Origin: Corynebacterium sp. HMSC08A12
Lineage (GTDB): Bacteria; Actinomycetota; Actinomycetes; Mycobacteriales; Mycobacteriaceae
DNA length: 64,000 nucleotides
Direction of reading: 5' to 3'
Assembly (NCBI RefSeq): GCF_001807485.1
Contig: NZ_KV789165.1
Coordinates: 45,426 to 109,425 of the forward strand
Positions 1-64,000 of the stretch are shown here, piece after piece. The position numbers and the translations under genes are program-made. The notes under the pieces are model-generated. The model saw only the letters and a program-made list of their open reading frames with translations. It did no database searches and was not told the origin of the DNA. Within the stretch, counting starts at the first letter, position 1. Each line of letters starts with the position of its first letter.

Positions 1-32
1 GGGGTGCCGGAAAGCAGCGGCGGGGTGCCGGA
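1..32. repeat. 32-bp direct repeat, copy 1 (copy 2 at 383-414)
   Basis: The 32 bases at 1-32 recur without mismatch at 383-414, where the second copy runs into the stop codon of the ElaA-type acetyltransferase gene. Each copy is itself built from a doubled GGGGTGCCGGA word. The two copies bracket the repeat element at 44-326. No coding potential is apparent. Confidence 0.9.
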
Positions 33-43
33 GGGGATGGGGG

Positions 44-165
44 AATGTCGCTAGAACGGGAATACGCGCCGCCCCGTGGGGGTAATTCTCCGTTGGGCGG
101 GGTAAATGTCGCCAGATCGGGAATACGCGCAGCCCCGTGGGGGTAATTCTCCGTTGGGCGGGGTA
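44..165. repeat. Two 61-bp tandem units, each headed by the AATGTCG..GAACGGGAAT box
   Basis: Units 44-104 and 105-165 differ at about three positions. Each begins with the box AATGTCG-YYAGAACGGGAATACG (one base change in unit 2) followed by the same GC-rich spacer. The third box, at 166, opens the 124-bp element described next. A second locus at 12941-13106 has the same box with an unrelated spacer, so the box and not the spacer is the shared part. Confidence 0.9.
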
Positions 166-289
166 AATGTCGCCAGAACGGGAATACGTTAATAGCAATG
201 AGTGTCGAAAATGTAAAACTGCAGGTCAGGGGCTTGTGAAAAATCGAGGAGGCCAGCGCGCGCTGACGTATTCACGTTCTAACGACATT
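166..289. repeat. 124-bp element, copy A, with terminal inverted repeats
   Basis: The left end (166-188) and right end (267-289) are inverted repeats matching at 20 of 23 positions. A conserved core starts at 210 (AATGTAAAAC, then TGCAGGTCAGG). Copy B at 13107-13230 has the same total length, the same core offset of 44 bases and similar ends, while the rest has diverged. No ORF is evident inside. It could be a non-autonomous mobile element, a structured RNA or a protein-binding locus; the sequence does not decide between these. Confidence 0.8.
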
Positions 290-290
290 C

Positions 291-326
291 ACCTCTCCAC
301 GCGCGGTTGAACCGCGGTGGAGAGGT
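291..326. other. Strong hairpin next to repeat element A
   Basis: ACCTCTCCAC (291-300) pairs with GTGGAGAGGT (317-326). Inside, CGCGGTT (302-308) pairs with AACCGCG (310-316). This gives a 17-bp stem with one unpaired G at 301 and a one-base loop. No T-tract follows on either strand, so it is not a canonical intrinsic terminator. It starts right after the right inverted end of the 124-bp element and has no equivalent at copy B. Confidence 0.8.
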
Positions 327-382
327 GACGCGGTAGAAAAAGTGCGCCGAGGTCGCGGCGGAATTGGTGGCGAAGTAGCGGC

Positions 383-414
383 GGGGTGCCGGAAAGCAGC
401 GGCGGGGTGCCGGA
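383..414. repeat. 32-bp direct repeat, copy 2
   Basis: Identical to 1-32. It abuts the stop codon (415-417, minus strand) of the acetyltransferase gene. This is one of several places in the window where short repeats sit directly downstream of a stop codon. Confidence 0.9.
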
Positions 415-987
415 CTAGAGCTCCAGCTCCATGGTGACGTGGGGGATGCCCTCCTCGTCGAAAGGCTCGCCAACCGGCTGGAAGCCGAACTTCGCGTAGA
501 AGTCCTGCGCCTGTGTCTGGGCGTTTAGGGAAACGCGGGCGACCTGGGTGGTCGGGTCTAGCGCGGCGGCGCGCCCCTTGCAGACCTCCAAGGCCTGCTC
601 CATGATCTGGGTGGCGATGCCGCGCCCGCGCACATCCTGGGCTACACACATGCGGCCGATGTGCTGATCCTCCGGCTTGCCGTACACGCGCGCCGTGCCG
701 ACCAGACGCAGGGGAGAGCCCGGATCCGGCTGGCCGAAGGGATACTCCGGGCCACTGCCAGGGTGAATGTAGGCCAGCACGTGGTGGGTGTTCGGATGCG
801 GGTCGATGTCATCGATCTCCGCGAAGGGAGTCTGCTGCTCGTGGACGAACACGTCCACGCGCAGCTTGTACAGCGGGTGCAGCTGCTGGGCGGGCATCGC
901 TAGCAGCGCGCGCCCGGTGAAGTGAACATCCGGGAACTCGGCGGCGCCAGAGGCTGAGCTGGCGGCGGGGGAGGGGGTGTTGGCCAC
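415..987 (-). CDS. ElaA-type GNAT N-acetyltransferase
   Basis: A 190-residue cytoplasmic protein of the GNAT fold, closest in layout to the ElaA family. It has the family's YKLRVDVFVHEQQ segment at residues 40-52 and an acetyl-CoA-binding RGRGIA loop at 120-125. The first 20 residues are Ala/Ser/Pro-rich and probably disordered. The start is GTG (985-987) with an AAGGA about 12 bases upstream. The substrate of ElaA proteins is not established, so only acyl transfer from acetyl-CoA to an amine can be stated. It is transcribed on the same strand as fpr2, which ends 44 bases upstream, so the two may be cotranscribed. Confidence 0.85.
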   Translation of the reverse strand: MANTPSPAASSASGAAEFPDVHFTGRALLAMPAQQLHPLYKLRVDVFVHEQQTPFAEIDDIDPHPNTHHVLAYIHPGSGPEYPFGQPDPGSPLRLVGTARVYGKPEDQHIGRMCVAQDVRGRGIATQIMEQALEVCKGRAAALDPTTQVARVSLNAQTQAQDFYAKFGFQPVGEPFDEEGIPHVTMELEL

Positions 988-1031
988 AGTCTTCGGTGTC
1001 CTTGCCTAGTGTCTTTGCAGAGAGTCCGTAT

Positions 1032-2453
1032 TTAGACGTTCTTGCCCTGGGAGTGGTGCAGCATCTCGTCCCACTCGCGCACCTTCTTGCGCTCGCGGCC
1101 CTCGGCCTCGCCGAGCTCGCGCTCGTGCTTATCCAGGCTGTACCAGCCCTCCCACGTGGTGTGGGCGATGCCCTTCTCCTCGAGGAAAGCCTCGACGGCC
1201 TCCAGCTCCGGCTTCTCCGGGTTAAAGCCGATGCCGTTGGCAGCGTCCTCCAGCAGGTTGGCGACGGTCTCGTTGGCGTCGCCCTTCGTGTTTCCGATCA
1301 GGCCGACCGGGCCACGGCGGACCCAGCCGGTGGTGTACACGCCGGGCAGGCGCTCGCGCTTCTCGGCCTCCGGGTCAGCGGAACCCGGAACGCCCGCGAT
1401 GCCATCGGCGGTCGGACCCTCGGTGAGCACGCGGCCACCGACGTTCGGCAGCACGTTCTGACGCTCATCCCACGGCAGGCCCGGCTGCTCGTCGGACTTG
1501 TAGCCCACGGCGCGGTAGACCGCGCCGACCGGCCACTCGGTGAGCTTGCCGGTGCCAGAGACAGAGCCATCGCCATTGAGCTCGGTTCGTTCGGTGACGA
1601 ATGCAGTGACGCGGCCTTCGGCGTCAGTCTTAACCTCAACCGGGGACTCGAAGAAGTGGATGTACAGCTTGTGAGGAGCGCCCTTCGGGTCGGCGATGGC
1701 GTACTGCTCCAGGCGGGTGCAAACCATGTCCTGAATCTTGGACGCGCGGCGGGCCTCCTCGGAACCCTCGTCGTACTGGATGTCCTCCGGGTCGATAACG
1801 ATCTCGATCGTGTCGGAATCGTTGAGCTCCTTCAGCTCCAGCGGGGTGAACTTAGCCTGCGCCGGGCCACGGCGGCCGAAGACGTGGATCTCCTTGGCCT
1901 GGTTCTCCTTCAGGGAATCATAAACATTGTCCGGGATCTCGGTGACCTTCAGCTCCTCGCCGGTCTTGGCCAGCACGCGGGCGACGTCCAGGCCGACGTT
2001 GCCCACGCCGACGACGGCGACGGAGTCCGCGGACAGATCCCACTTGTCCTCGAAGTACGGGTTGGCATCGTAGAAGCCAACGAACTCGCCGGCGCCGATG
2101 GTGTGCTCGCCGCCGGGGATGTTCAGCGGACGGTCGTCGGTGGCGCCCGTGGCGTAGATAACCGCATCGTAGAACTGCTTGAGCTCGTCAACGGTGACGT
2201 CCTTGCCGACGTTGATGTTGCCGAACAGGCGGATCTCGGGCTTGTCCATCACCTTGTGGAGGGACTTGATGATGCCCTTAATACGCGGGTGGTCGGGGGC
2301 AACGCCGTAGCGGATCAGGCCGAAGGGGGCCGGCATGCGCTCGTAAATGTCGACGCTGACGTCGGCCTCAGACTTCGTCAGCGCGTCGGAGGCGTAGATG
2401 CCTGCCGGACCGGAGCCGATGACTGCAATGCGAAGTGGGCGATTCTCGGGCAT
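1032..2453 (-). CDS. fpr2: FAD-dependent ferredoxin/adrenodoxin-type NADP+ reductase
   Basis: A 473-residue flavoprotein of the FprA/adrenodoxin reductase family. The FAD-binding loop VIGSGPAGIYA is at residues 11-21, followed by ERMPAPFGLIRYGVAPDHP. An NADP-binding GVGNVGLDVARVL segment lies near residue 150. It would pass NADPH electrons to a ferredoxin-like carrier. Corynebacteria carry such a gene beside cysI, where it is thought to feed sulfite reductase; here it is divergent from cysI across a 315-base gap containing McbR-type boxes. The ATG at 2451-2453 follows a GAAGGA about 12 bases upstream. A 40-codon frame (2455-2577) ends one base before this start. Confidence 0.9.
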   Translation of the reverse strand: MPENRPLRIAVIGSGPAGIYASDALTKSEADVSVDIYERMPAPFGLIRYGVAPDHPRIKGIIKSLHKVMDKPEIRLFGNINVGKDVTVDELKQFYDAVIYATGATDDRPLNIPGGEHTIGAGEFVGFYDANPYFEDKWDLSADSVAVVGVGNVGLDVARVLAKTGEELKVTEIPDNVYDSLKENQAKEIHVFGRRGPAQAKFTPLELKELNDSDTIEIVIDPEDIQYDEGSEEARRASKIQDMVCTRLEQYAIADPKGAPHKLYIHFFESPVEVKTDAEGRVTAFVTERTELNGDGSVSGTGKLTEWPVGAVYRAVGYKSDEQPGLPWDERQNVLPNVGGRVLTEGPTADGIAGVPGSADPEAEKRERLPGVYTTGWVRRGPVGLIGNTKGDANETVANLLEDAANGIGFNPEKPELEAVEAFLEEKGIAHTTWEGWYSLDKHERELGEAEGRERKKVREWDEMLHHSQGKNV

Positions 2454-2454
2454 G

Positions 2455-2577
2455 TCAGGTGCAAATCCTTCTTGTTCGGGTTGTACTTCGGTTATTGGGT
2501 AAACCGCGGTGTTGAGCTCGCGCGGTGCGTTTTGTTGCTGCTCCGCGTGAACCGCATGAAGCGTTCGAGCTGCTCAT
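2455..2577 (-). CDS. Possible 40-codon upstream ORF of fpr2
   Basis: An ATG at 2575-2577 opens a 40-codon frame whose TGA (2455-2457) is followed by one base and then the fpr2 ATG, an arrangement that would permit translational coupling. A -10-like TAGAAT (2588-2593, minus strand) lies 10 bases before the ATG, so the mRNA could be nearly leaderless. The peptide is Arg/Ser/Thr-rich with two isolated Cys residues and no known domain. It may be fortuitous; support is positional only. Confidence 0.3.
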   Translation of the reverse strand: MSSSNASCGSRGAATKRTARAQHRGLPNNRSTTRTRRICT

Positions 2578-2654
2578 GAATTTACACATTCTAATGTAGC
2601 GAAAATCCACGCAGGGTCGCTAAATCGGGTCACTGCGGGTAACTCCCCGAACTA

Positions 2655-2670
2655 TAGACAACTCTGTCTA
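2655..2670. promoter_or_regulatory. McbR-type operator 1 of cysI
   Basis: TAGAC-AACTCT-GTCTA matches exactly the TAGAC-N6-GTCTA consensus known for the TetR-type sulfur regulator McbR of C. glutamicum. It lies about 20 bases upstream of the presumed -35 of cysI. The regulator gene itself is not in this window. Confidence 0.8.
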
Positions 2671-2688
2671 GAAAAATCAACATTTCGC

Positions 2689-2717
2689 TTGAATTTGTGT
2701 CGGATCCCATCTAGGCT
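2689..2717 (+). promoter_or_regulatory. Putative cysIX promoter
   Basis: TTGAAT (2689-2694) and TAGGCT (2712-2717) are separated by 17 bases, a good SigA-type pair. The predicted start of transcription is near 2724, giving a leader of about 45 bases that contains operator 2. Confidence 0.6.
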
Positions 2718-2734
2718 GAACCGGACAATGTAGA

Positions 2735-2750
2735 CAGACAGATCAGTCTA
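2735..2750. promoter_or_regulatory. McbR-type operator 2 of cysI
   Basis: CAGAC-AGATCA-GTCTA deviates from the TAGAC-N6-GTCTA consensus at one base. A further TAGAC half-site overlaps at 2731-2735. The box lies just downstream of the predicted transcription start, so bound repressor would block elongation or open-complex formation. Confidence 0.7.
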
Positions 2751-2768
2751 GATGGAATTTGAGGCACC

Positions 2769-4484
2769 ATGACCACCGGAACGACCACCGGCACCACCGG
2801 ACCGACCGCTGAAAATAAGCCAGCGCGCCCGCGTCGCAAGAAGCAGCGCAAGCCCCAGGGGCAGTGGGCTGTGGACGGCCGCGAGCCGCTCAACGACGAC
2901 GAGCGGGTCAAGCAGGAAGACCCCGGAATTAGTGTGATGCAGCGCATCCGCGACATCTACTCTAAGGAGGGCTTCGACTCGATCCCCGCCGAGGACCTCG
3001 CCCCGCGCTTCAAGTGGGTCGGCATGTACACCCAGCGCAAGCAGGGGCTGGACGGAGAGAAGACCTCGACCCTGACCAACGCGGAACTGCAGGACAACTA
3101 CTTCATGATGCGCATCCGCCTGGACGGCGGCGTGGTCAGCTCCGCTGGCCTGCGCACCATCGGCGAGATCTCCGAGAAGTACGCGCGCAACACCGCCGAC
3201 TTCACCGACCGTCAGAACGTGCAGCTGCACTGGATCCGCATCGAGGACGTCCCGACCATCTGGGACGAACTGGCAAAGGTCGGCCTGGATTCCTTCTTCG
3301 GCTGCGGCGACGTACCGCGCGTGATCCTCGGCTCCCCGGTTGCGGGCATCGCCAAGGATGAAATCATCGACGGCCGCCCGGCCATCGAGAAGATCAAGAA
3401 GGAACTGCTGCCGGACCCCGAGTTCGGCAACCTGCCGCGTAAGTTCAAGTCCGCGATCTCCGGCCATGCCCGCCAGGATGTCACCCACGAGATCCAGGAC
3501 CTCGCTTTCATTGGCTCCGAGCACCCGGAGCACGGCCCCGGCTTCGACGTCTGGGTCGGTGGTGGTCTGTCTACCAACCCGATGCTCGCCCAGCGCCTGG
3601 GCGTGTGGGTGCCGATCGACGAGGTGCCGGAGGTCTGGGCCGGCGTGGTCCGCATCTTCCGTGACTATGGCTACCGCCGCATGCGCAACCGCGCCCGCTT
3701 GAAGTTCCTGGTGGCCGACTGGGGTGTGGAGAAGTTCCGCGAGGTTCTGGAAAACGAGTACCTCAAGCGCCCGCTGCTGGACGGTCCGGAGCCGGAGGAG
3801 TACCCGGGCTACCGCGACCACGTCGGCCTGCACGAGCAGAAGGATGGACGCTTCTACCTGGGCGTTAAGCCCACCGTCGGCCACACCGACGGCAAGCAGC
3901 TGCAGCAGCTGGCGGACCTGGCGGAAAAGCACGGCACCACCAATATCCGCACCACCCCGGACAAGGAGCTTTTGTTCCTGGATCTGGAGCGTAAGTCCGC
4001 GGAGGCCCTCGCCGCGGATCTGGAGGAGCTCGGCCTGTCCGCCAAGCCCTCGGCCTTCCGCCGCGACATCATCTCCTGTACTGGCCTGGAGTTCTGCAAG
4101 CTCGCGCACGTCGTCACCAAGCAGCGCGCCATCGCCCTGGTGGACGAGCTGGAGGATCGACTGGGCGACCTCGACGTTCCGCTGAAGATCAGCCTCAATG
4201 GCTGCCCGAACTCCTGTGCGCGCACCCAGGTGGCGGATATTGGCCTGTCCGGCAAGATCCTCACCACCGACGAGGGCGAGCGCGTGGAGGGCTTCCAGGT
4301 GCACCTCGGCGGAACCATCGGTCTGGAGCCGCACTTCGGCAAGAAGGTGCGCGGCAACCAGGTCTTCTCCAAGGATCTGGGCGACTATGTGGTGCGTGTG
4401 GTGGAGAACTTCAAGTCCCACCGCACCGAGGGTGAGGAGTTCCGCGATTGGGTTGTTCGCGCCGACGACGAGCTGCTGGTGTAG
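2769..4484 (+). CDS. cysI: Assimilatory sulfite reductase (ferredoxin-type)
   Basis: A 571-residue siroheme/[4Fe-4S] enzyme that reduces sulfite to sulfide in six electron steps, in the cytoplasm. The cluster-binding cysteines are visible as C437-X5-C443 and C479-X3-C483 (SCTGLEFCK and NGCPNSC), the hallmark spacing of sulfite/nitrite reductases. Two ferredoxin-like half-domain repeats frame them. The N-terminus is Thr/Gly- then Lys/Arg-rich. The ATG at 2769 is preceded by a weak GAGG. cysX begins 3 bases after the stop. Nitrite reductase is the alternative within the family; the flanking cys genes decide for sulfite. Expression is probably repressed by a McbR-like protein through the two boxes upstream. 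Confidence 0.95.
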   Translation: MTTGTTTGTTGPTAENKPARPRRKKQRKPQGQWAVDGREPLNDDERVKQEDPGISVMQRIRDIYSKEGFDSIPAEDLAPRFKWVGMYTQRKQGLDGEKTSTLTNAELQDNYFMMRIRLDGGVVSSAGLRTIGEISEKYARNTADFTDRQNVQLHWIRIEDVPTIWDELAKVGLDSFFGCGDVPRVILGSPVAGIAKDEIIDGRPAIEKIKKELLPDPEFGNLPRKFKSAISGHARQDVTHEIQDLAFIGSEHPEHGPGFDVWVGGGLSTNPMLAQRLGVWVPIDEVPEVWAGVVRIFRDYGYRRMRNRARLKFLVADWGVEKFREVLENEYLKRPLLDGPEPEEYPGYRDHVGLHEQKDGRFYLGVKPTVGHTDGKQLQQLADLAEKHGTTNIRTTPDKELLFLDLERKSAEALAADLEELGLSAKPSAFRRDIISCTGLEFCKLAHVVTKQRAIALVDELEDRLGDLDVPLKISLNGCPNSCARTQVADIGLSGKILTTDEGERVEGFQVHLGGTIGLEPHFGKKVRGNQVFSKDLGDYVVRVVENFKSHRTEGEEFRDWVVRADDELLV

Positions 4485-4487
4485 CCG

Positions 4488-4697
4488 ATGAGTGTTCCGG
4501 ATAAAGACTCTCTGCCCAGTGTGAACGAGCAGGTCGGAGGCCGTGTGGGCCATCCGAATGCCCGTCGCGCGACGGTGAACAACTGCCCCTACTGCATGTC
4601 CCAGAACTTGTTCCCGGACGCGGAGACCGACAACGCCTGGCAGTGCCGCGAGTGTATGCGGGTTTTCTCCGTCAAGTTCCACGGACAGCTGTTGTAG
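4488..4697 (+). CDS. cysX: CysX, small four-cysteine electron-carrier-like protein
   Basis: A 69-residue protein with CPYC at 33-36 and CREC at 53-56, a rubredoxin/zinc-ribbon-like four-cysteine layout. In C. glutamicum the small gene following cysI is named cysX and has been proposed to act as a ferredoxin-like electron carrier between Fpr2 and CysI. The spacing of the cysteines equally suits a zinc ribbon, so electron transfer is inference. It starts 3 bases after cysI and is surely cotranscribed with it. It is the last gene before an inverted repeat (4711-4780) and a new promoter. Confidence 0.85.
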   Translation: MSVPDKDSLPSVNEQVGGRVGHPNARRATVNNCPYCMSQNLFPDAETDNAWQCRECMRVFSVKFHGQLL

Positions 4698-4710
4698 CTG
4701 ACCTTTTATT

Positions 4711-4780
4711 GACGCCCCTTCGCCCCCGCCTCTTGAGGGGCCATTCGTGGCCTTTGTGCAGGTCGCGACGGTGGGGCGTC
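4711..4780. other. Long-range inverted repeat after cysX built from two GGCGTC-type words
   Basis: GACGCCCC (4711-4718) is complementary to GGGGCGTC (4773-4780). Each arm is the core of the scattered motif GGCGTCA-N-AAAGAA: minus-strand copy at 4704-4716 and plus-strand copy at 4775-4788. A loop of 54 bases separates them, so it is not a standard terminator. Inverted pairs of this kind between operons are familiar from uptake sequences in other bacteria; relevance here is unproven. Confidence 0.5.
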
Positions 4781-4800
4781 ACAAAGAATCCCGAACCCGG

Positions 4801-4829
4801 TTGTAGGAATGGACAGATTGGTCTATTGT
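4801..4829 (+). promoter_or_regulatory. Putative cysHDNYZ promoter
   Basis: TTGTAG (4801-4806) and TATTGT (4824-4829) are separated by 17 bases. The spacer and -10 are overlapped by a McbR-type box (4810-4825) and a second box lies just past the expected transcription start. Confidence 0.5.
4810..4825. promoter_or_regulatory. McbR-type operator 1 of cysH
   Basis: TGGAC-AGATTG-GTCTA, one mismatch to TAGAC-N6-GTCTA. It overlaps the presumed -10 region of cysH, a position suited to direct occlusion of RNA polymerase. Confidence 0.65.
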
Positions 4830-4843
4830 GGTGGAAACCAGAG

Positions 4844-4859
4844 CAGACCGATCGGTCTG
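4844..4859. promoter_or_regulatory. McbR-type operator 2 of cysH
   Basis: CAGAC-CGATCG-GTCTG is a perfect 16-base palindrome with the McbR half-site spacing. It differs from the consensus only at the two outermost bases. Confidence 0.7.
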
Positions 4860-4942
4860 TCTAGGGAATAACCAAGAGTTCCCCCGAGTTCTTAAGAAGC
4901 ACACTTCGACAAACCAAACATCAACCCCGAGAAGAGGAGCTC

Positions 4943-5743
4943 ATGAGCCTGGTAGATGCGACCGGCCTGCTCGGCGGGAATTCGGATGACTTCCGAGACC
5001 CAGCCGAGAGTCCGCAGGGCGCGCCAACCAAGACCACGCCGCTGAGTGACGAGGAGCGAGCAGCCAACGAGCAGCTCGTCGCCGAGTGGAACGACAAGCT
5101 AGAGGGCGCCAGCGCCGAAGAGATCATGGAATGGGTAGCCGAGCACGTACCTGGCAAGGTTGCCGTGACCATGTCGATGCAGGACACCGTCCTGGCCGAG
5201 CTGGCGGAAGGCCGCCTGGCGGAAGACCGCGCGGAGCTGGTCTTCCTGGACACCGGCTACCACTTCGCCGAAACGCTGGAGACCCGCGACAAGGTCCAGC
5301 AGCGCTACAACCTGCCGCTGGAGAACATCACCCCGGTCCTCAGCCGCGAGGAGCAGGACAAGGTCTACGGCCCGCGCCTGTATTCCCGTGACAACACCGC
5401 CTGCTGCCGCATGCGCAAGGTCGAGCCGCTGGCGCGGATGCTGAACCCCTTCAACGCCTGGATCACCGGCGTGCGCCGCGTGGATAACGCCCTGCGCGCC
5501 AACACCCCGGTGCTGGACGTGGACCGCACCGGCCGGCTGAAGATCAACCCCATCGTCGCCTGGAGCGACGAGGACGTGGAGACGTATATCAACGACCACG
5601 ACCTGATCATCAATCCCCTGACCAAGCAGGGCTACCCGTCGATTGGCTGCGAAACCTGCACCCTGCCGGTTGCCGAAGGACAGGACCCCCGATCCGGCCG
5701 CTGGGCCGGCTCCAACAAGACAGAATGCGGACTTCACACATGA
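4943..5743 (+). CDS. cysH: APS reductase (adenylyl-sulfate reductase, thioredoxin-dependent type)
   Basis: A 266-residue PAPS/APS reductase-family enzyme that reduces activated sulfate to sulfite. Cys154-Cys155 and Cys236-X2-Cys239 form the CC...CxxC pattern that binds a [4Fe-4S] cluster and marks APS rather than PAPS reductases. The catalytic Cys262 lies in the C-terminal ECGLHT. The absence of an APS-kinase domain on CysN agrees with direct use of APS. A GAGGAG ribosome site precedes the ATG at 4943. Its stop overlaps the cysD start (ATGA). It is the first gene of the cysHDNYZ operon behind two McbR-type boxes. Confidence 0.95.
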   Translation: MSLVDATGLLGGNSDDFRDPAESPQGAPTKTTPLSDEERAANEQLVAEWNDKLEGASAEEIMEWVAEHVPGKVAVTMSMQDTVLAELAEGRLAEDRAELVFLDTGYHFAETLETRDKVQQRYNLPLENITPVLSREEQDKVYGPRLYSRDNTACCRMRKVEPLARMLNPFNAWITGVRRVDNALRANTPVLDVDRTGRLKINPIVAWSDEDVETYINDHDLIINPLTKQGYPSIGCETCTLPVAEGQDPRSGRWAGSNKTECGLHT

Positions 5744-6654
5744 GTAATGAAAACACCCCCGCCCTCTCGCCGCACCTGGCGAGCCTCGAGGCGGAAGCAA
5801 TCGAGATCCTGCGCGAAGTAGCAGGCCAGTTCGACCGCCCCGCGCTGCTGTTTTCCGGCGGCAAGGATTCCGTCGTGGTCCTGGAGCTGGCGAAGCGCGC
5901 CTTCCACCCCGCACCGGTTCCCTTCGAGCTGGTGCACGTGGATACCGGCCACAACTTCCCGGAGGTCATTGAGTTCCGCGACAAGATCGCCGCGGACCCG
6001 AAGGTAACCCTGCACGTCGCTGCCGTCCAGGACTGGATCGACAGCGGTGCCATCCAGGAGCGCCCGGACGGCACCCGCAACCCGCTGCAGACCGTGCCGC
6101 TGGTGGAGACGATCCAGAACCGCGGCTACGACGCGGTGCTGGGCGGCGCCCGCCGCGACGAGGAGAAGGCCCGCGCCAAGGAGCGCGTGTTTTCCGTGCG
6201 CGATAGCTTCGGCGGCTGGAACCCGCGCCGCCAGCGCCCCGAACTGTGGGGCTTGTACAACGGCCGCCACCAGGTGGGCGAGAACATCCGCGTGTTCCCG
6301 ATCTCCAACTGGACCGAGGCCGACGTGTGGGACTACATCCGCGACCGCAACGTCGAGGTCCCGGCGATCTACTACTCCCACCAGCGCGAGGTCTTCAACC
6401 GCAACGGCATGTGGCTAACCCCGGGCGAGTGGGGTGGCCCGAAGGAAGGCGAGGAGCTGGTCGAGAAGACCGTGCGCTACCGCACCGTCGGCGACATGAG
6501 CTGCACCGGCGCCGTCCTTTCCACCGCCACGACCATAGAGGACGTGATCGACGAAATCCGCCAGTCCACCACCACCGAGCGCGGCGCCACCCGTGCCGAC
6601 GACAAGCTCAGTGAGTCCTCCATGGAGGATCGCAAGAAGGAAGGTTACTTCTGA
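5740..6654 (+). CDS. cysD: Sulfate adenylyltransferase subunit 2
   Basis: A 304-residue PP-loop ATPase-family subunit that makes APS from ATP and sulfate in complex with the GTPase CysN. The PP-loop SGGKDS is at residues 39-44. The chosen start is the ATG at 5740, which forms a 4-base ATGA overlap with the cysH stop; an in-frame ATG at 5725 would lie inside cysH and adds five residues not expected in the family. The stop overlaps the cysN ATG by one base (TGATG). Both overlaps indicate tight translational coupling, as expected for subunits of one enzyme. Confidence 0.95.
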   Translation: MSNENTPALSPHLASLEAEAIEILREVAGQFDRPALLFSGGKDSVVVLELAKRAFHPAPVPFELVHVDTGHNFPEVIEFRDKIAADPKVTLHVAAVQDWIDSGAIQERPDGTRNPLQTVPLVETIQNRGYDAVLGGARRDEEKARAKERVFSVRDSFGGWNPRRQRPELWGLYNGRHQVGENIRVFPISNWTEADVWDYIRDRNVEVPAIYYSHQREVFNRNGMWLTPGEWGGPKEGEELVEKTVRYRTVGDMSCTGAVLSTATTIEDVIDEIRQSTTTERGATRADDKLSESSMEDRKKEGYF

Positions 6655-7913
6655 TGTCCACCAACCTGCCGACCCTCCGCCTGTGCACCGCCGGCTCCGT
6701 TGACGACGGCAAGTCCACCTTCGTGGGCCGCCTGCTGCACGATACGAAGTCCATCCTGGCCGACCAGTACGAGTCTGTAGAGCGCGTCTCCAATGCCAAG
6801 GGCCTGGAGAATCCGGACCTCTCGCTGCTGGTCGATGGCCTGCGCGCCGAGCGCGAGCAGGGCATCACCATCGATGTGGCCTACCGTTACTTTGCCACCG
6901 ATAAGCGCAGCTTCATCCTGGCCGACACCCCGGGGCACGTGCAGTACACGCGCAACACCGTCACCGGCCTGTCCACCTCGGAGCTCGTCATTGTTCTGGT
7001 TGACGCCCGCAATGGCGTGATCGAGCAGACCCGTCGCCACCTGACCGTGGCGGCGATGATGAAGATCTCCCACGTGATCGTGGCCGTCAATAAGATCGAC
7101 GCGGTCGATTTCAGCGAGCAGGTCTTCAACGACGTGAAGGCCGACGTGGACGCGCTGGTCTCCGAGCTGGGCCTGGCGCACGTCGACGTGATCCCGACCT
7201 CCGCGCTGCTGGGCGACAATGTCGTTGAGCGCAGCCAGAACACTCCCTGGTACACGGGCCCGTCCGTGCTGGAGATCCTGGAGACCACCGAGCCGGCGAA
7301 GAACATCGCCGATGTAGAGCGCGGCCTGCGCTTCCCGATCCAGATCGTCATCCGCGACCACGCCACCGACTACCGCGGCTACGCCGGCCGCATTACCGCG
7401 GGCAAGGTGTCCGTCGGCGATAAGGTGCTGGCCGATGGCCGCGAGGCGATCATCGAGGGCATCGACGGCCCGGCAGGAGAGCAGCAGACCGCCACCCGCG
7501 GCGAGTCCGTCTCCCTGCGCCTGGACCGCGACATCGACCTGTCCCGCGGGGACATCATCGCCGCCCCGGACCTGCCGGAGCCGCAGCAGTCCTTCACCGC
7601 GACGGTCTTCCACCTCTCCGAGTCCCCGGTGCGCCTGCGCAGCAATGTGCTGGTGCGCTACGGCACCGCGCTGGTGCGCGGCCGCGTGGACGAGGTCGTC
7701 CGCCGCGTGGACATCTCCGGCCGCAACCGCAGCGAGGAGGAGATTGCCCACGGTGGCGCTGACGAGCTGGCCCTCAACGACATCGCGGAGGTGCGCGTGA
7801 CGGTGGCCGAGCCGCTGCCCGTCGAAACCTACCGCCGTGGTGGCCGCGTTGGTTCGCTGCTGCTGATTAACCCCGGTAGTGGCGACACCCTGACCGCAGG
7901 TCTGGTGAACTAG
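6654..7913 (+). CDS. cysN: Sulfate adenylyltransferase subunit 1 (GTPase)
   Basis: A 419-residue EF-Tu-like GTPase whose GTP hydrolysis drives APS synthesis by CysD. The P-loop GSVDDGKS is at residues 14-21, DTPGHVQ near 90 and NKID near 145. Domains 2 and 3 (translation-factor beta barrels) follow. It ends at the usual length of CysN and lacks the fused APS kinase (CysC) found in mycobacteria, consistent with the APS-reductase route. cysY begins one base after the stop. Confidence 0.95.
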   Translation: MSTNLPTLRLCTAGSVDDGKSTFVGRLLHDTKSILADQYESVERVSNAKGLENPDLSLLVDGLRAEREQGITIDVAYRYFATDKRSFILADTPGHVQYTRNTVTGLSTSELVIVLVDARNGVIEQTRRHLTVAAMMKISHVIVAVNKIDAVDFSEQVFNDVKADVDALVSELGLAHVDVIPTSALLGDNVVERSQNTPWYTGPSVLEILETTEPAKNIADVERGLRFPIQIVIRDHATDYRGYAGRITAGKVSVGDKVLADGREAIIEGIDGPAGEQQTATRGESVSLRLDRDIDLSRGDIIAAPDLPEPQQSFTATVFHLSESPVRLRSNVLVRYGTALVRGRVDEVVRRVDISGRNRSEEEIAHGGADELALNDIAEVRVTVAEPLPVETYRRGGRVGSLLLINPGSGDTLTAGLVN

Positions 7914-7914
7914 C

Positions 7915-8742
7915 ATGACTTGGCCGGCACCCATCATCTGCTTGGCGCATGGATCCCGCCACCCGCAGGCGGACCAGGCGGTCTTCGAGATCGCCGAGCG
8001 CATTTCCGAGAGCACTGGGCTGCCGGCCTTCGCCGCTTTCCTGGACTTTCCCCCCGCCACCCTCACGACGGTCGCCCACCGCGTCGTCGCGGCGGGCTAC
8101 TCGGAGGCGGTGGTGGTTCCTTTGCTGTTCACGCAGGCTTTCCACGCTCGCTTCGACGTTCCTGCCGCGATCGCCGAGGCCGTTGAGTCTATTGACGCCA
8201 CCTCGTCCGCCGGCCTGACCCTCCACCTCACTGAGGGGTTGGGAACCGGTGCGGACATGGAGGAGCTGGTCGCCGACTTCACGGCCCAGTACCTCGCGGA
8301 AAGTGTGAACTCTGGCACCGCGGGCGGCGCGAGCGCTGAAAACGCCGTACGAACTGGCACCGCGAGCGCTGAGAACGCTGACGCCGCGAACGCCGTAGAC
8401 AGCAGCGTGGACAAGCTCGCGCTGTACTCCGTGGGTTCCAGCCAGCCGGGCGCGAACGAGGCCGTCGCCGAGTTCGCCGGCCGCGTTGGCGCCCGCCTGA
8501 ACATGCGCAGCACCCGCGCCTTCGTCGCCACCGGGGACAACCCGGGCCGGGACACGGAGGCGCTGTTGGAGTTCGCAGACGAACGCACCGTCACCGTCCC
8601 GCTGTTCGTCAGCCCCGGCTTGCTCTGGGACAAGGCTAAGACCCGAATGCCTAACGGCCGGAAGTGTACGCGCCACCTCGGTGACGCGGTAGCTCCGGTC
8701 GTCATCAACCGCGCCTGTCGCGTCCTGCAACAAGCGCACTAG
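7915..8742 (+). CDS. cysY: CbiX/SirB-type sirohydrochlorin chelatase-like protein
   Basis: A 275-residue protein of the CbiX family, in which two similar halves build the chelatase fold. The N-terminal half starts with IICLAHGSRHP (metal-binding His12); the second half begins near residue 180 with LYSVGSSQPG. The natural role is insertion of iron into sirohydrochlorin to make siroheme for CysI. In C. glutamicum the equivalent gene in this operon is called cysY. The two halves are joined by an Ala/Asn/Gly-rich linker (about residues 125-160) with a repeated SAENA word, low in complexity. It sits between cysN and cysZ, one base after cysN. Confidence 0.85.
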   Translation: MTWPAPIICLAHGSRHPQADQAVFEIAERISESTGLPAFAAFLDFPPATLTTVAHRVVAAGYSEAVVVPLLFTQAFHARFDVPAAIAEAVESIDATSSAGLTLHLTEGLGTGADMEELVADFTAQYLAESVNSGTAGGASAENAVRTGTASAENADAANAVDSSVDKLALYSVGSSQPGANEAVAEFAGRVGARLNMRSTRAFVATGDNPGRDTEALLEFADERTVTVPLFVSPGLLWDKAKTRMPNGRKCTRHLGDAVAPVVINRACRVLQQAH

Positions 8743-8810
8743 CCCTTCTACCCCTCACAACAAGTTTTCCCTCACGGATAGCCTCTCACAGACAGCAAGG
8801 ACTAACCCCC

Positions 8811-9857
8811 ATGAAGATCTTGATTTTTGCCCTCGTCGGCGTGGTCGCCCAGTTGGTCGACGGCGCGCTGGGCATGGCATTCGGCATCACCGCAACCACT
8901 CTGCTGATTTTCTCCGGCCTGGGCCCCGCCCACGCCTCCGCCGCCATTCACCTCGCGGAGGTTGGCACCACGCTGTTCTCCGGCCTGTCGCACTGGCGGC
9001 TGAAGAACGTCCACTGGCCGACCGTCCTGGCCCTCGGCGTACCGGGCGCCATCGGCGCGTTCACGGGTGCCTATGTGCTCAGTAACCTCTCCACCGAGGC
9101 AGCCGAGCCAGTTGTGTCCACCCTGCTCGTGCTCCTCGGAGCCTATGTGCTGGTGCGCAGCGTGGCCGTGCCGTGGAAGAAGAATGAAAACACCCAGCCG
9201 GTATCCACCACCCGCCGCTCCCGCTTCGGCCTGGCAGGCCTGGGCCTGGCCGGTGGCTTCCTGGATGCCTCCGGCGGGGGCGGCTGGGGACCTGTAACCA
9301 CCTCCACCCTGATGAGCGTGGGCAAGGCCGAACCGCGCCGCATCATCGGCACGGTAAACACCGCCGAGTTCCTGGTCGCCGTTTCCGCCTCCGCAGGCTT
9401 CGTTGCCGGCATGGGTTCGGAATTGGCAGAAAATTGGCAACCAGTCGTCGGCCTGCTGGTCGGCGGAGCCATCGCCGCCCCGATCGCCGCATGGATCGTA
9501 ACCATTATGAAGCCAGAAGTACTTGGCGGCGTGGTCGGAGCCCTGCTGATGCTGCTGAACTCCAGCCGCCTGGTGAACTACTTCGGCTTCCTCGGTGTGG
9601 TCGCCGTCATCCTGATCGGCCTGGCTGTGATCGTCGCCCTCGTCGTCGTGCGCAAGCGCTCCCTGCTGGAACGCTCCCTGACCGGCGACGATGTACCGGA
9701 AGACCCCAGCAAGCCGCCGCGGACAGCGATGCGGAGTCCGCCGAGAGGCGGGCAAGTGGGCGTCACTACGAAGAAGAAGGAACGAACGTACAACAGCGCG
9801 AGAAAGAGCGCGCCAGGGGGTAGAGCGAGGGCGAACCTTCCGTGCGCGCCTCGCTAG
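8811..9857 (+). CDS. cysZ: Sulfate transporter CysZ, TauE/SafE family
   Basis: A membrane protein of 348 residues with about eight hydrophobic segments of the TauE/SafE permease fold (PF01925), starting MKILIFALVGVVAQLVDGALGMAFG. In C. glutamicum the gene in this position encodes the sulfate importer. The ATG at 8811 follows a 68-base gap after cysY. The C-terminal stretch after about residue 300 is odd: Pro/Arg/Lys-rich and unlike the rest, whereas the next reading frame from about 9717 gives an Ala/Asp/Glu-rich tail. A one-base frameshift near 9715 is possible but would affect only the cytoplasmic tail. Confidence 0.85.
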   Translation: MKILIFALVGVVAQLVDGALGMAFGITATTLLIFSGLGPAHASAAIHLAEVGTTLFSGLSHWRLKNVHWPTVLALGVPGAIGAFTGAYVLSNLSTEAAEPVVSTLLVLLGAYVLVRSVAVPWKKNENTQPVSTTRRSRFGLAGLGLAGGFLDASGGGGWGPVTTSTLMSVGKAEPRRIIGTVNTAEFLVAVSASAGFVAGMGSELAENWQPVVGLLVGGAIAAPIAAWIVTIMKPEVLGGVVGALLMLLNSSRLVNYFGFLGVVAVILIGLAVIVALVVVRKRSLLERSLTGDDVPEDPSKPPRTAMRSPPRGGQVGVTTKKKERTYNSARKSAPGGRARANLPCAPR

Positions 9858-9919
9858 TACGGGGCTGCCAAGGCACAATGGAAGTGAAGTGGAACTCCAT
9901 TGAGGAAGGTATGTGAGCT

Positions 9920-11470
9920 GTGTCTATCGCGTCGTCTATCGCGCCCCAAGGAACTGGCACGAACGCCGTCATCTCGCCGATAGCGAGCGCCGCCGCGCGC
10001 CGCTCCGACATCTTGGACGCACTGGGGGAGGCAGAGGCAGTCGACATCTTCGACACCATCCGCCCCTCCGCGCCCGACTTCGCCGCCGCCCTCGACGCGG
10101 CCTACGACGCTAAGGTCGGCGCCGGAGCCGCTGCCGGTGCTGGCGCCGTACTGCTCGGCACCGGCGAGATCAACTTCGACTCGCGCCTAGCCGCCGCCGC
10201 GGGTGCCTCCCACTACCTGCTCGCGGGCAGCCCAGCCGACGACACGGCGCTGCAGTTGGCCTCCGGACAGCTCGTGCGCTCGGGCCGCAAGCCCGCCGGT
10301 ATTTCTTTTATTGACGCCACCGCCTCCGCAGCTGCCGCCGCAGCCAACGCCGTCGAGGCGGAGGGGCAGGCGATTCGCCACATCGCGCTGGAAGGCATCG
10401 CGGAGGCAGCAGCCGGCGGGGCTGATGCTGGTGCGGGGGCTGGCGGGGCTGGGAATGCCGCGGGGGCGAGCGCCGCGAAGGAGCCCGTGATCGGCCCCGA
10501 GCTGTTCGAGCGCAACCTGCTGATCAAGGCCCGCGAAAAGAACGCGCACATCGTGCTGCCGGAAGGCGAGGACGACCGCATCCTCACCGCCGCCGACCAG
10601 CTGCTGCGCGCCAAAGTGTGCCAGCTGACCATCCTGGGCAACCCGGACGACATCGCCTGCCGCGCCAAGGAGCTGGGGCTGGACCTTTCCGGTGCCACGC
10701 TGACCGACCCAGCCGAGGGCAACCAGTTGGAGGAGTTCGCCGCCGAGTTCGCCGAGCTGCGCAAGCACAAGGGCATCACCCTGGAGCAGGCGCGCGAGAC
10801 CATGCAGGACATCAGTTACTACGCGACGATGATGGTTCACAAGGGAATCGCCGACGGCATGGTTTCCGGCGCGGCCCACACGACCGCGCACACCATTAAG
10901 CCCTCGTTCCAGATCATCAAGACCGCGCCGGGTGCCTCGGTGGTTAGCTCCATCTTCCTGATGGTCATGGACGGCGTGCTGTGGGCATTCGGCGACTGCG
11001 CCGTGAACCCGAACCCCACCCCCGACCAGCTGGCGGAGATCGCTGCCGTGTCCGCGCAGACCGCCGCACAGTTCGGCATCGAGCCGAAGGTGGCGATGCT
11101 GAGCTACTCCACTGGCACCTCCGGTGCGGGCGCGGACGTGGAAGCCGTGGCCGCCGCCGTGAAGAAGGCCCAGGAGAACAACCCAGACCTGCCACTCGAC
11201 GGGCCGCTGCAGTTCGACGCCGCAGTGGTGGAATCCGTCGGCCAGAAGAAGCTGCCGGGCTCTGACGTGGCCGGGCAGGCAACCGTGTTCGTGTTCCCGG
11301 ACCTGAACTGCGGAAACATCACCTACAAGGCGGTCCAGCGCACCGCCGATGCACTGGCCGTGGGGCCGATCCTGCAAGGCCTGAACAAGCCGGTGAATGA
11401 CCTCTCGCGTGGCGCGACCGTGCCGGACATCGTGAACACCGTGGCGATCACGGCAATCCAGGCCAACTAG
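9920..11470 (+). CDS. pta: Phosphate acetyltransferase
   Basis: A 516-residue enzyme that interconverts acetyl-CoA and acetyl phosphate. The C-terminal PTA_PTB catalytic domain begins near residue 194 ([13 protein letters not shown], then [10 protein letters not shown]). The first 160 residues resemble the degenerate N-terminal domain of long Pta proteins, and an Ala/Gly-rich linker (about 150-185) joins the two. The start is GTG at 9920 with AGGAAGG about 10 bases upstream; an ATG at 9911 is stopped at once. Residues around the TTCTTTTATTGACGCC word at 10303-10318 carry a minus-strand copy of the scattered motif. ackA follows after 121 bases, forming the acetate activation pair. Confidence 0.95.
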
Positions 11471-11591
11471 CCGGAAGGCCGGCGGCCGTGGCGCGGGCCG
11501 AGAGTGTGCAGGCGCTGACCGGCGGAAGCCAAACCGCCGGCCGAGCGGCAAACGGCACCAACAGAAGAAGAGAAAAGAACAGAGAAGAAAA

Positions 11592-12803
11592 GTGACCAAG
11601 TACGTACTCGTCCTCAACTCGGGCTCCAGCTCTATCAAGTTCCAAGTCCTCGACCCGGAAGCAAACGCGACGGCGGACCCATTCGTCTCCGGCATTGTCG
11701 AGAAGATCGGTGAGAAGAAGGGGCACATCCAGATTCAGACGGAAACGTCGAAGATGGAAGACAATCGCCCTATCCTCAGCCACTCTGTTGGCCTAGAACG
11801 TGCCTTCGGCATGATGACGCTACTGGGCGTCGGACCCCAAGACCTAGACCTGGTAGCAGCAGGGCACCGCGTGGTTCACGGTGGCGCGACGTTCACAGAG
11901 CCCGTGCTCATCGACGACGAGGTGATCGAGCAGCTCAAGGAGCTCATCCCGCTGGCGCCGCTGCACAACCCCGCCAACATCGACGGCATCGAGAATGCCC
12001 GCGCGTTGCTGGAGCACGTGCCGCACGTGGCCGTGTTCGACACCGCGTTCTTCTCCACGCTGCCGGAGCATGCGGCGAACTATGCCATCAAGAAGGACAT
12101 CGCCGACGAGTACAACATCCGCCGCTACGGCTTCCACGGCACCAGCCACGAGTACGTGTCCTCCAAGGTGCCGGACCTGCTGGGCAAGCCCGCCGAGGAG
12201 GTCAACCAGATCACCCTGCACCTGGGCAACGGTGCTTCGGCCGCCGCGATCCGTGGCGGGGTGGCTGTTGATACGACGATGGGATTGACGCCACTCGCCG
12301 GCCTGGTGATGGGCACCCGTTCCGGCAACATTGACCCGGGCATTATTTTCCACCTGGCGCGCTCCGGCGGGATGACGGTGGACCAGGCGGATAAGCTGCT
12401 GAACCGCGAGTCCGGTCTGAAGGGCATGGCTGGCGTGAACGACTTCCGCGAGCTGAAGACCTTGATCGAGGACGGCGATGAGAATGCGCAGCTGGCTTAC
12501 GACGTGTACATCCACGCGCTGCGCCGCTTCATTGGCTCTTACATGCTGATCCTCGGTGGCGTGGATGCGATTGTGTTCACCGCGGGCGTGGGCGAGAACG
12601 CAGTGCAGGTGCGCCGCGATGCTATGGCTGACCTGCAGAACTTCGGAATTGAGATTGACGAGGCGCGGAATGAGAACTCCGAGGGGATCGTCGGCGCGCG
12701 GGAGATCTCTACGGACGATTCCAAGGTGAAGGTGTTCGTGGTTCCGACGAATGAGGAGCTGGCGATTGCGCGCCAGGCGACGGAGCTGGCCGAGCAGCAG
12801 TAG
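11592..12803 (+). CDS. ackA: Acetate kinase
   Basis: A 403-residue ASKHA-fold kinase converting acetate and ATP to acetyl phosphate. The signature [11 protein letters not shown] begins at residue 7 and the second signature HLGNGAS lies near residue 210. The length is typical of the family. The start is GTG at 11592 after a purine-rich AGAGAAGAAAA stretch that acts as ribosome site. It works with Pta for acetate uptake and overflow. The last bases of the gene, coding for AEQQ and the stop, are repeated twice downstream (12815-12832 and 12867-12885). Confidence 0.97.
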
Positions 12804-12892
12804 AGGGGGGGCCGCCCGAGCAGCAGTAGGGGCCTGCTCCAGCTGGCATTGGCCGGTAGGGGTGGGCTGGCCGAGCAGCGGTAGGGGCCTGC
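12786..12892. repeat. Three copies of the ackA 3' end
   Basis: The word GCCGAGCAGCAGTAG, which includes the ackA stop, occurs at about 12789-12803 and recurs with small changes near 12815-12829 and 12870-12884. The latter two share the extension GGGGCCTGC. Duplication of a gene's terminal segment downstream of its stop is also seen after pknG and cls. Confidence 0.75.
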
Positions 12893-12940
12893 CTGGGCGC
12901 TGGGTTGCTCCTTGCTGCCCCTGCCCCCTGCTGGGGCTGA

Positions 12941-13106
12941 AATGTCGTTAGAACGGGAATGCGTGCCTCGCCGGGCGAAAACGCAGGCTCGCCGGGCGGG
13001 GCTTTGTGCCCCTGCTGGGGCTGAAATGTCGTTAGAACGGGAATGCGTGCCTCGCCGGGCGAAAACGCAGGCTCGCCGGGCGGGGTTTTGTGCCCGCTGG
13101 GGCTGA
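12941..13106. repeat. Two tandem units (84 and 82 bp) headed by the AATGTCG..GAACGGGAAT box
   Basis: Units 12941-13024 and 13025-13106 start with AATGTCGTTAGAACGGGAAT, the same box as at 44, 105 and 166, but their spacer (rich in GCCGGGCG) is unrelated to the spacer of the first locus. They differ from each other by a 2-base indel and little else. They lead directly into the 124-bp element copy B. Confidence 0.9.
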
Positions 13107-13230
13107 AATGTCGTTAGAACGGGAATACGTTAATGCAGATAATTTGCATTAATGTAAAAGTGCAGGTCAGGAGCTTGCGCTTTGTGGAGACTGTATTTGC
13201 GGCTTCATGGATTCCCGTTCTAGCGACATT
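13107..13230. repeat. 124-bp element, copy B, with terminal inverted repeats
   Basis: The left end (13107-13126) and right end (13211-13230) are inverted with 19 of 20 bases matching. The core begins at 13151, 44 bases in, exactly as in copy A, and matches copy A's core at 26 of 29 positions. An extra hairpin, TTAATGCA / TGCATTAA (13130-13137 and 13145-13152), lies between box and core in this copy only. It occupies the gap between the convergent genes ackA and pknG. Confidence 0.85.
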
Positions 13231-13274
13231 TGCCGCTCAGGGGAGGGGCGGAGTGCGGGGCGTGGCGTGGGATC

Positions 13275-13380
13275 CAGGCGCGCAGCTGGAATGGAAAGTC
13301 GGGTGCGCAGCTGGAATGGGAGGGCAGGCGGGCCTTGCGACCAGGCGCGCAGCTGGAATGGGAAGTCGGGTGCGCAGCTA
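13275..13380. repeat. 67-bp direct repeat running into the pknG stop codon
   Basis: A 67-bp unit (13275-13341) is repeated from 13342 and the second copy continues into the last codons of pknG. The word GCGCAGCTGGAA (GCGCAGCTAGAA at the gene end) occurs at 13280, 13305, 13347 and 13372. The rest of the gap between ackA and pknG (12804-13377) holds the two repeat groups listed above and no ORF that I can support. Confidence 0.8.
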
Positions 13381-15852
13381 GAACCAGGTGCGGGGGCGGA
13401 TCTGGTTGGCCATGTCCACCAGGTCATAGCGGTGGCGGGCGAAAGGAGCCTGGCGAGCCAGATGGCGCAGGCTAGCTTCCAAGCCGGTGCGCAGGCCGCG
13501 CTCGGTAAATTGCACGTCGAACAGGGGAGCCGCCGCTGCCTTCCGCTTGACCTGAGAACCTTCGCTTACCCTGGATGTAGAAGCTTCGTTTGCCCTGGCT
13601 GTAGAACCACGATTTGCCCTGGTCACGGCACCGAGCTTGCGCTTGTCCTTGGACTTGCGAGAGCCCGCCACGCCGTCCGGGTCGTCGCTAGCGCCACGCA
13701 GCCAATTCAGACCCGCGCTCAGCACTGCGATGCGAACTTGCGGCAGGCGCGGCTCGTTAGTCGGCAGGGTCTCCAAACGTCTAGCCGCACGGCGGATGCG
13801 GGACTCGGTGAGGCTATTGGCGTCAGAAATAAGCAACAAGATAGAAGTCAACCGTGCCAGACGATTGTGCCGCGAGGCCTGCGGCAGCCGGTCCAACGCA
13901 GCCACCGCCGAATCGACCATACCCTCCGCGCGCAGCTGCCTGGCCAGGCCAAACGCGCTGGAAACAGTGGACTGGTTCGTAGCCCACACCAACCCGTAAA
14001 GGCGCATGGCGTGGAAGCGCAGGGAAACCGGATCCAGCGTGACGTGCTCCCAGCTGGGCACCCCGGTGTAATCCTTAACTGGCAACTTCTGCGCATAAGC
14101 CAGGGCAGAAGCGGCGCGGGAGACGTGCTCGCTCAGCAGCTTCGTAGAGTTCACGCCCTGTTGCTGCAGCAACAGCTCGTCGGTGGCGGCCAGCGCCAGC
14201 TTCGGGGCGGGCTCACCAGGCAGAATGTACAGCACCCGGTTGAAGAACTTCTGCGCGTCCGCGAACTGCCCCGTCAGCAGCGCCGCCACCCCGGAGTGCC
14301 ACTGGAAGCGCCAGTCTTTCTCCAACCGCGGCTTCAGCTCGTCCAGCAGATTGTGGGCCTCGCGCGTCTGGCCCACGTCCAGCAGCGCACGCACCATCGT
14401 CAGCGGAATCTCCACGGAGTGCTTCAGCTCCGGCTGGGCATAAGCAGCGCGCAGGGTATCCAGCAGGTCCCCGGCCTCGGTGAAGCTGGTGGCGGAAAGC
14501 AGGCCATACCCCGGGTCCTGCGAATCGGCCAGCGGGGTGGGAAGGGCGCTGACAACCTCCGGCACGGAGATCTCCACGGAGCGCACCACGCCGTCGACCA
14601 GCTGGTCGGTGCGGAACACAATGTGCTTGGTGCCGAACGTACTACGCTGCGCGGTGAACCGGGTGTAGAGGTGCGGGTAGTGGCGGCCGTCGCGGATAGC
14701 CAGGATCTCCCGCAGCACGCCGATCAGCTGGTTAGCCATGGCGGTGGCGGAGCTAAAGCGCGCCTCCGGATCCTCGTCCGTGGCCCGCAGCAACAGGCGG
14801 TACAGGGACAGATACTCGCGGAACAGCGGTTCTTCGTCTGGGGTGGGCAGCCTCGAGGCATACACTCCGTTTTCCACCGGCAGGTTCACGATCAGTGCGG
14901 CCAGGGTGCGGCCGACGGTGTAGATGTCGCTGGCCACGGTCGGTCCGGTCTTGGCAATCTCCGGGGCCTGGAAACCCTTGGTGCCGAAGATGTGCCCGAA
15001 CGCGCCGATGCCTGTCACCGCACCCAGGTCGATCAGCTTCACCTGGTCCTCGGTGATCAGGATGTTGTCCGGCTTCAGGTCGTTGTAGACCACGCCGCGG
15101 GAGTGCAGGTAGTCCAGTGCGGGCAGGATCTCCAGGATGTAGCCAATCGCCACGTCCAGATCCAGCACCCCGGCCGACAGCTTCCGCCGCTGCCCGCGCA
15201 GCGATGGCCCGCCGACGTACTCCATCACGATGAAGCCGCCGGGGGAGCGTGGGTCGTCGATGAAGTTGAAAATCTTCACGATTCCCGGGTGCGTGATGTC
15301 CGCCAGGAACGCCCGCTCGGATTCCGCGACCGCGCGTTCTTGCTCGTTTTCCGTGGCCATCATGCCTTTGAGCACCACGTAGCGGTCGGCGACGTTGTGG
15401 TCGATGGCGATGTACACCCAGCCCAGACCGCCGTGCGCGATGGGGCCGAGGATCTCGTACTGGCCTGCGATGATGTCGCCGGCCTTCAGTGTCGGTGCTT
15501 CCACGCCTTTCTCGATCGCTGCGCTGGGGTCAATGACTGCGTCTTCCGGGTTCGTCGGCGGGATGAACGGAAGTTGCACCATGCCGTCGGCCACGGAGGC
15601 GCCGGAGCGGTACGTGCCGCGCCTCTTGCGGAACGTCGATAGCGCCTCGATGCGCGAGCGCTCGCCGGAGTCCACGGCGTTCGCCGGGTTACCCACGGGT
15701 TCGGTGTGCTGCACCGTCGCGTCTGTGTCTTCGTCGTCGGCGAAAGGGTCGAATTCTACGGCCTCGGTGTGTTCTTCTGGTTCGCTGTCGGCGAAGGGGT
15801 CGAATTCTACGGCCTCGGTGCGCTCTTCTGGTTCGCTGTCGTTATTCTGCAT
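13378..15852 (-). CDS. pknG: Serine/threonine protein kinase PknG
   Basis: An 824-residue soluble kinase that phosphorylates the FHA protein OdhI/GarA and so relieves inhibition of 2-oxoglutarate dehydrogenase. Visible parts: a disordered acidic N-terminus (1-110), a kinase domain from about residue 135 (AHGGLGWVYIA; VVLKGM; YNDLKPDN; LIDLG), and a C-terminal TPR-like helical region. The cysteine pairs of the mycobacterial rubredoxin domain are missing from the N-terminus, as in other corynebacteria. The N-terminus contains a tandem 17-residue repeat with TEAVEFDPFAD (Thr12 and Thr29), resembling the region around the FHA-docking phosphothreonines of mycobacterial PknG. It overlaps glnH by 11 bases. 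Confidence 0.95.
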   Translation of the reverse strand: MQNNDSEPEERTEAVEFDPFADSEPEEHTEAVEFDPFADDEDTDATVQHTEPVGNPANAVDSGERSRIEALSTFRKRRGTYRSGASVADGMVQLPFIPPTNPEDAVIDPSAAIEKGVEAPTLKAGDIIAGQYEILGPIAHGGLGWVYIAIDHNVADRYVVLKGMMATENEQERAVAESERAFLADITHPGIVKIFNFIDDPRSPGGFIVMEYVGGPSLRGQRRKLSAGVLDLDVAIGYILEILPALDYLHSRGVVYNDLKPDNILITEDQVKLIDLGAVTGIGAFGHIFGTKGFQAPEIAKTGPTVASDIYTVGRTLAALIVNLPVENGVYASRLPTPDEEPLFREYLSLYRLLLRATDEDPEARFSSATAMANQLIGVLREILAIRDGRHYPHLYTRFTAQRSTFGTKHIVFRTDQLVDGVVRSVEISVPEVVSALPTPLADSQDPGYGLLSATSFTEAGDLLDTLRAAYAQPELKHSVEIPLTMVRALLDVGQTREAHNLLDELKPRLEKDWRFQWHSGVAALLTGQFADAQKFFNRVLYILPGEPAPKLALAATDELLLQQQGVNSTKLLSEHVSRAASALAYAQKLPVKDYTGVPSWEHVTLDPVSLRFHAMRLYGLVWATNQSTVSSAFGLARQLRAEGMVDSAVAALDRLPQASRHNRLARLTSILLLISDANSLTESRIRRAARRLETLPTNEPRLPQVRIAVLSAGLNWLRGASDDPDGVAGSRKSKDKRKLGAVTRANRGSTARANEASTSRVSEGSQVKRKAAAAPLFDVQFTERGLRTGLEASLRHLARQAPFARHRYDLVDMANQIRPRTWF
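15736..15837. repeat. In-frame 51-bp tandem repeat inside pknG
   Basis: Units 15736-15786 and 15787-15837 differ by three or fewer bases and encode two copies of a 17-residue acidic segment with TEAVEFDPFAD. The unit is a multiple of three, so the reading frame is kept. Confidence 0.9.
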
Positions 15853-16927
15853 TGCCGTTCGCCTCCCTTCGCCGGATCTTGTTGAGTTCCTTCGTCTCTT
15901 CCTCGGTGCGGTACTTAATCGGTAGTGATGACGCCGGCCCTAAGTAGTCCGCCAGCCACGTGTCATAGAGGTTCCTCCACGTTCCGTCGCGCCGAATCCT
16001 CTCCATGGTGGAGTTCACCTGCATCACCAGCCCGGTCGTATGCTTTGGGAATCCCGGCGGGGAGATCACCACCGAGTAGTAGCTCGTCTCCGGCGCGTCG
16101 GCCACCAGGGTTGTGTAGGGATCCTGGGCTCGCAGGCCGGTGAGGATCGCGTCATCCGTATAGATCGCATCGGCCTGGAAGCGCTGCATGGCCATGAGGC
16201 AATCAGTCCATGCCTGCGTCAGCAGCAGCCGCCCCACGTCGTATTGCTTGATGCGCACCGCGGAGGTCGAGTCGCGCGTCACGCACACTGTCTTATTCTG
16301 CAGGTCGTCGAAGCTTTGGATCTGCGAGTCGCTCAACACCAGCAGGCGCGAATGAACCTGCAGGTAGGGGATGGAAAACTCCAGTTTCGATTGGCGGGAA
16401 AGCGTCGGCGACATTGTGCGCACCACGATGTCCACGTCGCCGCTCTTGAGCGCCTCTGCGCGTTCGCGGCTTTCTACGTAGCGGAACTCGATTCTGTTCG
16501 GGTCGCCGAAAATGTCGCGTGCGATCTCGCGCGCCAGGTCCACTTCGAAGCCCGCGACGTCGCCGGAGACCGGGTCGCGGAAGCCTAGCCGGTTCAGGGA
16601 TTGGGCCACGCCAACCACCAGACGACCCCGGCGCATGATTTGCGGCACGCGCTCCTTCGGCTCGCGGGTATCCGGCTTGATAGAGCCAAACGGCTCTTCG
16701 TCGCCAGTGTTGTCGATGTTTTCATTCGAATCCGATGCGGCGTCACCGTCACTAGGAACCTCGTCGGGCTGTACATACGTCGCGCCGTAGGGCAGATCGT
16801 CGCTGGAATTGTGCTGTACGGAAGGCCATTCCGGCAGGCTGGGGTTTTCCGTGGCGCAGGCCGAGGTGAGGGCGATGGCCGCGACCGTCAGCGCGGCGAC
16901 TACAGGCTTGAACGCTTGCTTTCTCAT
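15842..16927 (-). CDS. glnH: GlnH-type solute-binding lipoprotein
   Basis: A 361-residue extracytoplasmic amino-acid-binding protein (SBP family 3). A signal peptide ends in the lipobox LTSAC with Cys24 as lipid anchor. An acidic linker (about 40-85) leads to the ligand-binding domain from about 100 (GRLVVGVAQSLNRLGFRDP). No transport permease is encoded nearby. Instead it lies between pknG and glnX, and in mycobacteria and corynebacteria this trio forms a signalling system in which the binding protein senses Asp/Glu outside the membrane. Its stop overlaps the pknG start by 11 bases and its ATG overlaps the glnX stop by one base. Confidence 0.9.
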   Translation of the reverse strand: MRKQAFKPVVAALTVAAIALTSACATENPSLPEWPSVQHNSSDDLPYGATYVQPDEVPSDGDAASDSNENIDNTGDEEPFGSIKPDTREPKERVPQIMRRGRLVVGVAQSLNRLGFRDPVSGDVAGFEVDLAREIARDIFGDPNRIEFRYVESRERAEALKSGDVDIVVRTMSPTLSRQSKLEFSIPYLQVHSRLLVLSDSQIQSFDDLQNKTVCVTRDSTSAVRIKQYDVGRLLLTQAWTDCLMAMQRFQADAIYTDDAILTGLRAQDPYTTLVADAPETSYYSVVISPPGFPKHTTGLVMQVNSTMERIRRDGTWRNLYDTWLADYLGPASSLPIKYRTEEETKELNKIRRREANGNAE

Positions 16928-18339
16928 TAGAGGAACTCCTGTAGTCGGGGCCTAGTGCCAAAGAAGACGCACAGTGCGGAGAGCACTGTCAGGGCCAGTA
17001 CGAGGTTGGTCACGCGGCCGGCGGCGGTGCGGCCTTCCACCAGGATGTCGCGCAGTTCTTCGCGGGTGCTGCTGATGAGCTCCTGCATTTCGTTGTCCAC
17101 GACGGTGTAGTCGGACGTATCTTCATCGGCGGCGCGCAGGTCTTTCTTTCCATCCTGCTTTTCCTCGCTGACCTTCGTGTCCAGCGCCGCGGCCAGCGCT
17201 TCGGTGTAACGGCCATTCTTCAGCTCGGAGACCATCTTCGCGTGCGATTCGTCCCACGAGCGCAGCGCTTCCCGGGCGGTATCGATGCGCTCGGGGTGGC
17301 TCACTTGGTTGCGCAGGCCTTCCAGCTTGCTGTCGATGTCCGCCATGGCATCCGAGAACTCCTGCTGCCGATCTTCGCCGTAGTCGCGCTGGATCAGCCC
17401 CAGCGCTTCCTGGGTGCGCGACTGCTGCACCGAGATGCGCACTGCCGTGAGCTGCTCGAGTGGTCGCACGGTGCCTTGCACGTCTTGGTTACCCGCGTGC
17501 CACGTCAGGGCAGCGCTTATTGACGCCCATACGAGGGCGAATAGCATAAGCCCAGTAGCCGCCACATATCCCAGGTTGAGGCGCCTATTGGTCAATGCTG
17601 CGAGCCAGAATTGGGCTATCACCAGCATGATGATCGCCGCCACGATGCCGGACAGTGGGAACCACAGGGGAGCGGAGAGTTTCGCCTGCTGGGTGGAGAC
17701 CTCCTCTGAGGTGCGGGAGTAGAGCTCCTGGGCGGCCGGCAGCATCGTGTCCTGCATCAGCGTGGAGGCCTGGGCCAAGTAGGAGGCGCCGACGGGGTTG
17801 CGCAGACGGTCGTGGGTTTGCGCGTTGGACATCAGCTTCACGTACTCCGGCATGGAGTTCTGGATCTGCAGTACCAGTTCCATTTCCCGGGACTCGATGT
17901 TGTCGATGCCGCTGGTGGCGCGGATCAGGGAGGTCGAGGCGCTGGACATTGCCGCGTCGTAGTCCCGGGTGGCGGCGTCGGTGGTGGACTTGCGCAGGAA
18001 GCTGGTGGTGGCCACGGAATCGGCCACGGAAAGGGAGTTGAAGAGTTCCTGCGCCGCATCCGACAGCGGCTCCGTTTGGTTGACCAATGTATTCAGCTGT
18101 GCTTGGCGGTTCTGCGAGCTGTAGACCATTGCCCCGCCCGCGGCGAGAATGGCCAAAACCAGGATCGTCGAGACGATGGTGAGAAGGCCGGGGGAGGTGG
18201 AGGCGAACTTCAGGAACCGGCGCGGGGCTTCGAGCGCCGGGTTCACAAACCCCTTGAACGAGCTGCCTCGACCGGTGGGGTGCTCATCGCTGTCCATCCA
18301 CCGGTCTGCCTCGAACGCAGTCACTGGGGGCATAGCCAT
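16927..18339 (-). CDS. glnX: GlnX, four-helix membrane sensor of the PknG pathway
   Basis: About 470 residues with four hydrophobic segments: one near residue 55, a close pair near 225-280, and one near the C-terminus. Two long helical extracytoplasmic regions lie between them, as in chemoreceptor-like sensors. GlnX is known to connect GlnH with PknG. The start is uncertain. ATG at 18337-18339 and ATG at 18331-18333 are in frame; a -10 hexamer TATACT (18342-18347, minus strand) lies 8 bases before the second, so a leaderless mRNA would begin at 18333. A longer GTG start at 18375 overlaps this promoter and is unlikely. Confidence 0.85.
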   Translation of the reverse strand: MAMPPVTAFEADRWMDSDEHPTGRGSSFKGFVNPALEAPRRFLKFASTSPGLLTIVSTILVLAILAAGGAMVYSSQNRQAQLNTLVNQTEPLSDAAQELFNSLSVADSVATTSFLRKSTTDAATRDYDAAMSSASTSLIRATSGIDNIESREMELVLQIQNSMPEYVKLMSNAQTHDRLRNPVGASYLAQASTLMQDTMLPAAQELYSRTSEEVSTQQAKLSAPLWFPLSGIVAAIIMLVIAQFWLAALTNRRLNLGYVAATGLMLFALVWASISAALTWHAGNQDVQGTVRPLEQLTAVRISVQQSRTQEALGLIQRDYGEDRQQEFSDAMADIDSKLEGLRNQVSHPERIDTAREALRSWDESHAKMVSELKNGRYTEALAAALDTKVSEEKQDGKKDLRAADEDTSDYTVVDNEMQELISSTREELRDILVEGRTAAGRVTNLVLALTVLSALCVFFGTRPRLQEFL

Positions 18340-18341
18340 AA

Positions 18342-18347
18342 AGTATA
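18342..18347 (-). promoter_or_regulatory. -10 box of the glnX-glnH-pknG operon (leaderless)
   Basis: TATACT on the minus strand, 8 bases before the ATG at 18333. It would drive the whole three-gene operon. Confidence 0.5.
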
Positions 18348-18415
18348 TACAGCCTAAGTAATTGTGTGCCCACAAAGTCTGCTTAAACTCCCCTTATTGT
18401 GGCAGACTAGAACGC

Positions 18416-19576
18416 ATGATTACGGTCAGTTCCCTAACCAAAGCCTATAAAGGCAACACGGTAGTCAACGATTTGAATTTTGAGGTCTCACCCGGAATCG
18501 TCACCGGGTTCTTGGGACCCAACGGTGCCGGCAAGTCCACCACGATGCGAATGATCGTGGGGCTGGATGAGCCGACCAAGGGAACTGCCCGCATTGATGG
18601 CAAGGCATATGCCGAGTACAAGCGCCCGCTGGAGAAGGTCGGCACGCTGCTGGATGCCAAGTGGGTCCACCCCAACCGCAGCGCCGCGGCACACCTGCGC
18701 TGGGTCGCCGCTGCCAACGGATTCTCTAAAAAGCGCGTGGATGAAGTCCTGGGCATCGTGGGTCTGAGCGACGTGGCGGGCCGCAAGGCCGGCAAGTTCT
18801 CGCTGGGTATGGGCCAGCGCCTGGGCCTGGCCTGCGCGCTGCTGGGCGACCCGGAGGTGCTGATCCTGGACGAGCCCGTGAACGGCCTGGACCCGGAGGG
18901 CATCCGCTGGGTGCGCGATTTCGTTCGGGCTCTGGCGCGAGAGGGCCGCACCGTGCTGATCAGTTCGCACCTGCTCAGCGAGATGGCACAGACCGCCGAC
19001 CACCTGATCGTCATCGGTAAGGGGCGCCTGGTGGCAAACCAGAGCACCCACGAGTTCATCAAGTCCACCTCCGAGGTATCTACCGTCGTGCGCACCGACC
19101 ACATCGCGGAGATGAAGGCCGCGCTGACGGAGGAGTCGGTGGCGTTCCAGGAGGGGAAGGATCTGGACGGCCGCCCGACGCTCACCATCCCGCAGCAGGA
19201 AAGCGACTGGATCGGTGCCCTGGCTTATAGCTACGGGCTGCGCCTGCGCGAGCTGTCGGAGAAGCGCCCGAGCCTGGAGGACGCATACCTGCGCATGACT
19301 CAGGAGCACGTGGAGTACCACGCCAGTGTCGAGTCCGACAAGCTCGAGGCCGGTAAGGCTGAGGCCAAGCCTGGCAAGACCGAGGCGGCAGCCAAGCCCG
19401 GCGAGACCGAGGCTGAGACCAAGCCCAGCAAGCCCGAGGCCGCGGAAAAGGCCGCTCCCAAGGTGGTGCCGGAAGCGGCGGAGTCCGCAGGTGGGCGTCA
19501 TAAAGAAAAGGGCGCTAAAGAAAGCAGCGAGGCAACCGGCAACGCCGTGCGCGTGCAGAAGGAAGGGGACAAGTAA
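18416..19576 (+). CDS. ABC transporter ATP-binding protein
   Basis: A 386-residue ATPase of the drug/lantibiotic-exporter type. Walker A GPNGAGKST is at residues 34-42, the signature FSLGMGQRLGLA and Walker B VLILDEPVNGLD lie near 125-155. The start is the ATG at 18416 (MITVSSLTKAYKG); upstream extension is not part of the family. The last 80 residues form a Lys/Glu/Ala/Pro-rich tail with repeated AKPG/TEA words, highly charged and probably disordered. The tail contains a perfect GGCGTCA-N-AAAGAA word at 19494. The permease follows with a one-base overlap. Substrate unknown. Confidence 0.9.
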   Translation: MITVSSLTKAYKGNTVVNDLNFEVSPGIVTGFLGPNGAGKSTTMRMIVGLDEPTKGTARIDGKAYAEYKRPLEKVGTLLDAKWVHPNRSAAAHLRWVAAANGFSKKRVDEVLGIVGLSDVAGRKAGKFSLGMGQRLGLACALLGDPEVLILDEPVNGLDPEGIRWVRDFVRALAREGRTVLISSHLLSEMAQTADHLIVIGKGRLVANQSTHEFIKSTSEVSTVVRTDHIAEMKAALTEESVAFQEGKDLDGRPTLTIPQQESDWIGALAYSYGLRLRELSEKRPSLEDAYLRMTQEHVEYHASVESDKLEAGKAEAKPGKTEAAAKPGETEAETKPSKPEAAEKAAPKVVPEAAESAGGRHKEKGAKESSEATGNAVRVQKEGDK

Positions 19577-20388
19577 TGGTGAACCTGATCAAATCGGAGC
19601 TGATTAAGCTCCGCAGCACCAAAGCCCTGTGGTGGACTTCCGGGTTGATCCTGTTCTTCTCGCTCGGCTTCGCGCTGCTTAACGGCGGCATGACCGGCTC
19701 GCTGCTGACGAGCGAGGAGGCGCAGAAGGACCCAGAGCTGTACATGTCCGTCGTCGCGGGCGTCGGTGCTGACATGGGCCTAAGCGGTTTCCTCTCCTTC
19801 GGCATGATGATCGTGATGATCCAGGCCGTGATGCTGGTGACCACCGAATACGGCGCGAACACCAGCAAGACCACCCTGCTGGCCACCCCGACTCGCTGGC
19901 AGGTGCCGATCGCAAAGTTCCTGGTCTACGGCGTGATCGCCTCGATCCTTGCGTTGATCTCCAACGTGGTGGGCACGGTTCTCGCCAAGTGGTCGCTCGG
20001 CTGGAATCTGGAGGATGAAGAGCTGCTGGGCAAGGTCGGCCTCGGCGCCGATGGCCTGTGGGAGCAGATCGGGCGCATCGAGCTGTACCTGCTGCTGACC
20101 ATCGCCGCCGCCATCGGCGTGGGCTACCTGGTGCGCAACACCGCCGGCGGCATCGCAATCATGCTGCTGTGGAACCTGGTGATCGAGGGCACGCTGGTGC
20201 AGCTGGTGCCGAAGATTCGCGACTGGCTGCCGCCGTACATGCCGTTCACCAACGCCGAGGCGTACGTCGGAATGCGGGATCTCGACGGGGCGCCGTGGGG
20301 TCAAACCGGCTCGATCCTGTACTTCGCCGCCTGGTGTGTGGTGCTCTTCATCGTCGGCGTAGTGACGCTAAAGAAGCGGGACGCTTAA
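19576..20388 (+). CDS. ABC transporter permease
   Basis: A 270-residue ABC-2-type permease with about six hydrophobic segments, starting MVNLIKSELIKLRSTKALWW, the typical amphipathic entry of this family. It pairs with the ATPase encoded just before it (TAATG overlap). Together they resemble exporters of peptides or drugs or immunity transporters; nothing nearby identifies the cargo. A clear intrinsic terminator follows. Confidence 0.88.
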   Translation: MVNLIKSELIKLRSTKALWWTSGLILFFSLGFALLNGGMTGSLLTSEEAQKDPELYMSVVAGVGADMGLSGFLSFGMMIVMIQAVMLVTTEYGANTSKTTLLATPTRWQVPIAKFLVYGVIASILALISNVVGTVLAKWSLGWNLEDEELLGKVGLGADGLWEQIGRIELYLLLTIAAAIGVGYLVRNTAGGIAIMLLWNLVIEGTLVQLVPKIRDWLPPYMPFTNAEAYVGMRDLDGAPWGQTGSILYFAAWCVVLFIVGVVTLKKRDA

Positions 20389-20414
20389 GCACCTTTTCTT
20401 AGTGACGCCCCCTT

Positions 20415-20451
20415 CGCCCCACCGGCCCTGAGATGCCAGGTGGGGCGTTTT
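20415..20451 (+). terminator. Intrinsic terminator of the ABC operon
   Basis: CGCCCCACC (20415-20423) pairs with GGTGGGGCG (20439-20447), followed by TTTT. A minus-strand copy of the scattered motif (20394-20409) overlaps its upstream flank. Confidence 0.85.
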
Positions 20452-20481
20452 AGCTTTGGGGCTGGTTTGGCGTCTTCGGGG

Positions 20482-21024
20482 CTAGTCCGGGTTGCGCTGC
20501 AGATCGTCGACGAGGGACTCCGCAGCCAGGGAGAGGTTCCGCAGGGCGGGCACACCACGGCGCAGCTTTGCGATGTCGCGCGCATCCATTCGGTCGGTGG
20601 CCTTAGTGATGATGAGCGCCCACTCGTCGGTGATGGAGTTCATCATGTCTACGCCCTCGTCCGTGAGATACAGATCCTGGGCTCGCTTATCCTCCGGGTT
20701 GGCCTGGCGGCGGATCAGCCCGCCGTTGATGAGGCGGCGCACGGTCGCCGAGACGTTAGAGGCGCGGAGGAAGCGCAGGCGGGCGACGTCCGACACACCG
20801 CATCCCGGGTGTTGGGAGATGAACTGCAGAACCTCGATTTCCGACTGGGAGATCTCCAGCGACTGGTTGGGGCGCTCCATCAGGCGGCGGGTGGCGGAAA
20901 GAAAGTCATACACTGCCGTGGCGATCTCTGCGACGTCGATCTCCGGCAGGATTTCGGGTGCCTTACGGCCGCGTACCGGGGGGTGGGAAGGCGTCTGCGG
21001 CGACTTCTGGGGTGACGGGGTCAT
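20482..21024 (-). CDS. MarR-family transcriptional regulator
   Basis: A 180-residue winged-helix protein. After a Pro-rich 30-residue N-terminus, the DNA-binding part reads SEIEVLQFISQHPGC, LRASNVSATVRRLI and the wing GLIRRQANPEDKRAQ, all typical for MarR. The ligand is unknown. Upstream (21090-21175) lie two palindromes that could be its operator. It is convergent with the ABC operon and transcribed on the same strand as the downstream cls-xth-def group, separated by the palindrome region. Confidence 0.88.
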   Translation of the reverse strand: MTPSPQKSPQTPSHPPVRGRKAPEILPEIDVAEIATAVYDFLSATRRLMERPNQSLEISQSEIEVLQFISQHPGCGVSDVARLRFLRASNVSATVRRLINGGLIRRQANPEDKRAQDLYLTDEGVDMMNSITDEWALIITKATDRMDARDIAKLRRGVPALRNLSLAAESLVDDLQRNPD

Positions 21025-21089
21025 CGGGCGAAACTTTCTTTTTGTGTGCGTATGTAAGTAACTTGTGATTCACCCTATATGACGGCAAA

Positions 21090-21103
21090 AGTGCTATTGC
21101 ACT
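21090..21103. promoter_or_regulatory. Palindrome upstream of the MarR gene
   Basis: AGTGC-TATT-GCACT, a 14-base perfect palindrome 66 bases upstream of the marR-type start codon. A second palindrome, TGCAGTA-C-TACTGCA, lies at 21161-21175. Both are candidate operators; no binding data are implied. Confidence 0.45.
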
Positions 21104-21167
21104 AATCGGCGATAATGAAAACAATCAATTCGCCAACACGAGGCTTTACTGCAGCGTTAGTGCAGTA

Positions 21168-21205
21168 CTACTGCAGCGCGCTACTGTGCGCTACTGCAGC
21201 GCGCT
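21168..21205. repeat. Short direct repeats at the 3' end of cls
   Basis: CTACTGCAGCGCGCT occurs at 21168-21182 and 21191-21205; the second copy contains the cls stop and last codons on the minus strand. Further TACTGCAG words lie upstream at 21147. Confidence 0.8.
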
Positions 21206-22702
21206 CGTCAGGCGCGCGACGTTATCCACATACTGCTTGTACAGCGGGCGGGTGCTCCACTGCTCCTCGGTCAAAAGGGCGGAGCGTTGCCGGTAGTCAT
21301 CGGTCAGGGAGCGCAGCGCATCCAGCAGCTCGCCCTTGCCGACCATCAGCGAAATCTCGTAGTTCAGGCCGAAGCTGCGCATATCCATGTTGGAGCTGCC
21401 CATCACGGCTATCTCTCCGTCGGCGATGGCGAACTTAGAGTGCAGGACCTTCGGGTAGGGGTACAGGTACATGTGCACCCCGGCTTTCAGCAGCTCCGAG
21501 TAGTACGAGGCCTGCGCGTGGCCCACCATCGGCTGGTCTGACTTTTCGGAGACGTACAGCTCCACCCGAACTCCGCGGTAGCAGGCGGTGGTCACGGCTT
21601 CCATGAGGGACTCATCGGGGATGAAGTACGGGCTAATCAGCTTGAGCGTGTGCTTGGCGTGGTGCGCTATGGAGGTAAACAGACGCAGGTTCGGCTCCGT
21701 GGTGAAGCCGGGGCCGGAGGGCACGATCTGCATGATGTCCGCGCCGGTATCTTGGTCGTGCGTATCCAGCCACTGCTTGGCATCGGTGGGGTTGATGAGG
21801 TCCAGTTCCTCGTTGGTTTCGGTGAACCAGTCCACGGCGAACACCGAGTTGATGGTGCTGACGATGGGGCCAGTTAGCTCCGCCATTACGTCCACCCATT
21901 CGCGGCCGATCTTGTGGTTCTTCGGCTTCTGGTACGGGGCCTCGATCATGTTCTGCGAGCCCATGAAGGCCACCCGGCCGTCCACGACCACCAGCTTGCG
22001 GTGGTTGCGCAGATCGGGGCGGCGGAAGCGCCACTTGAACGGCTGCAGGGGCAGCATGACCTGCCAGTCCACGCCCATGGCCTGCAGCCTCTTACCCAGC
22101 TTCTTGTTGCCCTTGTACTTGTGCGCGCCGATGTGGTCCCACAGCACGCGCACGGTCACTCCGCGTTGCGCGGCCCGGCCGAGCGCTTCGAAGAAGGGCT
22201 CGGTCGTATCGTCCCAGGCCATGATGTAAATTTCGACGTTTACGTAGTCTTCGGCCGAGTCGATCGCGCGGGTCATCGCGGCGATCGATTCCTCGTAGTC
22301 CGAATGCAGGGCCTGCATGGTGCCGTTCACGGCGGGCAGTGCGGTGAGCTCCCGGTTGAGTCGCACCAGCGAACGCAGCTCGTCGCTGAGCTCGCTGCCC
22401 TCGGGGACGTCGGGCTCGTCGGCGCTCATCGTGCGGATCAGTTCGTTCGCCTGGTTCTGAATGCGGTGGCGCCGTCGGTTGATCGCTGGGGATCCCATCA
22501 GCAGGAATAGGAAGATGCCGATAAAGGGGATCAGGAAGATGGCCAGCAGCCAGGCCATGGCGGACGTTGGGCGTCGTTCCTTAGGAACCCAGCCCAGCGC
22601 AAAGATCTTCAGCGCGTAGTCCAGGACGACCAGTGTGACCTGCCACCACTGCAAATCGTCCGTGAACTCGCTAAACAGGCCGAGGAGGTCGGGGAAGGGC
22701 AT
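21191..22702 (-). CDS. cls: Cardiolipin synthase, phospholipase D type
   Basis: A 503-residue membrane enzyme. Two N-terminal hydrophobic segments (about 20-70) precede two PLD domains, seen by NHRKLVVVDGRVAFMGSQN near residue 215 and HSKFAIADGEIAVMGSSN near residue 420 (HxK-x4-D motifs). It joins two phosphatidylglycerol molecules, or related lipids, to cardiolipin at the inner membrane face. Its length is typical for bacterial ClsA-like proteins. xth lies 3 bases upstream on the same strand, so the genes probably form one transcript. Confidence 0.92.
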   Translation of the reverse strand: MPFPDLLGLFSEFTDDLQWWQVTLVVLDYALKIFALGWVPKERRPTSAMAWLLAIFLIPFIGIFLFLLMGSPAINRRRHRIQNQANELIRTMSADEPDVPEGSELSDELRSLVRLNRELTALPAVNGTMQALHSDYEESIAAMTRAIDSAEDYVNVEIYIMAWDDTTEPFFEALGRAAQRGVTVRVLWDHIGAHKYKGNKKLGKRLQAMGVDWQVMLPLQPFKWRFRRPDLRNHRKLVVVDGRVAFMGSQNMIEAPYQKPKNHKIGREWVDVMAELTGPIVSTINSVFAVDWFTETNEELDLINPTDAKQWLDTHDQDTGADIMQIVPSGPGFTTEPNLRLFTSIAHHAKHTLKLISPYFIPDESLMEAVTTACYRGVRVELYVSEKSDQPMVGHAQASYYSELLKAGVHMYLYPYPKVLHSKFAIADGEIAVMGSSNMDMRSFGLNYEISLMVGKGELLDALRSLTDDYRQRSALLTEEQWSTRPLYKQYVDNVARLTSALQ

Positions 22703-22705
22703 GAT

Positions 22706-23506
22706 TTAGGCCTCGCCATCCACGCTGTAGTCCACGATCACTGGCGCGTGGTCAGAGGCACCCTTGCCCTTGCGCTCGTCGCGATCCACACGCGCGGCGG
22801 TGGGAGTGATTCCGCGGGCATACTGCAGATCGATGCGCATGCCTTCGCCCTTCTGGAAGCGCATGGCCTGGTAGTCCCAGTAGGTGTATTCGTCGGCGAT
22901 CAGGTCCGTTGCGGCGGTCATTCCCGCATCCTCCAGGGCACGCAACCGGGCGCGTTCGTTGGGAGTCACGTGCGTGCGGCCGTCGAAGAAGCTGCGATCC
23001 CACACGTCCTCGTCGCGCGGGGCGATGTTGTAGTCACCGACCAGGCACAGCTTCTCGCTGCTCTTTCTTTGGGACGCCCCCACGCCCGAACCCGCCGCAT
23101 ACGCCGCGAGGGCGTCGAGCCACCGCAGCTTGTAGGAGTAGTGCGGGTCCGCGATCTCGCGGCCGTTCGGAACGTACAGGCTCCATACCTCCACGCCGCC
23201 ACAGGTTGCGCCGATGGCGCGGGCTTCCAGCGCCTGTTCGGCATCCAGGTCCTTGTTGAAGCCGGGCTGGCCGAAGTCGGTTTGCACGTCCGCCAGGCCC
23301 ACGCGCGACAGGATGGCCACGCCGTTGAAGCTGTGCAGCCCGAAGTGGGCCTGCTCGTAGCCCGTGTCAGTGAAGTCGGGGAACTGCTTGTCCGTGCATT
23401 TGGTCTCCTGCAGGCACAGCACGTCTACGTCGCTGCGCTGCAAAAACTCGCGCACCCGATCCTCGCGGGTGCGTACGGAGTTGATGTTCCAGGTGGCGAT
23501 GCGCAT
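22706..23506 (-). CDS. xth: Exodeoxyribonuclease III
   Basis: A 266-residue EEP-superfamily nuclease for AP-site incision and 3'-end cleaning in base excision repair. Family motifs are visible: MRIATWNINSVRTR at the N-terminus, LCLQETK near 37, and GDYNIAPRDEDVW and KGASDHAPVIVD further on, supplying the metal-binding Asn, Glu, Asp and His. The start is ATG at 23506. It carries a variant of the scattered motif (23065-23078). It sits 11 bases after the N-acetylglutamate synthase gene. Confidence 0.93.
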   Translation of the reverse strand: MRIATWNINSVRTREDRVREFLQRSDVDVLCLQETKCTDKQFPDFTDTGYEQAHFGLHSFNGVAILSRVGLADVQTDFGQPGFNKDLDAEQALEARAIGATCGGVEVWSLYVPNGREIADPHYSYKLRWLDALAAYAAGSGVGASQRKSSEKLCLVGDYNIAPRDEDVWDRSFFDGRTHVTPNERARLRALEDAGMTAATDLIADEYTYWDYQAMRFQKGEGMRIDLQYARGITPTAARVDRDERKGKGASDHAPVIVDYSVDGEA

Positions 23507-23517
23507 GGTTTAGCATT

Positions 23518-24603
23518 CTAGCGCGTGCGCAGACTACGGCTGCGGTGGTGTTCGCTGAAACCCAGCTTGTGGTACAGCGCCTTTCCGGCGGTGTTGGAAT
23601 CGATAACGTCCAGGTAGGCGCGCTCCGCGCCGTTGTCCGCGCCCCAGCTGAGCAAGTGCTGGCACAGGAGGGTACCCAGGCCGCGGCGGCGAAACTCCGG
23701 GGCCACCGCCACGGCAGAGTATCCCAGCCAGCCGTCGGTGATGGTGGCGCGGGTGATGGCTGCGAGTTGGCCGTCGACGGTGAGGCGGGCGAAACCCAGC
23801 TGGCCGTCGATGCGGTGGCACAGTAGGTCCAGGGCCTTCTTCGGCAGGGGTTGGCCGCGGAACTTGTACATGGAGAACCAGTCGGCATCCGGGGTGTCGT
23901 CGACTGCCAGCTCGATCTGCGCGTCGGCCAGGGACGGATCCAGCGCGCAGGTCTGGGACGTGTCCAGAGCCGGAGCCGGAGCCTGCGGCGAGTCTTGCGC
24001 CGAGAGCCGCGCCGAGTCGCCGAGCTCCTTGCTCATCACCAGGATCTCCGGGCCGCGTTCGCCCGGCAGGTGTTCGGCGGGTCGGCCGATCCGGTCGGGG
24101 ATCATCAGTTGGCAGGGCAGGTCGTGGGAGCGGTAGAACTCCTCCAGCTGCGCCAGCGGAACCTCCTGCAATCCGGCACTCGGCCCGATGGGCACGGCGG
24201 AGTTACTGCGCTCGGTGATGCCATCGCCCGCGCGCGCCAGCCACCCGCCGATCATCTGGTTTTCGATGCCGGGGAAGGCCGCGGCCTTGGCGGCTTCGAG
24301 GGCGCGGATGTCGCTATTGCGCACTGGCTTGGCGCTGAGGGTCTTCAGCACCACAACGTCCTCGTCGGCGATCACAAGGTCGTCCACCTGCAGCGGGCTT
24401 ATGTTGCGCAGCACGCCGATCGCGTCGGTGACGGAGCCTGCCCCGTGGCCGGAAGCGGCATCGCCCGGCACACGGTAGCGCACGACCACTCGCGTGCCCG
24501 GGCGGATACTCACGGGGTCGGTGCGGCGGCTGATGGGGAACCCGAAGCCCTCCACGCGCCGGGCACCTGCGTGGGCGGCGGAGAACGTTGTGTCTTTATT
24601 CAT
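23518..24603 (-). CDS. GNAT-type N-acetylglutamate synthase (CG3035 family)
   Basis: A 361-residue protein with an N-terminal small beta domain (about 30-100: [30 protein letters not shown]), a middle region and a C-terminal GNAT domain ([14 protein letters not shown] near 310). This layout matches the unusual N-acetylglutamate synthase described in C. glutamicum as cg3035, which starts arginine biosynthesis from acetyl-CoA and glutamate. The gene order with xth and def is also that of corynebacteria. It overlaps the def stop by 8 bases. Another amine acetyltransferase role cannot be excluded. Confidence 0.8.
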
Positions 24604-25177
24604 GCCCGAAAGGATCCTCGTCCACGCCGGGGGTCCAGGTGTTGCCCGCGTGGTCCCAGCCCTCGGCCTTGATGGCCTTCTTGGACTTGCGCTTCCACCG
24701 GCCGATCAGGGTGTCGGTGTACAGGAAGCCATCCAGGTGGCCGACCTCGTGCTGCAGGCAGCGGGCGAAGAAGCCGGTGCCTTCGACGGTGACCTCCTCA
24801 CCGTTTTCGTCCAGGCCGGTTACCCGCGCCCAGTCCGCGCGGCCGGTGGGGAAGGAGTAGCCGGGGACGGATAGGCAGCCTTCCTCGTCTTCCTCCTCGT
24901 CCGGCATAGTTTCCGGGATCTCGCTGGTCTCGAGCACGGGGTTGATCACGCAGCCGCGGCGCATCTCGCCACGCTCGGTATCGGGGCAGTCGTAGACAAA
25001 GAATCGCTTGTTTACGCCCACCTGGTTGGCGGCCAGGCCCACGCCGTTGGCGGCGGAGAGCGTTTCGTACATATCCGCGATCAGCGGGGCGAGGTCGGCG
25101 ATCTCGCTGGGGTCCACCTTGGTGGTGGGGTTGTGCAGTACAGGGTCGCCACAGATGACGATAGGCATGATGGTCAT
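24596..25177 (-). CDS. def: Peptide deformylase
   Basis: A 193-residue metalloenzyme that removes formyl groups from nascent proteins. The three family motifs are present: [11 protein letters not shown] near 50, EGCLSVPGY near 105 and [12 protein letters not shown] near 147, the latter with the HExxH metal site. The start was placed at ATG 25175-25177 because a -10 hexamer TAGACT lies 7 bases upstream, giving a leaderless mRNA. A longer frame to 25282 runs through this promoter and the neighbouring divergent gene. It is divergent from the DUF3263 gene with overlapping -10 boxes. Confidence 0.95.
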
Positions 25178-25184
25178 AACAGAC

Positions 25185-25194
25185 AGTCTAGAAT
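25185..25194. promoter_or_regulatory. Overlapping divergent -10 boxes of def and the DUF3263 gene
   Basis: Minus strand: TAGACT (complement of 25185-25190), 7 bases before the def ATG. Plus strand: TAGAAT (25189-25194), 8 bases before the ATG at 25203. The two hexamers share the T-A pair at 25189-25190. Both mRNAs would be leaderless, and polymerase cannot occupy both boxes at once. Confidence 0.65.
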
Positions 25195-25202
25195 CTAGTT
25201 CC

Positions 25203-25415
25203 ATGTTGTCAGACCGAGAGATCGCCATTTTGGAGTTTGAGCGCCGCTGGTGGCGGGATGCCAGCGCGAAGAACGAGCACATCCGCGGCGAGTTTGGGGT
25301 GGATCCGGTCCGCTACTTTCAGCAGCTCAACCGGCTGATCGAGCGCCCGGAGGCGCTGGACTTCGACCCCGTCCTGGTACGCATGCTGCTGCGCCGCCGT
25401 GACGAAGAGCTCTGA
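25203..25415 (+). CDS. DUF3263 family small protein
   Basis: A 70-residue protein, [19 protein letters not shown] at the start, with a conserved basic end ([13 protein letters not shown]). This small actinobacterial family (DUF3263) has no assigned function; the helical layout suggests a DNA- or protein-binding role, which is speculation. The ATG at 25203 is 8 bases after TAGAAT, supporting a leaderless transcript. A longer frame upstream would overlap def on the other strand and is rejected. Confidence 0.85.
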
Positions 25416-25466
25416 CGAAGTGTAAGGCACAGCGCGTGTCAGGTTTGTTACCGATGTTACGGAAGT

Positions 25467-25472
25467 TAAACT
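25467..25472 (+). promoter_or_regulatory. -10 box of the LytR_C gene (leaderless)
   Basis: TAAACT, 7 bases before the GTG at 25480. Confidence 0.55.
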
Positions 25473-25479
25473 TTGTGGC

Positions 25480-26187
25480 GTGACTGAACCGAATCGACCA
25501 CGCCATGCACTCGACGACGACGCGGATAATGAGAACCTCGGCCTCCCGCTGCGCGGCCTAGCCATGATCCTGATTGCCGTAGCCGTTCTGCTGATTGGCT
25601 GGGGCGTATTCTCCCTGTCCGGCAATGATTCCGATGAATCCGAGCAGGCAAGCCAGACCCAGCAGACGCAGGGCCAGCAGGGCGAGCAAGCTAAGCAGGG
25701 TGAGAAGCCCTCCGCCCCCGAGGGCGAAGATCCCAAGCGCCCGGACGCGGAAGATGCCGAGAAGCCGAAGCCGGAAGGCGAGCGTGATAACCGGGAGGGC
25801 GATCGCGCTGACGAGAGTCGCGATGGTGATACGGCAGCGGCGGAAGGTGGCGTCAATAAAGAAGACACCTACGTAGCCGTCCTCAATAACAGTCCCATCA
25901 ACGGCCTCGCCGGCGACGTCGCCAACAAGATGCGCGACCAGCAGTGGAACAAGACCGGTGTGGGCAACCTACCGGACGAGTCGGGTGTCTTTCCGACGTC
26001 TGTGGTGCTCTACCCGAAGGGTAATGACGCCGAGCGTCAGCTGGCCGAGCAGCTCGCCAAGGATCTGGGGATCCAGGCGCGCGAGCGTGACGAGGCTACC
26101 GACCGAGCCATCGAAGGCGTAGAGATGCTGGAGGGGGAGCGTCCCGCGGGTGTTGTGGTTGTGACAACAAATGACATGCCCCGCTAA
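25480..26187 (+). CDS. Membrane-anchored LytR_C-domain protein
   Basis: 235 residues: a short cytoplasmic N-terminus, one membrane helix (about 23-47, GLAMILIAVAVLLIGWGVFSL), a long Gln/Glu/Lys-rich low-complexity linker (48-120), and a C-terminal LytR_C domain (PF13399) beginning near VAVLNNSPINGLAGDVANKM. LytR_C domains accompany LytR-CpsA-Psr cell-wall ligases but here the catalytic LCP domain is absent. The linker probably spans the peptidoglycan. GTG start at 25480. The linker holds a motif copy GGCGTCA-AT-AAAGAA at 25849. A weak AAAAG-CGTT-CTTTT hairpin follows at 26191-26204. Confidence 0.82.
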   Translation: MTEPNRPRHALDDDADNENLGLPLRGLAMILIAVAVLLIGWGVFSLSGNDSDESEQASQTQQTQGQQGEQAKQGEKPSAPEGEDPKRPDAEDAEKPKPEGERDNREGDRADESRDGDTAAAEGGVNKEDTYVAVLNNSPINGLAGDVANKMRDQQWNKTGVGNLPDESGVFPTSVVLYPKGNDAERQLAEQLAKDLGIQARERDEATDRAIEGVEMLEGERPAGVVVVTTNDMPR

Positions 26188-26237
26188 AGTAAAAGCGTTC
26201 TTTTAACTTCTGTCTACATATCTTCTAAGGGGCCGCA

Positions 26238-27416
26238 ATGGACTTCCCGGGTTCCGCACCTTCCGTCGGCATTGAGTGGGAAGTCGCCCTCGTCGACTCC
26301 GAAACCCGCGACCTGGTTCCGCGCGCCGCCGAACTGATAGAGCGGATGGACGAGGTGCACCCCGGCCACAAGGTCGTCCGCGAGTTCCTGGCCAACACCG
26401 TGGAAATGGTCTCCAGTGTGCACGACACGATCCCGGAGGCAGTCGAGGACCTGCATGTGCAGGCGAAGCAGCTGCTGGAATGTGCGGATGACATCGGGGT
26501 GAACCTGTTTTCCGCGGGCACGCACCCGTTCGCGCACTGGGGGGATCAGCAGCTCAGCGAAAAGGGGAGCTACCAGGAGATCATCGAGCGCACCCAGTAC
26601 TGGGGCCGTCAGATGCTGATTTGGGGGATTCACGTGCACGTGGGCGTGGGCTCCAAGGAAAAAGTGTGGCCCATCATCAATGCGTTGATGACGCACTACC
26701 CGCACATCCTGGCCATGTCCGCCAGCTCGCCCGCCTGGGAGGGGCTGGATACCGGCTACTCCTCCAACCGCACCCTGCTGTACCAACAACTGCCGACTGC
26801 GGGCGTGCCCTACCAGTTTGAAAACTGGGAGCAGTGGGAGGAATTCAACCGGGATCAGGACCTATCGGGAGTGATCAACCACACCGGCTCCATGCACTTC
26901 GACGTGCGCCCCACCAAGTACGGCACGGTGGAAACCCGTTTTGCTGATGCCACGATGGAGCTGTGGGAGCTCGCCGCCATCGCCGCCTACACCCACTGTC
27001 TGGTGGTGTACTTCGAGCGCCGCCTGGACGCTGGCCACGAGCTACCGACCCTGCAGCCCTGGCACGTGGCGGAGAACAAGTGGCGCGCGGCCCGCTATGG
27101 CCTGGACGCGCTGATCATTACCGACCGGGAGACCAACGAGGCGCTGGTCACTGACGAGCTGGACGCCTGGGTGGATAGGCTCGCCCCGCTGTCCGAGGAG
27201 CTGGGATGCGCAGCGGAACTGCAGGATGTGCGCAAGCTGATCGCCCGTGGCGGAGACTATGCGCTGCAACGCGCCGCGGCCCGCGAGCACGGTGCCGCGC
27301 CGGAGCCCGGCACCCGCACCCGTGGAGACGACGGGGTAGAGGGCGGCTTCACACAGCCGGAGGCGTGGATCGCCGCGGTGGACCTGACGGTCGATTCCCT
27401 GCGGAAGTCGCTGTAG
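26238..27416 (+). CDS. YbdK-type glutamate-cysteine ligase family protein
   Basis: A 392-residue member of the GCS2 carboxylate-amine ligase family: [12 protein letters not shown] at the start holds the ATP/metal-binding Glu residues, followed by [13 protein letters not shown], and a C-terminal [20 protein letters not shown] segment. Family members make gamma-glutamyl amides; the substrate here is unknown. Corynebacteria use mycothiol, so a glutathione role is unlikely; ergothioneine synthesis (EgtA) uses a similar fold but no egt genes are nearby. AAGGGG lies 7-12 bases before the ATG at 26238. Confidence 0.82.
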
Positions 27417-27426
27417 GTTCGCGCTG

Positions 27427-28047
27427 CTAGAAGTGCAGGCGGGCAGCCGCGTTGCACAGGGCGTTGGCGATAGAGGTATCGCGGTCCGCGCCGAAACCAA
27501 CCGCCCACACGCGCTTGGACTTGTGCACCGCGTAGATGAAGGTCACGGTGGCCTCGAAGATGTCGTATTGGTGGAACTCCGCGACCTCCACCGGGAAGCC
27601 GTGGTCAGCCAGGATCTCCGTCGTTGCCGAGGAGGCGCCCATTGCGGTGATTTCCACGCGGGTGGACTGCCCGTCGGCGCGCAGGCCGCTGACCTGCATG
27701 TCGAAGTCGTGGCGCCCCAGGGAGCGGCGGGTGGCCTTCAGGTAGTCCACGCGGATCGCGCCGGGCGCGTAGGTGCGGATGAACTTCTTCCACTCCATGC
27801 CCCGCGCTTCCTGGCGCATGCCTACTGGCAGGCGCTGGCCGAAGCGGGCGCGGAACGGATCCTCCGCGAAGGTGCGGGTGCGCTTGCGGCGCTTCTCGAT
27901 GCGGGTGTGCACCGGCTCGCTGTACGTCTTCGCGGTGGAACGGCGACCGCTGGGGAGCGGGGTGTATACAGGCGCGTCTAGATCTAGGTTCTGGTCCGAG
28001 CTAGCGAAGCGGATCAGGGTCGTGGTGTTCGTAGAGGAAACGTTCAT
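27427..28047 (-). CDS. LeuA regulatory-domain protein without catalytic domain
   Basis: About 206 residues. The C-terminal 120 resemble the allosteric (leucine-binding, dimerisation) domain of 2-isopropylmalate synthase: IRVDYLKATRRSLGRHDFDMQVS, RVEITAMGASSATTEIL. The TIM-barrel catalytic domain is absent and the N-terminal 85 residues are basic and not recognisable. A role as free-standing leucine or ligand sensor is inference. The start at ATG 28047 is preferred; a TTG frame extends to 28110 into a perfect inverted repeat (28084-28110) that more likely belongs to the leader. Confidence 0.7.
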   Translation of the reverse strand: MNVSSTNTTTLIRFASSDQNLDLDAPVYTPLPSGRRSTAKTYSEPVHTRIEKRRKRTRTFAEDPFRARFGQRLPVGMRQEARGMEWKKFIRTYAPGAIRVDYLKATRRSLGRHDFDMQVSGLRADGQSTRVEITAMGASSATTEILADHGFPVEVAEFHQYDIFEATVTFIYAVHKSKRVWAVGFGADRDTSIANALCNAAARLHF

Positions 28048-28083
28048 GATGACTCGATTTTCTGGAACAAGATCTAGTTGGCC

Positions 28084-28110
28084 TTGGGCACCCTCTGAAT
28101 GGGTGCCCAA
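28084..28110. promoter_or_regulatory. Perfect 10-bp inverted repeat in the leader of the LeuA-domain gene
   Basis: TTGGGCACCC (28084-28093), loop TCTGAAT, GGGTGCCCAA (28101-28110). It lies 37-63 bases upstream of the ATG and just downstream of a TATATAGGT -10-like stretch on the minus strand (near 28115-28125). No T-tract follows on the minus strand, so operator or translational control is more likely than termination. Confidence 0.6.
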
Positions 28111-28216
28111 ATAAAGTTGGGTACCTATATAAAGTACTGCTAGTTAAATAATGTAATCCGTCTCACTCTGAGATTCAAACTGTTGCCTATTTCTCATTAG
28201 GTGAGATTCTGGGCGG

Positions 28217-29632
28217 CTAGCTGTGCTCCTCTGCGGTGCGCAGCAGGAACAGCAGCTCGGCCGTCGCGATGGCCTCGATCTCGTCCGGATCCACGGACTC
28301 GTCCGCGGAGTGGATGGCGCACTTCGGCTCCTCAATGCCGTACAGCGCAAGCTCTGCCTGCGGGTACGCGCTCAGCAGCTTGTTGGTCAGCGGGATCGAC
28401 CCGCCGGAGGCAACCTCCATCGTCTCCTTGCCGTACACTTCGCCCAGTGCCTCGCCGAGTCGCTGCAGCGCCGGGCCGGAGGTATCCGCCTGGAATGCCT
28501 CGGCCAGGGAACCGCGCTCGATCTCCACCAGCGCGTTCGTCTTCTGGCTTTCCAGGTGCTTGACCAGCAGATCCTGGCACTCTTGCGGCTCGCGTCCCGG
28601 CGGTACGCGCAGGCTCACCACGGCCGCGGCGGTCGCGGGCACGGAGTTCACCGAATCCGCCACCGACAGCGCATCCAGGCCTGTGATCGTGATGGACGGA
28701 TTCATCACCGTCAGGTCGTTCGGCTGCCACTCGCCGGCGCCGTACAGCTCCACGCCGTCGGTTACCCCGGCGTTGTCGCGGAATTCCTGTTCTGTTGGTC
28801 CGACGCCACCCCAGCGCTCCTTCGGCTCCAATCCCGGGACGGCCACCAAACCGTTTTCGTCGTGGAGAGTGGATAGGAGCTGCACTAGCTCAACCAAGGC
28901 ATCCGGAGCCGAGCCGCCGAACTGGCCGGAGTGCATCGGCTGTGCCAGCGTGCGGGTGCGCACTGTGACCGGCGCGGAACCGCGCAGCGCGGTGCACAGG
29001 CTCGGCTCGCCCAGGGCGTCATTGCCGGAGTCGGCAATGAGGAAAGTGTCGGCGGCGAAAAGCTCCGGCTTTTCGGCCAGCAGGTCCTCCAGGCCATAAC
29101 CACCGCGCTCCTCCGAGCCCTCGACGACGATCCGGATGCCGAGATTCTTGGCGGCGGGGAAGTGGGCGTCCGAAAGAATAGAAAGAGCACGCAGCACAGC
29201 AACGTGCATTGCCACGTGGCCCTTGCAGTCGGCGGTGCCGCGGCCATACCAGCGGCCATCGCGCTCAGTGAGGGTCCACGGGTCATCGGTCCACGCTTCG
29301 ATGTCGCCGGCGGGCTGCACGTCGAAGTGGGAGTACAGGAGGATGGTGGGGTAGCCCTCGGCGGGCTCGCGCAGGCCGATGACGGAGGTGGAGCCGTCGG
29401 TGGTGACGTGGCCTTCGACGGGGATGCCCACGCTGGTGAATGCGTCGATGACCCACTGCGCGGCAGCGGCATTGGCATCTTCCAGGCCCGGGGTGGAGTG
29501 GACCGACTCGAAGGAGACGAGAGTTGTGAGGTCTTTCTTCAGCTGCGGCATCTGCTCCGCGATGGCGGTGCGGGCGAGGTCTAGCTGCGAGGTGTTGGAT
29601 GCGCTATTGGATTCACGGTTGGTATCGCTCAT
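28217..29632 (-). CDS. M20-family metallopeptidase (dipeptidase type)
   Basis: A 471-residue cytoplasmic zinc peptidase of the M20/M25/M40 family. Metal ligands are visible in LLYSHFDVQPAGD near 98-110, GRGTADCKGHVAM near 132-144 and EGSEERGGYGL near 170-180. The lid domain follows, with MHSGQFGG near 240. It probably cleaves dipeptides; DapE or ArgE-like deacylation is less likely from the SHFDVQP form of the motif. A -10 TACAGT (29641-29646, minus strand) lies 8 bases before the ATG, indicating a leaderless mRNA. Confidence 0.87.
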   Translation of the reverse strand: MSDTNRESNSASNTSQLDLARTAIAEQMPQLKKDLTTLVSFESVHSTPGLEDANAAAAQWVIDAFTSVGIPVEGHVTTDGSTSVIGLREPAEGYPTILLYSHFDVQPAGDIEAWTDDPWTLTERDGRWYGRGTADCKGHVAMHVAVLRALSILSDAHFPAAKNLGIRIVVEGSEERGGYGLEDLLAEKPELFAADTFLIADSGNDALGEPSLCTALRGSAPVTVRTRTLAQPMHSGQFGGSAPDALVELVQLLSTLHDENGLVAVPGLEPKERWGGVGPTEQEFRDNAGVTDGVELYGAGEWQPNDLTVMNPSITITGLDALSVADSVNSVPATAAAVVSLRVPPGREPQECQDLLVKHLESQKTNALVEIERGSLAEAFQADTSGPALQRLGEALGEVYGKETMEVASGGSIPLTNKLLSAYPQAELALYGIEEPKCAIHSADESVDPDEIEAIATAELLFLLRTAEEHS

Positions 29633-29640
29633 AGATAACT

Positions 29641-29646
29641 ACTGTA
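29641..29646 (-). promoter_or_regulatory. -10 box of the M20 peptidase gene (leaderless)
   Basis: TACAGT on the minus strand, 8 bases before the start codon at 29632. Confidence 0.5.
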
Positions 29647-29701
29647 GCGACCGGACTGGACAGCCGATGTGCGTGCACGGCACCTTGCAGACGATGGGGG
29701 A

Positions 29702-29745
29702 GAGTGCTAAAAACGGGGTTAGCACTTGAACTAAGGGAGTGCCAG
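29702..29745. promoter_or_regulatory. CIRCE heat-shock operator with an extra half-site
   Basis: TTAGCACTT-N9-GAGTGCCAG (29719-29745) matches the HrcA-binding CIRCE element TTAGCACTC-N9-GAGTGCTAA with three mismatches. Upstream, GAGTGCTAA (29702-29710) is a perfect half-site in the opposite order, 8 bases away. HrcA control of groEL2 is expected from other actinobacteria. Confidence 0.8.
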
Positions 29746-29816
29746 AAAATAACCGTCAGATGAAGTGAGGGTGAATGTCGCGACATTCATTCACCCGTGC
29801 CGTCGCGGGCGCTTGA

Positions 29817-31508
<1,692 letters not shown>

Positions 31509-31575
31509 GCCCCGTGTAAAACAGTTAAAAATAGCTGGTTTTCCTAGATTTAACCTAGGTGGACTCGCCGTAAAA

Positions 31576-31656
31576 ACAACCCCTGAGCTGGATCTTTATT
31601 GAATCGTTACCCCCTGGTGGGGGGTGGATTTAAAGAAGGTCTCGCCCAGGGGTTGT
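31576..31656. other. Structured groEL2-porA intergenic region
   Basis: ACAACCCCTG (31576-31585) pairs with CAGGGGTTGT (31647-31656), enclosing ACCCCC-TGGTG-GGGGGT (31609-31625). The outer arms make a 10-bp perfect stem and the inner hairpin has 6 bp. It may end groEL2 transcription or stabilise the porA message. The 269-base gap (31509-31777) holds no second small ORF that I can support, in contrast to the porH gene of C. glutamicum. Confidence 0.55.
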
Positions 31657-31777
31657 GGCTTTTCGCAGATCCGCTACTCTATTCTCCAGACGGCCTAGAG
31701 GGGGCGTCACTACCACAAGAAAATTATCGGGCTCAGAGGAACTGGCGCCCCCAATCTCTACAAGAGGAGAAACTAGT

Positions 31778-31909
31778 ATGTTCGAGCAGATCAACAACAT
31801 CTTCACCCAGCTGACCGACTTCTTCGGCGGCTTCAAGAGCATCTTCGAGGGCCTGGGCAAGGTTGCCGGCGTTATCAACGAGTGGGTTAACGGCAAGGCT
31901 GAGAAGTAA
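31778..31909 (+). CDS. porA: PorA-type cell-wall channel protein (43 residues)
   Basis: A 43-residue acidic amphipathic peptide, MFEQINNIFTQLTDFFGGF then KSIFEGLGKVAG and NEWVNGKAEK. Length, lack of a signal peptide and position between groEL2 and ppk2 match the PorA/PorH channel formers of the mycolic-acid outer membrane of corynebacteria. In C. glutamicum two such genes lie here; in C. jeikeium and C. urealyticum one peptide alone forms the pore. Ser and Thr residues are available for the mycoloylation known in some PorA proteins. A strong AGGAG precedes the ATG, and a strong terminator follows, as expected for an abundant product. Confidence 0.88.
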   Translation: MFEQINNIFTQLTDFFGGFKSIFEGLGKVAGVINEWVNGKAEK

Positions 31910-31930
31910 GCTTCCGCTTAACAGCTAAAA

Positions 31931-31954
31931 CCCCGGCTTCGGCCGGGGTTTTTT
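31931..31954 (+). terminator. Intrinsic terminator after porA
   Basis: CCCCGGC-TTCG-GCCGGGG followed by six T and preceded by AAAA; a textbook rho-independent terminator. Confidence 0.95.
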
Positions 31955-32069
31955 CATGCCTTTCCTACCCCGTATGGTTCCGGCACATCTGTATAGCTGG
32001 GCCAAAACCACTAGACTGGAAAGTGCTACTAGAATTGAAAAATCTTCAGGCGAAGGAGAACCCAGGCAC

Positions 32070-32960
32070 ATGGCCGAAGAAGAATTCCACATGGTTGATC
32101 TTGCCGCTACCGAGGGCTACTTGGTGGACGACTCGGATGAAGACGATCCGGTACTGATCACTCCGGACGGCCATCGGGTTGATACCTGGCGCGACCAATA
32201 CCCCTACGACGAGCGCATGAGCCGCGACGAGTATGAGACCACCAAGCGCGCCCTGCAGATCGAGCTGCTGAAGTTCCAGAACTGGACCAAGGACACCGGC
32301 CAGAAGCACATCATTATTTTCGAGGGTCGTGATGCTGCCGGTAAGGGCGGCACCATCAAGCGCTTCAACGAGCACCTGAACCCCCGTGGTGCCCGCACCG
32401 TGGCCCTGGAGAAGCCCTCCGAGCGCGAGTCCACTTCCTGGTACTTCCAGCGCTACGTCCAGCACTTCCCGTGCGGCGGCGAGATCGTCTTTTTCGACCG
32501 CTCCTGGTACAACCGCTCCGGCGTGGAGCGCGTGATGGGCTTCTGCACCAACGATCAGCACGCAGAGTTCCTGCGTGAGGTTCCGATGCTGGAGAACATG
32601 ATCATGGGGTCGGGCATCTCCCTGACGAAGCTGTGGTTCTCCGTCACTCAGAAGGAGCAGCGCACCCGTTTCGCCATCCGCCAGGTGGACCCGGTTCGCC
32701 AGTGGAAGCTCTCCCCGATGGACCTGGCCTCCCTGGACAAGTGGGATGACTACACCCGCGCCAAGGAAGAGCAGTTCCGCTACACGGATACCAACGAGTC
32801 CCCGTGGATCACCATTAAGTCCAACGACAAGAAGCGCGCCCGCATCAACGCGATGCGCTACGTCCTGTCCAAGTTCGAGTACGCGGACAAGGACCACGAG
32901 GTCGTCGGCGAGCCGGATCCGAAGATCGTCAAGCGCGGCCGCGACCAGATCGGCGACTAA
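32070..32960 (+). CDS. ppk2: Polyphosphate kinase 2
   Basis: A 296-residue PPK2-family kinase that transfers phosphate between polyphosphate and nucleoside di-/triphosphates. Walker A GRDAAGKGGTIKRF lies near 85-98 and the lid/Walker B DRSWYNRSGVERVMGF near 145-160. The ATG at 32070 has GGAG about 12 bases upstream; the longer frame to 31956 begins inside the porA terminator. The groEL2-porA-ppk2 order is conserved in corynebacteria. Direction of catalysis (GTP/ATP synthesis or polyP formation) cannot be read from sequence. Confidence 0.93.
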   Translation: MAEEEFHMVDLAATEGYLVDDSDEDDPVLITPDGHRVDTWRDQYPYDERMSRDEYETTKRALQIELLKFQNWTKDTGQKHIIIFEGRDAAGKGGTIKRFNEHLNPRGARTVALEKPSERESTSWYFQRYVQHFPCGGEIVFFDRSWYNRSGVERVMGFCTNDQHAEFLREVPMLENMIMGSGISLTKLWFSVTQKEQRTRFAIRQVDPVRQWKLSPMDLASLDKWDDYTRAKEEQFRYTDTNESPWITIKSNDKKRARINAMRYVLSKFEYADKDHEVVGEPDPKIVKRGRDQIGD

Positions 32961-33001
32961 TAGAACCCATTCGGACTGGCCGGACCGAGCCAGTACGCGA
33001 A

Positions 33002-33045
33002 CAAGCCCCGGCTGCCCTACAAGGGCGACTGGGGCTTGAGTTTTT
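33002..33045. terminator. Terminator between convergent ppk2 and the NRPS gene
   Basis: CAAGCCCC (33002-33009) pairs with GGGGCTTG (33031-33038), with an inner GCCC/GGGC pairing, then AGTTTTT. It serves ppk2; for the opposite gene, which ends at 33051, the A-side lacks a long T-tract. Confidence 0.85.
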
Positions 33046-33050
33046 GGAGG

Positions 33051-36000
33051 CTAACTCTCCACGATCTCGATCGGGTTGCCCTGCCACTTCGTTGCGGCGG
33101 GCACGTGGTCGCCGCGCATAACTAGTGACGCCGGGCCGACCGTCGCGGCCTGTTCGATCGCTGCGGCGGGCAGAGCCACGCTGTGCGGTCCCATCGTCGC
33201 GCCGTCACCCAGGGTGACGGTATCCAGGCTCATCACACGGTCCTGGAACAGGTGCGTCTGCACCACACAACCTGGGCCCACGCTGGCGCCTCGGCCAATG
33301 CTGACCAGATCCGCCTCGGGCAGCCAGTAGGAATCCAACCAAGCGCCCCGACCGATCTTCGCGCCCAGTGCACGCAGGAACATGTTGAGGCTGCTGGTGC
33401 CCATCGTGTGCGCCAGGAACCACGGGCCGGCCACGGTCTCCACAAACTGATCCTGCAGCTCGTTGAGCCACACGAAGGCAGACCACAGCTCGTGCTCGCC
33501 CGCCTTGATGCGCTGCACGCACAGCCACTTCATCAGCACCGTTACCGCCGCTGCCACGAAACCAGCGCCGACCAGAACCAGGCCGGAGACCGCGAAGGTC
33601 TGCCAAATGCCCTGGTTCGCCAGCATCCACTGCAGCGCCAGCACCACGCCCGCCGCAATCGTGGCGGAGGTCATCGGCGCCAACAAGCGCAGGGTCTCCA
33701 CGATGCCGCGGGCCACCTTCAGGCCGAAGCCCGGGTTGTAGGTGCGGGACTCTCCACCGGCTTCCACGGCCACGCGACGCAGGCGCTCCGGCGGGGAACC
33801 CAGCCAGTTGCTGCCGGATTTCGTCTTCACCGGGGTGGAGGAAAGCACGGCCACCAGAGAGTTCTTCTTCAGCGTGCGATCCGGGCCGGCGATACCGGAG
33901 TTACCCAGGAAGGAACGCTTACCCACCTTCGTATTACCGGTGAGCATCCAGCCGCCACCGCCGAGCTCGTAGCCACCGACCATCGTGTCGTCCGCCAGGA
34001 ACGCGCCCTCGCGTACCTCGGCGAAGCGCGGCACCATCACGGCGGTGGAGATCTCCGCATCCTTGCCCACCTTGGCGCCCAGACTGCGGAACCACAGCGG
34101 GGTCAGCTGTGCCGCGTACATCGGGAACAGTTGAGTACGGGCGCTATCCATCAGGCGCTCAACCGCCCAAACGCGCCAGCCGCTGAGGCTGCGCACGGCC
34201 ACCACGCCCGGCTTCAGGCCTGCGGACAGCAGACGGACGGACAGCCACGTCAGTGCTGCGTACGTTGCAAATGCCACCAGACCACCAACTGCGGCGATGG
34301 GAAGCGCCAGCAAGGGGGCGTCAACAGGAACGAGCCACAGCACAAACGCCGCAGCGACGAACAGAGCCACCAGGGGCAGGAACGACATCGCGATGGCGCT
34401 CAGCGCGTAGAGCCAGAACCACATGGTGCGGCGCGGGGCGGCGTGCTCCGGGAAACGGTTGCGGGCCTTGCCGACCTTCACCGCAGGCGAACCTGCCCAC
34501 TGCGAACCTGCCTTGACCTTCTTGGCTCCCGTGACGGCTGAGCCGGGCTCGATGTGAGCGCGGGCGCCGATGCGGGCACCGGGGAACAGGGTGGAGCGGG
34601 CGCCGACGGAGGCGTCCTTGCCGACCTCGATTCTGCCGACATGCAGCACATCGCCCTCCAGCCAGTAGCCGGAAAGATCCACCTCCTGCTCGATGGAACA
34701 GTGCTTGCCCAGGGTCAGCAGGCCAGTGACGGGCGGCAGGGTGTGCATCTGCGCGCCCTTGCCGACCTTCGCGCCCAGCCAACGGGCATAGGTGGTGATC
34801 CACGCGGCACCGGAGACATCGCGTGCGCCGGAGGAATCCGCCACGCGCTCCGCAGCCCAAATGCGCAGGTGAACAGAGCCGCCGCGCTTATAGTCGCCTT
34901 CGCCGATGCCCGCCGTAATCAGGCGGATCAACAGCGCGGACAGCGGCAGGCGGCCCAGCGGGGTGGCGAAGACGATCACCGCGGCGATGACCACGGCCCA
35001 AGGCACGTCGACAACCCACGGCAGGTCGCCCGCCCACGAGGAACCGTGGAACAGGATCGCGTTGAACACCAGGATCCAGGTGACCCACTGCGCGCCCGCG
35101 AGGGTGAGCGCCGGAACCTGGATCAGGGCTTGCGCAAGGCGGGTGCCGATGCCCACCGGCTTGGCGGGCTTGACGTCCTTGGCCTGGGCGGCCTGGCCGG
35201 AGCCCGTGCCGCCGGTCTTTTCGCGCAGAGAGTCGATGTGCTCGGCCAGTGCACCCAGGCGGGAGTGATCGTAGAGATCACGCACGCTGACGGTGGGAAC
35301 CTCCTGGCGCACGCGGCTGATCAGCGTGGCCGCACCCAGGGAGGTGCCGCCGAGGTTAAAGAAGTCCGCATCCGGGCTGGTTACTGCCGTGCCGAGCGCG
35401 TCGGCGAACAGCCCCGCCAGCCACTGCTGGGTGGGGTTGTCGAACTCCGCGTTGCCACTGGAAGGCAGCGGCCACGGCAGAGCCTTCTTGTCCACCTTGC
35501 CGGAGGTCGTCACCGGCAGCTCGTCCAGCGCGCACAGGCGCGGAACCATGGCAGCGGGCATGGAATCGCGCAGCTGGTCTAGCGCCTGCTGCTGGTCGAA
35601 GTCCTCGACGTCTCCCTCGGTGGAGACGTAGCCCACCAGCACCTTGTCTCCGCCGCCGGTGGTCTGCACCACGACGGTGGAGCTACGTACTCCGGGGAGG
35701 GCGGACAGCGCGGCGTCTACCTCACCGAGTTCGATTCGACGCCCACCGATCTTCACCTGGTCGTCGATACGACCGACGAAGTACAGGCCATCTTCCTCGA
35801 GGCGCACATGGTCGCCGGAGCGGTAGGCGCGTTCCCAGCCGAGCTCCGGCATGGGCGCGAACTTTTCCGCATCCTTTTCCGGATCCAGATAGCGGGCCAG
35901 GCCGACGCCGCCGATGATCAGCTCGCCGGTCTCACCCCAGCCCACCGGCTGGTTGTTTTCGTTAACGACAGCCAGGTCCCAGCCGCGCAGGGGAGTGCCA

Positions 36001-36950
36001 ATGGAAACCGGGCGCACCCCGTCCATGGTGGTGCCGCAGGCCACGACGGTGGCCTCGGTCGGGCCATAGGTGTTCCACAGCTCGCGGGAATCGGTGGCCA
36101 GGCGGGTGGCCAGCTCCGGCGGGCAGGCCTCGCCGCCGAAGATCAGCAGACGCACGGCATCCAAGGCCTCATCGGGCCAGAGACCGGCCAGGGTCGGCAC
36201 AGTGGAAACTGCCGTGACGCTGCGGGAAACCAGCCAAGGCCCTAGGTCCACGCCGGAGCGCACCAGGGCGCGTGGGGCGGGTACTAGGCAGGCGCCGTGG
36301 CGCCAAGCCAGCCACATTTCCTCGCAGGAAGCATCGAAGGCGACGGACAGTCCCGCTAGAACGCGGTCGCCCGGGGCCAGTGGCTCGTCCTGCAGGAACA
36401 TCTCCGCTTCCGCGTCCACGAAGGCAGCCGCGTTGCGGTGGGTGACTGCCACGCCCTTCGGCTTGCCGGTGGAACCGGAGGTGAAAATGATCCACGCATC
36501 GGTCTCCAGGTCCGGGCCGAATGCTTTGTTGGAGGTTGCCCCGGGATCTGCCTGCAGGTTGGCATCGACTAGCTGCAGTCCGTCAGCGCCGTAGATTGCG
36601 GCCACGCCGGCCTCGCCGAAGACAAGGGAAGCTCGTTCCTCGGGGTCGTCGGCGTCAACAGGTACATAGGCAGCACCGACGGCCAGGGTGGATAAAATAG
36701 CGATGTAGAGCGAGCGATCGCCGCTGGGCATACGAATACCGATGCGGTCGCCGCGCCCGAGGCCACGGTTATGCAGCCACTCGGCGGTTTCGTTGATTTC
36801 GTCGAGCAGCTCGGAATAGGTAATAACCCCCTTGCCGTCGTCGATGGCGGGGGCTTCTGGGCACGCCGAAGCCGTCGCACGCACAATGTCGATGAGCGTG
36901 CGCGGCTCCGGTGCCTCGTGGGAACGGAGGTACCGGGAAGGGATTTGCAC
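33051..36950 (-). CDS. Single-module NRPS of the Pls/PosA (poly-amino-acid synthetase) type
   Basis: 1299 residues. Adenylation domain 1-495: FTSGSTGKPKG from 156, NTYGPTEAT 293-301, GRIDDQVKIGGRRIE 393-407, TTSGKVDK 481-488. Carrier domain about 505-575 with LGGTSLG (Ser537, pantetheine site). Then membrane helices (about 605-670, 843-910 and around 1100-1150) alternating with soluble, hexapeptide-repeat-like domains. This is the layout of epsilon-poly-lysine synthetase (Pls, about 1320 residues) and relatives. Reading the specificity pocket by hand gives D206, A207, E210, then S, I, G, T, V, V, with the A10 lysine: close to lysine-type codes as I remember them. Product unknown. A MarR gene lies 7 bases upstream. 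Confidence 0.85.
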   Translation of the reverse strand: MQIPSRYLRSHEAPEPRTLIDIVRATASACPEAPAIDDGKGVITYSELLDEINETAEWLHNRGLGRGDRIGIRMPSGDRSLYIAILSTLAVGAAYVPVDADDPEERASLVFGEAGVAAIYGADGLQLVDANLQADPGATSNKAFGPDLETDAWIIFTSGSTGKPKGVAVTHRNAAAFVDAEAEMFLQDEPLAPGDRVLAGLSVAFDASCEEMWLAWRHGACLVPAPRALVRSGVDLGPWLVSRSVTAVSTVPTLAGLWPDEALDAVRLLIFGGEACPPELATRLATDSRELWNTYGPTEATVVACGTTMDGVRPVSIGTPLRGWDLAVVNENNQPVGWGETGELIIGGVGLARYLDPEKDAEKFAPMPELGWERAYRSGDHVRLEEDGLYFVGRIDDQVKIGGRRIELGEVDAALSALPGVRSSTVVVQTTGGGDKVLVGYVSTEGDVEDFDQQQALDQLRDSMPAAMVPRLCALDELPVTTSGKVDKKALPWPLPSSGNAEFDNPTQQWLAGLFADALGTAVTSPDADFFNLGGTSLGAATLISRVRQEVPTVSVRDLYDHSRLGALAEHIDSLREKTGGTGSGQAAQAKDVKPAKPVGIGTRLAQALIQVPALTLAGAQWVTWILVFNAILFHGSSWAGDLPWVVDVPWAVVIAAVIVFATPLGRLPLSALLIRLITAGIGEGDYKRGGSVHLRIWAAERVADSSGARDVSGAAWITTYARWLGAKVGKGAQMHTLPPVTGLLTLGKHCSIEQEVDLSGYWLEGDVLHVGRIEVGKDASVGARSTLFPGARIGARAHIEPGSAVTGAKKVKAGSQWAGSPAVKVGKARNRFPEHAAPRRTMWFWLYALSAIAMSFLPLVALFVAAAFVLWLVPVDAPLLALPIAAVGGLVAFATYAALTWLSVRLLSAGLKPGVVAVRSLSGWRVWAVERLMDSARTQLFPMYAAQLTPLWFRSLGAKVGKDAEISTAVMVPRFAEVREGAFLADDTMVGGYELGGGGWMLTGNTKVGKRSFLGNSGIAGPDRTLKKNSLVAVLSSTPVKTKSGSNWLGSPPERLRRVAVEAGGESRTYNPGFGLKVARGIVETLRLLAPMTSATIAAGVVLALQWMLANQGIWQTFAVSGLVLVGAGFVAAAVTVLMKWLCVQRIKAGEHELWSAFVWLNELQDQFVETVAGPWFLAHTMGTSSLNMFLRALGAKIGRGAWLDSYWLPEADLVSIGRGASVGPGCVVQTHLFQDRVMSLDTVTLGDGATMGPHSVALPAAAIEQAATVGPASLVMRGDHVPAATKWQGNPIEIVES

Positions 36951-36957
36951 TTTTCGC

Positions 36958-37404
36958 CTAGGCCTCCTCGGTAGAGATGATGGCCTTGGCCAGCTTGCTC
37001 AAGTGCTTAAGCTGCTTGGAAGTGGATTCGTCTAGCGCCTTATCCTCTGCGGAGGCGACCAGAGGGGAGAGACTGTTGTAGGTCTTAGTGCCCTTCTTGG
37101 TCACCGAAATGATCTGGCGGCGACGATCCTTCGGATCCTTAACCCTCTTGGCGAGGGAGCGCTTTTCCAGGGAGTCGACCAGGCGAACCATGTCGGAGCG
37201 GTCCACCCCAAGAATTTCGCCTAGCGTGGCCTGGCTTGCTGCATCGCCATCGACGAGGCAGGCAAGAACCCAGAATTCGCGCAGGTTGAAGCCCTTTTCC
37301 GCGAGCGCGGTCTCTACGAAGTCGCGGGTGCGGCGGCGTAGGCGCTCAAGCTGGAATGAGGGCGAAGACAACAAGTCAGCGGGTAGCGGCGTGTTTTCGG
37401 ACAT
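36958..37404 (-). CDS. MarR-family regulator of the NRPS operon
   Basis: A 148-residue winged-helix protein: LREFWVLACLVDGDAAS, ILGVDRSDMVRLVDSLEKR and the wing AKRVKDPKDRRRQII. It ends 7 bases before the NRPS start and is transcribed with it, so it probably controls the synthetase, perhaps in response to its product. The start at 37404 follows TATATT (37411-37416, minus strand) by 6 bases, suggesting a leaderless mRNA for the operon. Only a short gap separates it from the rhodanese gene. Confidence 0.88.
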   Translation of the reverse strand: MSENTPLPADLLSSPSFQLERLRRRTRDFVETALAEKGFNLREFWVLACLVDGDAASQATLGEILGVDRSDMVRLVDSLEKRSLAKRVKDPKDRRRQIISVTKKGTKTYNSLSPLVASAEDKALDESTSKQLKHLSKLAKAIISTEEA

Positions 37405-37410
37405 GCCATA

Positions 37411-37416
37411 AATATA
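37411..37416 (-). promoter_or_regulatory. -10 box of the marR-NRPS operon
   Basis: TATATT on the minus strand, 6 bases before the ATG at 37404; consistent with a leaderless or near-leaderless transcript. Confidence 0.5.
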
Positions 37417-37436
37417 ACGCTGACTATGGGGGTTGT

Positions 37437-37748
37437 CTAATTGTGGGGTTGCCCCACGATAGGTAGTCCGGCGTCTCGCCAGCCGGCCGTGCCGTTAGCA
37501 ACGTTGATTGCGTCGATGCCATTCTGCTCCAGCCACTGGCAGGCGCGCGCGGAGCGACCACCGGAGAGGCAGATCAGGTAAATATCCTCGTTCAGGTCCA
37601 GCTCGCCGTAGCGAGCCTGCAGCTCGGAGAGGGGCAGGTTGGTCGCGCCCTCGGCGTGCCACTGGTTGTATTCGTCCACCTCACGGATGTCGATTAGCTG
37701 GGCGCCAGCAGGAACATCGGTGGGCTGTACTGTTTCGAATTCACTCAT
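37437..37748 (-). CDS. Rhodanese-like single-domain protein
   Basis: 103 residues forming one rhodanese domain: AQLIDIREVDEYNQWHAEGA at the start and the active-site loop CLSGGRSAR near 63-71 with the catalytic Cys. It could transfer sulfane sulfur to a thiol acceptor; no partner is evident nearby. The start at ATG 37746-37748 is supported by TACAAT (37757-37762, minus strand) 8 bases upstream, a leaderless arrangement; the frame extends nine codons further into this promoter. Confidence 0.88.
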   Translation of the reverse strand: MSEFETVQPTDVPAGAQLIDIREVDEYNQWHAEGATNLPLSELQARYGELDLNEDIYLICLSGGRSARACQWLEQNGIDAINVANGTAGWRDAGLPIVGQPHN

Positions 37749-37756
37749 GGCGCCCC

Positions 37757-37762
37757 ATTGTA
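37757..37762 (-). promoter_or_regulatory. -10 box of the rhodanese gene (leaderless)
   Basis: TACAAT on the minus strand, 8 bases before the start codon at 37748. Confidence 0.5.
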
Positions 37763-37872
37763 GGCAAGGTGGCAAAGTTGGGCAGCCAGCGAGGTGGAGT
37801 TGAATAGCGTGGAGTTAAATAGAAGGGACACCCCGGTGGGGACCTGCCGGGCCGTTTACGCAGGAGGTCGAA

Positions 37873-40305
37873 GTGGCGCACGCCAGCGAGCAAGCTAGCG
37901 CCGAAGTGCAGGCTGACCCTTCGCGGGGACTCACGGCCGCCGAGGTAGAGGAGCGCAAGCAACGCGGCGAGGTGAATGCGCAGAGCCGCGGAACCGGCCG
38001 AAGCGTGGCACAGATTCTGCGCGCCAACATCTTCACCCGCGTCAATGCCATCCTCGGCGTTCTGTGCGCGATCGTCCTGTCCACCGGTTCGGTCATCAAC
38101 GCCGCCTTCGGCCTGCTCATCATCGCTAATTCCGCGGTGGGTGTGATCCAGGAGCTGCGTGCGAAGAAGACCCTCGACAAACTGCGCATCGTCGGCGAAT
38201 CGGAACCCACCGTCATCCGCGATGGCGAGGAAAAAACCATCCCGCAGCACGAGGTCGTCCTCGGGGACATCATCAAGCTGCGCAGCGGGGACGAGGTCGT
38301 GGTGGACGGCACGGTGGTGGCCGGCTCGCTGCGCGTCGACGAATCCCAGCTGACCGGCGAGGCCGATGCTGTGAGCAAGGGCGAGGGTGACGAGATCCTC
38401 TCGGGATCCTTCGTCAACGAAGGCTCCGCCGTTTTCCGCGCAGATAAGGTCGGCGATGAGGCCTATGCCGCACGCCTGGCCTCCCAGGCCAGCGAGTTTT
38501 CGCTGACCGACTCCGTGCTTATGAACGGCATCAACAGCATCCTCAAGGTAATCACCTGGCTGCTTATCCCGACCGGCATCCTCACGATCTGGACCCAGCT
38601 GGTCCGCTCCGATACGGGTCTGCGCGAATCCATCCTTTCCATGGCTGCGGCGATCGTCCCGATGGTGCCGGAGGGGCTGGTTCTTATGACCTCCATCGCC
38701 TTCGCTGCGGGCGTGATCCGCCTTGGCAAGTACAAAGCCCTGGTCAACGAGCTCGTCGCCATCGAAGGGCTCGCGCGCGTCGATACGGTATGCACCGACA
38801 AGACCGGCACCCTCACCACCAATGAGATGGAGCTGGATTCCATCGTCGCCGCCGACGGAAGCCCTGCTGACGGGAGCGAAGAGGACGAAACCTGGGCGCG
38901 CAACCTCGCCTCCATGCTGAACGCCCAGGATGATCTGAACGACACCGCCCGCTCTATCGTGGCCGGGCTACGCGAGCGCGGCGTGGAACCCGAACAGTGG
39001 CAGGGCCACGAGATTCCTTTTAACTCGCGCTACAAGTTCTCTGGGTTCGCCTGCTCTGACGCCACCGCCTGGATCATGGGCGCCCCCGACGTGCTTTTGC
39101 GCGAAGGTGGTCGTGCTGCAGAAACAGCCAAGGAGCTGGGCGATCAGGGTTTGCGCATCCTGGTGTTCGGCAAGCTCGAAGGCGCCGATGGGGAGGCCTG
39201 GGCCAACACGAACGACCTCAGCATGGATTCCGCCCCGCAACTGAATGAACCGGTGCTCGTGGTGCTTCGCCAGCAACTGCGCTCCGACGCCCGCGAAACG
39301 CTCGCGTACTTCGACGAGCAGAACGTGGACATCAAGGTGATCTCCGGCGACAACTCGGATTCCGTGGCGGCGGTCGCGCGCAAGGCAACCGACCGGGATC
39401 TCGTGGCGGTGGATGCCCGCACGCTGAACGGCCTGGACGACGAAGCCTTCGATGCGGAGATCAAACGCGGAAATGTCTTTGGGCGGGTCAGCCCGGAGCA
39501 AAAGCAGCAGATGGTGGAATCTTTGCACCGTCAGAACCGCACGGTGGCCATGACCGGCGACGGCGTCAACGACGTGTTGGCGCTGAAAAAGGCAGACATT
39601 GGCGTGGCCATGGGCTCGGGCGCACCCGCAACGCGCAGCGTGGCGCAGCTAGTACTGCTGACGAACAAGTTCTCCGCACTGCCGCGCGTGGTGGCCGAGG
39701 GGCGCCGGGTGATCGGCAACATCGAGCGCGTGGCGCACCTATTCCTTACGAAGACGGTGTACTCGGTGGTGCTGGCGCTGGTGGTGGCGGTACTGGGAAT
39801 CTCTTTCCCATTCCAGCCGATTCACGTGACTATCACCGGCTGGTTCACCATCGGCATCCCTGCGTTCATTCTTTCGCTGGCCCCGAACACGGAACGTCCG
39901 CGGGACGGATTCGTCAGGCGCGTGCTGTCTTTGGCGATTCCCTCCGGTGTGCTCATCGGCGGCATCTGCGTGACGATGTGGATCATCATCTACCCCGGAG
40001 CGGAGGTGCCGGAAATTCAGCGGCAACAGGCCGGTACTGCGGTGCTGCTGGCGCTGATCGTCATGGGGTTGTGGGTGCTGGGGATTGTGGCGCGGCCGCT
40101 GAATTGGTGGAAGGTGCTTCTGCTGGCCGGCTGTGTGGGCGGCTACCTGGTGATCTTCCTGGTGCCGCCGCTACGTGAGTTGTTGATTCTGCACACGGGC
40201 AACCTGAAGCTGATGCTTACGGGGTTGGCCGTGGGTGCGGGCGGGGCGGTGCTCATTGAGGTTGTGCACCAGATCGCCGCCCGCCGGCAAGCGGCTGTGA
40301 GTTAG
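37873..40305 (+). CDS. P-type cation-transporting ATPase (CtpE-like)
   Basis: 810 residues with the P-type ATPase parts in order: actuator domain with [10 protein letters not shown] near 158-167, phosphorylation site [13 protein letters not shown] near 305-317, hinge [18 protein letters not shown] near 560, and paired membrane helices before, between and after, about ten in total. The compact layout without metal-binding CxxC and without an extra N-terminal domain resembles mycobacterial CtpE, linked to calcium uptake; ion specificity is inference. GTG start at 37873 with AGGAGG 6-11 bases upstream. It is convergent with ppa, overlapping it by 4 bases at the stop codons. Confidence 0.9.
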
Positions 40306-40784
40306 CCCTTGTAGCGTTCGATGGCCTCGTCGAGGATCTTCACTGCTTCCTCGGCGTTGCCCCAACCGGAGCCGTTGACTTCCTTGCCCGGCTCCAGGTC
40401 CTTGTAGTGGACGAAGAAGTGCTCGATCTCGTTCTTGGTGAACTGGTCGATGTCCTCGATGTCCTGGAACTGCTCGAAACGCACGTCGTCCAGCACGCAC
40501 AGCAGCTTGTCGTCGCCGCCGGCCTCGTCGGTCATCTTGAACACGCCAACCGGGCGGGCCTCAACGATCACGCCGGGGAAGACCGGCTCCGGCAGGATCA
40601 CCAGTGCGTCCAGCGGGTCGCCGTCCTCGCCCAGGGTGTGGTCGATGAAGCCGTAGTCGGCTGGGTATGCCATCGGGGTGAACAGGTAGCGGTCGAGGTA
40701 GACCTTGCCAGTCTCGTGGTCGACCTCGTACTTGTTGCGGGAACCCTTCGGGATTTCAACGGTTACTTCGATTTTTTTGCTCAT
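40302..40784 (-). CDS. ppa: Inorganic pyrophosphatase
   Basis: A 160-residue family I soluble pyrophosphatase. The active-site segment [20 protein letters not shown] lies near residues 42-61 and supplies the Mg-binding Asp residues. It pulls biosynthetic reactions, including APS synthesis, forward. The start at ATG 40782-40784 follows TAGAAT (complement of 40792-40797) by 7 bases, so the transcript is probably leaderless; the upstream ATG at 40793 overlaps that box. Divergent from dacB, whose own -10 lies 20 bases away. The gene order ppa/dacB/tilS/hpt is that of mycobacteria. Confidence 0.96.
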
Positions 40785-40791
40785 GCGCACC

Positions 40792-40823
40792 ATTCTAACC
40801 GAGCGCCTTTTTTCGGCTAGGGT
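40792..40823. promoter_or_regulatory. Divergent leaderless promoters of ppa and dacB
   Basis: Minus strand TAGAAT (40792-40797), 7 bases before the ppa ATG. Plus strand TAGGGT (40818-40823), 7 bases before the dacB GTG at 40831. The two upstream regions overlap, so the promoters may compete. Confidence 0.6.
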
Positions 40824-40830
40824 GAAACGA

Positions 40831-42165
40831 GTGAGTGAGCAGAAGTCCCTGAAAGTATGGCTGTGGAGCATCCTCGCCTTCGTGATCGTCGTGGCGGTCG
40901 TAGTGGGGGCTGCTGTGGTGTGGTCGATGAATGGCCGCTACGAGGTGCAGGCCGCCGAGCAGCTGGCGGAGCCCACCCCGGTGATGCACGCGCCCGAGGG
41001 GGATGTGCCGGACGTGCAGGCCGCTATTCAGCGCGCCGCGGCGGATCCGGCGCTGGGGGTACTGTCAGCCTCCGTCACCGATGTTGAGACCGGCGAGGTG
41101 CTGTGGGCGAAGGATGAGAACCGGAAGCTCACTCCGGCTTCTGCCACCAAGCTGTACACGGCGGCCGCCGCGATCCTGGCGCTGGACGAAGATAGCCGCT
41201 GGTCCACCGACCTACTGCAGGATCCGAACGATCCGGGTCGGCTGATCCTGCGCAGCGATGGCGATGTGTCGCTGTCCCGCGATGGCGAGGGCTTCTTCAC
41301 CGATGCCGCCTCGGTAGCCAAGCTGGCCGAGAAGGCGAAGAAGAAGCTGGGCGGCCAGGCCGTGACCTCCATCGTCGTGGATAACTCGATTCGCTCCGGC
41401 GACCTTTTCAACAAGACCTGGGACCGTGAGGACATCGACGGCGGCAACATCGCCAACCTGGATGCCGTCATGCTCGATGCCGGTCGCCTCGATCCTTATA
41501 CCTCCGACTCTGCCCGCTCCCACAACCCTGGCGAGGATGTGGGGCGCGCCCTCGCTGATGCGCTCGGCGCGGATGCGGAGGTCACTGTTTCTAAGGAAGT
41601 GACGCCCAGTCTCGGCGACCAAGGCCCCATCGCAACCGTTCAGTCCGCGCCGCTGAACGTGCGCTTGCGCGACATGCTGGTGCACAGCGACAACATCATG
41701 GCCGAGGCCATTGGCCGGGAGATTGCGGAGTCCCAGGGCAAGCCGCGGACCTTCGAGGGCGCCACGAGTGCGACCCTCGACGTGCTGAAGGAGCACGGGA
41801 TCGATACCAAGGATGCGACCCTCTTCGATAACTCCGGCATGAGCGAGAAGAACCGCCTGACTGCCCACGAACTAGACGGGGTGCTCTCCAATAAGGAGGT
41901 GCGCGGCATCCTGGACATGCTGCCGGTATCCAGCGTGGAAGGCACACTGGAGGCGCGCTATGGTTCCGGCTCCGGCTCGGAAGACTCCGCCGGCTGGGTG
42001 CGTGCCAAGACCGGCACTCTTTCCGGCGTGAACGCCCTGGCCGGGACGGTTATGACGGACTCGGGGCGAGCGCTGACGTTTGCGTTCCTCTCCAATGAGT
42101 CTGACCCCAACTCCGCCCGTCCGGCGCTGGATCGGCTGGCGAACGCGGTGCGTTCAGCCAAGTAG
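40831..42165 (+). CDS. dacB: D-alanyl-D-alanine carboxypeptidase/endopeptidase (PBP4 type)
   Basis: 444 residues, exported. A membrane helix at about 8-32 serves as signal anchor. The three penicillin-binding motifs of peptidase family S13 are visible: SATK near 105, SDN in [10 protein letters not shown] near 286, and KTG in [10 protein letters not shown] near 392. It trims D-Ala from peptidoglycan or cleaves cross-links in the periplasm. The GTG at 40831 is chosen because TAGGGT lies 7 bases upstream; the frame extends further but across the ppa start. tilS begins 3 bases after the stop. Confidence 0.9.
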
Positions 42166-42168
42166 GCC

Positions 42169-43191
42169 ATGAGTGTGCAGTCGCAGATCCGGGCCTGGCT
42201 GCGAGAGCTGGAAACCAGCCCCGAGTCCGCAGCGCGCGCGGCACAGGTTCGCGCCGGGGTAGCAGTGGGGCTCTCCGGCGGGGCGGACTCCCTGGCACTG
42301 GTGCACGGCCTGCTGCGCTGCGGGGTGAAGGTACACGCGGTGGTGGTGGACCATCAGCTGCAGGAAGGCTCCGCACAGGTGGCGCGGCAGGCCGCGGATA
42401 CCGCGCTGTCCCTAGGGGCGACGGCGGAGATCCGCACCGTCGAAGTGGAAGGCCCAGGGGAGGGGCCGGCGCGCCAGGCGCGCTACGAAGCCCTCGGCGC
42501 GGCAGCCGCCGGGCGGCCCCTCTTGGTGGCTCACACGGCGGATGACGACGCAGAAGGGATGCTCATCGGGCTGGTCCGCGGCTCCGGGGCGGAAGCCATC
42601 GCCGGGATGCGATCCGTACACACCGACCACGCGGCCGTGGCCGCAGGGGCCGCGTGGCTCGGTCGCCCGCTGCTGAACTGCACCCGCGCGGACACGGAGG
42701 CAGAATGCCGCGCCGCCGGCCTTAGTTGGTGGGAGGATCCGCACAATTTCAGCGACGCCTACCTGCGCAGCCGCATTCGCACCCACGTGCTGCCCTACCT
42801 GCAAGATGTGCTCGCGGAGCATATCGGTGCGAACATGGCCCGCACCGCGCGGATGCTCCGCGAAGACGTCGAGCTACTCGACGAGCTCGCTGGACGGGAG
42901 CTGCAGGCGGCGGAGGAGGGGGCGTCATTAAACTGCACCGAACTACAACAGCAACCAGCGGCACTGCGGCGTAGGGTGCTCAAACAATGGCTGGCAGACA
43001 AAGCCGGACCCCTCACGAGCGCGCACCTCAACGCGATAGACGCGCTGGTCATCGCATGGAAAGGGCAAGGAGGGGCAGCAGTGCCGTGGCCACAGAACCA
43101 ACCTGCATACACCGAGCAACGGCGCACCCACCGCCTGGTCGTGCAACGTCGCTATGGGTACCTGCAGTTAGCGACTGTCCCCAGGTCGTAG
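42169..43191 (+). CDS. tilS: tRNA(Ile)-lysidine synthase
   Basis: A 340-residue N-type ATP pyrophosphatase that converts C34 of the minor tRNA-Ile to lysidine. The PP-loop SGGADS lies near residues 38-43 (VGLSGGADSLALVH). The central part carries THTADDDAEG-like residues (AHTADDDAEGMLIGLVRGSG near 120) and the C-terminal part is short, as in actinobacteria. It starts 3 bases after dacB and is in the same operon. The substrate tRNA gene is not in this window. Confidence 0.92.
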   Translation: MSVQSQIRAWLRELETSPESAARAAQVRAGVAVGLSGGADSLALVHGLLRCGVKVHAVVVDHQLQEGSAQVARQAADTALSLGATAEIRTVEVEGPGEGPARQARYEALGAAAAGRPLLVAHTADDDAEGMLIGLVRGSGAEAIAGMRSVHTDHAAVAAGAAWLGRPLLNCTRADTEAECRAAGLSWWEDPHNFSDAYLRSRIRTHVLPYLQDVLAEHIGANMARTARMLREDVELLDELAGRELQAAEEGASLNCTELQQQPAALRRRVLKQWLADKAGPLTSAHLNAIDALVIAWKGQGGAAVPWPQNQPAYTEQRRTHRLVVQRRYGYLQLATVPRS

Positions 43192-43296
43192 CTGCGCGCT
43201 AGAATGCCAGGCAGGCACAAAACGGCGAAGCCAATGCAGCGGAGCCAAGACAGCGAAGCCAGAACAGCGAAACAAACGAGGAAAACGAGGTCTGCG

Positions 43297-43878
43297 ATGC
43301 ACAGCGAGAAGAACTTCAATGTCCCGGAAAACCCTTACGGCGATGATCTAGAAAGTATCCTCATCGACGAGGAAACGCTGCACGCCCGCATCAACGAGCT
43401 GGCCAAGGCCACCGCTGACCGCTTCCGCGACGAGGAAGACGACCTCATCCTGATCTGCGTGCTGAAGGGCGCGGTGTTCTTCATCACCGACTTCGCGCGG
43501 GCGATCGACATCCCGACGCAGCTGGAGTTCATGGCCGTGAGCTCCTACGGAAACTCCACCAGCTCCTCCGGCGTGGTGCGCATCCTGAAGGACCTGGACC
43601 GCGACATCGAGGGCCGCAACGTGGTGATCGTCGAGGACATCATCGACTCCGGCCTGACCCTTTCCTGGCTGCTGAAGAACCTGCGCAACCGCAACCCGAA
43701 GTCGCTGTCCGTCGTTACGCTGCTGCGCAAGCCGGAGGCGCAGAAGGTGCAGATCGACCTGGCCGAGGTCGGCTTTGACATCCCCAACGAGTTCGTTGTG
43801 GGCTATGGCCTGGACTTTGCCGAACGCTACCGCGACCTGCCTTATGTGGGCACCCTGCACCCGCGCGTTTACCAGTAA
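43297..43878 (+). CDS. hpt: Hypoxanthine phosphoribosyltransferase
   Basis: A 193-residue PRTase of purine salvage that makes IMP and GMP from bases and PRPP. The PRPP-binding loop [18 protein letters not shown] lies near 109-126 and the hood loop [11 protein letters not shown] near 78. The start at ATG 43297 follows ACGAGG; the longer frame from 43204 runs through a stretch of repeated GCGAAGCCA-like words that looks non-coding. It lies between tilS and ftsH as in mycobacteria. Confidence 0.94.
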
Positions 43879-43957
43879 AGCGCTGGCCCCAATCCAATAA
43901 GCTCCAAATGGCAGCGCTGTTCGCACGGCATTCAAAACCAACAACACTCTAGGAAAT

Positions 43958-46348
43958 ATGGACAAGAAGAAGGTACTGAGGATCGCGGGCATTGTCTCTG
44001 TGATCCTCATCGCGATCTATGCGTTCGGTGTTTTAACTGATGACGCCCGCGGCTACGACGAGGTCGAGACCTCGATAGCGCTGAAGCAGCTGGAAGACAA
44101 GAACGTCAAGGAAGCTCAGATCAACGATCGTGAGCAGCAGGTACAGCTGAAGCTGAAGGACTCTATCGAGGTCGAAGGCAAGAAGGACATCGAGCAGGTC
44201 ATCGCGAAGTACCCCGGCCGGGCGGCGCCCGAGATTTTCGACGCGGTGAAGAAGTCCGAGGCGGAAAAGTACAACACCAAGGTCACCGAGGATAGCTTCC
44301 TGGGCAGCCTGCTGGTGATGCTGCTGCCGATGCTGCTGATCTTCGGCCTGCTGATGTTCATGCTGTCCCGCATGCAGGGCGGCAGCGGCATGGGCGCCTT
44401 CGGCTTTGGTAAGTCCACCGCCAAGCAGCTGAACAAGGACAACCCGGACACGACCTTCGACGACGTCGCCGGGGCCGACGAGGCTGTGGAGGAGCTGGAC
44501 GAGATCCGCGACTTCCTGACCGACCCGAGCCGCTACGAGGCGCTGGGAGCGAAGATCCCGCGTGGTGTGCTGCTGTACGGCCCGCCCGGTACGGGTAAGA
44601 CGCTGCTGGCCCGCGCCGTGGCCGGCGAGGCAGGCGTGCCCTTCTTCACCATCTCCGGTTCCGACTTCGTGGAGATGTTCGTCGGCGTGGGTGCCTCCCG
44701 CGTGCGCGACCTGTTCAAGCAGGCGAAGGAGAACTCGCCGTGCATCATCTTCGTCGACGAGATCGACGCGGTCGGCCGCCAGCGTGGTGCCGGCATGGGC
44801 GGCGGTCACGACGAGCGTGAACAGACCCTGAACCAGCTACTGGTGGAGATGGACGGCTTCGGCGACCGCGACGGAGTGATCCTGATGGCCGCCACCAACC
44901 GTCCGGACATTCTGGACCCGGCGCTGCTGCGCCCGGGCCGCTTCGACCGCCAGATCCCGGTGACCAACCCGGACCTGGCGGGCCGCGAGCAGATCCTGAA
45001 CGTGCACGCGAAGAATAAGCCGCTAGCCAAGGACGTGGACCTGAAGTCGCTGGCCAAGCGCACTGCGGGCATGTCCGGCGCGGATCTGGAGAACGTGCTG
45101 AACGAGGCCGCCCTGCTGACCGCCCGCGTGGACGGCAACGTGATTACCGCCGACGCGCTGGAAGAGGCCACCGACCGCGTGGTGGGTGGACCGCGCCGTA
45201 GCTCGAAGATCATCTCTGAGCACGAGAAGAAAGTCACCGCCTACCACGAGGGCGGCCACACGCTGGCTGCCTGGGCGATGAAGGACATCGACCGCGTCTA
45301 CAAGGTGACGATCCTGGCGCGCGGCCGCACCGGTGGCCACGCCATGACCGCCCCCGAGGACGACAAGGGCATGTACAACCGCTCCGAGCTGTTCGCCCGC
45401 CTGGTCTTCGCCATGGGCGGCCGCGCTGCTGAGGAACTGGTCTTTGGCAACCCGACCACTGGCGCTTCTGCGGATATTGAGATGGCCACGAACATCGCCC
45501 GCGCGATGGTGGTGGAGTACGGCATGAGCCCCGTTGTTGGTGCCGTGAAGTACGGCCAGGACGACGGCGACCCGTTTGTCGGCCGTGGCGGCCAGGGCGG
45601 CAACCAGCCGTCCCAGAATGTGGCCAACCAGATCGACGAGCAGGTGCGCATGCTGATGAACAAGGCCCAGCAGGTGGCCTACGACGTGCTGCGCGAGAAC
45701 CGGGAATATCTGGATACCCTGGCTTCCAAGCTGCTGGAGAAGGAGACTCTGCGCCGCCCGGACCTGGAGGCCATCTTCGAGGGCATCGATACCCGCGAGG
45801 TCTCGGACATCTTCCCGATGCAGGATCTGGATCGCCCGTGCGATCACCGCGAGCCGGTGAAGACCCCGGTCGAGCTGGCCCGCGAGCGTGGCGAGGAGCC
45901 ACCGGAGAAGACCAATTTCTTCTCCGCTGCCCGCCGTGCCCGCATGGAAAAGCGCAAGGCGCAGAACGAGCAGCGCCAGGCCGAGCGCCTGCAGCAGGGC
46001 CAGCAGCAGTTCCCACAGACCCAGCAGGGCCAGCACGCCCAGCAGGCGCTGCACGGCCAGCAGGGTCAAGGCACCGCCGGCCCGGTTCCGCCGGAGGAGG
46101 AGCGCGGCTTCCGCCTGCCCGACAACGAGCAGCCGGATCACCAGCCGGAGAAGCCCGCGCAGCAGAAGCAAGCTGTGCAGCCCGAGCAGGAGCCGCAGGC
46201 AGAGCAGCAGCGTCCGCAAGACTCACAGGAATCGCAGGTGCGTTACCGCCGCGGCGAGATGCCGGAGCAGACGTTCCCTTGGGATAAGCACAACGGTGGC
46301 TACAACGGCAACGAGTCCGGTGGCCAGCACAGGCAGGAAGACAAGTAG
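43958..46348 (+). CDS. ftsH: ATP-dependent zinc metalloprotease FtsH
   Basis: 796 residues. One membrane helix near 8-26, a periplasmic domain, a second helix near 112-135, an AAA domain ([16 protein letters not shown] near 208, [11 protein letters not shown] near 264) and a protease domain with the zinc site HEGGH near 430 (this HExxH form is common in actinobacteria). The last 150 residues are Gln/Pro-rich, low in complexity and not part of the core. It degrades membrane and regulatory proteins. folE starts within its stop codon (one-base overlap). Confidence 0.96.
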
Positions 46349-46944
46349 TGAATAACCCACAGCAGCCGCTCGACCCTGGCTCCTTCGATCAGGAGCGGGC
46401 AGAGGCGGCCATCCGCGAACTCCTTTTCGCCATCGGCGAAGACCCCGACCGCGAAGGTCTGCAGGAAACACCGGCCCGTGTGGCTCGCGCCTACCGCGAG
46501 ACGTGCGCCGGGCTGTACGAGGACCCCACGGAGGTTCTCAGCAAGACCTTCAGCGAGGATCACCGCGAGCTGGTGCTCGTGCGCGACATCACCTTCTACT
46601 CCATGTGTGAGCACCACCTGGTGCCCTTCTTCGGCAAGGCGCATATCGGATACATCCCCGGTGAATCCGGCAAGGTCACAGGCCTGTCCAAGTTGGCCCG
46701 CCTGATTGACGGCCTGGCGAAGCGCCCACAGGTTCAGGAACGCTTGACCTCGCAGGTGGCCGACGCGCTGGTGGACAAGTTGGATCCCTCCGCAGTGATC
46801 GTTGTCCTGGAGGCCGAGCACCTGTGCATGGCGATGCGCGGCATCCGTAAGCCCGGTGCCAACACGGTGACCTCCGCGGTCCGTGGCGGTTTCCAGAGCA
46901 ATGCGGCCTCCCGTGCAGAGGCAATGGCGCTGATTCGGCCGTGA
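46348..46944 (+). CDS. folE: GTP cyclohydrolase I
   Basis: A 198-residue enzyme opening tetrahydrofolate synthesis: GTP to 7,8-dihydroneopterin triphosphate. The zinc ligands are visible in [20 protein letters not shown] near 90-109 and HLCMAMRG near 157. GTG start at 46348 overlaps the ftsH stop; its own stop overlaps the folP start (GTGA). First of four folate genes in biosynthetic order E-P-B-K, all overlapping. Confidence 0.96.
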
Positions 46945-47879
46945 CGGGTTCTGCTGTGACTGACCCCAGCGCAAACAACCCCAACGCAAACAAGCCCAGC
47001 GCGACCAACCCCCAGCGCACCCTCGTGATGGGCATCCTCAACGTCACCGAGGATTCCTTCTCCGACGGCGGGGCCTACCCGGACACCGCGGCCGCGCTGG
47101 CGCACGCCGAGGCGATGGTCGCCGACGGCGCGGACATCATCGACGTCGGCGGGGAATCCACCCGTCCGGGCGCCACCCGCGTCGCCCCGGAGGTCGAGGC
47201 CGCCCGCGTCACCCCCGTCATCGAGGAGTTATCCCGCCGGGGCATCGCCACCAGTATCGATACGATGCGGGCATCCACGGCCCGGGCCGCCTGGAAAGCG
47301 GGCGTCACCTACCTCAACGACGTCTCCGGTGGCCTGGCGGACCCAGACATGCTTCCGCTGGCCGCAGAATCCGGCTTGCCGATCATCCTCATGCACTGGA
47401 ACAAGGGAAACGCCGCGGACTTCGCCGGAGCCGAGGGCTACCACGACCACGGCGAGGACATCGTCGGCCACGTCATCCGTTGGCTAGAGCAGAGGATCGA
47501 AGCGGCGGAGGCGGTAGGCGTCACAAAGAAACAGATCTACCTGGACCCCGGCATCGGGTTCGCGAAGACTCCGCAGGAAAACTGGCAGCTGCTCGGCGCC
47601 ACCGACCGGCTGGTGCAGATGGGCTATCCGGTGCTGGTGGGGGTCTCGCGCAAGCGCTTCCTCACCGCGCTGCGCCCCGCGAGCGACGGCAACCCCGGCA
47701 CCCCAGAATCGGCGGACGATGCGACGGCGGCCACCTCCGCGCTGGCGGCGGCAGTTGGCGCATGGGCCGTCCGGGTGCATAAAGTAGCCCCGACACGGGC
47801 CGCAGTGGACGTTGCACACGCCATGGCCACCGGACGCGGCCCCGACATCGACGAGCAATGGAGGGCGCGACGTGGCTGA
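46941..47879 (+). CDS. folP: Dihydropteroate synthase
   Basis: A 312-residue TIM-barrel enzyme joining p-aminobenzoate and dihydropterin pyrophosphate; target of sulfonamides. Signatures: [16 protein letters not shown] near 30-45 and [14 protein letters not shown] near 71-84. GTG at 46941 gives an Asn/Ser-rich lead of 25 residues; a second GTG at 46956 is also possible. It carries a perfect GGCGTCA-N-AAAGAA word at 47517 reading V-G-V-T-K-K. It overlaps folB by 8 bases. Confidence 0.96.
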
Positions 47880-48237
47880 CCGCATCGAGCTCATCGGCGT
47901 GGAGGCTTTCGGCCACCACGGCGTGTTTTCGCACGAAAAGGACACCGGCCAGAAGTTCATCGTGGACATGGTGGTGTGGACGGACTTCCGCGCTGCGGCA
48001 GATTCGGACTCGTTGGAAGACACGATCAACTACGTGCAGCTGGCCGACATCGCGGTGAACGCGGTCGAGGTGCAGGAGGGTCACGATCTGATCGAAACTC
48101 TGGCCTCGAACATCGCGGACCAGATCGCGGAGCTGGGCGGGGTGTACGCCGTGGAGGTCACGGTGCATAAGCCGCAGGCGCCGATCGCCCACCCGTTCGC
48201 CGACGTGCGGGTGGTGGCGCGGAGGTCCAAGCGATGA
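47872..48237 (+). CDS. folB: Dihydroneopterin aldolase
   Basis: A 121-residue aldolase that releases glycolaldehyde from dihydroneopterin. IELIGVEAFGHHGVFSHEKD at the start includes the substrate-binding Glu and the family's GHHGV. The GTG at 47872 overlaps folP by 8 bases; its stop overlaps folK (ATGA). Size and order are as in mycobacteria. Confidence 0.95.
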   Translation: MADRIELIGVEAFGHHGVFSHEKDTGQKFIVDMVVWTDFRAAADSDSLEDTINYVQLADIAVNAVEVQEGHDLIETLASNIADQIAELGGVYAVEVTVHKPQAPIAHPFADVRVVARRSKR

Positions 48238-48797
48238 TCACAGCCTTCCTGGGAATTGGCTCGAACATGCCCGGCGACGTGGGCAGCCCCACCGCACAGA
48301 TCGAACGCGCCTACGAGCTGCTGGCGATGCACCCGGCCATCGAGATTGTGGAGAAGTCGCGGATCTTCGTCACCCCGCCATGGGGTGGGGTGGAGCAGCA
48401 GGAGTTCCGCAACTCCGTGGTGGCCGTGCGCACGTCGCTGGACCCGCTCGCGCTGCTGCACCACTGCCAATTCGCCGAGGCCGTTGCGGGGCGGGAGCGC
48501 GAGGTCCGGTGGGGCCCGCGCACCGTCGATGTGGACATTCTTTTTTGTTTTGACGCCCAGTCCCAGCCCCTGCAGTCCCAGGGAAAGTGGGGGTTTGAGC
48601 TGGTTATTCCGCACCCCTACGCCCACGAGCGGGCGTTTGTGCTGGTGCCGCTGAGCGACCTGCAGCTGGCCCGGGAACCCTGGTGTACCTTGGGCGGGCG
48701 AGGCATCCTGGAGTGGCTAGAAGATGTTGATCCCGCCGAACGGGAAGCCATCGTCCCGGCGGATCCATCCGAACTTTCGGGCCCTGGCGAGAACTAA
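48234..48797 (+). CDS. folK: 2-amino-4-hydroxy-6-hydroxymethyldihydropteridine pyrophosphokinase
   Basis: A 187-residue kinase that pyrophosphorylates the pterin before FolP acts. AFLGIGSNMPGD at the start and GPRTVDVDILF near 92-102 are family signatures. A TTTTTTGTTTTGACGCCC stretch at 48541 is a minus-strand copy of the scattered motif and locally AT-rich. ATGA overlap with folB. Confidence 0.95.
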   Translation: MITAFLGIGSNMPGDVGSPTAQIERAYELLAMHPAIEIVEKSRIFVTPPWGGVEQQEFRNSVVAVRTSLDPLALLHHCQFAEAVAGREREVRWGPRTVDVDILFCFDAQSQPLQSQGKWGFELVIPHPYAHERAFVLVPLSDLQLAREPWCTLGGRGILEWLEDVDPAEREAIVPADPSELSGPGEN

Positions 48798-48821
48798 AGA
48801 CGAGGGATAAAGAGGCAGCAC

Positions 48822-49316
48822 ATGAGCCCGCTGAAGCGCACGAAGATCTCCACGCTGGCTGTCGTGGCGATCGTGGGCGCCCTCATCGCCTGGGTCAGCA
48901 CGCTGAGTTTCTATGGAAGCTTCCCGCCAATTAAGACCACCGGCTCCGTGCTGCTGTGGATTTTCGCAATCGTGTGCGCTGTGGCGGGTTGGGTGATCCG
49001 CAAGCGCATCGGCAGCAGCAGCGGGGTGGGGATGGATCGCACACAGATGCAGCCGACGACGGTGGTTCAGTGGCTGGCGCTTGGCCAGGCCACGGCATGG
49101 GCCGGGGCGGTGTTCCTGGGAATGTTTGTCGGGGTGGGAATTTATGTTCTGCCGAACGCGGGGCACCTTATGGCCGCGGAGGCCGATGTGCCGGGCGTGA
49201 TCGCCGGAGCGCTGGGAGCTCTGGCGGCCGTCGTGGCCGGGGTTTGGCTGGAACGCAGCTGCGAAGCGCCACCGCCGGATGCGCCATTAACGCCCAACGG
49301 GCTCGACGTTGGGTAG
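48822..49316 (+). CDS. DUF3180 family membrane protein
   Basis: 164 residues with four hydrophobic segments (about 12-30, 38-56, 85-110, 120-145). A protein of this DUF3180 family follows folK throughout mycolic-acid actinobacteria. No function is known. An AGAGG precedes the ATG. The end of the gene overlaps the -10 region of the next gene. Confidence 0.8.
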   Translation: MSPLKRTKISTLAVVAIVGALIAWVSTLSFYGSFPPIKTTGSVLLWIFAIVCAVAGWVIRKRIGSSSGVGMDRTQMQPTTVVQWLALGQATAWAGAVFLGMFVGVGIYVLPNAGHLMAAEADVPGVIAGALGALAAVVAGVWLERSCEAPPPDAPLTPNGLDVG

Positions 49317-49319
49317 TGT
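49314..49319 (+). promoter_or_regulatory. -10 box of the DUF6779 gene (leaderless)
   Basis: TAGTGT at the very end of the DUF3180 gene, 7 bases before the ATG at 49327. It suggests an extra internal start of transcription inside the fol-pan run. Confidence 0.45.
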
Positions 49320-49326
49320 GTTGTCC

Positions 49327-50412
49327 ATGAGCTTCCAGCAGTCTCCTAAGCCACAGCAGTCTCACCAGCCGCAGTCGCAGCCCTTCGACGGGCACCAGTC
49401 CCCGGAATCCCTGGGGTACGAGGACGACTCCAACTTCCAGGGATCTTCCGTGGCTTCCAACGAGCCTTCGGGACTCTCCCGCTTCCTCATGTTCGGCCTG
49501 GTGGTTCTGGCGCTGCTGGCCAGCGTGCTGATGCTGTTAATGGATTCCGATGGTTGGCTGAAGGTGGCGCTTATCGCCGCCCTCTGGGCTGCCTTCTTCG
49601 GCGTGGTGCTGGTGCTGCGCTACTCAGGCGCCTTGAAGCTGGCGCGCGAGCAGGCGGAGAACCAGGAGAGCTACTTCCAGTCGCAGCTGGAACACGAGCG
49701 CGCACAGCTGGAAAAGCGCGAGGCTGCGACGCAGGCGAAGTACGCCGCAGAGGCCAAGAAGTCCCAGGATCAGCGCGATAAGCACCTGGAGGAGCTGCGT
49801 GCGGAGCTGGCTCACATGCGCAAGCAGCTGGCGGAGCTGACCGGCGAGAACTTCGACGAGGGCGAGCAGCGCGCGGTGCGCGCGACTGCCGAGCGAGTCC
49901 GCGAGCTGGGGCACAGCGTGGGTGGCCAGGCGCCGCAAGCTGCAGGCAGCTCTGCCGGACAGACCGCAGGACAGCAGCAGTCGGCGGGCCAGCAGGAAGC
50001 CCAGCCGCACAAGGCACAGCACCGCAGCAAGCCGAAGTTCAACACCGGCACTTTCGCCGCCGTGAACTGGACCGGCCAGGACTCCGAGGAGACCTCCCAG
50101 CTGCCACTGGTCGTGGACACAACGGCGATGGACGAGGCCAAGCGCGCAGAGCACAAGGCCACTCAGCAAAAGCCCACTCAGCCCAAGCCCGCCCAGAAGC
50201 GCCGCGCGCAGATGCCGAGCGCCGAGGCCGTTCGCCCCAGCCGTGCCCGCACTGGCGCCGCCCAGGACGCTGGCGCCCAGGACGCTGCCGCGAAGCAGGG
50301 CGAGCAGACTGAGGCAACGGCAACCACCCACGGTCGCCGTCGCGCCGATGAGGTGGAAAACGGCCTCACTGTCGCAGAGCTGATGCAGCGCTTCAAGAAT
50401 CGAGAGAAGTAA
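49327..50412 (+). CDS. Membrane protein with coiled coil (DUF6779-like)
   Basis: 361 residues. Gln/Pro-rich N-terminus (1-45), two close hydrophobic segments (about 55-100), then a charged coiled coil (about 102-175, rich in Glu/Gln/Lys/Ala) and a long Ala/Gln-rich disordered tail. The last 20 residues, NGLTVAELMQRFKNRE, are helical and may bind a partner. Mycobacterial orthologues lie at the same spot between the DUF3180 and DUF2520 genes. Function unknown. Confidence 0.75.
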   Translation: MSFQQSPKPQQSHQPQSQPFDGHQSPESLGYEDDSNFQGSSVASNEPSGLSRFLMFGLVVLALLASVLMLLMDSDGWLKVALIAALWAAFFGVVLVLRYSGALKLAREQAENQESYFQSQLEHERAQLEKREAATQAKYAAEAKKSQDQRDKHLEELRAELAHMRKQLAELTGENFDEGEQRAVRATAERVRELGHSVGGQAPQAAGSSAGQTAGQQQSAGQQEAQPHKAQHRSKPKFNTGTFAAVNWTGQDSEETSQLPLVVDTTAMDEAKRAEHKATQQKPTQPKPAQKRRAQMPSAEAVRPSRARTGAAQDAGAQDAAAKQGEQTEATATTHGRRRADEVENGLTVAELMQRFKNREK

Positions 50413-50421
50413 AAACCACCT

Positions 50422-51327
50422 GTGACAGGCCCGACAACCAACTCGGACATTCAACAGCCACGCCTCTCCGTCGGCATCATCTCCGCCGGGAAAGTAGGCG
50501 TGGCTTTGGCGGAGGCCTTTGCACGCGCCGGCCACCACGTGCATGGCATCTATGCGCATTCGGCACGTTCGGAAAAGTTGGCGTCAGAAAGAATCCCGAA
50601 CATACCCCGCATCAACCTAGACAGCACCGCCCACGCCGCGCTCGTGGTGCTGGCGGTGCCGGACCCGAAGCTGCCCGAGGTGGTGGAGGAAGTCGCGCAG
50701 CACACGCGCGACGGGCAGATCGTGGCGCACGTCTCCGGGGCGTTTGGCTGCGAGATCCTGCAGCCGATCACCGATACTGGCGCGCTGCCGTTGGCTCTGC
50801 ACCCGGCGATGACCTTCACCGGCACCCCGGCAGATAGCGAGCGGCTGGACGGCTGCGCATGGGGTGTGACTAGCGATTCCGAGGTCGGCGATGTGGTCGC
50901 GCAAACCCTAGTGGCCAGCCTGGGTGGGGTTCCCGTTGCCATCCCCGAACACCGCCGGGCGGCCTACCACGCGGCGATGGCGCACGCGGCCAACCACCTG
51001 GTGACCCTGCTGACTGATGCCCAGGAGATCCTGGACCGCGTGTTGGAAGCGCCGGGGGAGAGCCCCGATAGCGCCCTGCTGCTGCGCCGTATCGCCCACG
51101 CCGCGGTGGATAACGCGCTGGAAAAACGCATGGACGGGCTGACCGGCCCAGTAGCCCGCGACGACGCGGAGGCTGTGATGCGCCACCGTGCAGCGCTGCG
51201 GGAGCTGGAGGACGGGCCAGACTCAGCCGAGGAAGGGGCAGCTGAGGCCGCCTACACCGCGATGGCCCGCCGCACTGCGCTTAAAGCGGGGGCTATTGAG
51301 GTCGAAAGGCTGCTGGATCTAGAGTAA
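50422..51327 (+). CDS. Rossmann-fold / DUF2520 domain protein
   Basis: 301 residues: an N-terminal NAD(P)-binding fold with VGIISAGKVGVALAEAFARAG near 14-34, followed by an all-helical DUF2520 domain (HRRAAYHAAMAHAANHLVTLL near 175-195). The family resembles ketopantoate reductase-like dehydrogenases and its gene always precedes panC in actinobacteria, so a role in pantothenate synthesis has been suggested; unproven. GTG start at 50422. Contains a perfect GGCGTCA-N-AAAGAA at 50580 reading A-S-E-R. panC starts 5 bases after the stop. Confidence 0.85.
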   Translation: MTGPTTNSDIQQPRLSVGIISAGKVGVALAEAFARAGHHVHGIYAHSARSEKLASERIPNIPRINLDSTAHAALVVLAVPDPKLPEVVEEVAQHTRDGQIVAHVSGAFGCEILQPITDTGALPLALHPAMTFTGTPADSERLDGCAWGVTSDSEVGDVVAQTLVASLGGVPVAIPEHRRAAYHAAMAHAANHLVTLLTDAQEILDRVLEAPGESPDSALLLRRIAHAAVDNALEKRMDGLTGPVARDDAEAVMRHRAALRELEDGPDSAEEGAAEAAYTAMARRTALKAGAIEVERLLDLE

Positions 51328-51332
51328 GAGCC

Positions 51333-52253
51333 ATGACGTTCACACCTGGCCAAGCAGAGGTTTTCACCGAGATCGAGAAGATCGGGCAGCTCACCCGCGC
51401 CATGCGCAAGGCGGGCCGCCCCGTGGCGCTGGTGCCCACGATGGGCGCGCTGCACGAGGGGCACCTCTCGCTGGTGCAGGCCGCCCAGCAGATTCCGGGC
51501 GCGCTGGTTGTGGTCAGTATTTTCGTGAACCCCCTGCAATTCGCCGAAGGGGAGGACCTGGATGCCTACCCGCGCACCCTCGACGAGGATGTGGCGAAGC
51601 TGAAGGCCGCGGGCGTGGACGCGGTATTCGCCCCCAACCCCCGCGAGATGTACCCCAACGGTCCGCGCACGACTATCCACCCGGGCGAGGCCGGCCGCAT
51701 CCTGGAGGGTGCCCACCGCCCGACCCACTTCGCGGGCGTGCTGACGGTCGTGAACAAGCTCTTCACCATCACGCACTGCGATCACGCCTTCTTCGGGGAG
51801 AAGGACTATCAGCAGCTGCTGCTGATCCAGCAGATGGTCACGGACCTGAACATGGAGGTGCAGGTCCACGGCGTGCCGATCGTGCGCGAGGCTGATGGCC
51901 TGGCGAAGTCCTCCCGCAACGTTTACCTTTCCGATGAGGAGCGCGAGCTCGCCCTCACCCTGTCCGCCGCCCTGACCGCCGGCGCCTTCGTGGCCGAGCA
52001 GGGCCCTGCGGTGGTGCTGCAGACTGCCGGATCTATTCTGGACGCCGCCTCGGGCATCGACGTCGACTATCTTGAGCTGCGCGGTACGGACCTTTCCGAC
52101 ACCCCGGAGGACGGCGAGGCCCGCCTGCTGGTGGCGGCGCGCGTTGGAACCACACGCCTGATCGACAACGTGGGCGTGCCCCTGGGCACCGGCTTCAAGG
52201 GCCTGGACGACGGCGGCGAGGGCGGCGAGCCCGCGGACAACGCAGGTGAGTAG
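51333..52253 (+). CDS. panC: Pantoate-beta-alanine ligase
   Basis: A 306-residue enzyme forming pantothenate from pantoate and beta-alanine. VPTMGALHEGHLSLV near 36-50 is the ATP-binding HIGH-like motif, and FFGEKDYQQLLLIQQMV near 155 is also typical. The C-terminal 15 residues are Gly/Glu-rich. panD, which supplies beta-alanine, would normally follow; here a 5.6-kb galactose block intervenes. After the stop lie three GAGTAG repeats. Confidence 0.95.
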   Translation: MTFTPGQAEVFTEIEKIGQLTRAMRKAGRPVALVPTMGALHEGHLSLVQAAQQIPGALVVVSIFVNPLQFAEGEDLDAYPRTLDEDVAKLKAAGVDAVFAPNPREMYPNGPRTTIHPGEAGRILEGAHRPTHFAGVLTVVNKLFTITHCDHAFFGEKDYQQLLLIQQMVTDLNMEVQVHGVPIVREADGLAKSSRNVYLSDEERELALTLSAALTAGAFVAEQGPAVVLQTAGSILDAASGIDVDYLELRGTDLSDTPEDGEARLLVAARVGTTRLIDNVGVPLGTGFKGLDDGGEGGEPADNAGE

Positions 52254-52277
52254 AACTGAGTAGAGCTGAGTAGGACC
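52248..52277 (+). repeat. Three 10-bp GAGTAG repeats at the panC stop
   Basis: GAGTAGAACT, GAGTAGAGCT, GAGTAGGACC in tandem at 52248-52277. The period of 10 places TAG in each of the three forward frames. The first TAG is the panC stop; the last copy precedes the next ATG by one base and may serve as ribosome site (GAGTAGGA). Confidence 0.8.
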
Positions 52278-53258
52278 ATGAGCGACGAACTCGAAACTTT
52301 GAAGCGACACTCGCACTCCTTCGTGGACATCTCCGCCGGGGAGTACCGCGCCAGCATCTCCACCTTCGGCGGCGGGCTACGCAGCCTGGATTACGCGGGC
52401 AAGCCCCTGGTGGTTTCCTACCCAGAGGGCGCCTACCCGCCGCTATCCTCCGGAATTGTGCTGGCCCCATGGCCGAACCGAACCGCCGACGGGGTCTTCG
52501 CCCACGACGGCGTGCTGCACCGTTTGGACATCACGGAGCCGGCCCGCGCCACCGCGATCCACGGATTCGTGGGGCAGATGGCCTGGCACGTCGCCGACCA
52601 GGGGGAGGACTTCGTAGCGCTGGAGCTGTCCACCGGCTTGCGCCAAGGGTGGCCGTGGCCGCTGCGCATGCGGATGACGTGGTCGCTCGATGCGAATGAG
52701 GGTCTGCGCGCCACCTTCGACGTCCGCAACGAGGCCGATGCCTCCTGCCCCTTCGGCCTGGGATGGCACCCATACCTGAGTGCCCTGGGCGCTCCACTGG
52801 ACGACTGCGTTCTACACCTGCCTGTCGGTACGAATCTGCCTCTGGATTCCGTGCGTAACCTGCCCGCCGGGCCGGAGTTTCCGGCTCGCCGGGTGCTGCC
52901 AGATGTGGAATTCGGCCAGCGTATGGCCGGGGTGTGGCTGGACCACTGCTTCGGCGAGATCGATGTGCAGGAGAAAGCGCTGGCCGAAGCGCGACTACTC
53001 AACCCGGACGGCGAGGGCGTGCGCCTCTGGGTGGGAGAGGGCTTCGACTGGTTCCAGGTCTTCACCGCCGACCCGGCCCGCCGCGAGGGCTACCCTGGCG
53101 TGGGCCGGGCTCTGGCCGTCGAGCCGATGACGTGCCCGCCGGACGCTCTACGCTCCGGTAGGGACCTCATTCGCCTGCAACCAGGCGAGAATCACAGCTT
53201 CGAATGCGGGATCTCTTTCGCGCCGCGTGAGGGCGTCACAACCCAAGAACCGAAGTAG
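52278..53258 (+). CDS. Aldose 1-epimerase family protein
   Basis: A 326-residue galactose-mutarotase fold. Family residues: LAPWPNRTADGVFAHDG near 60-76, HGFVGQMAWHV near 94 (first catalytic-type His), and LGWHPYLSALG near 160 (HPY motif). It would interconvert alpha and beta anomers of galactose so that GalK can act. It is separated from the symporter gene by 151 bases but belongs functionally with galT/galK. Substrate specificity is inferred from context. Confidence 0.88.
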   Translation: MSDELETLKRHSHSFVDISAGEYRASISTFGGGLRSLDYAGKPLVVSYPEGAYPPLSSGIVLAPWPNRTADGVFAHDGVLHRLDITEPARATAIHGFVGQMAWHVADQGEDFVALELSTGLRQGWPWPLRMRMTWSLDANEGLRATFDVRNEADASCPFGLGWHPYLSALGAPLDDCVLHLPVGTNLPLDSVRNLPAGPEFPARRVLPDVEFGQRMAGVWLDHCFGEIDVQEKALAEARLLNPDGEGVRLWVGEGFDWFQVFTADPARREGYPGVGRALAVEPMTCPPDALRSGRDLIRLQPGENHSFECGISFAPREGVTTQEPK

Positions 53259-53282
53259 TTTCAGAAATAGAAAAAAATTTCC

Positions 53283-53306
53283 TTTAACGCACCCCGCGGC
53301 GTTAAA
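53283..53306. promoter_or_regulatory. Inverted repeat upstream of the symporter gene
   Basis: TTTAACGC (53283-53290), 8-base loop, GCGTTAAA (53299-53306), perfect arms. It follows an A-rich stretch and precedes ATATATAT. It could be an operator of the gal block or a weak terminator of the epimerase gene. The palindrome of AACGC/GCGTT type would suit a LacI or GntR regulator; no regulator gene is adjacent. Confidence 0.5.
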
Positions 53307-53409
53307 ATTAGCGACGCATATATATCCAATAGTTCTCGTCGCTGGTAGTTGGAAAACGTGACCGTTGGCGCCTGGGACGGGAACATGACGTTCCTGGAGG
53401 TTCGCAGCT

Positions 53410-55065
53410 ATGACGGCTGAAGGACTACGCCTGGACGCGAGCTGGGTAGACTACGCGCTGGTCGCCCTCTACTTCGCGTTCGTCCTGGGCATCGGTTGGG
53501 CAGCAAAGTCCAAAGTGTCCAGCTCAATCGACTTCTTCCTCTCCGGCCGCTCGCTACCCGCATGGGTGACGGGCCTGGCCTTCATTTCCGCCAACCTGGG
53601 CGCCGTAGAAATCGTGGGCCACTCGGCTAACGGCGTGCAGTATGGCTTCGAGACCATGCACTATTTCTGGATCGGCGCGATCCCAGCGATGGTGTTCCTC
53701 GGCATCGTGATGATGCCCTTCTACTACGGCTCCAAGGTGCGTTCCGTACCGGAGTTCATGCTCCGCCGCTTCGGCAAGGGCGCACACCTGGTCAACGGCC
53801 TTTCCTTCGCCGTAGCCCAGCTGCTGATTGCCGGCGTGAACCTGCTGCTGCTGGCCAAGGTGGTTAACTCCCTGCTCGGCTGGCCGCTGTGGGTCACGCT
53901 GGTGGTGGCCGCGGCCATCGTGCTGTCGTACATCACCCTCGGTGGCCTGTCCGCCGCCATCTACAACGAGGTTCTGCAGTTCTTCGTGATCATCGCGGCC
54001 CTGCTGCCGCTGACGATGATCGGCCTACACCAGGTCGGCGGTTGGTCCGGCCTGCAGGAGAAGGTCGCGGATCCGTCGCACTTCCACACCTGGCCGGGTA
54101 CTGAGATCTCGGGCTTCGAAAACCCGATCGTCTCCGCCATCGGCCTGGTCTTTGGCCTGGGCTTCGTACTGTCCTTCGGCTACTGGACCACCAACTTCGT
54201 AGAGGTGCAGCGCTCCATGGCGGCTGATTCGCTGTCGTCCGCGCGCAAGACCCCGATCATCGGTGCGTTCCCGAAGATGTTCATCCCGTTCCTGGTGGTC
54301 ATCCCGGGCATGGTTGCGGGTGCGACCGTCACCCCGATTATGGATGGTTCCGCCGAGCCGAACGACGCGATCCTGTACCTGATGCGCGACCTGCTGCCGA
54401 ACGGCCTGCTGGGCGTGGCTATCGCGGGTCTGCTGGCAGCGTTCATGGCCGGCATGGCGGCTAACATTTCCGCCTTCAACACCGTGTTCTCCTTCGACAT
54501 TTGGGAGTCCTACATCGTCAAGGATCGCGACGACGAGTACTACCTGAAGGTCGGACGTATCGCGACCGTCGGCGCTACCGTCATTGCCGTGTTCACCGCC
54601 CTGCTGGCATCCAACTTCGGCAATATCATGGACTACCTGCAGACGCTGTTCGGCTTCTTCAACGCGCCGCTGTTCGCCACCTTCATCCTGGGTATGTTCT
54701 GGAAGCGTATGACGCCCACAGCAGGTTGGGTGGGCCTGGTTTCCGGTACGGGTGTGGCAATCGTCTACTGGGCTGTGGCCACCTTCGGCAGCACCGACGC
54801 AACCTTCTTCAACCTGCCGGGGCAGGGTACGGCCTTCGTTGCCGCCTCCCTGGCGTTCGTCACGGACATCATCGTTTCCGTCCTGGTCTCCCTGGTCACC
54901 GAGCCGAAGCCGGACGAGGAGCTGGTGGGCTTCGTCAAGTCCGTCACCCCGAAGGAGAACCTCACGGACGCCGCCGAGGCCACCCTGCCGTGGTACCGCC
55001 GCACGGTTCCGCTGGGCATCCTCTGCCTGGCTATGGCACTCGTCCTCAACATCGTGTTCGCCTAA
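53410..55065 (+). CDS. Sodium:solute symporter (SSS family), probable galactose importer
   Basis: 551 residues with about 13-14 hydrophobic segments. The family motif appears as FGYWTTNFVEVQRSMAADSL near 255-275, and the first helices read YFAFVLGIGWAAKSK, SSIDFFLSGRSLPAW. SSS proteins import sugars, amino acids or organic acids with Na+. Placement between an aldose epimerase and galT/galK argues for galactose, as in vSGLT-like members; this is inference. GGAGG 10-14 bases before the ATG at 53410. The next gene follows after 37 bases with its own strong ribosome site. Confidence 0.85.
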   Translation: MTAEGLRLDASWVDYALVALYFAFVLGIGWAAKSKVSSSIDFFLSGRSLPAWVTGLAFISANLGAVEIVGHSANGVQYGFETMHYFWIGAIPAMVFLGIVMMPFYYGSKVRSVPEFMLRRFGKGAHLVNGLSFAVAQLLIAGVNLLLLAKVVNSLLGWPLWVTLVVAAAIVLSYITLGGLSAAIYNEVLQFFVIIAALLPLTMIGLHQVGGWSGLQEKVADPSHFHTWPGTEISGFENPIVSAIGLVFGLGFVLSFGYWTTNFVEVQRSMAADSLSSARKTPIIGAFPKMFIPFLVVIPGMVAGATVTPIMDGSAEPNDAILYLMRDLLPNGLLGVAIAGLLAAFMAGMAANISAFNTVFSFDIWESYIVKDRDDEYYLKVGRIATVGATVIAVFTALLASNFGNIMDYLQTLFGFFNAPLFATFILGMFWKRMTPTAGWVGLVSGTGVAIVYWAVATFGSTDATFFNLPGQGTAFVAASLAFVTDIIVSVLVSLVTEPKPDEELVGFVKSVTPKENLTDAAEATLPWYRRTVPLGILCLAMALVLNIVFA

Positions 55066-55102
55066 GAGCGCTTAAACTTTCAGAAAGGAGTGAACGGACA
55101 CA

Positions 55103-55420
55103 ATGGCTAACAACACGGCTAAGAAAACCAAGCGTTCCCACATGGCCGGCGCTTTCGACATCCGCAACGTCATCGGTTCCCTCATGGGCCTGTACGGACT
55201 TGTGCTTTTGATCAGCTACTTCCTGCTGGATCCGGGCATGGATGTGACCACCGGCGAGCCGAAGAACGAAACGTATAACCTGGTTTGCGGGCTTGCCATG
55301 GTCGCTGTGGCGGCGGTCTTCTTCCTGTGGACCAAGCTGGATCCGATCAAGATCGACGAACCTGCGGACACTGTGGACTCTGCTGACTCTGCTGACTCAC
55401 CAGCTTCGCAAGCTAAATAA
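55103..55420 (+). CDS. Small two-helix membrane protein
   Basis: 105 residues: a basic N-terminus, hydrophobic segments near 20-42 and 60-80, and an acidic/Ser end with repeated DSAD words. It is not recognisable by domain. Such small proteins often accompany SSS symporters in actinobacteria and may assist them; inference from position. AAAGGAG lies 13-19 bases before the ATG. An intrinsic terminator follows. Confidence 0.75.
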   Translation: MANNTAKKTKRSHMAGAFDIRNVIGSLMGLYGLVLLISYFLLDPGMDVTTGEPKNETYNLVCGLAMVAVAAVFFLWTKLDPIKIDEPADTVDSADSADSPASQAK

Positions 55421-55425
55421 CGCAC

Positions 55426-55455
55426 ATGCCCGCCCCACCCGGAGGCGGGCATTTT
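55426..55455 (+). terminator. Intrinsic terminator after the symporter pair
   Basis: ATGCCCGCC (55426-55434) pairs with GGCGGGCAT (55444-55452), then TTT. It separates the transport genes from galTK, possibly allowing partial read-through. Confidence 0.85.
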
Positions 55456-55493
55456 CAACCTAAGCACCATCCCACCCAAGGACCTTTTAGGAA

Positions 55494-56645
55494 GTGATCC
55501 ACGCTGTGCAGCACGAATTCAAAGTAACCCGAACCACGCTGGCGGACGGCCGCGAGCTGCTGTACTTCGACGACGAGCCGGCCTACGTTGCGGGGGAGAA
55601 GCAGCGCGAGCTGCACGATTCCCGCGACCTGCCGCAGGCTACCACGGAATCTGAGATGCGCCAGGACCCGCTGACGGGCCAGTGGTACGTCTATGCCGCG
55701 CACCGCATGAACCGCACGTTCATGCCCCCGGCCAACGAGAACCCGCTGGCTCCCACCAAGCCCGGTGAGCTGCCCACCGAGGTGCCCGCCGACGACTACG
55801 ACGTGGTGGTCTTCGAGAACCGCTTCCCGTCCCTGTCGGTCCACATGGAGGTGCCGGAGGACTTCGCCACCAACGTCGACGGCCAGGAGCTGTTCCCCCG
55901 CAAGCCCGCTATCGGCCGCTGCGAGGTTGTCTGCTTCACCCCGGACGTGAATTCCTCGTTTAGGGATCTGCCCTACGAGCGCGCCCGCACGGTTGTTGAG
56001 GCCTGGGCGCACCGCACCGCCGAGCTCTCCGCCATCGAAGGCATCCGCTACGTGTTCCCCTTCGAGAACCGCGGCAAGGAGATCGGCGTGACCTTGCAGC
56101 ACCCGCACGGTCAGATCTACTCCTATCCCTTCGTCCCGCCGCGCGCCGCCGAGGTAGCTGCACGCGCTCGGGCGTTTAGGGAGCAAACCGGAAAGGATCT
56201 TTTTGACGCCACCTTGTCCGCCGAAAAGGCATCCGGCACCCGTGTACTTTTGGCCGGTGAGCACTTCACGGCCTATGTGCCGGCGGCGGCGAAGTGGCCG
56301 GTGGAGGTCATCCTCATGGCTAACCGGGCGGTTCCAGACTTCGCGGCGCTGAGCGACGAGGAAAAGGACGAGCTGACCCGCTTCTACCTGGATCTGTTGG
56401 GGCGCATGGATCGCTTCTTCGAGGGTGTGGAGCGCACCCCCTACATCGCCGCCTGGAACCAGGCGCCGGTGGGGGAGGACCGGGAGAACGGTCGCCTGTA
56501 CTTGCAGCTGTATTCGATGATGCGCTCGCCGGGCCGCATGAAGTTCCTGGCCGGTAGCGAGTCGGGCCAGGAGGCCTGGATCTCCGACACCACCCCGGAG
56601 AGGATCGCCGAGCGCTTCCGGGAGGTCGCCGACAATGCCAACTAA
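55494..56645 (+). CDS. galT: Galactose-1-phosphate uridylyltransferase
   Basis: A 383-residue HIT-superfamily enzyme exchanging UMP between UDP-glucose and galactose-1-phosphate. FENRFPSLSVHME near 104, and the active-site HPHGQIYSYPF near 203-213 (HPHxQ) are diagnostic. The start is uncertain: GTG at 55494 has AGGA only 2 bases away, while GTG at 55506 is 14 bases from it. The gene overlaps galK by 11 bases. No galE lies in the window, so UDP-galactose must be recycled by an enzyme encoded elsewhere. Confidence 0.93.
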   Translation: MIHAVQHEFKVTRTTLADGRELLYFDDEPAYVAGEKQRELHDSRDLPQATTESEMRQDPLTGQWYVYAAHRMNRTFMPPANENPLAPTKPGELPTEVPADDYDVVVFENRFPSLSVHMEVPEDFATNVDGQELFPRKPAIGRCEVVCFTPDVNSSFRDLPYERARTVVEAWAHRTAELSAIEGIRYVFPFENRGKEIGVTLQHPHGQIYSYPFVPPRAAEVAARARAFREQTGKDLFDATLSAEKASGTRVLLAGEHFTAYVPAAAKWPVEVILMANRAVPDFAALSDEEKDELTRFYLDLLGRMDRFFEGVERTPYIAAWNQAPVGEDRENGRLYLQLYSMMRSPGRMKFLAGSESGQEAWISDTTPERIAERFREVADNAN

Positions 56646-57909
56646 CGAAACCCCAACTAACCAAACCAACGCAGCACAGAACGCTGGTACTCCGCGGTGG
56701 CTGCAGACCCGCTCCGAGGAGCAGGGCACTGCCGACGTGCAATCCCTTTTCCAGCAGGTCTACGGCTATGGACCGGCGGGCGTGTGGTCCGCGCCGGGGC
56801 GCGTGAACTTGATCGGCGAGCACGTCGATTACGCCGATGGCATCAGCCTGCCCTTCGCGCTTTCCCAGCGCACCTACGTGGCAGCCGCCAAGAACGAAGA
56901 CGGCGTGTACCGCGTGGCCTCCCGCTTCGGCGACCCCGCGGAGGTTGTTCACTTTGAGATCCCCGTCGCCGAGGTCGGTCCCGGTAACCCCGCCAACTGG
57001 GCGGGTTACGCAGTGGGTGCTATTTGGGCGGCCACCGAGGCCGGCCTGATGCCCGCCGGTGGCCTGGACCTCGCCATCGAGTCCGACGTTCCCGTCGGTG
57101 CGGGGCTTTCCAGCTCCGCAGCGCTGGAGTGCTCGGCGGCTCTGGCGGCCTTCGACCTATACGGCGGCGAGTCCCTTGATGATGCGGCTCGCAACGGGCT
57201 CATGGGGGCGTCCATAAGAGCAGAAAACGAGGTAGTCGGCGCCTCGACGGGCGGGCTTGACCAGCGTATTTCGCTGTTCGGCCAAGCCGGCCACGCGCTG
57301 GCCATCGACTTCGCCGAAGACAGCGCCACCCAGGTGCCTTTCGACATCGCGGCGCGCGGATTGGCGATCCTCATTATGAACACGAACGCCCCACACCAGC
57401 TGAACGACGGGCAATACGCCGCGCGGCGCGCCGTGATCGACGGAGTGACCGCCGACCTGGGCGTTAGCAGCCTGCGTTTCGCCGAGGAGGCCGAGGATGC
57501 CTCCGTGGGCTGGGCCAAGGCCAACAACATGGATCCGGTGGTGGTGGCCGCCCGCGTGCGCCACGTGGTCAGCGAGATCGACCGCACCGCTGAGGCGATC
57601 CGCCAGGTCAGCGCCGGGGACATGGAGGCCTTCGGGCGGTCGATGCAGGGCAGCCACGCCTCCCTGCGCGATGACTACGAGGTCACCGTTCCGGAGCTGG
57701 ATACTGCTGTGGACGTTGCGATGGCCGAAGGCGCGCTGGGCGCCCGCATGACCGGCGGTGGCTTCGGTGGCTCCGCGATTGCGCTGCTGCGCGAGGATCA
57801 GGTGGAGGCGACCGCCGCAGCGGTGGCCAGGGCCTTCGCGGAGAAGGGCTTCAACGAGCCCGAGTTCGTGGTTGCACTGCCGAGCGACGGCGCGCACCGG
57901 AATGCTTAA
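56635..57909 (+). CDS. galK: Galactokinase
   Basis: A 424-residue GHMP-family kinase. The galactokinase signature GRVNLIGEHVDYADG lies near 47-61, the ATP loop VPVGAGLSSSAALE near 148-161, and the third motif MTGGGFGGSAIAL near 373. The first 25 residues are Asn/Thr/Gln-rich and partly encoded within the galT end, so the true start may be later. It phosphorylates alpha-galactose. It ends the gal block and is followed by GC-rich inverted repeats. Confidence 0.94.
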   Translation: MPTNETPTNQTNAAQNAGTPRWLQTRSEEQGTADVQSLFQQVYGYGPAGVWSAPGRVNLIGEHVDYADGISLPFALSQRTYVAAAKNEDGVYRVASRFGDPAEVVHFEIPVAEVGPGNPANWAGYAVGAIWAATEAGLMPAGGLDLAIESDVPVGAGLSSSAALECSAALAAFDLYGGESLDDAARNGLMGASIRAENEVVGASTGGLDQRISLFGQAGHALAIDFAEDSATQVPFDIAARGLAILIMNTNAPHQLNDGQYAARRAVIDGVTADLGVSSLRFAEEAEDASVGWAKANNMDPVVVAARVRHVVSEIDRTAEAIRQVSAGDMEAFGRSMQGSHASLRDDYEVTVPELDTAVDVAMAEGALGARMTGGGFGGSAIALLREDQVEATAAAVARAFAEKGFNEPEFVVALPSDGAHRNA

Positions 57910-57970
57910 GTGGCTCGCATTGAGTAACGCTTGCGCGAGCAGCGCTCGCGCGCCGCTCGCGCGTTGCCCG

Positions 57971-57987
57971 GGCGCCATATTGGCGCC
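57971..57987. other. Hairpin after galK
   Basis: GGCGCCA-TAT-TGGCGCC, perfect 7-bp arms, preceded by nested GCGCGAGC/GCTCGCGC words (about 57930-57965). No T-tract follows directly. It lies at the right edge of the gal block and may act in termination. Confidence 0.6.
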
Positions 57988-58029
57988 GAGCAAAGTAACA
58001 GCTAAATAGCTTATTTGGTTAGCCCCGAG

Positions 58030-58035
58030 TAAGGT
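58030..58035 (+). promoter_or_regulatory. -10 box of panD (leaderless)
   Basis: TAAGGT, 8 bases before the GTG at 58044. panD thus appears to have its own promoter, as needed now that it is cut off from panC. Confidence 0.55.
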
Positions 58036-58043
58036 GTTCACCC

Positions 58044-58460
58044 GTGTTGCGAACAATGCTGAAATCAAAGATCCACCGTGCGACGGTCACGCAGGCCGAC
58101 TTGCACTACGTCGGCTCGTGCACCATCGACGCTGATCTGATGGAAGCTGCCGACATCCTCGAGGGCGAGCAGATCGATATCGTCGATATCGATAACGGCA
58201 ATCGCCTGACGACCTACGCCATCACCGGCGACCGGGGCACCGGCGTGATCGGCATCAACGGTGCCGCCGCGCGCCTGATCAGCCCCGGCGACCTTGTCAT
58301 CATCATCGGCTATGCCCAGTACAGCGAGGAAGACCTGAAGAACTACGCCTCGCGCGTGGTCTTCGTGGACGAAAACAACAAGCAGGTGGAGCTCGGCGGC
58401 GACCCGGCTCACGTGCCGGACGGCTCGGGGCTGAAGAACCCGCGCCACCCGGAGGCTTAG
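58044..58460 (+). CDS. panD: Aspartate 1-decarboxylase
   Basis: A 138-residue pyruvoyl enzyme making beta-alanine for pantothenate. The self-cleavage site is the Gly-Ser bond in [10 protein letters not shown] (Ser25), and the start [16 protein letters not shown] is typical. GTG start at 58044 with a -10 box 8 bases upstream. Its stop overlaps the stop of the lipoprotein gene on the other strand by 4 bases. Confidence 0.95.
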
Positions 58461-59674
58461 CTGATCTCGTACTTCCCGTCGTCGCGGCGCTCTACGTGGA
58501 TGCGCCACAGCGGGATTCCTTCTTTCTCTAGTGCTTCTTTAGTCGCCGAGAGAGTCTTCAAGCCGGTAACGACGAAGTCGGTGTTGCCGAATCGTATGCC
58601 AACCTCCGAGCAGTAACGCTGGCTACCCTTGCCATCGGAAAGAGCCCTGATGGTATTGTCTGCGACCTTCATCACCTCGAACTCGCCGTTGGGAGACTGC
58701 ATGCCGATCTCGGTCGGGGGAACGAGCGGGGCCCTGTCCTCGTAGTCATACTCCACTTCGACACAGAGCTTGCTGTAGTCCCGTGGATTGTCGATGAGGA
58801 TCTCAGAATCCTTCAGCTTCATCTCCACCTTGCCGATTCCCACCTCTTCAGTGGTCGGCTCATCCTTGGACTTGGCCTTGTCGCGAGCTTCGCGGAAGCC
58901 ATCGTCCACGAGATCCATCTCGACGCGATCGCCGATCTCCAACGGGTCTTCAGCTCCGCCGATCTTCGCTTCCTCGCCCTTTAGCTCCTGGTAGCGGTTA
59001 GCCAGGTTAGTCAGCGAACGCAGCAGAGGCTTGACGGGGTCGCAGGTGTAGGTGGAGATAATCTCCGCGTACTCCAGCGGAGTGCCCTCCGGGCCGGCAA
59101 GTACGCACATGTCTTGCAGCTCGATGGATTGCCACCCCTTGAGGCCCTCATCGGATAGCTCATTCCGCTCGGTATCGTTGCTGGCCAACTCCTCGAGCTG
59201 GGAGCCAAACTTGGTAGCGGACAGTCCGATGTAGATCGACGTATCCTTGAGTTCCTCGGGCTGGTCACCACTGATCTGTGGCTTTACATAACCAGAACAA
59301 GTCTCCGCATTGACATAGGCATCGGCCGAATCCAGCGGAATCATCTTCCCGCCATCCAAGTAGGCGCTATCGTAAAACTTCTGATCCAGCTTGCAGTCGT
59401 TGAACTTCCCGTCGGCGAAGATCTCCCGTAGCTGGTCATCGCTGATCTCCGGTGAAACTTCCGAATAGCTGCTCGGAGCGGGCTGCCCTTCGCTACCACC
59501 GGATCCGCCCGTTTGCCCCCCGTAGGAGATTTCTTCGCTGGCGCCCTCTGGGCGCTGGAAGGCGGAGCAGCTGGCGGTGAAAGTCAAAGCGCCCGCAGCT
59601 AGGCAGGCTGCCAGGGTGCGGGCGTAAGTACGAGCGTGGCTGCGGGTGCGGGTAGCGGGGCGTGAAGAAGGCAT
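58457..59674 (-). CDS. Putative lipoprotein of unknown function
   Basis: 405 residues. An Arg-rich N-terminus, hydrophobic stretch and TASC lipobox (Cys36) indicate a lipoprotein exported to the outer face of the membrane. The mature part starts with a Gly/Ser-rich linker, then a charged, mostly soluble region with Cys residues at conserved-looking places (FNDCKLD, AETCSGY, LQDMCVL, STYTCDP), which could form disulfides. I do not recognise a domain. In mycobacteria panD is followed by coaX; here this oppositely oriented gene takes the place. Confidence 0.75.
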
Positions 59675-59873
59675 GTCGAGTGCTTCCTTTGTTTTCTAGT
59701 TATGGATTTCTAGTTATGACTATTTCCGGATCATTACCGGTTGTGGCTGGTGAAACTAAATGACTGGAGGGAGTTACCTAGGAGTAAGGGGAACAAAACG
59801 TCTTATGTTCCCTAAAGCTAACACTCCCGGGCGACCTGCATGCCTCAATCGATTACCCGTACCCCTCATGCGC

Positions 59874-59879
59874 TAGGCT
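59874..59879 (+). promoter_or_regulatory. -10 box of lysS (leaderless)
   Basis: TAGGCT, 8 bases before the GTG at 59888. It decides the start in favour of 59888 over the ATG at 59840. Confidence 0.6.
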
Positions 59880-59887
59880 TTGTAAGC

Positions 59888-61495
59888 GTGACTGACGCAG
59901 CAAATACCCCCGTACAAGACCTGCCCGAACAGCTACGCATCCGCCGTGAAAAGCGGCAGCGCATCCTCGAATCCGGCAAGGACGCTTACCCGGTAGAGGT
60001 GCCACGCACCCACTCCCTGGCCGAGGTGCGCGCAAAGTGGGCAGTGAAGAAGACTGACGGTGAAGCTGAAGAGCAGCCGGTTGAGGCAGAGGGCGTCACT
60101 TACCTCGCCGCAGGCGAAGAAACCCAGGACGTAGTGAGCGTGACCGGGCGCCTGATCTTCATGCGCAACACCGGCAAGCTGTGCTTCGCCACCCTGCAGG
60201 ACGGCGACGGCACGCAGCTGCAGGCCATGCTCTCCCTGGCGGAGGTTGGCGAGGACGCACTCGCGGCCTGGAAGGCTGACGTGGACCTCGGCGACTTCAT
60301 CGGTGTGACTGGTCGCGTGATCGCCTCCCGCCGCGGTGAGCTGTCCGTCATGGCCAGCGAGTGGGTCATGGCTGCCAAGTCTCTGCGCCCGCTGCCCGTA
60401 GCTTTCGCAGAAATGAACGAAGAAACCCGCGTGCGCCAGCGCTACAACGACCTGATCGTGCGCGAGGAGGCCCGCAAGAACGCAATGACGCGCGTGAAGG
60501 TCATCCGTGCGCTGCGCGACTACATGGAGGGCGAGGGCTTCGTAGAGATCGAAACCCCAATGCTGCAGACCCTGCACGGCGGCGCGGCAGCCCGCCCGTT
60601 CGTCACGCACTCCAACGCGCTGGATATTGACCTGTACCTGCGCATCGCACCGGAGCTGTTCCTGAAGCGCGCCGTGGTGGGCGGCATTGACCGCGTCTTC
60701 GAGATCAACCGGAACTTCCGTAACGAGGGCGTGGACAAGTCCCACTCCCCGGAGTTCGCAATGCTGGAGACCTACGCTGCATGGGGCGACTACGACGATT
60801 GCGCCCGCACCACCCGCGAATCCATCCAGTACATCGTGGACCAGCTGACCAAGGGCACCGACCTGGAGGGCACCGGCAAGGTTCGCCTCGCCGACGGCAC
60901 CGAGTACGACTTCGGCGGGGAATGGAAGGAAATCGAGATGTACCCCTCGCTGAACGAGGCGCTTGCACGCAAGTACCCCGGCCAGCCAGAGGTGACGATC
61001 GACTCCACCGTTGAGGAACTGAAGGAGATCGCCAAGGTTATCGGCCTAGACGTTCCCGCCAAGGGCGGCTGGGGCCACGGCAAGCTAGTAGAGGAGATCT
61101 GGGAGGTTCTGTGCGAGGACCAGCTGGAAGGCCCTATCTTCGTGCGTAACTTCCCCGTGGAGACCTCCCCGCTGACCCGCCAGCACCGCAGCAAGCCGGG
61201 TGTCACTGAGAAGTGGGACCTGTACGTCCGCGGCTTTGAGTTGGCCACCGGCTATTCCGAGCTGATCGACCCGGTTATCCAGCGCGAGCGCTTCGAGGAT
61301 CAGGCACGCCTGGCGGCCAATGGCGACGATGAAGCCATGCGCCTGGACGAGGACTTTCTGGCTGCTATGGAGCAGGGCATGCCGCCGACAGCCGGCACCG
61401 GCATGGGTATCGACCGACTGCTGATGGCCCTGACCGGCCTGGGTATCCGCGAGACCGTGCTGTTCCCGATCGTGAAGCCGGAGCGCGAGAACTAA
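59888..61495 (+). CDS. lysS: Lysyl-tRNA synthetase (class II)
   Basis: A 535-residue class II synthetase. An N-terminal OB-fold anticodon-binding domain ([20 protein letters not shown] near 85-105) precedes the catalytic domain with motif 2 [14 protein letters not shown] near 277 and motif 3 [13 protein letters not shown] near 508. Start GTG 59888 by its -10 box. It is transcribed away from the lipoprotein gene. Downstream lies an imperfect hairpin without T-tract. Confidence 0.96.
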
Positions 61496-61796
61496 CGGCC
61501 AAACACCGGCAGTAGATTGCGGTGGGATCTATTGCCGGGGCCGGTTGGCTCGAGGGGGAGCTAGAGGGAGTTCTTCGGGGGTGGTTCGGGGGCTGCGCGC
61601 GTGAAAGGCGGGCACCGGTGCCTCGAATAGTTGGGGAGTAGCTGGCGTGCAGCTCGCCCGTGTGGGTGTAATTCAATCAATATTTTGGCCCAAGATGTGA
61701 TGCGCGCCATTATCCTGGTTTATGCTACGTACATAATTATCCGCACATGCAGATATGAGATTTGCGCTGACAACCAGTGAAAGGTGGCCGCACGAA
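61496..61796. other. Intergenic region lysS-fadE with hairpin
   Basis: CCGGCAGTAGAT (61506-61517) pairs with ATCTATTGCCGG (61527-61538) at 11 of 12 positions; no T-tract. The right half is AT-rich (61670-61745) and carries TATGCT (61721-61726) and ACATAATT, candidate -10 sequences for the acyl-CoA dehydrogenase genes, overlapping the palindromic hexamer-like TACGTA (61726-61731), a possible regulator site. No ORF seen. Confidence 0.5.
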
Positions 61797-63215
61797 ATGA
61801 GCGACCGAAGCAAGCGTGCCGATTCAACCCCTGGCCTGAACAACATCAAGCGAGACGCAATCGGTACCGTCATGGGAGTCTTGACGAAGTTCACCGGCTC
61901 CGACCTGGCAGAGAAGTACGGTCTGAGCAAGAAGGTGGACCGCGTTGCCTACCAGTCCACCAAGACCGGCATGCGCACCCTCGGTGCCGTGAACCGCCAG
62001 TTCAAGAAGATCAAGGGCTCCGGCAAGCCGGTACGCCTGGCCAACCAGACCACCGACGAGAACAACCAGCCCGTCCCGACCGAGGCACCGGCACCGGGCA
62101 AGGCACCGTTCGACCTGACCCCGACCGAGGATCAGGAAATGATCGTCGCCGCCGTGCGCGAGTTCGCTGAAGAGCGCCTGCGCCCGACCGGCCACGACCA
62201 GAACGAGGCATCCGAGCCGGCAGAGGGCTTGCTGGAAGCTGCCGCCGAGCTGGGCGTTGCCCTGATCAACCTGCCGGAAGAGTACGAGGGCATCGCCTCC
62301 GCCTCCGGTGCCACCACCAACGCTCTGATCGCCGAGGCCCTGGCATTCGGCGACATGGGCCAGGCCGTCGCCATCCTGGCACCGGCCGGCGTGGCCAACG
62401 TCATCACCAACTACGGTGACGACTCTCAGCAGAAGACCTACCTGCCGGAGTTCGCGGGCGAGTCCGTCCCGGCTTCCGCAGTGGTCGTCTCCGAGTCCCG
62501 CCCGCTGTTCGACCCGTTCACTCTGCAGACCACCGCCGTCCGCGAGGGCGACGACATCGTCATCAACGGCGTGAAGACCATGGTTCCGAACGCAGGCAAG
62601 GCCGAGCTGTTCGTCATCGCAGTGAATCTCGACGGCGAGAACACCTTCGTCATCGTCGAGTCCGACACTGAGGGGCTGGTCGTCGAAGCTGACCCGTCCA
62701 TGGGTCTGCGTGCCGCCGCCCTGGGTCGCCTGCTGCTGAAGGACGTCCGCGTTCCCGCCAGCCAGCTGCTGGGTGGCAAGGACCTGCCCGCCGACGAGCG
62801 CAAGGAAAACTACGCGGAGATCATCCGCCGCTCCCGCCTGGGCTGGGCCGCACTGGCAGCCGGCACCGGCGAGGCCATCCTCGAATACACCAAGAAGTAC
62901 GTCAACGAGCGCGAAGCATTCGGCGAGCCGATCTCGCACCGCCAGGCAGTGGCCTTCATGGTCGCCAACCTGCGCATCGAGCTCGACGGCCTGCGCCTGA
63001 TCCTGCTGCGCGGTGTTTCCCGCCTGGATCAAGGCCTGTCCTTCAACCGCGAAGCCGGCCTTGCCCGCCGCTACGCATCCGACAAGGGCATGGTCATGGG
63101 CCTCGACGGCGTGCAGCTGCTCGGTGGCCACGGCTTCACCAAGGAGCACCCGGTCGAGCGCTGGTACCGCGACATGCGCGCCATCGGCATCGCCGAGGGC
63201 GTAGTCGTCGTCTAA
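61797..63215 (+). CDS. Acyl-CoA dehydrogenase with N-terminal extension (FadE type)
   Basis: 472 residues. The acyl-CoA dehydrogenase fold begins near residue 105 (FDLTPTEDQEMIVAAVREFAEE) and ends with GVQLLGGHGFTKEHPVERWYRD. The first 100 residues, basic and helical (FTGSDLAEKYGLSKKVDRVAY), are an extension also known from mycobacterial FadE23/FadE24-like pairs. It would oxidise acyl-CoA to enoyl-CoA with FAD. AAAGGTGG about 10 bases before the ATG at 61797. Followed by a second dehydrogenase after 58 bases; the pair may form a heteromer. Confidence 0.87.
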   Translation: MSDRSKRADSTPGLNNIKRDAIGTVMGVLTKFTGSDLAEKYGLSKKVDRVAYQSTKTGMRTLGAVNRQFKKIKGSGKPVRLANQTTDENNQPVPTEAPAPGKAPFDLTPTEDQEMIVAAVREFAEERLRPTGHDQNEASEPAEGLLEAAAELGVALINLPEEYEGIASASGATTNALIAEALAFGDMGQAVAILAPAGVANVITNYGDDSQQKTYLPEFAGESVPASAVVVSESRPLFDPFTLQTTAVREGDDIVINGVKTMVPNAGKAELFVIAVNLDGENTFVIVESDTEGLVVEADPSMGLRAAALGRLLLKDVRVPASQLLGGKDLPADERKENYAEIIRRSRLGWAALAAGTGEAILEYTKKYVNEREAFGEPISHRQAVAFMVANLRIELDGLRLILLRGVSRLDQGLSFNREAGLARRYASDKGMVMGLDGVQLLGGHGFTKEHPVERWYRDMRAIGIAEGVVVV

Positions 63216-63273
63216 CCCCGCCACAATTCGAATCCATATCGAATAAGCACAAGGAACTTGAAGGAACCACATC

Positions 63274-64000
63274 ATGATTAATCTGGAACTCCCCAAGCGT
63301 TTGAAGGCGGGCCAGAACCAAGCGCACCAGGCCGCCGCCGAAATCTTCCGCCCCATCTCCCGCAAGTACGACCTCGCGGAGCACGAGCGCCCCGTCGAGC
63401 TGGACACCATGGCCAGCCTGGTCGAGGGCATGGCAGACGCCGGCCAGGCAATGGCTGGCGCCTCCGGTGGCCGCGGCGATGACAAGAAGAAGACTGAGGG
63501 CGTCAAGAATGGCGGCAACATGGCCTCCATCCTCAACGTCCTCGAGACCTGCTGGGGCGACGTGGGACTCACCCTGTCCATCCCCTACCAGGGTCTGGGC
63601 AACGCAGCCGTAGCAGCCGTCGCCGACGACGAGCAGCTCGAGCGCTTCGGCAAGATCTGGGCCGCCATGGCCATCACCGAGCCGCAGTTCGGCTCCGACT
63701 CCGCAGCCGTCGCCGCCACCGCCAAGCTGGACGGCGACGAGTACGTGCTGAACGGTGAGAAGATCTTCGTCACCGCCGGCGAGCGCTGCACCCACGTTGT
63801 CGTCTGGGCATCCGTCGACAAGTCCGCTGGCCGTGCAGCCATCAAGTCCTTCGTCGTCCCGCGCGACACCCCGGGCTTCGAGCTGGTCCGCCTAGAGCAC
63901 AAGCTGGGTATCCGCTCCTCCGACACCGCGCACTTCATCCTGGACAACGTCCGCATCCCGAAGGAGAACCTGCTGGGTTCCCCGGAGGTGGACACCAAGA
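63274..64000 (+). CDS. Second acyl-CoA dehydrogenase (cut by window end)
   Basis: The reading frame from ATG 63274 is open to the window edge, 242 codons. It starts MINLELPKRLKAGQNQAHQ and contains WAAMAITEPQFGSDSAAVAA near 130-148, the FAD-binding signature of acyl-CoA dehydrogenases, and EKIFVTAGERCTH. AAGGAA lies about 9 bases upstream. It pairs with the preceding gene. The C-terminal catalytic part lies outside the window. Confidence 0.88.
   Translation, partial: MINLELPKRLKAGQNQAHQAAAEIFRPISRKYDLAEHERPVELDTMASLVEGMADAGQAMAGASGGRGDDKKKTEGVKNGGNMASILNVLETCWGDVGLTLSIPYQGLGNAAVAAVADDEQLERFGKIWAAMAITEPQFGSDSAAVAATAKLDGDEYVLNGEKIFVTAGERCTHVVVWASVDKSAGRAAIKSFVVPRDTPGFELVRLEHKLGIRSSDTAHFILDNVRIPKENLLGSPEVDTK

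What the first reader, a model, noticed from the sequence alone, without database searches (positions are those of the whole stretch)
33051..37404. Pls/PosA-type synthetase with lysine-like specificity residues, under a MarR regulator
One adenylation domain, one carrier domain and then membrane helices alternating with soluble domains is the layout of epsilon-poly-lysine synthetase, which builds isopeptide homopolymers without ordinary condensation or thioesterase domains. Length (1299) is close to that enzyme. Pocket residues read by hand, D-A-E-S-I-G-T-V-V-K, resemble lysine codes as I recall them. A corynebacterial cationic poly-amino acid or cell-surface-linked amino acid would be a new product. 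The cotranscribed MarR gene suggests inducible control.
Basis: partly seen in the sequence, partly recalled or inferred. Interest (0 to 1): 0.7.

Follow-up and report, generated by a model that had tools for sequence, protein, structure and literature searches.

The report
Corynebacterial epsilon-poly-lysine synthetase beside MarR gene
The gene is a real membrane enzyme that most likely strings lysines into the antimicrobial polymer epsilon-poly-lysine, a kind of enzyme already reported from this bacterial genus, so the find is sound but mostly not new.

Summary
Window 33051-36950(-) is an intact 1299-aa Pls/PosA-type synthetase: adenylation domain, carrier domain with Ser537, then three repeats of a helix hairpin plus a left-handed beta-helix. 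Its ten pocket residues, D-A-E-S-I-G-T-V-V-K, are identical to those of solved S. albulus Pls (7wew; 63% identity). The likely product is epsilon-poly-L-lysine. That is not new for the genus: a C. variabile Pls was shown in 2021 to make it (PMC8117764), and later surveys report such clusters in many corynebacteria.

Two details I did not find in print. First, the window's enzyme belongs to a Corynebacterium clade that mostly sits in a conserved rhodanese-marR-pls-ppk2-groEL2 block; the tested C. variabile enzyme lies outside that clade, at another locus. Second, a palindrome is conserved upstream of marR and abuts the putative marR-pls promoter in the window, a likely self-regulatory operator. 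MarR is not a dedicated pls partner: 34 of 49 genomes without a Pls over the cut-off still have a MarR match. Ordinary member of a known family, with a testable regulatory lead.

The parts
33051..36950 (-). pls: epsilon-poly-L-lysine synthetase type NRPS-like enzyme, 1299 aa
35460..36902 (-). adenylation domain (residues 17-497), pocket D-A-E-S-I-G-T-V-V-K
   Evidence: 63% identity (302 of 479 aligned residues) to 7wew, all ten pocket residues identical
35235..35426 (-). peptidyl carrier domain (residues 509-572), phosphopantetheine serine Ser537
   Evidence: PF00550 51.1 bits, cut-off 20.8; Ser in 158 of 158 aligned rows, window included
34449..35183 (-). C-terminal unit 1: helix hairpin plus left-handed beta-helix (residues 590-834)
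   Evidence: AF2 model, repeat test, hexapeptide acyltransferase matches
33750..34448 (-). C-terminal unit 2 (residues 835-1067)
33054..33749 (-). C-terminal unit 3 (residues 1068-1299), holds invariant His1233
   Evidence: His in 158 of 158 aligned rows
36958..37404 (-). marR-family regulator, 148 aa, first gene of the inferred marR-pls transcript
   Evidence: PF12802 43.7 bits, cut-off 27; synteny
37411..37439 (-). sigma-70-like promoter TAGACA-17-TATATT directly before marR (putative)
   Evidence: the one promoter-like match in 32900-37950; shuffles give 0.6 on average (sd 0.8), so by number it is no more than chance and only its place speaks for it
37440..37460 (.). candidate MarR operator, 9-3-9 inverted repeat abutting the -35 hexamer
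   Evidence: genus-wide palindromic footprint; the only zero-mismatch site in the genome
37437..37775 (-). rhodanese-domain gene upstream, same strand (a likelier ATG start lies within the ORF)
   Evidence: family named by reading, not scanned
31956..32960 (+). polyphosphate kinase 2 type gene, convergent downstream neighbour (context, not part of the mechanism)
   Evidence: labelled by reading and from the published groEL2-ppk2 order, not scanned

Best explanation
The gene encodes an epsilon-poly-L-lysine synthetase. The adenylation domain activates L-lysine with ATP and loads it on the phosphopantetheine arm of Ser537. The C-terminal part, three tandem helix-hairpin plus hexapeptide-acyltransferase-like beta-helix units anchored in the membrane, then moves the lysyl group from the carrier arm to the epsilon-amine of a growing chain, without ordinary condensation or thioesterase domains, and the chain leaves the cell. 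The beta-helix units would work as hexapeptide acyltransferases do with CoA, with the carrier arm in place of CoA. Transcription most likely starts directly before marR; MarR would bind the palindrome that abuts the -35 hexamer and repress marR-pls until an unknown ligand releases it. Shown here: domains, pocket identity, fold class of the model, synteny and sequence footprint. Inferred: substrate, product, membrane insertion, catalytic residue (His1233 is only a candidate), export and MarR action.
For: TIGR02353 732.8 bits; pocket identical to 7wew and the same in 154 of 157 aligned relatives, that is 150 of 153 distinct ones, since four named loci are the same genes as four unnamed ones; Ala at pocket position 2, which the PosA study links to lysine rather than ornithine (PMC10522769, passages); AF2 model and acyltransferase fold matches; three related units by profile comparison, probabilities 97.7-99.4; one phosphopantetheinyl transferase family match in the genome, subtype not determined; C. 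variabile Pls, 54% identical (681 of 1265), makes epsilon-poly-L-lysine in S. coelicolor (PMC8117764); palindromic motif upstream of marR with log-likelihood 496 against 70, 79 and 77 in three shuffled controls, which had 8 starts each against 25; held-out hits in 49 of 63 pls-bearing loci and 12 of 20 loci chosen as lacking a resident pls.
Against: No product or activity measured for this clade. C. variabile itself made no detectable polymer in culture, and the same gene expressed in C. glutamicum gave none (PMC8117764). The tested enzyme is outside the resident clade. MarR and the footprint persist in genomes lacking a resident pls, and 14 of 63 and 8 of 20 held-out loci show no significant site. 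The promoter match is one against 0.6 expected. In the window the palindrome overlaps the end of the rhodanese gene, so coding constraint may add to its conservation among near relatives.
Confidence: 0.82

Rival explanations
1. A cationic homopolymer synthetase of the same family that uses another basic amino acid (ornithine, diaminobutyrate, beta-lysine).
For: The family makes several polymers (PMC10522769, passages and one section); code prediction is not an assay.
Against: All ten pocket residues equal S. albulus Pls; the PosA code given in the paper is DMEHNGTVSK and its position 2 is tied to side-chain length.
Confidence: 0.08
2. A lysine-activating enzyme whose product stays in the envelope (short oligomer or lysine attached to a wall or membrane component) rather than a secreted polymer.
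For: A clade-wide, largely syntenic gene under purifying selection, near a porin-type gene; C. variabile cultures gave no free polymer.
Against: A 54% identical enzyme gives 26-35-mers when expressed in S. coelicolor; nothing here shows a second acceptor.
Confidence: 0.08
3. The MarR linkage is only inherited gene order: MarR regulates itself or genes elsewhere and pls is expressed independently, for example from a promoter inside marR.
For: MarR match kept in 34 of 49 genomes without a Pls over the cut-off; in 20 of 20 loci chosen as lacking a resident pls, marR remains with no pls piece beside it; C. variabile keeps MarR without its pls beside it (L207).
Against: 7 bp marR-pls gap in the window, and a gap of at most 50 bp or an overlap in 60 of 78 genus loci; the one promoter-like match in the stretch is before marR, though one is near chance level; MarR has no match in 15 of 49 pls-lacking but only 2 of 152 pls-bearing genomes.
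Confidence: 0.3

Closest known systems
Epsilon-poly-L-lysine synthetase Pls of Streptomyces albulus (adenylation domain PDB 7wew)
   Same: identical ten-residue pocket, 63% identity over the adenylation domain, same published domain order
   Different: here preceded by marR with convergent ppk2 downstream; no adjacent peptidase gene of the pldII kind. The full S. albulus protein was not in hand.
Pls of Corynebacterium variabile (PMC8117764; L186 here, found by the published primer)
   Same: 54% identity, same pocket code, same genus
   Different: outside the resident clade, at another locus, followed by a peptidase gene that reads as M1 type, no MarR linkage
Delta-poly-L-ornithine synthetase PosA of Acinetobacter baumannii (PMC10522769)
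   Same: same family and architecture; Asp and Glu at pocket positions 1 and 3
   Different: pocket DMEHNGTVSK, ornithine substrate (passages)
Hexapeptide acyltransferases (serine acetyltransferase, chloramphenicol, streptogramin and galactoside acetyltransferases)
   Same: left-handed beta-helix fold of the soluble C-terminal domains; VIA-align Z 12.9-15.1 over 96-147 residues in the 50 rows shown
   Different: three in tandem with helix hairpins; partner is a carrier-bound aminoacyl group rather than acyl-CoA (inferred)

Membership tests
Pls/PosA family (TIGR02353, cationic homo-polyamino acid synthetases) | terminal domain over the curated cut-off | tested here: met
   732.8 bits against 423.1, model positions 2-695 of 695
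Pls/PosA family (TIGR02353, cationic homo-polyamino acid synthetases) | one adenylation and one carrier domain, no condensation or thioesterase domain | tested here: met
   Pfam scan, four families only at E<=0.01; carrier Ser537
Pls/PosA family (TIGR02353, cationic homo-polyamino acid synthetases) | three tandem soluble domains related to acetyltransferases, set between six helices | tested here: met
   AF2 model pLDDT 91.4 with three helix pairs and three beta-helices; fold matches, mostly over unit 1, the best row over unit 3; unit repeat test
Pls/PosA family (TIGR02353, cationic homo-polyamino acid synthetases) | the six helices cross the membrane | tested here: inconclusive
   hydropathy peaks over five of the six model helices, none over the first; insertion not tested
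Epsilon-poly-L-lysine synthetase (Pls proper) | pocket code of confirmed Pls | tested here: met
   identical to 7wew, 10 of 10
Epsilon-poly-L-lysine synthetase (Pls proper) | groups with confirmed Pls apart from the Dab, Dap and Orn enzymes in a tree | tested here: inconclusive
   tree has C. variabile Pls but no Dab, Dap, Orn or Streptomyces full-length enzyme
Epsilon-poly-L-lysine synthetase (Pls proper) | activates L-lysine | not testable with these tools
   needs ATP-PPi exchange
Epsilon-poly-L-lysine synthetase (Pls proper) | makes epsilon-linked lysine polymer | not testable with these tools
   needs expression and mass spectrometry
pls-pldII gene context of Streptomyces and C. variabile (a context feature, not part of the enzyme's definition) | peptidase gene in operon with pls | tested here: not met
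   pls is followed by convergent ppk2; the nearest relative of the C. variabile peptidase is on contig C12, 42% identity; an ORF that reads as an M20-type peptidase lies 3.4 kb downstream, beyond ppk2 and groEL2
MarR-autoregulated operon | conserved palindrome just upstream of marR | tested here: met
   EM motif, palindrome correlation 0.848, reached by 1 of 2000 column permutations; held-out sites in 49 of 63 and 12 of 20 loci
MarR-autoregulated operon | MarR binds it and changes pls transcription | not testable with these tools
   needs DNA binding and transcript assays

The most novel reading that the evidence does not exclude
In Corynebacterium a resident, vertically kept Pls, distinct from the one tested enzyme of the genus, is switched by a self-regulating MarR at a palindromic operator and makes a lysine polycation that serves the cell envelope next to the porin and polyphosphate kinase locus, rather than a secreted antibiotic. 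The MarR ligand would then be the missing trigger for these silent genes.
Probability: 0.15. Interest if true: 0.5.

Novelty: new member of a known kind. Interest (0 to 1): 0.22.

Why it matters
Corynebacteria of skin and cheese carry poly-lysine synthetases, but the one study I read that looked for the product in Corynebacterium hosts saw none (PMC8117764). If the marR-pls operator is real, it offers a direct handle on that silence: remove marR in a laboratory species with this gene order and look for polymer. It also cautions that the tested C. variabile enzyme is not the resident one of the genus.

Tried and rejected
Rejected: a new product for the genus (PMC8117764 precedes it). Rejected: MarR as dedicated pls partner, because 34 of 49 genomes without a Pls over the cut-off still have a MarR match at E<=1e-10; the split was made by hand from the two tables, and weaker MarR matches near 40% identity may be other regulators. 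Not supported: a wider regulon for the window-type palindrome; up to 3 mismatches gave 4 places in the genome against 6 per strand for the reversed control pattern, one of the 4 being the marR site with 0 mismatches.

Led nowhere: search of the 120 loci then held for the published primer (0 of 120); a simple inverted-repeat score on the upstream regions separated weakly from shuffles (mean 5.69 against 4.97); inverted repeats in two relatives, where my coordinates were guesses and need not cover the same site. Paper searches for poly-lysine with MarR, operator or NAPAA in Corynebacterium listed nothing on this operon as far as titles and abstract starts show; one search held 100 papers and listed 20, held 138 and listed 12. 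The word MarR does not occur in the main texts of PMC8117764, PMC12188740 and PMC12542688. A search joining poly-lysine synthetase, Corynebacterium and adenylation domain gave 0 papers.

Limits: genus counts are for 201 genomes drawn evenly from the genus; one search used 242. Regions were fetched for 79 further Pls places of 78 genomes and 20 MarR places, picked by me along the score list or for lacking a resident pls, not at random; 2 of 160 loci gave no Pls ORF over 1000 aa and were dropped (L109, L151). Four named loci are the same genes as four unnamed ones. The tree used 66 of these loci plus the window, thinned at 80% identity with eight forced in, which lack MarR beside pls. Some of the 152 Pls-bearing genomes may hold only another Pls lineage. 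Of the 20 MarR loci, L207 (C. variabile) and L208 come from genomes with a Pls over the cut-off elsewhere. Sequences in the motif test are related and the shuffles keep base composition only, so significance is overstated. VIA-align rows mostly cover model residues 100-247. Gene labels rhodanese, ppa, ppk2, groEL2, M1, M20 and P-type ATPase are from reading or from papers, not from a family scan.

Full report
What is there. The window carries, on the minus strand, a 1299-codon ORF at 33051-36950 and a 148-codon ORF at 36958-37404, 7 bp apart. The larger protein scores 732.8 bits to TIGR02353, the terminal domain of Pls/PosA synthetases, cut-off 423.1, over residues 606-1294, and 336.8 bits to the amino acid adenylation model, cut-off 317.4. 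Pfam finds adenylation, carrier and a hexapeptide repeat only. The smaller protein is a MarR-family regulator (PF12802 43.7 bits, cut-off 27). The synthetase is the only TIGR02353 match over the cut-off in this 2.2 Mb, 30-contig genome.

Substrate pocket. The best solved relative is the adenylation domain of S. albulus epsilon-poly-L-lysine synthetase, 7wew (631.8 bits). In an alignment of the window protein with 7wew and 157 relatives, the ten pocket residues are D-A-E-S-I-G-T-V-V-K in the window and in 7wew, in 79 of 79 named-genome relatives and 75 of 78 genus loci; the other 3 read D-A-E-S-I-G-T-V-I-K. Four of the named loci duplicate unnamed ones, leaving 150 of 153 distinct sequences with the identical code. 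Identity to 7wew is 302 of 479. Passages of the PosA paper (PMC10522769; section 10) give DMEHNGTVSK for the ornithine enzyme and tie alanine at position 2 to lysine.

C-terminal part. AlphaFold2 on residues 590-1299 with 49 relatives gives pLDDT 91.4 and pTM 0.91: three long-helix hairpins, each followed by a left-handed beta-helix. Profile comparison of the three units gives probabilities of 97.7-99.4. Foldseek and VIA-align match hexapeptide acyltransferases, mostly over the first unit; the best VIA row (Z 15.1, 116 residues, rmsd 3.3) is over the third. This agrees with the three acetyltransferase-related domains described for Pls (PMC8117764). His694 and His1233 are invariant in 158 of 158 aligned rows and His736 in 155; that His1233 in unit 3 is catalytic is my inference. 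Hydropathy peaks cover five of the six hairpin helices, so membrane insertion of the first rests on the family description.

It is known in this genus. PMC8117764 (I read parts 1 and 2 of 4, and searched passages) reports that the C. variabile pls makes epsilon-poly-L-lysine in S. coelicolor, that 10 of 12 Corynebacterium isolates of its cheese and skin collections have pls, and that their pockets equal or resemble confirmed Pls; C. variabile itself made none in culture. PMC12542688 finds a NAPAA cluster in the majority of its isolates, PMC12188740 lists 102 such clusters in 161 genomes with two species lacking them, and PMC11078359 finds them in all its C. glutamicum strains (passages). In my sample 152 of 201 genus genomes have a match over the cut-off.

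Two kinds of locus. The published C. variabile primer matches 1 of 242 genus genomes, G160, at the start of its pls. That enzyme (L186) is 54% identical to the window's, is followed by a peptidase gene that reads as M1 type, and falls outside the Corynebacterium clade of the window, with one close relative (L194), among Microbacteriaceae, Kocuria and Kibdelosporangium rows (quick tree of 67 rows, SH-aLRT only, some forks open). Of the 38 rows of the window's clade (support 99), 35 including the window have MarR beside pls. Over the fetched genus loci, MarR lies within 700 bp on the same strand in 71 of 78 and within 50 bp or overlapping in 60; convergent ppk2 lies within 6 kb in 63, a rhodanese-type gene in 70 and groEL in 50. 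In 20 MarR loci chosen from genomes lacking a resident pls, no pls piece was found at E<=1e-6, and ppk2 is on the same stretch in 18; in L204 and L207 about 20 bp separate the matched ends of marR and ppk2. A third, divergent Pls lineage (L199-L201) has the V-I-K code ending.

Regulation. A MarR match at E<=1e-10 exists in 150 of 152 genomes with a Pls over the cut-off and 34 of 49 without (tallied by hand). So marR and pls are associated, but MarR is kept without pls too. Before marR the window has one promoter-like match in 32900-37950, TAGACA-17-TATATT; shuffles give 0.6, so only its place supports it. A 9-3-9 inverted repeat at 37440-37460 abuts it. Motif search on 83 de-duplicated upstream regions found a 24-bp motif that came out palindromic though symmetry was not asked for (log-likelihood 496 with 25 starts, against 70, 79 and 77 for shuffled sets with 8 starts). 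Held-out tests: 49 of 63 pls-bearing loci and 12 of 20 loci chosen as lacking a resident pls have a site better than about 95% of their own shuffles; palindrome correlation 0.848, reached by 1 of 2000 column permutations. In the genome the window-type palindrome occurs once without mismatch, at marR, and looser matches do not exceed the control. This supports a local, self-regulating MarR whose promoter also serves pls; binding and ligand are unknown.

Judgement. The finding is real and its main reading right, but the product is not new. What it adds is the separation of a resident Corynebacterium Pls from the tested enzyme and a footprint for its regulator. The purifying selection (dN/dS 0.04-0.06 to three near relatives) says that the protein matters to the cell; what the polymer does in corynebacteria remains open.

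Noticed in passing
window 31778-31909 (+): A 43-codon ORF between groEL2 and ppk2 with an AGGAG-type site, followed by the stem-loop CCCCGGCTTCGGCCGGGG that PMC3792995 quotes downstream of the C. jeikeium 40-aa porin gene; likely a PorA-type porin and a hint that the window is from the C. jeikeium group (passages; sequence).
   Followed up: partly
L199, L200, L201: A third, divergent Pls lineage in three of the sampled corynebacteria, 44-46% identical to the window, pocket ending V-I-K, no MarR linkage.
   Followed up: partly
L202-L221: MarR loci chosen from genomes without a resident pls: neighbours are kept with pls missing, in places only about 20 bp between the matched ends of marR and ppk2, including C. 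variabile (L207).
   Followed up: yes
window 37873-40305 (+): An 810-aa ORF that reads as a P-type cation ATPase, divergent from the rhodanese gene; among the fetched genus loci a close match stands here only in L168, L170, L171 and L173, the near relatives. Label from reading only.
   Followed up: no
L069, L070, L078, L083, L092, L106, L107, L110: A MarR-family gene also lies just before pls in 8 of the named loci outside Corynebacterium (six Nocardia, one Antrihabitans, one Speluncibacter), at 31-40% identity, so the pairing may be older than the genus or have arisen more than once.
   Followed up: no
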